Below are positions 1 through 25,311 of a stretch of 25,311 nt of DNA, piece by piece; the first letter of the stretch is position 1; each line of letters begins with the position of its first letter. Source of the DNA: a virus; IMG/VR virus record IMGVR_UViG_3300042934_000202, positions 1 to 25,311 of that record. The stretch is one strand, 5' to 3'. The translations under genes and the position numbers were made by a program. Under the pieces are notes generated by a model. It saw nothing but the letters and a program-made list of their open reading frames with translations, ran no database searches and was not told the DNA's origin.

Positions 1-259
1 TCTGCGCTGCACTAGCAGCCACGACCAGAACGCCGTTGGCCGCATCGGTCGCGTCAACGGTCAGATCGATCGCATCCTCATCCGGCGACTCCGCGGTAGG
101 ACGCCACTGCGACGACCACGACGAAAGTGCGGACAGATCCTCAGCCACCCATGAACCTTCATCGCCCTCAGTCGTGTACTCCCCGAACTCGAACGACTGC
201 GACCACGCATCACCCGCATACACGTTGTAAGGGGTGGAATCGATGAACACTTCAGCCAT
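1..259 (-). CDS. Tail-associated protein, 3' end outside window (partial)
   Basis: The reading frame starts with ATG at 259 (MAEVFIDSTPYNVY...) and stays open to the left edge, giving 86 residues of an incomplete protein. A GAGGGG ribosome site sits about 5 bases before the ATG, and the start overlaps the end of the upstream fibre gene by 8 bases. The visible part is acidic, rich in Ser and Trp, with short beta-like stretches and no catalytic motif. By position, directly after the fibre gene, it is probably a further tail-tip, fibre or baseplate-upper-like protein. This is inferred from context only; I do not recognise the family. Confidence 0.7.
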   Translation of the reverse strand, partial: MAEVFIDSTPYNVYAGDAWSQSFEFGEYTTEGDEGSWVAEDLSALSSWSSQWRPTAESPDEDAIDLTVDATDAANGVLVVAASAAQ

Positions 260-1061
260 TACGTCCCCTCAGTTCCTCTTCAAGACTTTCAATGCGCGCC
301 AGCAACACGGCGATCTGCGCGCCATACAGCCCGAGCTTGTCGATACCCGCCACAGCCCCGTTATCGTCGAACGTCAGAAACCGTTCCGCGTCAGTGCCGA
401 CCAGTTCGTCAGCGATCGGCCCGACGTGACGGCGATGCTTCTCGTCAGCGATGTACTCCCACTCGTACTGGGTGGGGAAAATCGACCGCAGACACGGCGC
501 CGGAACGATGTTCCGCTTCAACCTGCGAGCAGACGGGTTCGAGAACGTACCCGGAACCACGACCGTGTGAGACGACGTACCCAACATGACCTGATCGTCA
601 GCAGTTGTCGCAGCATCAGCCCCAACAGCCGTACTCCGCTCATGTTCTACCTGAGCACCCGAGCCCAACGCAGTCGCATCCTCAGCCGGCGCATACGTCC
701 CCTGACCGACAGCCACACTCCCAAACGCATACGCCTGCGCGGACATCCCAACCGCAACCGACCGTGACCCCGACGCCGTCGAACCTTGACCAGCCGCTAC
801 CGAATCATCCTCAGTCGCTTCAGCACCATCCCCCAACGCAACGGCCGCATACCCCGTCGCATGCGCGTTCACACCCAACGAAACGGACCGGACGCCGGTG
901 GCTGTAGCGTCCACACCCAGCACAATGCTGTTCGCGCCACCGCCAGCGTGGGAACTATCGTCCCCACCACCAGCGTCCGCAGTGCCCGCCTCAAGCCGTT
1001 CAACACGCTTCTTCAACCTGCGAGTCTCCGCACTCGGGTCCGAAGGATCATCAAGCGGCAT
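252..1061 (-). CDS. Tail fibre protein with YadA-like head repeats and S74-type chaperone domain
   Basis: 269 residues. After a short charged helix (about 10-27) come roughly seven repeats of the form S-V-A-x-G-x-x-A-x-A (about 44-160), the left-handed parallel roll pattern of trimeric YadA-type adhesin heads. The C-terminal part (about 175-269) looks like an intramolecular chaperone of endosialidase (peptidase S74). It has S-A-R-R-L-K-R-N-I, where Ser and Lys lie five residues apart as in the self-cleaving dyad, then GPIADELV and a terminal coiled coil. The family trimerises fibres and then releases itself. Two adjacent ATGs exist at 1064 and 1061; I chose 1061 because GGAGGT lies 5 bases before it and only 2 before the other. 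Likely a receptor-binding fibre. Confidence 0.85.
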   Translation of the reverse strand: MPLDDPSDPSAETRRLKKRVERLEAGTADAGGGDDSSHAGGGANSIVLGVDATATGVRSVSLGVNAHATGYAAVALGDGAEATEDDSVAAGQGSTASGSRSVAVGMSAQAYAFGSVAVGQGTYAPAEDATALGSGAQVEHERSTAVGADAATTADDQVMLGTSSHTVVVPGTFSNPSARRLKRNIVPAPCLRSIFPTQYEWEYIADEKHRRHVGPIADELVGTDAERFLTFDDNGAVAGIDKLGLYGAQIAVLLARIESLEEELRGRNG

Positions 1062-2136
1062 CATGCACCTCCGGAGTCACCGTCATACCCATCGAACCCG
1101 ACAAAGCCACCACACGAAGATGCTTCGTACCAGCCGACAACCGCTCATGCCCAGACGCGACCGTCGCACCAAGCAAACTCCCCGGCGCAGCAAACTCCGG
1201 ACCATCCGGGAAGATGTTCAACCCAAACGACCACGCCGACGTCGGGAATTGCAGCGCCGCGAAAGTGTGATCCGCCGCCGCCTGCAACCGGTCAGGGTCA
1301 GTCACGTCAGCGAAGTCAACCCACGTATCCCGAACACTGATCGCGGCCGGCCCCTCAATACCACCCGCGAACGCAGCCGCCGAAATCGCAGACTTCCCAC
1401 CACCACTGAACGCGGCAACACCAGTCATCTGCCGAACCACGTCCCGCGTGACCTTCAAGTCAAGCACCGGAGACGAATCCCCACGAATATCGAACGTCGT
1501 CTCCGAACCGATCTCCACCACCGGAGAACCAACAAGCGTCTCAAACCGCAGGTTCCCACCCGTCTTATACGGGCGCAGGAACACCTCGCAACCATCGTCC
1601 TCAACCTGCTGTAGATGGTCCTCGATCTTCAACCGCTCGTTGTACTTCCAGTCAGCAGAGAACCCACCCGAACCATCAGCAGGACGGTCAATGGGCAGGT
1701 ACGCGATCGCGAACAGCGGGTCGAAGATGGCGCGCACAGCACCAGCGTGCGACCGAGTCGTCACCGTGAGCACCGAGGCGGTCGGGTTGTACGCGCTCAC
1801 CGGCCACATCATGCGGTCGTTGAAATACGCCCCGCGCATCTCAACGCTAGAGAGACGAACAGTCCGAGACTTGTCGTCCCACACGTCCCGCTGAATGACA
1901 CCCGCATACGCTACGTGGTCGGTAGCCGCCCACTCCTGAGTGATCGTGTAACGGTTCCCGAGCGTCAGTTCTTCAACGTCCGCCTGGGACAGACCCGACC
2001 CGAACGCACGCACCGTGTGATAAGCCGAACCCTGCCCAGTGATCCGCGTCTGCCAGTCGGCATCACTGCACGGAAGCGTCCCCGCGTACGCACCGTCATG
2101 CGTGTAGTAGACCTTGTTCACCCACTCGTCGGTCAC
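1051..2136 (-). CDS. Minor tail protein (tail tip/baseplate hub-like)
   Basis: 361 residues from a GTG at 2136, which forms a GTGA overlap with the preceding stop and has AAGGTG 8 bases upstream. An in-frame ATG at 2169 would add 11 residues but has a deeper overlap. The protein is beta-rich with few charged clusters. It contains an Asp/Gly-rich middle (residues around 230-280) typical of siphoviral tail-tip proteins. It lies after tape measure and distal-tail genes and before the fibre gene, the usual place of the tail-associated lysin/hub component. I see no peptidase or lysozyme motif, so only a structural role is proposed. Confidence 0.75.
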   Translation of the reverse strand: MTDEWVNKVYYTHDGAYAGTLPCSDADWQTRITGQGSAYHTVRAFGSGLSQADVEELTLGNRYTITQEWAATDHVAYAGVIQRDVWDDKSRTVRLSSVEMRGAYFNDRMMWPVSAYNPTASVLTVTTRSHAGAVRAIFDPLFAIAYLPIDRPADGSGGFSADWKYNERLKIEDHLQQVEDDGCEVFLRPYKTGGNLRFETLVGSPVVEIGSETTFDIRGDSSPVLDLKVTRDVVRQMTGVAAFSGGGKSAISAAAFAGGIEGPAAISVRDTWVDFADVTDPDRLQAAADHTFAALQFPTSAWSFGLNIFPDGPEFAAPGSLLGATVASGHERLSAGTKHLRVVALSGSMGMTVTPEVHDAA

Positions 2137-2558
2137 GGGAGCAACACCTTCGTCGGGTCCGGCGCCCACAACTGCAATCGGTACCGCGCCTGCATCCCAT
2201 ACATCTCGATGACGACCTCCGGGGAACCATGCCGGCGAACCTCCGACGTGTACGTCCCCGTCGCCTGCTCAACCGTGAAAGTGCCCATCCCGCCATCCGC
2301 AAGCAGATCCTCGAGCGCCTTCATCGCAACCTCAAACGCCGCAGGATCATCGTCGGTCAGAATGAGACCCGTGAGGGTGATGAGCCGTGGCCCGAGGTGT
2401 CCGGGAGCGTCGAAGTCACCGTCGCCGTTCGGGCGTGGGATGGTCTCGCGACGCATCTCCACACCCTCAAACCAGCCCTTCAACCCGTCGTCCTCGATCG
2501 TGTAGGTTGCCGCACCCCCACCGCCAACGAACGTCAGCCCACCAAGAGTCGCGATCAT
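2133..2558 (-). CDS. Distal tail protein (Dit-like)
   Basis: 141 residues. The pattern 'R-E-T-I-P-R-P-N-G-D-G-D-F' followed by 'G-P-R-L-I-T-L-T-G' and a C-terminal beta region ending in 'LQLWAPDP' matches the N-terminal belt domain of siphovirus Dit/tail-component proteins, which form the hexameric ring joining tail tube to tail tip. It is shorter than classical Dit proteins (about 250 residues), so an extra galectin-like domain is absent. Start ATG overlaps the tape measure stop as TGATG and is preceded by GGGGGAA. The call rests on motif and position. Confidence 0.75.
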   Translation of the reverse strand: MIATLGGLTFVGGGGAATYTIEDDGLKGWFEGVEMRRETIPRPNGDGDFDAPGHLGPRLITLTGLILTDDDPAAFEVAMKALEDLLADGGMGTFTVEQATGTYTSEVRRHGSPEVVIEMYGMQARYRLQLWAPDPTKVLLP

Positions 2559-5305
2559 CAGTTCCCCCTAGCTGTGAACGCCATCCGCTCCGCAGCGATA
2601 CGGGCGATCTGCGCTTCACTCATGCCCGGTGCCGGGTAGATGTTCTGCGTGACCTGCTGCACGGTCCCCGCCGCTCCCCCGCCGATCCCACCGGAGTGCA
2701 GGGCATCACGGAACGCGTAGACGGAGTGCTGACCACCCATCGCGTCCACATCCGCGGCGGACAGCACATGCTCACCATCCGAAAGTGCAAACAGGCCCGC
2801 CGTGTCATCCTTCGGCCCACCGGGGCCATAAATCGCGCCACCATCAGCACGACCCGGACCCTGCCACTCAGCCGACCCGCGAACCGGAACCGTAATCGTT
2901 GTCCCGTCGAACATCGTGATGAGGCGTGTCATCGCCTGCTCTGCCCCGGACGTATCGAGGTTCGCAACCGTGTTGATGTTCTCGGGGATGAGCCCCAACT
3001 CATCGGCGTATGCCTCCGCAGCTTCCCCGGTAATACCGAACTGCTCAAGCTGCTTGATGAGTTCCTCGCGTCCCGCGGCAATAACGCCGTTCGCGTCCTC
3101 CTGTGACCCCGTCTGCTCGTAAGTAGCCGCAGACAGTTCCAACGTGGACTCAGCGAGATCGTCGAGCGACGACTCAGCGTCACGCCCGAGCTGGGTCGCG
3201 ATGTCGAGGGTGGGAATGAACCCATCCAACGACGCAACGAACCCGTCAAGGGTGCCGTTAGCCGCCAGGTACGCGTCCTGCTGCGGCTTGATGAAGTCAT
3301 CGATCTGCCGCTGAACCGCGTCTGACACGTCATCTGTCGCCTGCTCGAACTGACGCTGGGCATCACGCACACTTAGAGTCGCAGAACCGAAGTTGCGGAT
3401 CTGGTCGGCCAGGTCGTCGATACCATCACCGGTCGCCTCGGCCTGACCGGCCAAGGCACGCAAGGCGTCCTCGTTGTCTTTCGTGGTGTCTTCCGAGTCG
3501 CCGAGCGCCAGGTCAAGAAGATTCTGCCCTTCCGCCGCGACACCCGCCGCCGTCGCCTGGTCAGTGAGCGCCGACTTGTACGCCGGCATCTGGCCCAGCA
3601 GAAGCTCCTGTTGCTTCTCCGTGAGTTCAGCGCTCTCAGCGAGCAACCGGAACTGCCTCTGTGCCGCAGGAAGATCCGACTCCGCAACCTTCGCGAGCTC
3701 GTCGCCAAGCAGACGCAGGTTCGAGATGGTCGAGTTGCCGATGATGTCAGAGGCGCCCGTAGCGCCGCCACGGTCCAACACGTCGCCCAGTTCCTCGAGC
3801 TGCTTCGTCGCCAGTTCGATCCCAGAGCCACCGAACTTGCCCGCAGAAGCGGCCAGCAGATCGACCGCGTTACGGGCCGACGTGACCTTATTCGCGACAA
3901 CCTCAGCCTCGGGACCAACGTTCTTCAACGCGTCAGTGAGCGCGTCCAGCGCGACCGTTCCGACAGCGATCCCAGCGAGCGCACCGCCACCAATCTTCGC
4001 GATCAGGCCAAGGCCCTTCGCCGCAGCCTGAGCCTTCGGGCTCATCAACTCGAGCGCCGCATTGAACTCAGCAACCTTCGGAATCAGCAGCAGGTAAGCA
4101 CCATAGGCGAGCCCACCCGCCGAAGCGACAGCACCAAGCCAGAACACGGCCTGCTGACCCGCAGCAGGCATCTCGTTGAACTTGTCAACAAGGTCCGTGA
4201 TGCCCTGCGTGAAGAAACGCAGAGGACCATCCGCAGCCTCACCCATCGAAATCAGGGCAGTGTCAACGGCGCCGTTCAGCGCTTCCCAGTCACCCTTCAG
4301 GTTGTCGAGCTTGGTTGCCGCAGTCTCAGCCGCATACCCGGCGTCATCAACCTCGTTCGTCCAGTCCTCGATGCCCTCCGCGCCCTCTTCGTAGAGAACC
4401 GTCGCCCCACGAATCGCGTCCTGACCGAAGATCATCGCCAGCGTGGTCTGCTTCTGCTCGTCCGTCATCCCCGCAAGGGACGTTTCGAGCTCGCCGGCCA
4501 GACCAGACAGGCCAATGAACTTGCCCTGAGCGTCGTACGCCTCGAACCCGATCTCCTTCATGAGATCGCGGACTTCACCAGTCGGGTTCGCGAGGCGCAG
4601 AAGCATCGTCCGGAACGACGTACCAGCATCGGAACCGAGTAGACCCGCCGACGCGAACGCCGCCAGAGACCCAACCGTCTCCTCAACGGACACACCAAAC
4701 TGGTCGGCAACCAGACCCGCCTGACCAAGCGCCTGCGAGATGTCGCCAACGTTACCCATGGCCTTACCCGCGCCCGCCGCCAGAAGGTCAGCGACATGCG
4801 TGGCATCGCTACCGTCAAGGCTGAACTGCTGAAGCGTGGTCGCAGCAATTTCCGCGGCCTCAGCGACACCAATACCAGCAGCCGCAGCAAGGTCCAGAGA
4901 CCCCGTCAGCGCACCACCCAGGATCTCCGACGCCCCAAGACCAGCCTTCGCCAGTTCCTCGATCGCGTTCGCCGACTCCGTGGCAGAGAACACCGTTGTG
5001 GCGCCAGCTTCGAGCGCCGCATCACGCAGCCCCTCAATGTTGTCGCGCGCATCCTCACCAGTCGCCGCAACGTTCGACATCGCCTGGTCGAACTCTCCGA
5101 ACTTCGCGACCGCAACACCCAGCCCGGCCGCAATAACCGCACCCGACGCCAGCGCAGTGCGACCAAGGAGCGTGAACGCTTCCCGCTGCTTCGCAAGCTT
5201 CTGAGCCTCAGTAGCCGTCTCACGGGTCGCCTTCGCGGCCTTGTTCATCCCATCGACGTACTGCTGGTACCCAATCGCCAGCTCAGCCTTGACCTGCCTA
5301 GTCAT
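2558..5305 (-). CDS. Tape measure protein (TP901 family)
   Basis: 915 residues from the ATG at 5305 (MTRQVKAELAIGYQQ); GGAGG lies just upstream. A farther in-frame ATG at 5365 lacks a ribosome site and would run into the divergent gene. The N-terminal 300 residues carry the TP901 core (FGEFDQAMSNVAATGED... through 'IFGQDAIRGATVLYEEG'). Hydrophobic Ala/Gly-rich segments occur near residues 25-50, 385-415 and 430-455, followed by a long alpha-helical, Asp/Gln-rich region. Tape measure proteins set tail length and are ejected into the host envelope; at about 1.5 angstrom per residue this predicts a tail near 135-140 nm. The C-terminus contains a PAPGMSE motif shared with a capsid-neighbour gene (see repeat entries). 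Confidence 0.95.
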   Translation of the reverse strand: MTRQVKAELAIGYQQYVDGMNKAAKATRETATEAQKLAKQREAFTLLGRTALASGAVIAAGLGVAVAKFGEFDQAMSNVAATGEDARDNIEGLRDAALEAGATTVFSATESANAIEELAKAGLGASEILGGALTGSLDLAAAAGIGVAEAAEIAATTLQQFSLDGSDATHVADLLAAGAGKAMGNVGDISQALGQAGLVADQFGVSVEETVGSLAAFASAGLLGSDAGTSFRTMLLRLANPTGEVRDLMKEIGFEAYDAQGKFIGLSGLAGELETSLAGMTDEQKQTTLAMIFGQDAIRGATVLYEEGAEGIEDWTNEVDDAGYAAETAATKLDNLKGDWEALNGAVDTALISMGEAADGPLRFFTQGITDLVDKFNEMPAAGQQAVFWLGAVASAGGLAYGAYLLLIPKVAEFNAALELMSPKAQAAAKGLGLIAKIGGGALAGIAVGTVALDALTDALKNVGPEAEVVANKVTSARNAVDLLAASAGKFGGSGIELATKQLEELGDVLDRGGATGASDIIGNSTISNLRLLGDELAKVAESDLPAAQRQFRLLAESAELTEKQQELLLGQMPAYKSALTDQATAAGVAAEGQNLLDLALGDSEDTTKDNEDALRALAGQAEATGDGIDDLADQIRNFGSATLSVRDAQRQFEQATDDVSDAVQRQIDDFIKPQQDAYLAANGTLDGFVASLDGFIPTLDIATQLGRDAESSLDDLAESTLELSAATYEQTGSQEDANGVIAAGREELIKQLEQFGITGEAAEAYADELGLIPENINTVANLDTSGAEQAMTRLITMFDGTTITVPVRGSAEWQGPGRADGGAIYGPGGPKDDTAGLFALSDGEHVLSAADVDAMGGQHSVYAFRDALHSGGIGGGAAGTVQQVTQNIYPAPGMSEAQIARIAAERMAFTARGN
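2605..2644 (-). repeat. Copy 1 of a 40-bp repeat encoding the PAPGMSE peptide
   Basis: This 40-base stretch at the 3' end of the tape measure gene matches 8908-8947 at 33 of 40 positions by my count. Both copies are in frame and encode I-x-P-A-P-G-M-S-E-x-x-I-x-R-(I/V). Confidence 0.8.
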
Positions 5306-5355
5306 GCACCCTCCAGGGATGTATCGCGACCGGCAGTCCGGTACTGTTCGGTTGC

Positions 5356-5550
5356 ATGAGGGCAAAGACCGTCACGGGCGCAGCACTAATAGCGGTCGCC
5401 GTGCTGCTCGCCGGCGTGACGGTCTACATGACCCTCGGACTGGACCTGCTACGAACCCTGTGGCTCTACACGCCCTCATGGGTGCTGCTGGTCATCGGGG
5501 TGTTCACGATCGTTTCTGCACGTCCCACACCAGCGAACCCAGATCGGTAG
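5356..5550 (+). CDS. Small two-helix membrane protein on the opposite strand
   Basis: 64 residues with two strongly hydrophobic segments (about residues 7-27 and 37-56) separated by a short loop, and a positively charged N-terminus (MRAKTV). It fills the only real gap in the minus-strand tail operon and overlaps the end of the tail chaperone frame tail-to-tail by 47 bases. Codon third positions are mostly G or C, as in neighbours. There is no ribosome site. A TACTGT box at 5342-5347, 8 bases before the ATG, would place transcription start close to the start codon, so the mRNA may be leaderless. Role unknown; holin-like or superinfection-exclusion proteins have this topology, but nothing here proves either. 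Confidence 0.65.
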   Translation: MRAKTVTGAALIAVAVLLAGVTVYMTLGLDLLRTLWLYTPSWVLLVIGVFTIVSARPTPANPDR

Positions 5551-6279
5551 CCTTCGGGTTCTCCGCTTCGTACGCCGCACGCGCCTGATTCATCGCACGC
5601 ATCGCCCAGTCCTGACGCGGCTTAGCCACAAACGCGAACTGGTTGTCCGGGTCGGTCGCCTCCGCGACCGTGTACCCGTGGGGGCCACGCCGAACCCGGG
5701 CACGACGGCGCGCCTCAAGCAACGCAGCAACGTCCAGGGGCGAGAACTCCGCCTCACGGATCGTCACCGAGCTCACCAGACGGTCACCGTCGTACTCGTA
5801 AGTCGTCACCTCGGCTGGTTCCCAACCAGAGAGTCGGCGCGGTGAGACACCTATCTCGAGGGCTAGTTCCGCTTCTTCCTGGAACCGGCCCCCGAGGAAG
5901 CTTTTCCCAGTGTGAGAATCCTCGCCGCAGGCCCCTGCTGGTTCAGTCCCCACAGTTTCAGGGTGACCGTCTCCCGCCAGGGAGCGTCGAGGAATCCGTA
6001 GAACTCGGCCCACTCCGCGGCGGTCGGGTGTTCCCCGTCCACGGTGAGCTTGTCCACCGGATACGCGGCAGCGGCAGCGTCAAGGTTGTAGCCGAGGTTC
6101 GAGTCCAACTGCGCGCCCTTGCGGGGCGGGTGTACCGCGGTGATCGCGGACCACTCAGCGCCCAGCAGCTTCGTGAACGTCAGCGCGACCATCTGCCCGC
6201 CTGCGACCACGTTTGCCGAGTCAGTGACGGGCTCTGCCGCCTCCGCTCGAGCCTTCTCAATCAGTTCCTGAATGCTCAT
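5504..6279 (-). CDS. Tail assembly chaperone fusion (G-T-like), made by -1 frameshift
   Basis: This is the extended product of the tail chaperone pair. Translation starts at ATG 6279, reads 126 codons in the first frame, slips back one base on GGGAAAA (minus strand 5908 to 5902) and continues for 132 codons to the TGA at 5504, giving about 258 residues. The downstream frame has no good start of its own near the junction and its sequence (SFLGGRFQEEAELALEIG...) continues smoothly from the slip. This is the arrangement of lambda G/GT and most siphophages, where the fusion chaperones the tape measure protein during tail assembly. It lies directly upstream of the tape measure gene, as expected. 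The Thr-like C-terminal part is rich in Ala and Arg. Confidence 0.85.
5863..6279 (-). CDS. Tail assembly chaperone (G-like, unshifted product)
   Basis: 138 residues from ATG 6279 (MSIQELIEKARAEAAE). A GTG at 6288 is in frame, but AGGTGGAG lies just before the ATG and overlaps the GTG, so the ATG is preferred. The unshifted product ends in a basic tail (GSRKKRN) at the TAG. The alpha-helical start and the central 'AEWSAITAVHPPRKGAQLDSNLGYN' stretch fit the actinophage tail chaperone family that sits between major tail and tape measure genes. It acts in the cytoplasm on tape measure protein and tube subunits and is not part of the virion. Confidence 0.85.
   Translation of the reverse strand: MSIQELIEKARAEAAEPVTDSANVVAGGQMVALTFTKLLGAEWSAITAVHPPRKGAQLDSNLGYNLDAAAAAYPVDKLTVDGEHPTAAEWAEFYGFLDAPWRETVTLKLWGLNQQGPAARILTLGKASSGAGSRKKRN
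5902..5908 (-). promoter_or_regulatory. -1 programmed ribosomal frameshift slippery site GGGAAAA
   Basis: On the minus strand the codons read CTG GGA AAA GCT, so G-GGA-AAA is an in-phase X-XXY-YYZ heptamer. Slipping to GGG AAA leads into the long downstream frame (AGC TTC CTC...). The sequence after it (GGGGGCCGG... and later CCGG-type complements) could form a stimulatory stem, which I did not fold. Confidence 0.9.
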
Positions 6280-6309
6280 GTTCTCCACCTATTTCCACCG
6301 TGGAGGGAA

Positions 6310-6347
6310 CCGGGCTGGGTGGACGGTGGAGGAACCACCCAGCCCGG
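6310..6347 (-). terminator. Perfect 13-bp hairpin after the major tail gene
   Basis: Arms CCGGGCTGGGTGG (6310-6322) and its exact complement (6335-6347) flank a 12-base loop, starting 6 bases after the major tail protein stop. There is no T-run on the minus strand, so it may stabilise the 3' end of the abundant tail-tube message or reduce read-through rather than stop transcription fully. Confidence 0.6.
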
Positions 6348-6353
6348 GGCTTG

Positions 6354-6836
6354 TTACGCAGCGATCGCGACGTCGTCCTCGGTGATGTCGATCACGAACA
6401 GCGTCTGCGTCAGGGTCTGCACACCGTTCTCGACGGGCGAGTCCTTACGCTGCTTGCCGCACTCAACGGTGATGACATCGACAACCTGCGCCGCCGCCCA
6501 AACCGTCGAGTTCGGAAGCGAGTAGCGGAGAGTCAGGTGACCCTTCGTGCCCTGAATGAGCGTCGCCGCAGCCACATCCGCGTCGTCACCGAACACGTAC
6601 TGCACCTCGACGGTCTCCGTGATCTTGCCGGGACGCTCAAGGATCTGCTTCAGCGTCAGCCGCGGGTCTTCGATCCGGGCCTCGTTGATCGTGCGCGTGA
6701 GCGTCTTCAGCGAGTACGTCAGGTCGACGCCCGCAATGAGGTCCGCCGCGGACTTCGGGTCGTCGGCCTCCGCAGTCCATGTGATGCGAAGGTTGTCGTC
6801 CCAGTTCACGGACTGGGGAACGTCCTCAAGAGCCAT
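6354..6836 (-). CDS. Major tail protein (tail tube subunit)
   Basis: 160 residues from ATG 6836 (MALEDVPQSVNWDD), with GGAG 7 bases upstream; a longer frame to 6875 lacks support. The protein is beta-rich with few cysteines. It sits between the completion/connector genes and the tail chaperones, which is the fixed position of the tube protein in siphophages. The stretch 'TETVEVQYVFGDDADVAAATLIQGTKGHLTLRYSL' resembles actinophage tube proteins. It is followed at once by a strong hairpin, consistent with a highly expressed gene. No extra Ig-like domain is present. Confidence 0.8.
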   Translation of the reverse strand: MALEDVPQSVNWDDNLRITWTAEADDPKSAADLIAGVDLTYSLKTLTRTINEARIEDPRLTLKQILERPGKITETVEVQYVFGDDADVAAATLIQGTKGHLTLRYSLPNSTVWAAAQVVDVITVECGKQRKDSPVENGVQTLTQTLFVIDITEDDVAIAA

Positions 6837-6837
6837 G

Positions 6838-7110
6838 TCAGTTCTCCTCTGTCTTGTCGCCCGTGGGCGGCTCAATGGACACGGTCGTGTCCGGTGTCTC
6901 CGCCACGGGGCGGAAGGTCTTTGAAAGCGCCGCCTTCCAGCGACGCCAATGCGCCTCGGTCACCGTCACCCGGTTCCCGTGCGCGTCCTCGATCTCGATG
7001 AACCCGGCCGACGCGAGCGCGGCGAGGGCTTCCCGTCCGAGCGTGTTTGCGTCAGCCGCGGACAGGACGGTTTCGCCCGACTCGAGGCGTGCTTCGATTC
7101 GCTTCGCCAT
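6838..7110 (-). CDS. Small hypothetical protein before the major tail gene
   Basis: 90 residues from ATG 7110 (MAKRIEARLESGETVLSAADA), which has AAGGGGG 5 bases upstream. An in-frame ATG at 7173 overlaps the previous stop as ATGA but would translate through a terminator-like hairpin and lacks a ribosome site. The middle 'ALAALASAGFIEIEDAHGNRVTVTEAHW' reads like a short winged or ribbon domain; the C-terminus is acidic. Proteins of this size between tail terminator and tube genes are common in actinophages and usually uncharacterised. A structural or assembly role is inferred from position only. Confidence 0.7.
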   Translation of the reverse strand: MAKRIEARLESGETVLSAADANTLGREALAALASAGFIEIEDAHGNRVTVTEAHWRRWKAALSKTFRPVAETPDTTVSIEPPTGDKTEEN

Positions 7111-7132
7111 GCGGACCCCCTTAACTGGAGAA

Positions 7133-7153
7133 GCCCCCGCACGCGGCGAGGGC
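7133..7153 (-). terminator. Terminator-like hairpin in the connector/tail gap
   Basis: On the minus strand GCCCTCGC pairs with GCGGGGGC (one G-T pair) around a 5-base loop, followed by TTCTCC. The form resembles actinobacterial factor-independent terminators, but the T-run is weak. It lies between a stop at 7170 and the preferred start at 7110. Confidence 0.45.
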
Positions 7154-7169
7154 TCCTGCGAACTAGTGG

Positions 7170-7580
7170 TCATACGGGATCAGCCGACCAACCCACCTCA
7201 ACAACCGCGTACACGATCGTCGGCTGCGGGTCCGTCTGCACCTGAATAGGCAACGGCGACGAGAACCAGAGCGGCTTCGACCGCTCACCCGCCACCGTCA
7301 GAGTCACCCCGACACCACCCGGGTAAAGCTTCGTTTCGAGCAGATCAACGAGCACCTGAACCTGCTCAGCAGTGCCGCCGACAACGTGACCGGTGTACCG
7401 CGGGTTCTTCCGAGACCGCGGCCCTGTAATACCCGTCTGCTCGTTCTCCCCCTGCGCCGGATGCCACACGATGTACGGCGTGGCCGTCTCATGCGGTGCG
7501 AGGGTGATGAACGTCTTCGTGGCGAACGCCGTAATCTCCTGCGTCTTCGCCTTCAACGCGTCAGTGTGCTTCTTCGACAT
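7170..7580 (-). CDS. Tail terminator/completion protein (gpU-like)
   Basis: 136 residues from ATG 7580; a GTG directly before it at 7583 is an equal alternative, and GGAAGG lies 7-10 bases upstream. The start overlaps the previous stop (TGATG). The pattern 'FITLAPHETATPYIVWHPA...QVLVDLLETKLYPGG...YAVVEVGW' matches the tail-completion fold (helix with a beta-sheet) found between the HK97 gp10-like protein and the tube gene. Family members cap the tail tube as a hexameric ring and join it to the head. Function is by position and overall pattern. Confidence 0.75.
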   Translation of the reverse strand: MSKKHTDALKAKTQEITAFATKTFITLAPHETATPYIVWHPAQGENEQTGITGPRSRKNPRYTGHVVGGTAEQVQVLVDLLETKLYPGGVGVTLTVAGERSKPLWFSSPLPIQVQTDPQPTIVYAVVEVGWSADPV

Positions 7581-7996
7581 CACAGACCCGCCTTCCGCAT
7601 GGCATCGTCGACCGCACGCAACACGCCGCGCATGAAGTCCTCTTCGTTCTCCGCCAGCGACGACGCGAGCTCGTTCCCCGGCGTCAGAGCGTTCGGTGAA
7701 CCCGGCGCCCCGAACTCGATCAGGTTGCCGAGATGCGCGGCACCGCCACGACCCTTCTCGTACCCGATTTCCGACTCAAGCGAACGCTTACGCGAGTTCA
7801 CGTCGAACGTGATCGCCCGCGCCGCCTGCCGGAAGTGGCGACGTGCACCAACCTTCCGCTGCGCCGCCTTCTTGATCCGGTTCGACGTCACATTCAGGGC
7901 AACCTTCAACGGCTCCTCGACGCCCTCCGCTGCAAGATCAAGGTCGGCGGCAAGCTTGTTCAGCTCGGAGAAATCGAACTCGATACCATCCGCCAT
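7580..7996 (-). CDS. HK97 gp10-like head-tail/tail completion protein
   Basis: 138 residues from ATG 7996 (MADGIEFDFSELNKLAADL). The diagnostic 'AHLGNLIEFGAPGSP' near residue 90-105 corresponds to the H-x-x-E-F-G motif of the HK97 gp10 family; a basic helix 'NRIKKAAQRKVGARRHF' precedes it. This family works in the head-tail junction. An upstream extension to 8080 has no support. GGAGG lies somewhat far (about 12 bases) before the ATG. Neighbours on both sides are connector proteins, in the standard order. Confidence 0.8.
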   Translation of the reverse strand: MADGIEFDFSELNKLAADLDLAAEGVEEPLKVALNVTSNRIKKAAQRKVGARRHFRQAARAITFDVNSRKRSLESEIGYEKGRGGAAHLGNLIEFGAPGSPNALTPGNELASSLAENEEDFMRGVLRAVDDAMRKAGL

Positions 7997-7997
7997 G

Positions 7998-8405
7998 TCA
8001 GTTCGCTTCCTCCACCGGATACCGGTGTGCGGTGACCTGACCAGCCTGCGGAAGACCCTTCGTCCGGGCCTCGCGACCAACCAGTGACGGGTCTGCTGTG
8101 GACGCAGTCACACGCCACAACGTATTCACCCCGACCAGCGGGGTAGCACCCACCGCGACGTGAATGTTCGTGTCCTGTACCGCGGGAACCTGCGATCCCT
8201 GCTCGCGCTCAGATACGGTCAGTGTGGCGGACTTCCACCGCCCCGGGACGGCAGGGTAGACCGTCACCTCAGTCTCGACGACAACACCGTCAGCATCCGG
8301 CTCCGACTTCGTCACGGTGTACACCTTGAACGTCTCCGTGAACCGCGACTCAGCCTGAGATCGCAGATAAGGGAGTTGCGCCGCGATGTCGTAGCCGAGG
8401 TTCAC
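7998..8405 (-). CDS. Head-tail connector (stopper-like, DUF6093-type)
   Basis: 135 residues from GTG 8405, which overlaps the upstream stop as GTGA. The pattern 'YLRSQAESRFTETFKVYTVTKSEPDADGVVVETEVTVYPAVPGRWKS', followed by 'VPAVQDTNIHVAVGATPLVGVNTLWRVTAS', fits actinophage head-closure (stopper) proteins of the DUF6093 type. They plug the portal-adaptor channel and provide the tail-docking surface. It sits between the adaptor and the gp10-like protein, as expected. Confidence 0.75.
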   Translation of the reverse strand: MNLGYDIAAQLPYLRSQAESRFTETFKVYTVTKSEPDADGVVVETEVTVYPAVPGRWKSATLTVSEREQGSQVPAVQDTNIHVAVGATPLVGVNTLWRVTASTADPSLVGREARTKGLPQAGQVTAHRYPVEEAN

Positions 8406-8872
8406 TCCTCGCCGCTTTCAAAGAGAGGGAACCCTGCGATGTCCACCCCGCAGGAGCAGTACGTTGCCCCAAGGACCAGTGAGCACCACGAAAGGTGGCT
8501 CGAGCACGTGCCGAGCATGTCGATCGCGAACGCGCCTGACGGTTCCGTGAGCCCAAGCAGCGCCCACATTTCGTCCGGGATCGCCACCCGACCTTTACCG
8601 GACCGGTAGGACTTCGATGTGGAACCGTCATCCACCGAAACGGTGACCTGGGTTGAGTCGTCCGGGCGCTTCACCTGCGCTACCACAGACTCACGAACTA
8701 CGTAATCAAGCTTCGCCTGATCGATGGTCTCGACTTCAAGCTGCACCCGACGCGCCTCGATGAGCATTTCAGCGTCATCGATCCACATCTCCCACTGCTG
8801 CTCAACCGGCGAGCCAGAGACGGGGACGGCCACCCCCAGAGCCACCGCAATGTTGTCGGTAGTTACAGACAC
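8402..8872 (-). CDS. Head-tail adaptor protein
   Basis: 156 residues if translation begins at GTG 8872 (VSVTTDNIAVALGVAVPVSG), with a G-rich run 6 bases upstream; a TTG at 8884 would add 4 residues. The N-terminal helices (about 1-70, '...WIDDAEMLIEARRVQLEVETIDQAKLDYVVRESVVAQV') are typical of the gp6/gp15-like adaptor that docks under the portal. The C-terminus is odd for this fold. It carries four cysteines in about 20 residues (CSSHLSWC...CSC), followed by GVDIAGFPLFE. That end may bind metal or be a lineage-specific addition. Confidence 0.75.
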   Translation of the reverse strand: MSVTTDNIAVALGVAVPVSGSPVEQQWEMWIDDAEMLIEARRVQLEVETIDQAKLDYVVRESVVAQVKRPDDSTQVTVSVDDGSTSKSYRSGKGRVAIPDEMWALLGLTEPSGAFAIDMLGTCSSHLSWCSLVLGATYCSCGVDIAGFPLFESGEE

Positions 8873-8887
8873 GACCGCCCCCAATCC

Positions 8888-9079
8888 TTAGTCGGACTCG
8901 ACACGTCCGATGTGTTCCTCACTCATGCCCGGCGCCGGGTTGATCTTGCGGCGCCGCCCGGGCTTCCGGGGTGCCGGCGAAGTCTCCTCCACCGGCACCC
9001 ACTCAGCACCCAGCCGCGCAACCTTCTCGTCAACGACAGACACAATCGCGCCCGACGCAGAGTTGCGCAGACGAACCAT
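8888..9079 (-). CDS. Small capsid-adjacent protein (DUF7302-like)
   Basis: 63 residues: 'VRLRNSASGAIVSVVDEKVARLGAEWVPVE' followed by a Pro/Lys/Arg-rich linker and the C-terminal peptide INPAPGMSEEHIGRVESD. The N-terminal part resembles the small protein commonly found directly after the capsid gene in actinophages (DUF7302). Its ATG overlaps the capsid stop (TGATG), with no obvious ribosome site, so it is probably translationally coupled to capsid. The C-terminal peptide is nearly the same as one at the end of the tape measure protein. Function unknown. Confidence 0.75.
   Translation of the reverse strand: MVRLRNSASGAIVSVVDEKVARLGAEWVPVEETSPAPRKPGRRRKINPAPGMSEEHIGRVESD
8908..8947 (-). repeat. 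Copy 2 of the 40-bp PAPGMSE repeat
   Basis: Partner of 2605-2644, located in the 3' end of the capsid-adjacent gene and read in the equivalent frame, so that the peptide as well as the DNA is conserved. Confidence 0.8.
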
Positions 9080-9975
9080 CAGACGAGGTCGTGGATCTTC
9101 GCGAACGCGTTCAGGTTCGCGATGCCCCAGCCGTAAACGACCTCAGCGCGGAACGCGACCTGGTTCTTACGCTTCAGGTCACCGCCACCGTCCGGGTCAC
9201 CGTAACGGATGACCTCGAGACCGATCGACTTCTGAACACCCCAACGGATGGCCGAGAAGTCACCGACGAAACCGAGGACATCGGTGTCGACCGCGAGGAC
9301 ACCGGTACCACGAACCGTGTTCGACACGGAAGCGCGGTGACCGTCGAGCTCGCTGGTCTCGATACCGAGACGGAAGTTCGGGTACAGCTTCTGCTCGGAG
9401 TTGGTACCGCGCAGAGCGGAGAACTTCGCCGCGTAGGTCGGGTCCAGGGCGATGTCGCGGGGAACGAAACCATCCGCGAGGACGAGCGCGTCGGCCGCGT
9501 CCAGGCTCACGTACGGCTTGTCCGCCGCCACGTACTCGACGAGGTTCGTTGTGTCGGTGAGGCCACCGTTCATCGCGGCGACAACCGCACCACCGGTCGG
9601 GTTGATCTCATGGAACACACCGAAGTCCAGGGCACGCGACAGCGCCGGCTGGATAAGAGCCAGGATCTCGTCAACGATCTCGAGCTGACGGTCCTCGTCC
9701 GCCCACAGAACCTCTTCGTTGAAACGGAGAGTCTTGTGGAACTTGAACGGCTTGATCGTCTTGCTCGTCGGCGTGACGGTCGATGCGCCCTTGTCGCCAC
9801 CTTCAGCGACGTACTCGGCCTCGCCGATGTCGAACGTCCACGACTCGCCCTCACCGAACGTCATCGGAGTCTGAGCGGAAAGGGTGGCAACAGCCGACCC
9901 GTTCTGGATCGCACCAAGCCACGGCGCAATCTTCTGCTTGGGGATCGAAAGCGACCCCGTAGCAAGTGATGTCAT
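9079..9975 (-). CDS. Major capsid protein (HK97 fold)
   Basis: 298 residues, starting at ATG 9975 with AAAGG 7 bases upstream. Features of short HK97-like capsid proteins without a delta domain are visible: N-terminal arm, then 'MTFGEGESWTFDIGEAEYVAEGGDKGASTVTPTSKTIKPFKFHKTLRFNEE' (E-loop and P-domain strand region), a long spine helix (about 95-120) and a C-terminal 'KNQVAFRAEVVYGWGIANLNAFAKI' strand. It follows a separate scaffold gene, so no maturation protease is needed in this block and none is seen. Confidence 0.93.
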   Translation of the reverse strand: MTSLATGSLSIPKQKIAPWLGAIQNGSAVATLSAQTPMTFGEGESWTFDIGEAEYVAEGGDKGASTVTPTSKTIKPFKFHKTLRFNEEVLWADEDRQLEIVDEILALIQPALSRALDFGVFHEINPTGGAVVAAMNGGLTDTTNLVEYVAADKPYVSLDAADALVLADGFVPRDIALDPTYAAKFSALRGTNSEQKLYPNFRLGIETSELDGHRASVSNTVRGTGVLAVDTDVLGFVGDFSAIRWGVQKSIGLEVIRYGDPDGGGDLKRKNQVAFRAEVVYGWGIANLNAFAKIHDLV

Positions 9976-9990
9976 TGTCTTGCCTTTCGG

Positions 9991-10488
9991 TTAGTCGGCC
10001 TGAGCGAACAGCCCCCGCGCGAATTCGCGAAGCTCCGTATCGTCCTTGCCAGTCGTTGTGGTCGCTCCCTCTTTCGGGGCGACATTTCCCTGCTTCTTGG
10101 AGTCCGCCTGACGTGCAGCAAGGCGCTGCGCCTGAGCCGTCAGAGTGGACTCGTCAGTACCGGTGAGGAACAGGTCTGCGTCGGACGGTTCGCCGTCCTT
10201 GCCCTTCTCAGTGCTGATCCCGAACCGTGCGGCGATGCTCGAACGAAGCGCCTCAGCCTTTGTGGTGCTGAGTTCCTGCTCAAGCGACTCCAGACGTTCC
10301 TCGAGCGTTTTTGCGCCGTCAGCCTTCGTCTTCAGTTCCGCGTAATCCGGGTACATCTGCTTCGCCAGACGGTCGGCACGCTCTCTCACGATGCGATCGA
10401 CGTCCGCCTGAGTGAAGGTCTGTTCCTGCTTCTGTTCCACGACTTCCGCGGCCTTCTCGGCTTCTGCGGGCGCTACTGGTTCAGTCAT
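9991..10488 (-). CDS. Capsid scaffolding protein
   Basis: 165 residues from ATG 10488 with GGAGAG 7 bases upstream. It is highly charged and almost entirely helical: an acidic Glu/Ala N-terminus, a coiled-coil-like middle (QADVDRIVRERADRLAKQM... and LEERLESLEQELSTTKAEALR) and a short hydrophobic C-terminus (LREFARGLFAQAD) of the kind that binds capsid protein. The gene is directly upstream of the capsid gene. Scaffold proteins direct procapsid assembly and leave before DNA fills the head. Confidence 0.9.
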   Translation of the reverse strand: MTEPVAPAEAEKAAEVVEQKQEQTFTQADVDRIVRERADRLAKQMYPDYAELKTKADGAKTLEERLESLEQELSTTKAEALRSSIAARFGISTEKGKDGEPSDADLFLTGTDESTLTAQAQRLAARQADSKKQGNVAPKEGATTTTGKDDTELREFARGLFAQAD

Positions 10489-10568
10489 TTCGGTACTCTC
10501 CGTTTTCGTGCCGTCGCACATTCACCGCGAAACCGTCGCGTGCGGCCACAGGAGACCCGTGGAAGCCT

Positions 10569-11243
10569 TTACTCTGGGTAGTTGGCGTCCAGGTAGTCCC
10601 GGACTCTCGCCCTCGTGGCGGGCGTCTTATTGCGCCGACTCGCCATGTACTGGAACTCGCCAACCTCAGTACCCGGATCGTTCTCCTTAAACACCGGCTG
10701 CGCCGTGCAATGACAATTCGGGTGAGCCGCGAACTGCACTGTTGACTGCCGGTAAACGGCGCCACGATCGGCCAGCATCCGACAGAATCGGCAGGTATTG
10801 GCCGACGCGAGACGCCGCCAACCCACCGACTCCGGGTCGTTCTGCCGGTTCGTGAGGATCGTGTCTCGGTACGGCTTCGCCGTCTCCAACTGCACAACCT
10901 CAGCAAGCCGCTTCGACGCCGTCTCCTCGTCATCCGAGAACAACGGGTCAGACGCCCACGCCACACCGCGCCGAATCTTCACCGTCCGGTCATTCACCAC
11001 AAACTCGGTGACGAACGTCCTGTCCCGAACACCAGCCCGGACTCGCTCTTCCTCGTAGAAGTCGACCGCCAACGCTGCCGATCCCTCCGAGAAGTAGCCG
11101 ATGATCTCCGGGACGCTGTTCAGAAGTGCCGCCCGACGCGCTGTAGGGCTACCAGGGAGAGCCACAAGCAGCCCGACCGCCGTATCTACCGACTCAGTCG
11201 TTACCAGCCTGAGCGCCGCCTTCGACTGAAGCGCTGTCACCAT
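10569..11243 (-). CDS. MuF-like minor capsid protein
   Basis: 224 residues, ATG 11243 with GAAGG 9 bases upstream; the start lies 50 bases inside the portal gene. The C-terminal half holds C151-x2-C154 and, after about 20 residues, H174-P-N-C177-H178-C179, the metal-binding pattern of phage Mu gpF/SPP1 gp7-like minor head proteins. These are few-copy proteins bound near the portal and in some phages enter the host with DNA. There is no fused toxin or protease domain. An 80-base gap without a gene separates it from the scaffold gene. Confidence 0.85.
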   Translation of the reverse strand: MVTALQSKAALRLVTTESVDTAVGLLVALPGSPTARRAALLNSVPEIIGYFSEGSAALAVDFYEEERVRAGVRDRTFVTEFVVNDRTVKIRRGVAWASDPLFSDDEETASKRLAEVVQLETAKPYRDTILTNRQNDPESVGWRRLASANTCRFCRMLADRGAVYRQSTVQFAAHPNCHCTAQPVFKENDPGTEVGEFQYMASRRNKTPATRARVRDYLDANYPE

Positions 11244-12630
11244 TAGCGACCGCCTTCGAGTTCAGCAACGACTGGACAACCGCCCGACCCTGCGCCTTCT
11301 GCCTCTCAGCAAGAGCACGCTTGATCGTCTGCTCATCCATCCCCAGCAGTTCCAGACCAACCTCGGTCTCAGCAAGCCACGGCACAGCCGCAAGCTGCTT
11401 CTGCCCCGCATCAGCCGCCGCCGACCGCGACACGTACTGCGGGTTACGCCACTTCGTGTCAATCGACGCCCACTCCGCAGGGATCTCGTCGAGATCGTTC
11501 TGAATGGCAAGACCTCGAGTCACCGACCGACGAACCGTAATCGACCAGTCGTCAGTGGCGCCCTCAGCCTCAGCAAGCAGGTTCTCTCGGGCCTCCGAGT
11601 ACGAATCCGCAGCAGTCGGGTTCGCCATGTCAGTGAGAGCGAAGTCCGCGTCCGACAGGTCAAACTCACGAGCCGTCAGCTTCGCCAGCGCGTTCATCTG
11701 CGCAAGATGCGCCTCGGGCGTCTCAGCCTTGAACTGCTTGATGTCCGCGCGCGGGTTCGTTGCTTCTTCGTCGTCCGGGATGCCGAACACACGCCCAAGC
11801 GCAACCTGCCACGACGCCTTCTGCGACCCATCCGCATTCTTGAAGATCGCATCACTCGCACCCAACAGCACAAGCTGCGGGATCGAGTAGATGTCCATGT
11901 GGCCCTCCATGCGAATCAACGCACGAACAGCCGCATCCTGAAGCCCAATCGTCGACCGGGTGATTCGCGAACGACCCATACGCCTCGACGCACGCGGCCG
12001 ATAAACCATCGGATCAGCCGGCACATGCCACGGATGCTCCGAGCGCCCCACCGTCCAACCCGACGAATCCTTCTCCGCGTTGATCGTCTCCCCATCGAGG
12101 TACAGAACGAACCCGGTAATCTTCCCGTCCTTACGAGAAGTCACAGACAGCAGATCATCCAGGCGACGCTTCCGGTTATTCCACGACCCGAACGCGTTCA
12201 ACGCATCCTTCGCATGAATCAGCGCCTTCGGCTCACCCTTCGACTCATCCCCCCGCGTCGTAATCAGATACGACACCCCATGGATCAGCGAATCCGTGCG
12301 CCCGTTCGCGATCTCCGACAGAAGGAAGTTGTTGTCCGTGAGCTCCTGGATACCAAGCGCATTGATATCCCCGTCAGTCCACACCATCCGATCGAGGTTG
12401 CAACGCCGAGCAAGCCCGTCAACACCCTTCGCGTTCCACCCCAGAATCAGCCCCAACCGCTTGTACTGCGGCGGAATCACCGACCCAACCTGCCTAATCG
12501 CCCGCTTCCCGTCATACACCGACGAACGCAGCAGATTGCGCTTCGACAGCGCCGCCAACTGCTCAGCGTTGTAGTTCAGGGTCACAAGCTCGTCATCTGA
12601 GAGACCAGGGACGTTGATTCGTTCGGCCAC
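11194..12630 (-). CDS. Portal protein (SPP1 gp6-like)
   Basis: 478 residues from GTG 12630, overlapping the terminase TAG by one base (TAGTG), with GGTGG 7 bases upstream. The order of elements fits the SPP1 gp6-like portal family. They are an N-terminal helical wing ('YNAEQLAALSKRNLLRSSVYDGKRAIRQVG'), the 'NAKGVDGLARRCNLDRMVW' region, the stem/clip residues, and the late conserved 'YSEARENLLAEAEGATDDW' helix. Portals form the dodecameric DNA gate at one capsid vertex and bind the terminase. The C-terminal 50 residues are Ala/Gly/Ser-rich and overlap the MuF start. Confidence 0.93.
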   Translation of the reverse strand: MAERINVPGLSDDELVTLNYNAEQLAALSKRNLLRSSVYDGKRAIRQVGSVIPPQYKRLGLILGWNAKGVDGLARRCNLDRMVWTDGDINALGIQELTDNNFLLSEIANGRTDSLIHGVSYLITTRGDESKGEPKALIHAKDALNAFGSWNNRKRRLDDLLSVTSRKDGKITGFVLYLDGETINAEKDSSGWTVGRSEHPWHVPADPMVYRPRASRRMGRSRITRSTIGLQDAAVRALIRMEGHMDIYSIPQLVLLGASDAIFKNADGSQKASWQVALGRVFGIPDDEEATNPRADIKQFKAETPEAHLAQMNALAKLTAREFDLSDADFALTDMANPTAADSYSEARENLLAEAEGATDDWSITVRRSVTRGLAIQNDLDEIPAEWASIDTKWRNPQYVSRSAAADAGQKQLAAVPWLAETEVGLELLGMDEQTIKRALAERQKAQGRAVVQSLLNSKAVANGDSASVEGGAQAGND

Positions 12631-14105
12631 TAGAGAACCACCGCCGTCCTAGATCCAGAACGCCGGGTAGGACGCTCAACGTTGTCTTTCTGGGCACCCC
12701 ACAGGGCGAGTGTTTGCGATACGACCGGCGAGATGTTGGACGCGGCGTCTTTCCGGTTCCACGCCCACCCGCCCTGAAGCGGGCGCTTAGCGGCAACCGA
12801 CAAGGCGGCGTTCACCTGTGGCTGATCCGTGTGGAACACGGTGCCGTCCACGATCCCGTCGTGGTACTTCGCGCAGCCGATAGCCATGTCACGCCCCTCT
12901 GCCGCTGCGAGCGTCACAACAATGTCCGTACCGATCAGGTAGTGGCGCCCCTTGCGCTTCTCCACCAGGCCGGACATCTCATCCGCGACCACAGCGTGAA
13001 GCTTGTTCTTCTCCGCGCGCGCAACAACCCACGGGATGACCCAGTCGACGCCGCGGCGTTCGTCATCGAGCTCCACATGCCAGTTCTTGTCGAACCGTTG
13101 GCCGGCGAGCGACACGGAAGCGGTCTTACGGTCAGGCGGAACATCAAGCGCGAGCGTAAGACGGTCAACCGGCATAGATGCCGGGTCGGCCTGGTCGCCC
13201 CACGCCTTCTCGTCAATAACCTGCGGAGAGACATCCGGGTCCCAGATTCCAAGCGCCTCACGCTTGAACCCGTCATCCGTGAACGCCTCACGCATCCGCA
13301 ACATCGCCTCTTCAGGCGTGAAATGCGGGTACGACGGATTCGCGACAGCCCACTGCTTGCGGTCGTCAGGATCAGCCTTCTCGTCCGCCGAAATCTCGAC
13401 GAACACCGTATCCTTCGACGTCTTCGCCAAAGCACGAGCCCGCTTGTTCGCGAACACCTCGGAAGGGTCCTGCGGACGCGGCGGAGTCCCCATCATGAAC
13501 ATCAGCGGGTTATCCGCCCGGTTCATAGACGGAACCATGTTCTCGAGCGCGGAATCCGTCAGGATCTGCGCCTCATCCAGAACAAGGAACGACACCTTCT
13601 GCTTACCGCGACCAAAGCCACGCTCACGCGCCCCAAACTCGATACGCGACCGGTTACGGAACACAATCCGCTGCTGACCGTTCGTGCTACGAACCGCGCG
13701 GACGTGCGGCGCCACCTTGCGCATCTGCGCCATCGCAGACATCGCCTCGAAAGTCTCATCCGCGGTGTTGCTGTGGTGCGCGGTCCAGATGACCTTCGTC
13801 CCCGGCTTCAGGAGACACAGCGCGAACGCGATCATGCCGACAAGGAACGTCTTCCCGACCTGGCGGGGTATGGAGATGACCACGCCGCCAACAGACGCCG
13901 CATAGATCCCGTTTGGACGGAGCGCAAACGCACACCGGCCAATACCGTCCTGCCAAGTCTCCAGATTCCCGCCAAGAGCACGAATCTGAGCTGCGATCCT
14001 CCCCCAAGACTGAGGACCACCAATCCCCTCAGGAATCGACAGATGACGGGCAACCTCAGATAGCTTCTTCGTCCCAGGTTTCGTCGGCGTCGAACTCGGC
14101 ATCAT
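12630..14105 (-). CDS. terL: Terminase large subunit
   Basis: 491 residues from ATG 14105 (or the next ATG, 14102); GAGG lies just upstream. The frame is open to 14258, but that N-terminal extension is an Arg/Cys-rich shadow of the small subunit gene. The ATPase domain shows Walker A R-Q-V-G-K-T at about 81-86 and Walker B L-V-L-D-E-A at about 174-179, followed by the 'MMGTPPRP' coupling motif. The nuclease half shows Asp residues in 'LTLALDVPPDRKT' (about 321), 'HAVVADEMSG' (about 375) and 'YHDGIVDG'. It pumps DNA into the procapsid and cuts genome ends. Confidence 0.95.
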   Translation of the reverse strand: MMPSSTPTKPGTKKLSEVARHLSIPEGIGGPQSWGRIAAQIRALGGNLETWQDGIGRCAFALRPNGIYAASVGGVVISIPRQVGKTFLVGMIAFALCLLKPGTKVIWTAHHSNTADETFEAMSAMAQMRKVAPHVRAVRSTNGQQRIVFRNRSRIEFGARERGFGRGKQKVSFLVLDEAQILTDSALENMVPSMNRADNPLMFMMGTPPRPQDPSEVFANKRARALAKTSKDTVFVEISADEKADPDDRKQWAVANPSYPHFTPEEAMLRMREAFTDDGFKREALGIWDPDVSPQVIDEKAWGDQADPASMPVDRLTLALDVPPDRKTASVSLAGQRFDKNWHVELDDERRGVDWVIPWVVARAEKNKLHAVVADEMSGLVEKRKGRHYLIGTDIVVTLAAAEGRDMAIGCAKYHDGIVDGTVFHTDQPQVNAALSVAAKRPLQGGWAWNRKDAASNISPVVSQTLALWGAQKDNVERPTRRSGSRTAVVL

Positions 14106-14346
14106 CAGCCTCTTCCTCGGCCCGCGCCTCCAGCCCCTCGATCTCCTTCGACAAGATCGAAACCTGACGGTGCATCGCAGCCTTCGCCGGCCCCTGCATG
14201 TTCGGCAGATCAGACACAATCTCCCGACGCTGCGCCAGAAGAATCTGCAAGTAGTCACCCGACTCGATCGCCTCAGCGAGACTCAGGATCTTGGGCGCAG
14301 GAGGAGCCTCGCCCGGCTTGACAACACGCAAAGGTGCCTTAGCCAT
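14056..14346 (-). CDS. Terminase small subunit-like protein
   Basis: 96 residues, ATG 14346 with GGAGG 6 bases upstream. Basic, Pro-rich N-terminus (MAKAPLRVVKPGEAPPAPK), then 'LSLAEAIESGDYLQILLAQRREIVSDLP' and a coiled-coil helix 'HRQVSILSKEIEGLEARAEEEADDAEFDADE'. This is the usual short protein in front of the large terminase in actinobacterial phages and is taken as the DNA-recognition subunit. It overlaps the large subunit start by about 50 bases, suggesting coupled synthesis. A clear HTH is not visible, so the assignment relies on position and family resemblance. Confidence 0.8.
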   Translation of the reverse strand: MAKAPLRVVKPGEAPPAPKILSLAEAIESGDYLQILLAQRREIVSDLPNMQGPAKAAMHRQVSILSKEIEGLEARAEEEADDAEFDADETWDEEAI

Positions 14347-14461
14347 GCCGAACCTCCAAACGAAAAAAAGCGCGGGGGGAGATCATCCGTATACCCGGAG
14401 GGCTGTCGTGCCCCCTTAGGGGGAGACCCCGACCACCCGGTTTGTCAGCCGGTCGACCGGT
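14347..14461 (-). other. Hairpin-rich gap upstream of terminase; candidate cos region
   Basis: This 115-base gap between an HNH gene and the small terminase gene holds a T7 tract next to a G/C run (CCCCCCGCGC on the minus strand, 14370-14379), a CCCCC-TTA-GGGGG hairpin (14411-14423) and the 12-bp palindrome CCGGTCGACCGG (14449-14460). cos sites of actinophages usually lie just before terminase genes and often have GC-rich overhangs. Location and structure fit, but the cut position cannot be read from sequence. Confidence 0.4.
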
Positions 14462-14728
14462 CTAGTCGAGTGCTCCTGATCTCCGCACTATGGGTGCGTA
14501 TGGTCGGGCGCGCTTGGTGGAGTTACAGTCAGCGTGTGCTGCTCTCAGGTTCTCGAGCGAGTCGGCTCCACCCCGGTCGAGGGGCACGACGTGGTCGATG
14601 ACGAAGCATCGCTTGTCTGGCCACTTGATGGTGTAGTCGATGGGTAGTCCGCAGATGTGGCAGGCTGCACGGGATGCAGCGATGACCTTGCGTGCGCGCT
14701 TACGTACGACATCGTTACGCGCAGCCAT
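14462..14728 (-). CDS. HNH endonuclease next to terminase
   Basis: 88 residues from ATG 14728, with AAGGAG 5 bases upstream (a GTG at 14734 is less likely). It has C23-x2-C26, D45-H46, N60, H65 and C68-N69, the full HNH/zinc pattern (CHICGLPI... VIDHVVPLDRGGADSLENLRAAHADCN). Short HNH proteins in this exact place are known in cos phages such as HK97, where they assist terminase in making specific nicks for packaging. That packaging role is inferred here from the location, as opposed to a homing role for the next gene. Confidence 0.88.
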   Translation of the reverse strand: MAARNDVVRKRARKVIAASRAACHICGLPIDYTIKWPDKRCFVIDHVVPLDRGGADSLENLRAAHADCNSTKRARPYAPIVRRSGALD

Positions 14729-14738
14729 CCCCACTCCT

Positions 14739-15230
14739 TCAAGCGACTCGCTTCTGCATCAGTCGCAACGAACGGACGTGCTGCTTTGATACGCCAAACC
14801 TGCGGCCCAGCTCGGCGTCGTTGCCTACGATGGGCGCCAGCCTACGAATCTCCGCCACCTGGTCGTCAGTGAGCTTTGCGGAGCGGTGCGTCTCGCCGTG
14901 TGACGAGCGCCTGCGACCCTTCTCGTCCATGTCGCGCATGTTGTCGGCCGGTGTGCCGAGGAACAGGTGCTCCGGATTGCAGCAGGGCGGGTTGTCGCAG
15001 CGGTGTAGGACATGCCATCCATCCGGGATGGGGCCATTGGCTAGCATCCATGCGACGCGGTGAGTGCTCTCGTGGCCTGCACCGCGAGATCCGCGGGTCA
15101 TGTGCCCGTGACCGAATGTCCCGCGAATGGCGCCGGTCCACTCGATACAGCCGTTATGTCCCTCAACCAGCTTGGCCGCGAGACGTGATTCGACGGTGGC
15201 CGTGAATCCAAGTGCTGTAAGATCGTGCAT
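14739..15230 (-). CDS. HNH homing-type endonuclease with C-terminal HTH
   Basis: 163 residues, ATG 15230 with GGAGGAG 6 bases upstream. The centre carries the HNH_3 signature 'HVLHRCDNPPCCNPEHLFLGT' (key residues H76, N80, N85, H88), preceded by the N-terminal 'GCIEWTGA...G.G' AP2/HNH companion region. Residues about 137-156 (NDAELGRRFGVSKQHVRSL) form a resolvase-like HTH for DNA recognition. This layout is that of free-standing phage homing endonucleases. It is closely similar in plan to the HNH gene at 24219-24713. It may be a selfish insertion beside the packaging genes. Confidence 0.9.
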   Translation of the reverse strand: MHDLTALGFTATVESRLAAKLVEGHNGCIEWTGAIRGTFGHGHMTRGSRGAGHESTHRVAWMLANGPIPDGWHVLHRCDNPPCCNPEHLFLGTPADNMRDMDEKGRRRSSHGETHRSAKLTDDQVAEIRRLAPIVGNDAELGRRFGVSKQHVRSLRLMQKRVA

Positions 15231-15259
15231 ATCGAACTCCTCCAGTGGGTTCGGTCATG

Positions 15260-15310
15260 CCCCCGGATGTTGACGCATCGCGGGGGTTCATCGTGCTCAG
15301 AGCGGAGCAC
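15260..15310 (-). terminator. Two hairpins upstream of the HNH gene
   Basis: CCCCCG-GATG (15260-15269) pairs with CATC-G-CGGGGG (15276-15286), one bulged G; then GTGCTC (15293-15298) pairs with GAGCAC (15305-15310). On the minus strand both precede the HNH ribosome site. No T-run follows, so termination is possible but unproven. Confidence 0.4.
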
Positions 15311-15354
15311 ACACGCATGGTGTACCTCGGAGGTTCAGGTGTCGAAGGGAATGT

Positions 15355-15425
15355 GTCGGCTTGCGGGATTCGAACCCGGATCTCCCTCGCCAATGCGGGG
15401 TGTCCTAGACCATGCAGTAAGTCAC
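15355..15425 (-). tRNA. Degenerate tRNA-like element (possible pseudo-tRNA or att relic)
   Basis: The minus strand contains a perfect T-loop block GGGTTCGAATCCC, preceded by a D-loop-like CATGGTCTAGGAC and followed by AAGCCGA-C, with spacing that gives a 71-base unit. However, the acceptor pairs only partly (5 of 7), the anticodon arm has mismatches in its lower half, and base 33 is not T in any register I tried. Just upstream (15426-15499) lies a second tRNA-like 5' half (CGTCTAATGGAATGGCC). The identity of the amino acid cannot be assigned. It may be a decayed tRNA pair, a tRNA with a D-loop insertion, or the tRNA 3' end kept in an attachment site. Confidence 0.35.
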
Positions 15426-15562
15426 ACCCATCAGAGTTGCCTAGGACTCAGGGTGTTGATGTGCAGAGGCCATTCCATTAGACGATCGGCCGGTCGGTGT
15501 GGTTTGCGTCGTCACCGCGACGAGATAGACGAGAACCCCCTCAGATCAGTCCATCCAGTTGC

Positions 15563-15781
15563 TCAACTGTCGCGTCGGATCAGCGAGCTATGCGCCATCA
15601 GTGGGCGAAGTGCCGACGCCTGCACACTGTTGACTGCGTCGATGGCCGAAACCATGCCACCTACAAACGCGTCTCGCCGCTTACCCCATCCCTCACGAAT
15701 TAGGTACTCCGCGAGGGAGTCCGGATCTGATGTGCCCGCCTTGTGGATCGCGCGGGCCAGGTCTCTACGCTCCGTACTCAT
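15563..15781 (-). CDS. Small hypothetical protein
   Basis: 72 residues, ATG 15781 with GAGAGG 8 bases upstream. The sequence MSTERRDLARAIHKAGTSDPDSLAEYLIREGW is helical and resembles short actinophage proteins with a D-x-x-x-L-A-x-x-L-I-R-E-G-W core, often found in early regions; their function is not known. It is the last gene of the small-gene operon. The 330-base stretch after it (to 15231) holds only the tRNA-like element and hairpins. Confidence 0.65.
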   Translation of the reverse strand: MSTERRDLARAIHKAGTSDPDSLAEYLIREGWGKRRDAFVGGMVSAIDAVNSVQASALRPLMAHSSLIRRDS

Positions 15782-15797
15782 GCGTCAAGCCTCTCAG

Positions 15798-16049
15798 TCA
15801 ATCGTCATCTTCCTCGAACGCACCTGACTGGTACAGGTCTACGAGGTGTACCGCCAGTCCAAGGCCAGCATGGTACGGCTGGTCGTCAGCGAACTCGGAG
15901 AAGTATCCGGTGGTGCGGCGGTCTTCCGTGCTGATCGTTACGTATGCGGCTTGGAGGACGTAACCGGTGACGAGCACGTTCTCTTCGATGCTGTCTGCGA
16001 TGTGTGCGGCGAGGGCTGCGTCGAGAGCGTTCTTCGTGGTGTCACTCAT
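15798..16049 (-). CDS. Small acidic hypothetical protein
   Basis: 83 residues, ATG 16049. Helical N-terminus (DTTKNALDAALAAHIADSIEENVLV), a beta-like middle ending in 'RRTTGYFSEFADDQPYHAGLGLAVHLVDLYQSG', and an acidic tail EEDDD. Overlaps the preceding gene by 8 bases, with a weak ribosome site (GGTGAAA), so probably coupled. No recognisable family. Strong acidity and small size are common in phage proteins that block host enzymes, but nothing specific supports that here. Confidence 0.65.
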   Translation of the reverse strand: MSDTTKNALDAALAAHIADSIEENVLVTGYVLQAAYVTISTEDRRTTGYFSEFADDQPYHAGLGLAVHLVDLYQSGAFEEDDD

Positions 16050-16200
16050 CGAGTTTCACCGCCCGTCTGAACCATCGACGCCACGGTTTCTTCGCGGCCC
16101 CGTTCACACACCTGTCACAGTCCGGTTCGGGGCACCGTTTGCCGTGTTCGCCGTCGCGGATTGGTTCGCCACGGTAGTTGCGGCGGCGGGTGTCACTCAC
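16042..16200 (-). CDS. Tiny basic protein with cysteine cluster
   Basis: 52 residues from GTG 16200, which overlaps the previous stop (GTGA). Sequence MSDTRRRNYRGEPIRDGEHG then a C-x4-C-x2-C cluster (residues 23-31) and a very basic Arg/Trp-rich end (KKPWRRWFRRAVKLDE). Likely metal-binding and perhaps nucleic-acid binding, judged only from composition. The chain of stop/start overlaps from 16462 to 16042 argues that it is real despite its length. Confidence 0.55.
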   Translation of the reverse strand: MSDTRRRNYRGEPIRDGEHGKRCPEPDCDRCVNGAAKKPWRRWFRRAVKLDE

Positions 16201-16334
16201 CGGTCGTAGGCCCAGAAGAACTTGCCACCCTCACCGATACCTTTGTGCGGGCCGGCGTGACCCGCGGTGAGGTAGCAGTCGAGTGAGTCGTAATCGAGGA
16301 CGAGTGTGACCGTGCAAGTTTCAGTGTCCGTCAC
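16197..16334 (-). CDS. Tiny hypothetical protein
   Basis: 45 residues from GTG 16334 (MTDTETCTVTLVLDYDSLDC), overlapping stops at both ends as GTGA. The C-terminal 'CYLTAGHAGPHKGIGEGGKFFWAYDR' resembles short actinophage proteins that carry a C-x(4-6)-H-x-x-x-H pattern. That pattern is seen here as C20...H26...H30 and may coordinate zinc. Translation is probably coupled to its neighbours. Function unknown. Confidence 0.55.
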   Translation of the reverse strand: MTDTETCTVTLVLDYDSLDCYLTAGHAGPHKGIGEGGKFFWAYDR

Positions 16335-16462
16335 TTTGAGCCCTCACCCTCAATTGCATGCGACTTAAGCGGCGGGAGTTCGATGTCCCCGCAGATAAGG
16401 CACTCGCGCTCCCCGAACATGAGGATCGCGTAGGAACCGTGGTCACACTCCGCTTCCGTCAT
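16331..16462 (-). CDS. Tiny zinc-ribbon-like protein
   Basis: 43 residues, ATG 16462 with a good GGAG site 6 bases upstream. Sequence MTEAECDHGSYAILMFGERE followed by C-L-I-C-G-D. The C6-x-H8 and C21-x2-C24 pairs look like a minimal zinc ribbon. It heads a run of overlapping genes (16462 to 16042). Function unknown. Confidence 0.6.
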   Translation of the reverse strand: MTEAECDHGSYAILMFGERECLICGDIELPPLKSHAIEGEGSK

Positions 16463-16465
16463 CGC

Positions 16466-16570
16466 TCACTCCTCTTGTGGGTCGGCTTGTTCTGCGACGA
16501 GACGCCCGATACGCGAGTCGATGTACTCAGCCCGAAGGTTGCAGCACTCGTCCGTGTCACACCGGCACAT
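16466..16570 (-). CDS. Possible 34-residue cysteine-rich peptide
   Basis: ATG 16570 to TGA 16466: MCRCDTDECCNLRAEYIDSR then IGRLVAEQADPQEE. Four cysteines fall in the first ten residues. It overlaps the preceding gene by 14 bases and ends 3 bases before the next start, so it fills what would otherwise be a gap in a densely packed operon. The ribosome site is weak. Short length keeps confidence modest. Confidence 0.4.
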   Translation of the reverse strand: MCRCDTDECCNLRAEYIDSRIGRLVAEQADPQEE

Positions 16571-16820
16571 CGGGGTTCTCGATCAGCCAGTCAAGATACG
16601 ACACGGACTGTTCGTAGCAGTCCTCGTCGCCGCAATAGCCAAGGGCGATGATGATGCGTCCGGCGAAGTTCCATCCGAGGACGAGAGTTTCGCGGCTGTA
16701 TTCGTCATGGCTTCTCGCCCACGGGACCAGAGCCCGCCAGCCGAACCAATAGAGCTCGGGCTTGTAGTACCAGATGCGGGACTTCGGGGCGTCGACCAGA
16801 CGCTGTGGAACCGTGGTCAT
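16557..16820 (-). CDS. Small hypothetical protein rich in aromatic residues
   Basis: 87 residues from ATG 16820 (MTTVPQRLVDAPKSRIWYYK) with GAGGG about 5 bases upstream; a TTG start at 16859 is unlikely. The chain has many Trp/Tyr residues (WYYKPELYWFGWRALVPW) and a central hydrophobic stretch 'VLGWNFAGRIIIALGYC' that is too short to be a sure membrane helix. No family recognised. Part of the small-gene operon. Confidence 0.65.
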   Translation of the reverse strand: MTTVPQRLVDAPKSRIWYYKPELYWFGWRALVPWARSHDEYSRETLVLGWNFAGRIIIALGYCGDEDCYEQSVSYLDWLIENPDVPV

Positions 16821-16833
16821 GATGCCCTCGTTC

Positions 16834-17016
16834 TCAGTCAGCCACCGGATAAAGGTCAATGAACTGCCCGTGGTGAGGGAGCCACTGCCAACGGTGGAAG
16901 ATCCCGTTGCGTCGGACGAGCCAGTAGTGGCCGTCGTGACTTACCGCTTTCCGGCGCCCATCCCAGGTGATGGTTCCGTCAGGCCATGACTCGACACACA
17001 GGATGCGGTCGTTCAT
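16834..17016 (-). CDS. Small hypothetical protein
   Basis: 60 residues from ATG 17016 (MNDRILCVESWPDGTITWDG), with GGAG 8 bases upstream and an ATGA overlap with the preceding stop. A beta-rich pattern with repeated Trp/His (HYWLVRRNGIFHRWQWLPHH) suggests a small barrel-like fold. No known domain recognised. Confidence 0.65.
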   Translation of the reverse strand: MNDRILCVESWPDGTITWDGRRKAVSHDGHYWLVRRNGIFHRWQWLPHHGQFIDLYPVAD

Positions 17017-17183
17017 GCTTCCATCTCCCACGTGTGGTCGATGACGGTCATGGACTGTTCACGCAGGGCTGCTTCGTGTTTCCGGAAGAAGTGGTTGCAG
17101 TAGGTGAGCTCGATCATGTCGATCCAGCAGGACCAGTAGGCTTGCACGCCGCAGTGATCGCAGCGCCTCGAGGTGTCCACCAT
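17013..17183 (-). CDS. DUF7455-like small zinc protein
   Basis: 56 residues, ATG 17183 with GAGGGCGG 6 bases upstream. CDHCGVQAYWSC in the N-terminal part, then 'YCNHFFRKHEAALREQ', reproduces the C-x2-C ... C-x-H-x4-H-E-A-A-L layout of the DUF7455 proteins found across Actinobacteria and their phages. In the family these are probably zinc-binding; the biochemical role is not established. Supports an actinobacterial host. Its stop overlaps the next start (ATGA). Confidence 0.75.
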   Translation of the reverse strand: MVDTSRRCDHCGVQAYWSCWIDMIELTYCNHFFRKHEAALREQSMTVIDHTWEMEA

Positions 17184-17196
17184 GACGCACCGCCCT

Positions 17197-17469
17197 CTAC
17201 TGGGGTCTTGGTACTAACGGTTCACTGCCGGGCGGAAACCAGTCCAGTTCCGCTTCGCCACGTTCGAGCGCACGCACCCACGAGTACGGGCGCGGGTACG
17301 TCGGCGGGAAACACATCGGGCATTCGGGTTTCGCGTTTTCGCTGACCGCTTTGTTGTTGCCGTCGAAGTAGTACCGTCCGTCAGCGTCGCAAACGTCGGC
17401 GCCGCACTTGTAGCAGCGGAGTTTCGCGGGGAAACCACAGATCCGACAGGCCATGACTCCCGCTTTCAT
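17197..17469 (-). CDS. Zinc-ribbon protein
   Basis: 90 residues from ATG 17469, which overlaps the previous stop (ATGA); an in-frame ATG at 17454 (MACRICGF) with GGGAG very close upstream is an alternative. C-R-I-C and C-Y-K-C pairs come within 15 residues, then a lone Cys, and CPMC at about residue 50, forming one or two rubredoxin-like zinc sites. A Pro/Trp-rich tail follows. Probably a nucleic-acid- or protein-binding zinc protein; no specific family recognised. Confidence 0.7.
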   Translation of the reverse strand: MKAGVMACRICGFPAKLRCYKCGADVCDADGRYYFDGNNKAVSENAKPECPMCFPPTYPRPYSWVRALERGEAELDWFPPGSEPLVPRPQ

Positions 17470-17690
17470 GCGGTGTAGCGACGCGCCGCCCCACTGCCGG
17501 CGCTGATGCGGGTGATCGTCGAGAGCTCGACCTGCCCCACGACGGGCGAGTACGCGACGACGAGGTCGAAGAGCTTGCCGTCGTCGCTGAGCGCGATGAC
17601 TTCCTCGACCTTGGCCCAGCCCTCAGCTACGGCCTTGGCGAGACCCGCGGTGTTGCGGGGGTGGCGGCTGGTCTTCGCTGCGTTCGTCAT
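17466..17690 (-). CDS. Small hypothetical protein, first gene of a leaderless operon
   Basis: 74 residues, ATG 17690: MTNAAKTSRHPRNTAGLAKA, then 'VAEGWAKVEEVIALSDDGKLFDLVVAYSPV'. There is no ribosome site before the ATG; instead a TACTCT box ends 6 bases upstream, so the message is probably leaderless. The frame extends to 18008 but that part is antisense to the plus-strand HTH gene and is not believed. The protein opens the operon of tiny genes and may be the first early product. Family not recognised. Confidence 0.7.
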   Translation of the reverse strand: MTNAAKTSRHPRNTAGLAKAVAEGWAKVEEVIALSDDGKLFDLVVAYSPVVGQVELSTITRISAGSGAARRYTA

Positions 17691-17696
17691 GTAACT

Positions 17697-17725
17697 AGAG
17701 TAACAGGCTAGCCCTGATCCTGCAA
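17697..17725 (-). promoter_or_regulatory. Leaderless promoter for the small-gene operon
   Basis: Minus-strand TTGCAG (17725-17720), 17-base spacer, TACTCT (17702-17697), then 6 bases to the ATG at 17690. GTAAC half-sites at 17691-17695 and 17700-17704 and an inverted GTTAC at 17731-17735 lie in the divergent region and could bind a regulator. Confidence 0.55.
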
Positions 17726-17732
17726 CTCCGGT

Positions 17733-17738
17733 TACAAT
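17733..17738 (+). promoter_or_regulatory. -10 box of the divergent plus-strand promoter
   Basis: TACAAT lies 6 bases before the GTG start at 17745, so transcription probably begins at or next to the start codon. No convincing -35 is present at 16-18 bases, so a regulator or extended -10 contact may be needed. Confidence 0.55.
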
Positions 17739-17744
17739 GATTTT

Positions 17745-17921
17745 GTGACTGATTCCACCCTCGAAACCCTGCACGCGTTCCAGGAACGCATGAACGCGAT
17801 GCCCAAACGCCGCGCCCAACTCATCGAGGAAGCGCGCAAGGCGGGCCACTCCTGGCCGAAGATCGCCGAAGCTCTCGGCATGACCCACCCCGGCGCCATG
17901 AAAGCGGCAAAGCAGGGTTAG
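17745..17921 (+). CDS. 58-residue helix-turn-helix protein, divergently transcribed
   Basis: GTG 17745 to TAG 17921 encodes MTDSTLETLHAFQERMNAMP followed by KRRAQLIEEARKAGHSWPKI and an end that gives A-E-A-L-G-M-T-H-P-G-A-M-K. The last 30 residues look like a short HTH (SWPKIAEALGMTHPGAM). It is one of only two plus-strand genes in the window, has a leaderless-type promoter, and ends at a strong inverted repeat. A small DNA-binding protein divergent from an early operon is a classic regulator arrangement, so it may control the promoters between 17690 and 17745. Target not known. Confidence 0.75.
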   Translation: MTDSTLETLHAFQERMNAMPKRRAQLIEEARKAGHSWPKIAEALGMTHPGAMKAAKQG

Positions 17922-17926
17922 GCGTG

Positions 17927-17967
17927 CCCTTGCGTGGGCATACACAACCGGTATACCCACGCAAGGG
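17927..17967. terminator. 17-bp inverted repeat between convergent genes
   Basis: CCCTTGCGTGGGCATAC (17927-17943) and GTATACCCACGCAAGGG (17951-17967) pair with a single mismatch around a 7-base loop. It begins 5 bases after the plus-strand HTH stop and faces the minus-strand metallophosphoesterase stop at 18064, so it can serve both directions. It lacks strong T-runs. The 96 bases from 17968 to 18063 show nothing else. Confidence 0.7.
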
Positions 17968-18063
17968 TTGAAGTTTCCGATCCGCCGCCGCTCGTCTCCG
18001 CAGTGCACTTATCAGGCTCGTTCGCCCGTTCAATCGTTCGCCGGAGGTTTTGGCAGATGGAAG

Positions 18064-19284
18064 TTAGAGGAAGGCCAGGTCTGACCATCCGAGACGGTGA
18101 TGCTCGCCCACAAGGAACGACAGGACACCGGACCGGGAGAACCGGCCACTGATGTCCCGCAGCCACTTAGAGCCGCCGTCACACGAGGGGCAAGAGAACC
18201 CGAACGTCGAGCCGAGATCCCATGCCTGGAAGTTGTGCCGGTGCGCCGTAACCCAGATGCGGGCTTCGTGAGCTCTCGAGTCACCACGCACCTGACCGTC
18301 AAGCCACTTCGTAAACCCCGCAGCATCACTGCCAGGAATCTTGTGTCCGTGGTTGAATCCCATCGGGACGCTCGCGGCCGTGTAGTACACGTTCATCTCG
18401 TCGTGCGGGATCGTGAACCCCACATGGTCGAAGCCGGGCGTCACTGTGAGCACTCGTTGAAGTGTCTCTGCCAGGAAGGCGCCGCCGTTGTCCGAGTCGG
18501 ATGTGATGGACTTACCCGCGCCGCCCTGCCGACCGAACTCGGTGTGGTTGCACAGCACGGACACGAACTGACCCTTGTCGAACTGTGGGAACAGTTCACG
18601 TGCGTACGACGACCACACATCCAGCACAAGGTTCATCTGGGCTCGAAGACCACCCTGAACGGTGTGTGTCTGTGAGGCGTAGTTGCCGGCGATGCCCTCG
18701 AACGGGTCACCGTTGTTCACGATGACGAGCTCTGTGAGGTTGCGGTGTTTGCGTTGCCTGTTGATCTCAGCTTGGAAGTTCTCGAGGCCGTCGTGCAGAC
18801 GGTCGAGGGTGGCGTCGATGCCTCCACCCTCGCTCTTGCCGAGCTGCATGTCAGCCATGTTCAGCACAACCGCGACGGGCTCACCTAGGCCGGTGCCGGG
18901 GATGCGGCGGGGAAGCTTCCACTTCCGTGCCCGCTTCTGCGCCTCGGTGATGTCGGCTTCGGTGACAGCGTTGGCTGTCTTGCGGCGAAACGATGCGCGG
19001 TACGCATACAGGTTCACCAGGTCGCGTTCACCGTTTTCGAGCCGCTTGGACTGCTGCCAGATGCTCGAACGCACAGTGTCGCCGACGATCTCGAACAGTT
19101 CGGGATCGAGGTTGAACTTCGCGAAGATGTGGTCCCAGTTAGTGAGCGGGCCAATGGATCGAATGTGGTCGAAGTCGCCGCCGATGATCGACCCATCCAC
19201 GTCGTAGCGGATGTCGGCCGTCTCACTGATGTCCTTGGCCGGCGCTTTTTCGGGCGGGCTGTCCAGGCGGTCTGCGAGGCTCAT
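18064..19284 (-). CDS. Calcineurin-like metallophosphoesterase
   Basis: 406 residues from ATG 19284, overlapping the previous stop (ATGA). After a phage-specific N-terminal region (about 1-135) come the motifs of a two-metal phosphoesterase: D145-M-Q147 (variant of D-x-H), N191-G-D193, C245-N-H247-T-E, H312-G-H314 and H348-R-H350. The last pair corresponds to the G-H-x-H motif. A C-P-S-C pair near 365-368 may add a structural zinc. Relatives include nucleases (Mre11/SbcD type) and phosphatases, so a DNA- or nucleotide-processing role is likely but the substrate is unknown. Its first residues (MSLADRLDSPPEK) resemble those of the upstream gene. Confidence 0.85.
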   Translation of the reverse strand: MSLADRLDSPPEKAPAKDISETADIRYDVDGSIIGGDFDHIRSIGPLTNWDHIFAKFNLDPELFEIVGDTVRSSIWQQSKRLENGERDLVNLYAYRASFRRKTANAVTEADITEAQKRARKWKLPRRIPGTGLGEPVAVVLNMADMQLGKSEGGGIDATLDRLHDGLENFQAEINRQRKHRNLTELVIVNNGDPFEGIAGNYASQTHTVQGGLRAQMNLVLDVWSSYARELFPQFDKGQFVSVLCNHTEFGRQGGAGKSITSDSDNGGAFLAETLQRVLTVTPGFDHVGFTIPHDEMNVYYTAASVPMGFNHGHKIPGSDAAGFTKWLDGQVRGDSRAHEARIWVTAHRHNFQAWDLGSTFGFSCPSCDGGSKWLRDISGRFSRSGVLSFLVGEHHRLGWSDLAFL

Positions 19285-19514
19285 GCGAGACCCCGCTTCA
19301 CACGCCACGCCCGGAACGCCGTATCCGACATGTCCGGGGCACCCTCGGACACAAGTTCCTTCAACAGGGCAACATGACCCCACTCGGGGTTTGCGGCGGC
19401 GTTCAGGATGACTGTCTGCTCACCCTCGGGGCGAGACTCCAACCACACGTCCATGACGGAGCGGCCGGGGCGGTACTTCGCTGGCGGTGCAGCGAGTCGA
19501 TCAATGAGTCCCAT
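19281..19514 (-). CDS. Small HTH-like protein paired with the phosphoesterase
   Basis: 77 residues from ATG 19514 with GGGAG 5 bases upstream. Starts MGLIDRLAAPPAKYRPGRSV and ends with 'NPEWGHVALLKELVSEGAPDMSDTAFRAWRVKRGLA', which reads like the compact actinophage HTH proteins that begin with a D-R-L motif. The same M-x-L-x-D-R-L-x-x-P-P-x-K opening occurs in the next gene, the phosphoesterase. First gene after a 300-base leader with promoter and hairpins. Probably DNA-binding; target unknown. Confidence 0.7.
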   Translation of the reverse strand: MGLIDRLAAPPAKYRPGRSVMDVWLESRPEGEQTVILNAAANPEWGHVALLKELVSEGAPDMSDTAFRAWRVKRGLA

Positions 19515-19585
19515 GGTCGCTCCCAATGGGTTGGGTGCACACTCCCCCGGAAAGCGCGGGGCGCGTACACAGGGAAAGTGAAAGG

Positions 19586-19613
19586 CCCGACCGCACCGTT
19601 ACGTGGCTTCGGG
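19586..19613 (-). terminator. Leader hairpin near the HTH gene
   Basis: On the minus strand CCCGA...TCGGG encloses an inner GCC/GGT pair around ACGTAAC, and is followed by CCTTTCACTTT. It may act as an attenuator in the leader of the 19514 gene. Confidence 0.35.
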
Positions 19614-19615
19614 TT

Positions 19616-19626
19616 GTGACGGTCAC
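19616..19626. promoter_or_regulatory. 11-base palindrome GTGACGGTCAC
   Basis: A perfect odd-centred palindrome in the otherwise gene-free leader, directly beside the hairpin at 19586-19613. It could be an operator; no binding protein can be named. Confidence 0.35.
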
Positions 19627-19738
19627 GCGCTTAGCGACGGCGCGACTTTGGGACCGTGTTTGGGTATGGTGGCCGGCTCCTGGGCGCGGCCTTCCTCAAC
19701 CGATCTACGGGGTCGCCGCTGCCGGGAGGAATGCGAAA

Positions 19739-19767
19739 GGCCGCTTTCCGGGCATGCGGAAGCGACC
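19739..19767 (-). terminator. Strong hairpin at the 5' end of the leader transcript
   Basis: On the minus strand GGTCGCTTCC (19767-19758) pairs with GGAAAGCGGCC (19749-19739) around an 8-base loop, one bulge, followed by TTTCGC. It either ends transcription from the 20496-19815 genes or sits at the start of the RNA made from the promoter at 19775-19804. The remainder of 19515-19814 contains no credible gene. Confidence 0.55.
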
Positions 19768-19774
19768 TGAGAGA

Positions 19775-19804
19775 AGGTTAGCACACTAATCGTTAGTGCG
19801 GCAA
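19775..19804 (-). promoter_or_regulatory. Candidate promoter with palindromic operator in the spacer
   Basis: Minus-strand TTGCCG (19804-19799), 18-base spacer, TAACCT (19780-19775). The spacer holds the inverted repeat CACTAA-TCG-TTAGTG (plus-strand 19784-19798), so a bound dimer would block RNA polymerase. A further TTAGTG half-site lies at 19819-19824. The ribbon-helix-helix protein encoded 250 bases upstream is one possible binder. Confidence 0.5.
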
Positions 19805-19814
19805 GCGCTAGTGG

Positions 19815-20054
19815 CTATTTAGTGGCGGTATTCGATCCGGGCGAGCTGGGAATGATCTCGGATATGTACACCTGGATCTTGCGGGGCTTCCACCACGGCC
19901 ACGAATGCTTCACGACATACGTGCGGCCCTCGTGTTCGATGAAGTCACCCGGCCGGTACTCCTCAACGGACTTCCAGTACAGGGACCGGTCATCGGTCTC
20001 CGGGCGCACGAACTCCGGGTAATAACGGGCCAGCACCTCAGCTTCAGTCGTCAC
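19815..20054 (-). CDS. Small hypothetical protein
   Basis: 79 residues from GTG 20054, overlapping the ribbon-helix-helix stop (GTGA). Sequence VTTEAEVLARYYPEFVRPET, then 'SVEEYRPGDFIEHEGRTYVVKHSWPWWKPRKIQVYISEI', a beta-rich stretch that looks like a small SH3/KOW-like barrel. Paired with an RHH gene, it recalls toxin-antitoxin order, but no toxin motif is seen. Function unknown. Confidence 0.7.
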   Translation of the reverse strand: MTTEAEVLARYYPEFVRPETDDRSLYWKSVEEYRPGDFIEHEGRTYVVKHSWPWWKPRKIQVYISEIIPSSPGSNTATK

Positions 20055-20248
20055 AGCAGGATCAACTCCCGGTAGTCGCCTTGGTTCTCGATGAGCAGGG
20101 TTCCGCCTGCGGCGCGGGCATCGTGCACGAACCGGTACACGGACACAGCGCGGCGAATCGTCTCCGTGACACTGATGCCCTCGGCCGATTTGATGTCGAG
20201 GATGGCCTGAGCGGTCGCCTCGTTGATATTGACGCTCAGTCGGTCCAT
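20051..20248 (-). CDS. Ribbon-helix-helix regulator
   Basis: 65 residues from ATG 20248 (a GTG sits directly before it). The start MDRLSVNINEATAQAILDIK gives a short N-terminal strand (RLSVNI) and then 'EGISVTETIRRAVSVYRFV', the strand-helix-helix order of CopG/MetJ-type DNA-binding proteins, which bind short inverted repeats as dimers. The C-terminal extension is hydrophobic (YRELILL) and could bind a partner such as the next gene's product. The palindrome at 19784-19798 is a candidate site. Confidence 0.8.
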   Translation of the reverse strand: MDRLSVNINEATAQAILDIKSAEGISVTETIRRAVSVYRFVHDARAAGGTLLIENQGDYRELILL

Positions 20249-20496
20249 CACTCACTCCTATCGGCGGCGAGAAGCTGTCGGTCGTGTTCGGCTAGCCACC
20301 GGTCGAACGCCGCCGCGCGTCCCTCGGGCGTCCCTCGCCCGTTGACCACCACCATGTAGTAATCAGTTGCGTAGGTCGCGCGTATCGCCTCAGTGGAGGG
20401 AATGTGCGTGTCGCTCGCGACGTACTCGCCGGTCCTGTATTCATTGAGGTCGTAGAGAGAGGATTCCTCGAGCCAGTCGTCGGTAGACTCATTCAT
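20248..20496 (-). CDS. Small acidic hypothetical protein
   Basis: 82 residues from ATG 20496 with a strong GGAGGAG 5 bases upstream. Acidic N-terminus (MNESTDDWLEESSLYDLNEY), then 'ATYATDYYMVVVNGRGTPEGRAAAFDRWLAEHDRQLLAADRSE', a helical end. The 'G-R-G-T-P-E-G-R-A-A-A-F-D-R-W-L-A' stretch is seen in other actinophage small proteins of unknown role. Follows the transglycosylase-like gene by 26 bases. Confidence 0.7.
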   Translation of the reverse strand: MNESTDDWLEESSLYDLNEYRTGEYVASDTHIPSTEAIRATYATDYYMVVVNGRGTPEGRAAAFDRWLAEHDRQLLAADRSE

Positions 20497-20522
20497 GTCG
20501 ACTCCTCCTTCGAGTTCGTACT

Positions 20523-21158
20523 TTAGATGAGTGAGCCCCACCCTGTGAGGGATGGGGCGGTCTGGTTGCGGTCAAGCCAGCGTTTGAGTTTGGGTAGGTT
20601 CTGGTCTGGTCCGAACACGAGGTATGTGCCGTCTACGGAGTCGCATCCGATAGCTGCGGCGTACCGGAGTCGGCGTTCGGAGTTGACCCGCCCCATGTGC
20701 ACCCATTTGCCGCGGGCTTTCGCTTCACGGGTGAGTTGTGCGGCGTGGGGTCCGAGTTTCCATTCGGTGGTGCCACCGATGAACAGGGCGTCGAACTCGT
20801 CCCACGGGACACCGACCGTTTCTGCTCCGTCTTGTGCGACGAATGCGGCCGGGTAGCCGAGCTCACGAATCTTCGGGAGCCATGGGGTTGAGCGGTCGAG
20901 TGTCCCCGCGGCGTCAGCCACAACGTCAGGGGCGGTGGCGAACAGGCACCGGGACCGTTGTTCGGGTGTGAAGCTGTCCAACCATGCGAGCCATGCGTCT
21001 TCGCCGGGGAACCCTTTCCCGAAGCATCCGTTGTCGGCGCACCATGCGGCACCCTCGGGGATCGCGTTGCCCTGCATGGGCGTGTTGATCATCCCGAGGG
21101 TGCCGGTGGTCATGGCTTCACGGATTGGTGCTGTGGACGGGTTTCCGAAGTACAGCAC
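20523..21158 (-). CDS. dpdA: DpdA-type guanine transglycosylase-like protein (7-deazaguanine DNA modification)
   Basis: 211 residues from GTG 21158 (VLYFGNPSTAPIREAMTTGT), with GGTGG about 6 bases upstream; the frame extends to 21299 but that part is a shadow of the transporter. Landmarks of the tRNA-guanine transglycosylase barrel are visible in order. They are A-D42-N-G-C-F (like the D-S-G-G-F of TGT), F-A-T-A-P-D78, F-I-G128-G129-T-T-E-W (like the G-G substrate loop), and G-C-D-S-V-D176-G-T, where D176 matches the catalytic Asp of the TGT motif G-x-D-x-x-D-C. It lacks the tRNA-binding zinc domain and is about half the length of bacterial TGT, as in short phage DpdA enzymes that exchange guanine for 7-deazaguanine in DNA. 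It overlaps the transporter gene by 41 bases. A tRNA substrate is not excluded. Confidence 0.75.
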   Translation of the reverse strand: MLYFGNPSTAPIREAMTTGTLGMINTPMQGNAIPEGAAWCADNGCFGKGFPGEDAWLAWLDSFTPEQRSRCLFATAPDVVADAAGTLDRSTPWLPKIRELGYPAAFVAQDGAETVGVPWDEFDALFIGGTTEWKLGPHAAQLTREAKARGKWVHMGRVNSERRLRYAAAIGCDSVDGTYLVFGPDQNLPKLKRWLDRNQTAPSLTGWGSLI

Positions 21159-21684
21159 GTGACACCACCCACCCGATCGCGAGGAACATGAGCATGGCCC
21201 ACGCCTTCCCGATGAGCTGTCCGGGGAGTGCGGGGATGATTGCGGCGGGACCGAACGCGATGCCGAGGAACAGGACCGTGTCGACCACAGCACCCACAAC
21301 GGTGGATGCGGCTACGGCGATGGCCCACTTCGCGTCACCGAACCGTGCCCGCTTCCGGATGGGCGTGTAGACGGCGTAGTCAGCGAGCTCGGAGACGACG
21401 AATGCGACCACGGAAGCGAGTGCGATGAATGGTGCGGACATCGCGAACGACAGGGCGGCGCCGGCGAGGATCGCCCCGAGGACCACCCACCTACCGAGGG
21501 TGTCCTGCACCCCGTCTCGGAGTGCGAGTGTCGCGCCAGCCACGAACGTTCCCGCCGTAGCCATGAACCCGAACCCGACCGGGACGAACCCGAAATGAGT
21601 GGTGAGGACGTTCGCGAGTACGACCGTGGAAATGAAAACGGCCACCAGAATCCATCCGGTGACCCGCTTGCCTGTGGTGTTCAT
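21118..21684 (-). CDS. yhhQ: Queuosine-precursor transporter (YhhQ/VUT family)
   Basis: 188 residues from ATG 21684 (MNTTGKRVTGWILVAVFIST) with AAAGG 7 bases upstream, and TGATG overlap with the previous stop. Five to six membrane segments are visible. The family signatures include 'ATLALRDGVQD' after helix 2, 'SELADYAVYTPIRKR' and 'VVDTVLFLGIAFG' followed by 'GQLIGKAW'. YhhQ proteins import preQ0/preQ1 across the cell membrane for queuosine synthesis. Being translationally linked to a DpdA-like gene, it most likely supplies the modified base for phage DNA. No synthesis genes (FolE, QueC, QueD, QueE) occur in this window. Confidence 0.85.
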   Translation of the reverse strand: MNTTGKRVTGWILVAVFISTVVLANVLTTHFGFVPVGFGFMATAGTFVAGATLALRDGVQDTLGRWVVLGAILAGAALSFAMSAPFIALASVVAFVVSELADYAVYTPIRKRARFGDAKWAIAVAASTVVGAVVDTVLFLGIAFGPAAIIPALPGQLIGKAWAMLMFLAIGWVVSRAVLRKPVHSTNP

Positions 21685-21830
21685 CAACTTGCCTTTCGTT
21701 CGGTGAAGAGTTCGGGTGCGATGCAGCGACCGCGGACCCGACCGTCTGTGTCGATGGTTTCTGGGCACGGCCAACCAGCGCCGTCCTCGTGGTGGTGGGA
21801 GATGTGGGCGGACGCGAAGGTTTCAGTCAC
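21684..21830 (-). CDS. 48-residue His/Cys protein
   Basis: GTG 21830 overlaps the previous stop (GTGA) and has AGGGAG 5 bases upstream; the stop overlaps the transporter start (TGATG). Sequence VTETFASAHISHHHEDGAGW, then P-C-P and 'GRVRGRCIAPELF'. The H-x-x-H-H-H run and two cysteines suggest metal binding. It sits inside the modification cassette by overlap on both sides, so it may be cotranslated with it, but has no assigned function. Confidence 0.65.
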   Translation of the reverse strand: MTETFASAHISHHHEDGAGWPCPETIDTDGRVRGRCIAPELFTERKAS

Positions 21831-22444
21831 GGGGTCTCCCTGGTTTCGAGTTCGTAGGCGAGTTCTCTTGCTCCCCACCTCTTGTCGCAGGCGCGGCAAT
21901 GAGCAGTGGACTCGTCAATCAGGTTCACTTCCGGGTTCCTGGGTGATTCGACGACAAGGGGGCGTGGGTATCGTTCCCCATCCCTCCACCACTCCGAAGC
22001 CCCACACGCAGGGCACGGGTCGGGGAGGTCTTTCTGTCGGGGTGGTTCAATCTCCCTACGGATCGATGCTTCCCACCCGGTGAGGAGACGCACCCGCCCG
22101 GCGATGCTTCCCGGTTCGCGTTCCGTCTGCGTCCATGCCACGTACCATGACCGCAACGTCCGCGCCGGGTCCCCCTTATGCACCGTCGCTTTCGCGTCAT
22201 GCGCCCAGTCGGTGATCTGCGAACTGATCCGCATGAACAGCATGAGGGCGCCGGAGTTGATCGGTACCCGCTGATTCGGGAGCGACTTGCTGCCTTCCCG
22301 GCTGAGGGAAAACCGGATCTCGTTCTCCAACCGGTCCAACAGGGGCGTGTCGAACACGACACACGTGAACCGGGAATCCTGAATCGTATGATGCAGCACG
22401 GCCGGTTTCGTCAACGCATCAACCGCGTCCAACAGTTCGGTCAT
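21827..22444 (-). CDS. Zinc-ribbon protein of unknown function (DUF7341-like)
   Basis: 205 residues, ATG 22444 with ATGA overlap. A helical N-terminal two thirds (including 'GALMLFMRISSQITDWAHDA' and 'LRSWYVAWTQTER') is followed by a zinc ribbon formed by C144-x2-C147 and C183-x2-C186. It resembles a conserved actinophage family of unknown role found beside replication and recombination genes. A part in DNA metabolism is inferred from neighbours only. Confidence 0.75.
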   Translation of the reverse strand: MTELLDAVDALTKPAVLHHTIQDSRFTCVVFDTPLLDRLENEIRFSLSREGSKSLPNQRVPINSGALMLFMRISSQITDWAHDAKATVHKGDPARTLRSWYVAWTQTEREPGSIAGRVRLLTGWEASIRREIEPPRQKDLPDPCPACGASEWWRDGERYPRPLVVESPRNPEVNLIDESTAHCRACDKRWGARELAYELETRETP

Positions 22445-22770
22445 CGGGTACCTGCTTCCTCAAGACTGTGGGCGAGCTCAACGTCTTCCGCGGGCACATA
22501 ACAAAACCCCGTACGCACCCCCGACATGCGCCACTCCGACCCCGGATGCACACACTCCGACGACGCAGGATGCTGGTCAACTGGGGGAAACACGACAGCA
22601 ACCCGGCCACTATGATCCGCACACGCGAACTTGTTGTGCACCGGGTTGTCGTACAGGTAATGGGTGGTTGCGGGGGCGCCACACATGCGGATGGCCCACG
22701 ACGTGACGAACCCGCAATGCCCCTTCGCCGACGTGGGCAGGACAGGACCGAGCGTCCCCGGGCGGGTCAT
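22441..22770 (-). CDS. Cysteine/histidine-containing hypothetical protein
   Basis: 109 residues from ATG 22770 (MTRPGTLGPVLPTSAKGHCG) with GGAGG 5 bases upstream; the longer frame to 22824 is not supported. 'CGAPATTHYLYDNPVHNKFACADHSGRV' gives a C-x(n)-H ... C-x2-H arrangement typical of small treble-clef-like metal sites. The C-terminus is acidic. ATGA overlaps at both ends place it within the replication/recombination operon. Function unknown. Confidence 0.7.
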   Translation of the reverse strand: MTRPGTLGPVLPTSAKGHCGFVTSWAIRMCGAPATTHYLYDNPVHNKFACADHSGRVAVVFPPVDQHPASSECVHPGSEWRMSGVRTGFCYVPAEDVELAHSLEEAGTR

Positions 22771-22928
22771 CCGGGCCTCCGTCCTGGGCAGTTGGGGTTG
22801 TAGACGCCCGTGCCGTTGTTGCACCGCCCACAGCGGTGTTGTGGGGGTTCGGGTGGAGGGTTCCGGACGGAGTCAATGACCGCCTGCTGAGCCTTCGACG
22901 GGTTCCACCAAGGACGTGGCTGGCCCAT
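22767..22928 (-). CDS. 53-residue Pro-rich zinc-knuckle-like protein
   Basis: ATG 22928 overlaps the SSB stop (TGATG), and its TGA overlaps the next ATG (ATGA). Sequence [20 protein letters not shown], a Pro-rich linker, then C33-x2-C36 and C47 near 'NNGTGVYNPNCPG'. The perfect fit between flanking genes supports it. It may be a small single-zinc protein; no family known to me. Confidence 0.65.
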   Translation of the reverse strand: MGQPRPWWNPSKAQQAVIDSVRNPPPEPPQHRCGRCNNGTGVYNPNCPGRRPG

Positions 22929-23362
22929 CAGAAGGGCTCAGAGGATTCGGCGGCATCCCACGAACCCGCGGCAACAGGCGTCCGGCCTGAACCGCCGCCT
23001 GCCGCACGGGTGACGGTCGCAGTCGCGTACCGCAGCGACGGGCCGATCTCGTCAACCTCGAGCTCGATGGCCGTGCGGTTGTTGCCCTCGCGGTCCTGGT
23101 AGCTGCGCTGCTTGAGGCGTCCGGTCGCGACGACCCGCATGCCCTTCGTCAGCGAGCCGGCCACGTTCTCCGCGAACTCCTTCCAAACCGACGCGCGGAG
23201 GAACAGTGCCTCCCCGTCCACGTACTCGTTCTTCTGTCGGTCGAAGTTGCGGGGTGTTGACGCGATAGTGAAGTTCGCGACCGCGAGTCCGTTCTGCGTG
23301 TAACGCAGTTCCGGGTCAGCCGTCAGGTTCCCGACTACTGTGATGATCGTTTCGCCAGCCAT
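22928..23362 (-). CDS. ssb: Single-stranded DNA-binding protein
   Basis: 144 residues from ATG 23362, overlapping the previous stop (TGATG). OB-fold hallmarks are present: '[29 protein letters not shown]', '[30 protein letters not shown]' and '[24 protein letters not shown]'. The tail is Gly-rich and ends SSEPF, a shortened form of the acidic D-D-x-P-F tip through which SSB recruits other proteins. Acts on phage replication intermediates, next to RusA. Confidence 0.95.
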
Positions 23363-23601
23363 CAGTTGCTCTTCTCTTCGGGGTTCTCGGTGGTCAGGTC
23401 GTAGCCGTTGAAGTCGTTGGCGATGAGCCATGCGAGGGGCTTCTCACCGGGGTAGTCGGGGCGGAGCGGGATGACATCGGGAAGCCACAGCCGCATGCCC
23501 TCTCCCCATTCGGGCTCGTTGGGCATGGCCTCGTTGATCGCCTGGATACCCTCTGCGAACGCCAGGGCGTCTCGGGTCTGTGACGGGATGAGCGCGGTCA
23601 T
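23362..23601 (-). CDS. Small hypothetical protein between SSB and RusA
   Basis: 79 residues from ATG 23601 ([20 protein letters not shown]), GGAG 6 bases upstream and ATGA overlap with RusA. '[46 protein letters not shown]' reads as a small mixed fold. A longer frame reaching 23922 runs antisense-like through RusA and is rejected. Unknown function; likely cotranslated with recombination genes. Confidence 0.7.
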
Positions 23602-24005
23602 TGGTTGCTCCATTCGGTGACGTCGATTCCGACGCCGGTAGGGTCTCCGGGATTTGGGTAACGCTTCGTCGCGACAAGGGTCACGACCAGTGAGTCGTCG
23701 GCAAGCAGTCCCCCATCGGTGAGACCGTCTAGGACGGCCCTCGAGAGCTTGTCGACGTCGGGACGCACGCCCGGTGCGCCCCAGCGGGGTTTCTGTGGGC
23801 GTGGGAGGACAAACGAAAGGGTCACGATGACTGGACAGTCGAACGTGACCCCAAGGTCCGCATGAGTGGCGATCACATGCCGCCACGGTTTCAGGCGGGC
23901 GGCGTTCGCATCCCGCAACCACGCCCGCCCCTTCGCCTGCGAAACGGTCTTACTGCCCTGCGGAACAGGGACGCCTTCGATGAAGAACGAAACCGTGTCA
24001 GTCAT
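23598..24005 (-). CDS. rusA: RusA-like Holliday junction resolvase
   Basis: 135 residues, ATG 24005 (ATGA overlap). N-terminal strand 'FFIEGVPVPQGSK' and, in the second half, 'RPDVDKLSRAVLDGLTDGGLLADDSLV' with acidic residues D83, D85, D93 and D103-D104 at the places of the RusA metal-binding aspartates. Length matches the family (about 120-140). RusA dimers cut four-way DNA junctions, here probably debranching recombined or concatemeric DNA before packaging. Confidence 0.93.
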   Translation of the reverse strand: MTDTVSFFIEGVPVPQGSKTVSQAKGRAWLRDANAARLKPWRHVIATHADLGVTFDCPVIVTLSFVLPRPQKPRWGAPGVRPDVDKLSRAVLDGLTDGGLLADDSLVVTLVATKRYPNPGDPTGVGIDVTEWSNQ

Positions 24006-24226
24006 GCGCCCTCCTCGAGCCGGTTGATTTCCCAGTCCAGGTAGACGCGTGCTTTCCGCAGGTCGTCGAGCTCGTCCGCACCCGCCTTGTGTCCGGCTCT
24101 GGCGACGTACTTTACGACGTTGCCGCGCGGGAAGTTCAGGTGTCCGGCGATGTCGATCACTTCGACCGGGAACCGGGTGTAGTGGGCCGGTTGGTGGATA
24201 CTGTCGGTCATGCGGCTGTCAGACAT
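24002..24226 (-). CDS. DUF3310 family protein
   Basis: 74 residues from ATG 24226 (MSDSRMTDSIHQPAHYTRFP); ATG 24211 would give 69. 'HYTRFPVEVIDIAGHLNFPRGNVVKYVARAGHKAG...DELDDLRKARVYLDWEI' is the DUF3310 signature, an all-helical small protein widespread in phages and sometimes annotated, without firm proof, as a nucleotide kinase or MazG-like. No ribosome site is clear for either start, so it may be coupled to the HNH gene it overlaps by 8 bases. Confidence 0.88.
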   Translation of the reverse strand: MSDSRMTDSIHQPAHYTRFPVEVIDIAGHLNFPRGNVVKYVARAGHKAGADELDDLRKARVYLDWEINRLEEGA

Positions 24227-24713
24227 GGCGCCACGTGATTCCCGCTCGGACCCGACGGATCGCAGTATCAGAGACACCGAACCGTCGTGCCAGCTCAGCA
24301 ATCAAGCCATATCTGCGCGGCAGCGTCCGGATGTACTTAACGTCGCGCTCCGTGAGTCGGGAGTCGGGGTGATCGACGCCTCTCGCCCGATTCGCGCGCC
24401 CCTTCGACACCGAGTCGAGGATGTTCTCGCTGGGGGTTCCAACGAACAGGTGGGCAGGGTTGACGCATGGCGGGTTGTCGCAGGTGTGGCAGACGTGAGT
24501 GCCGGCGGGAACCGGCTCGCGCAGTGCGGCACTCACTCGAGAGGCGACATGGAAGTCCCCCTTTGCGACCGTGAACTGGCCGTAGCCGCTGCGCTTACGG
24601 TGCGCTTGCCACTCCCAGCACTCGTCGATCGTCCGGATATCAACCTTTGACCAGAAACGCTCCCGCAGTGTTGCGGGAGCGTTTGTCAGGTCTAGCGGCT
24701 TCTTCTGGTTCAT
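24219..24713 (-). CDS. HNH homing-type endonuclease with C-terminal HTH
   Basis: 164 residues, ATG 24713 overlapping the WhiB stop (ATGA). 'FWSKVD...ECWEWQAHRKRSGYGQF' is the common N-terminus of phage HNH_3 proteins. 'HVCHTCDNPPCVNPAHLFVGT' (residues 73-93) is the nuclease core, and 'LIAELARRFGVSDTAIRRV' (about 137-156) the DNA-recognition HTH. It sits between WhiB and DUF3310 and disrupts neither, as expected for a free-standing homing gene. A perfect 13-bp hairpin lies inside codons 10-20. Confidence 0.9.
   Translation of the reverse strand: MNQKKPLDLTNAPATLRERFWSKVDIRTIDECWEWQAHRKRSGYGQFTVAKGDFHVASRVSAALREPVPAGTHVCHTCDNPPCVNPAHLFVGTPSENILDSVSKGRANRARGVDHPDSRLTERDVKYIRTLPRRYGLIAELARRFGVSDTAIRRVRAGITWRHV
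24655..24684. terminator. Perfect 13-bp inverted repeat inside the HNH gene
   Basis: AAACGCTCCCGCA (24655-24667) and TGCGGGAGCGTTT (24672-24684) with loop GTGT. It has T3 ends on both strands, like a bidirectional terminator, and lies 30 bases after the HNH start codon in translated sequence. Confidence 0.6.
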
Positions 24714-25060
24714 GCGACCTTCTTCCGTCGTCGTTCGGTGGCCGTCATCCCGCCTCGAATCGACCACCTGTCCCACGTGGGCGCATCGGCCAGACACTGC
24801 GCCGCGACAGGACAGCCGGCGCAGATCTTCTTCGCTTCACGGGTGGGACGCCACGGTTCCTCTTCGTCGTCACCCTCGGTGGGGAACCAGTAGTCGGGAT
24901 CGGTGGTCGCACATGCGGCGTCGTCCATCCACCCCCGTGCGACGGTGTCCTGCCCGCGTTGGGTGCGGCAGTCCATGCAGTATTTGGTGCGGATGCCGTC
25001 GTTCTTCACTTCACGTTTCAGGCCGCACCGTGGGCATGCTGCATGCGGGTTGCCGCTCAT
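24710..25060 (-). CDS. WhiB-family regulator with N-terminal zinc ribbon
   Basis: 116 residues, ATG 25060 with GGAG 6 bases upstream and ATGA overlap. Residues 9-31 hold CPRC and CMDC, a zinc-ribbon pair. The WhiB part follows: C50 in 'DDAACATTDPDYWFP', then C80-x2-C83-x5-C89, the four ligands of the 4Fe-4S cluster, and a basic tail (ERRRKKVA). The turn that is normally G-[V/I]-W-G-G reads S-I-R-G-G, so the usual Trp is missing. WhiB proteins bind the sigma factor region 4 of RNA polymerase; phage versions can alter host transcription. Confidence 0.92.
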   Translation of the reverse strand: MSGNPHAACPRCGLKREVKNDGIRTKYCMDCRTQRGQDTVARGWMDDAACATTDPDYWFPTEGDDEEEPWRPTREAKKICAGCPVAAQCLADAPTWDRWSIRGGMTATERRRKKVA

Positions 25061-25311
25061 GTGGTTCTCCGGTATCTGGGGTTTGCTTTGAGGCCGTGTG
25101 AGCGGCGGATTTGGGCGATGGTGCCGACTGTGGGCCAGACGAGCTCGGAGGCAATGTCGGCGTCACACATGCCGGCGATGACCCGGGAGCGGACGGCTTC
25201 ACGGAAGTCCCTACCGTGGCGTTGGCGTAGGAGTTCGTCGCGGAGGACTTGTCCGGGTGTGATACCGCGGCGTTCCGCTGTTTCCTGGATGCGCCACACG
25301 TCTTTCGGATC
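25057..25311 (-). CDS. HTH protein, 5' end beyond window (partial)
   Basis: The frame ends at TGA 25057 (ATGA overlap with WhiB) and is open to the right edge. A GTG at 25299 could start it (80 residues), but four more in-frame codons are visible beyond, so the true start may lie outside. 'EAVRSRVIAGMCDADIASELVWPTVGTIAQIRRSHGLKANPRY' contains an HTH of the actinophage type in which a short N-terminal helix bundle precedes the reading head. Probably a regulator or DNA-binding accessory of the early operon. Confidence 0.75.
   Translation of the reverse strand, partial: DPKDVWRIQETAERRGITPGQVLRDELLRQRHGRDFREAVRSRVIAGMCDADIASELVWPTVGTIAQIRRSHGLKANPRYRRTT

Follow-up and report, generated by a model that had tools for sequence, protein, structure and literature searches.

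A short phage tail fibre that joins a YadA-head beta-roll to a predicted self-cleaving S74 domain, with modules exchanged among related viruses

A fibre gene in a tail operon

The window, by which we mean the whole 25.3-kb stretch of DNA analysed, is a virus record without flanking bacterial DNA. Its minus strand carries a run of tail genes: a tape measure gene (2558..5365; Pfam PhageMin_Tail, E 2.1e-48), a minor tail gene (2133..2558; phrog_5577, E 8.1e-17), a second minor tail gene (1051..2169; phrog_1885, E 2.4e-14), the fibre gene described here (252..1061), delimited by its open reading frame and Pfam domains, and a further gene (2..259) that runs off the window and has no PHROG match. 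Capsid, portal and terminase genes lie further along. Placed behind the tape measure and minor tail genes, the fibre gene overlaps both of its neighbours, the stop of 1051..2169 at its start and the start of 2..259 at its stop, an arrangement as in a translationally coupled operon.

Two adjacent ATGs open the frame. The first gives a protein of 270 residues (252-1064, minus strand) and sets the residue numbering used throughout; the second, at 1061, gives 269. A GGAGG read from the sequence at 1072-1068 favours ATG 1061, for which its 6 nt distance is the better Shine-Dalgarno spacing, and relatives such as L012 share this start, so that the coordinates 252-1061 given in an earlier sequence-only reading were correct. 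The fibre family comprises 36 complete members, the window and 35 others from virus contigs of only three metagenome datasets, and each was divided into three modules, an anchor, a head and a C-terminal part. In all three the median dN/dS across relatives lies below 1 (0.32 for the anchor, 0.28 for the C-terminal part and 0.57 for the head, the last a figure that misaligned repeats may inflate), and the frame behaves as coding. Each of 10 phage contigs checked holds one copy of the gene. Long open frames on the plus strand opposite the fibre gene (234-1614) are probably shadows of GC-rich coding sequence.

The capsid and scaffold genes of the window are 82% identical in DNA to those of Arthrobacter phage Pitbull, and its SSB gene is 80-83% identical to those of Microbacterium phages. 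These affinities point to an actinobacterial host as likely, and the actinophage reading proposed earlier gains support from them. Relatives of the fibre were sought in 84,980 bacterial and archaeal genomes and none was found, so no prophage copy names the host.

The YadA-head roll

The head occupies residues 42-171 (552..941, minus strand) and consists of nine 14-residue coils. Pfam YadA_head (PF05658) matches six stretches at E 9.7e-21, with 74 bits against a cut-off of 25, and was matched in 30 of 30 family members at E <= 0.1. In AlphaFold2 monomer models, for which the alignment input was 30 homologues, residues ~45-162 fold as a nine-coil beta-roll at pLDDT ~98, with nine strands in a strict 14-residue period from residue 47 to 161. 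Among solved structures the roll superposes best on the heads of YadA, BpaC, BoaA and EibD, at Z 20-24 and rmsd 1.4-2.5 over 120-146 residues (Z 21-24 for the first three; 23.9 to 7o23, BpaC, and 21.6 to 1p9h, YadA), whereas left-handed beta-helix enzymes form a fold-search background at about Z 9. Across the family, 14 is the most frequent Gly-Gly spacing, and heads are 94-144 residues long, with many of the lengths (102, 116, 130, 144) separated by a single 14-residue coil. Repeat spacing, model and Z scores together identify the 14-residue repeat folded as a roll that characterises LbR-YadA. The YadA-head roll first suggested from sequence is thereby borne out, although the "about seven" repeats counted at that time were too few, the model having about nine coils.

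These data also bear on a trivial origin, in which the repeats would be low-complexity Ala, Gly, Ser and Val of a GC-rich genome, matched spuriously by the domain profiles. The repeats are indeed GC-rich and long open frames overlap them on the opposite strand, but the E-value, the exact period, the confidence of the model, the fold matches and a dN/dS below 1 all contradict such an origin; chance was rejected as the source of the repeats, and we regard this explanation as exceedingly improbable.

Of the three modules, the head is under the weakest constraint, its possibly inflated dN/dS standing against 0.28-0.32 for the other two, which fits an exposed binding surface. Two histidines stand out in the alignment: His39 (948-950, minus strand), just ahead of the head, is invariant among 30 members, and His141 (642-644, minus strand) is more than 90% conserved within the otherwise variable head. 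Both are possible metal or axis contacts. The heads of L016, L018 and L035, and those of L028, L029 and L034, have extra loops (STITEPDAD... and LVAFAHTHS...) that break the 14-residue period and could be candidate receptor-binding loops.

The S74 domain and its predicted cleavage

The C-terminal part (residues 178-270; 255..533, minus strand) is a predicted S74 intramolecular chaperone/protease. Pfam Peptidase_S74 (PF13884) matches residues 178-221 at E 1.1e-5 with 26.1 bits, above the curated cut-off of 22, and the family assignment made in the sequence-only reading stands, as does the GPIADEL motif that it picked out. A C-terminal helix (243-268) is present in the models. Since the profile matches only 20 of 30 members at E <= 0.1, the other 10 lying below the reporting limit, this S74 is a divergent branch.

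The predicted catalytic dyad consists of Ser178 (531-533, minus strand) and, five residues later, Lys183 (516-518, minus strand). A dyad-blind scan, whose patterns all lay downstream of the Ser-Lys pair, returned 31 loci, and all 31 have the Ser and a Lys five residues on, as S-A-R-[RHC]-L-K, with a Pro directly before the Ser; the positions between the two vary while Ser and Lys stay invariant. The spacing is that of S587/K592 in MyRF and of the S911/K916 dyad in endoNF (PMC8326128), which upholds the earlier proposal that S-A-R-R-L-K is spaced as an S74 dyad. MyRF is cut at P586/S587, where K592 is the partner residue, and cleavage is abolished by either substitution, S587A or K592A (PMC8326128); in Bdellovibrio Bd3182, S74 cleavage is lost in S782A (PMC10769870). 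By alignment and by analogy with MyRF, self-cleavage of the fibre is predicted at Pro177/Ser178 (531..536, minus strand).

The AlphaFold2 monomer model of the S74 part has low confidence, whether computed alone or within the whole protein, and a fold search with it matched no S74 structure; a model of this quality counts neither for nor against. Because S74 domains of known structure are intertwined trimers, low confidence in a monomer is to be expected and carries little information. A profile search of this part against PDB sequences likewise returned no S74 structure, tblastn against 50,697 phage records gave no match, and direct alignment to phi29 gp12 found no sequence match to the fibre protein. 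In direct alignment to K1F endoNF only the C-terminal hairpin-helix aligned, weakly, and the catalytic region did not; these alignments were given no weight in assigning the domain to S74.

Four family members (L043-L046; L011 is the same as L043) have the same anchor and YadA head and no S74. In its place stands a 46-residue C-terminal piece (...DTQGTxxDIxxDDNYIYVKTxAGWKRSALSxF) that is 44-54% identical to the C-termini of cyanophage, Ochrobactrum and Klebsiella phage structural proteins and is probably a non-cleaved trimerisation cap. That these fibres use a piece without a dyad indicates that not every fibre of the family requires cleavage, and it raises the question of whether the S74 domain itself might stay in place as an uncleaved cap at the tip, aiding folding, its proteolysis lost or unneeded. 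The divergence of this S74 would agree with such a role, as would the Ala that follows the dyad Ser in all members, unlike the SDxxxK motif of the Bdellovibrio fibres (PMC10769870). However, a mere cap would have no need of a dyad that is kept without exception in all 31 loci; nor is Ala the sole departure from Asp, as K1F endoNF, which is cleaved at S911, has Asn in the sequence SNGERK. We consider permanent retention of the domain improbable, and prefer cleavage at Pro177/Ser178.

Module exchange and known systems

The N-terminal anchor (residues 1-41; 942..1064, minus strand) comprises a short helix (10-28), modelled at low pLDDT, a predicted coiled coil and a Gly-rich DSSH linker. Across the family, anchor identity tracks the 600 bases upstream (rho 0.82-0.88) and likewise the preceding 900 bases (rho 0.77; Mantel p 0.001). 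Head identity is almost unrelated to upstream identity (rho 0.06-0.14), and that of the C-terminal part is unrelated to it (rho about -0.04). The upstream minor tail protein (1051..2169) is the likely docking partner of the anchor.

With module types defined at 80% DNA identity, the 36 members contain 10 types of anchor, 21 of head and 13 of C-terminal part, which occur in 30 combinations, the head being the most diverse module. The anchor stays with its tail, while exchange of the other two modules, head and C-terminal part, is almost independent. Some pairs are clear recombinants. For L014 and L015 the shared fraction is 94% in the head against 43% in the anchor and 66% in the C-terminal part; for L037 and L038 it is 95% in head and C-terminal part against 41% in the anchor. 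No other DNA in the region tested is as conserved as the joint between head and S74, with its majority fraction of 0.95; one scan used GTFSNPSA as its pattern and so selected for the joint, and conservation of GTFSNPSA was judged only from the two scans without it. The sequence-only reading included neither cassette exchange nor the finding that some relatives carry a different C-terminal piece where S74 would be.

In L005 (5757-9726) the fibre gene is followed by genes for a 117-aa protein, a tail-repeat protein (PF12789), a 312-aa unknown, an M23 peptidase and small, possibly membrane proteins, which together are a tail-tip and lysis set. Such neighbours, among them the PF12789 protein and the 312-aa unknown ahead of the M23 peptidase gene, leave room for the fibre to be a structural spacer or baseplate decoration, with host binding left to another tail-tip protein from a downstream gene. 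In the isolated phage Pitbull, whose capsid is related, neither domain occurs among the tail proteins tested, and a minor tail protein with collagen repeats takes that place. Yet the head, with its 21 types, is the most diverse module, and its exchange does not follow the tail, as would be expected of a binding surface, and we think a purely structural role rather unlikely.

Probably, then, the gene encodes a short tail-tip fibre, itself probably trimeric, with a docked anchor, an exposed roll, a self-cleaving S74 domain and swappable cassettes. The ~40-residue N-terminal helix and linker would dock on the upstream minor tail protein, and the nine-coil roll would project as the exposed, probably receptor-binding part. 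The S74 domain would fold three chains together and then cut between Pro177 and Ser178 by means of its Ser178/Lys183 dyad, giving a mature chain of ~177 residues per subunit and a free chaperone of ~93. Head and, separately, C-terminal piece would be swapped onto a tail-matched anchor, changing the host-binding surface and leaving assembly intact; and because S74 would be gone once folding is done, swapping it would leave the mature fibre as it was. The domains, roll fold, dyad conservation, operon position and cassette exchange were computed directly. Trimerisation, cleavage and receptor binding would carry over by analogy from the protein families concerned. This explanation is favoured by the Pfam domains, the roll matches to trimeric autotransporter heads, the operon order, the invariant dyad with its Pro-Ser site and MyRF-like spacing, the correlation of anchor with upstream DNA, the weak head constraint and the single copy per contig. 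Against it stand the low-confidence S74 model, the 10 of 30 members in which S74 is missed, the Ala after Ser and the other tail-tip genes downstream, any of which could encode the binder.

A wider proposal, to which we give a little less than an even chance, is that of a three-cassette receptor-binding system, in which the anchor is matched to the tail, the roll is exchanged freely and varies in coil number, and the third cassette is either a disposable self-cleaving chaperone or a non-S74 piece; conserved sequence at the joints would let recombination build new working fibres. Module swapping among related viruses probably helps to change what they bind. In this small fibre of about 270 residues, roll, chaperone and anchor are cleanly separated, and dozens of natural recombinants make it testable within one short protein which module sets host specificity and, given natural relatives without S74, whether S74 cleavage is needed. 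The YadA roll appears as a general surface-binding scaffold that is not tied to outer-membrane bacteria.

The heads of YadA (1p9h), BpaC (7o23), BoaA (3s6l) and EibD (2xqh) have the same beta-roll as the fibre. These are bacterial surface proteins carried on an outer-membrane barrel and lack S74, whereas the fibre has no barrel: Pfam found no YadA anchor barrel match of the kind expected of a type Vc autotransporter, and S74 in its place. An outer membrane is needed only by the YadA translocation barrel, not by the head. A YadA head with a chaperone had been called unusual for an actinophage, which was overstated, as gp100 of Rhodococcus phage E3 is a structural protein with YadA_head (Hep_Hag) in an actinophage, and viral proteins named for S74 match the roll; E3 gp100 itself has no S74 match and belongs to a different phage type (142 kb). 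In phi29 gp12 (3suc, 3gq8), an appendage with an S74-type self-cleaved C-terminus, residues 552-691, before its end, align with the roll at Z 13.9, only moderately above the beta-helix background near 9. The Bdellovibrio MAT fibres (Bd3182 and others) are likewise mosaic trimeric fibres, some with S74 at their end and others with another C-terminal domain there, but are bacterial, with a triple beta-helix in place of the YadA roll and the motif SDxxxK (PMC10769870). The viral proteins A0A6J5PLB0, A0A6J5M016 and A0A481ZFW2 (Pithovirus) have BFVD models that match the fibre roll and names that assign S74 or an auto-processing chaperone; they come mostly from uncultured viruses and span 481-793 aa against 270 in the fibre. 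We know of no cassette analysis for these three proteins. A YadA head with S74 in an actinophage is not described in the literature covered, outside which most subscription journals lie. The YadA roll and S74 are each known, and their combination occurs in other viruses as well; what is new here is a very short version, probably from an actinophage, with strong evidence for cassette exchange and for an S74-free alternative.
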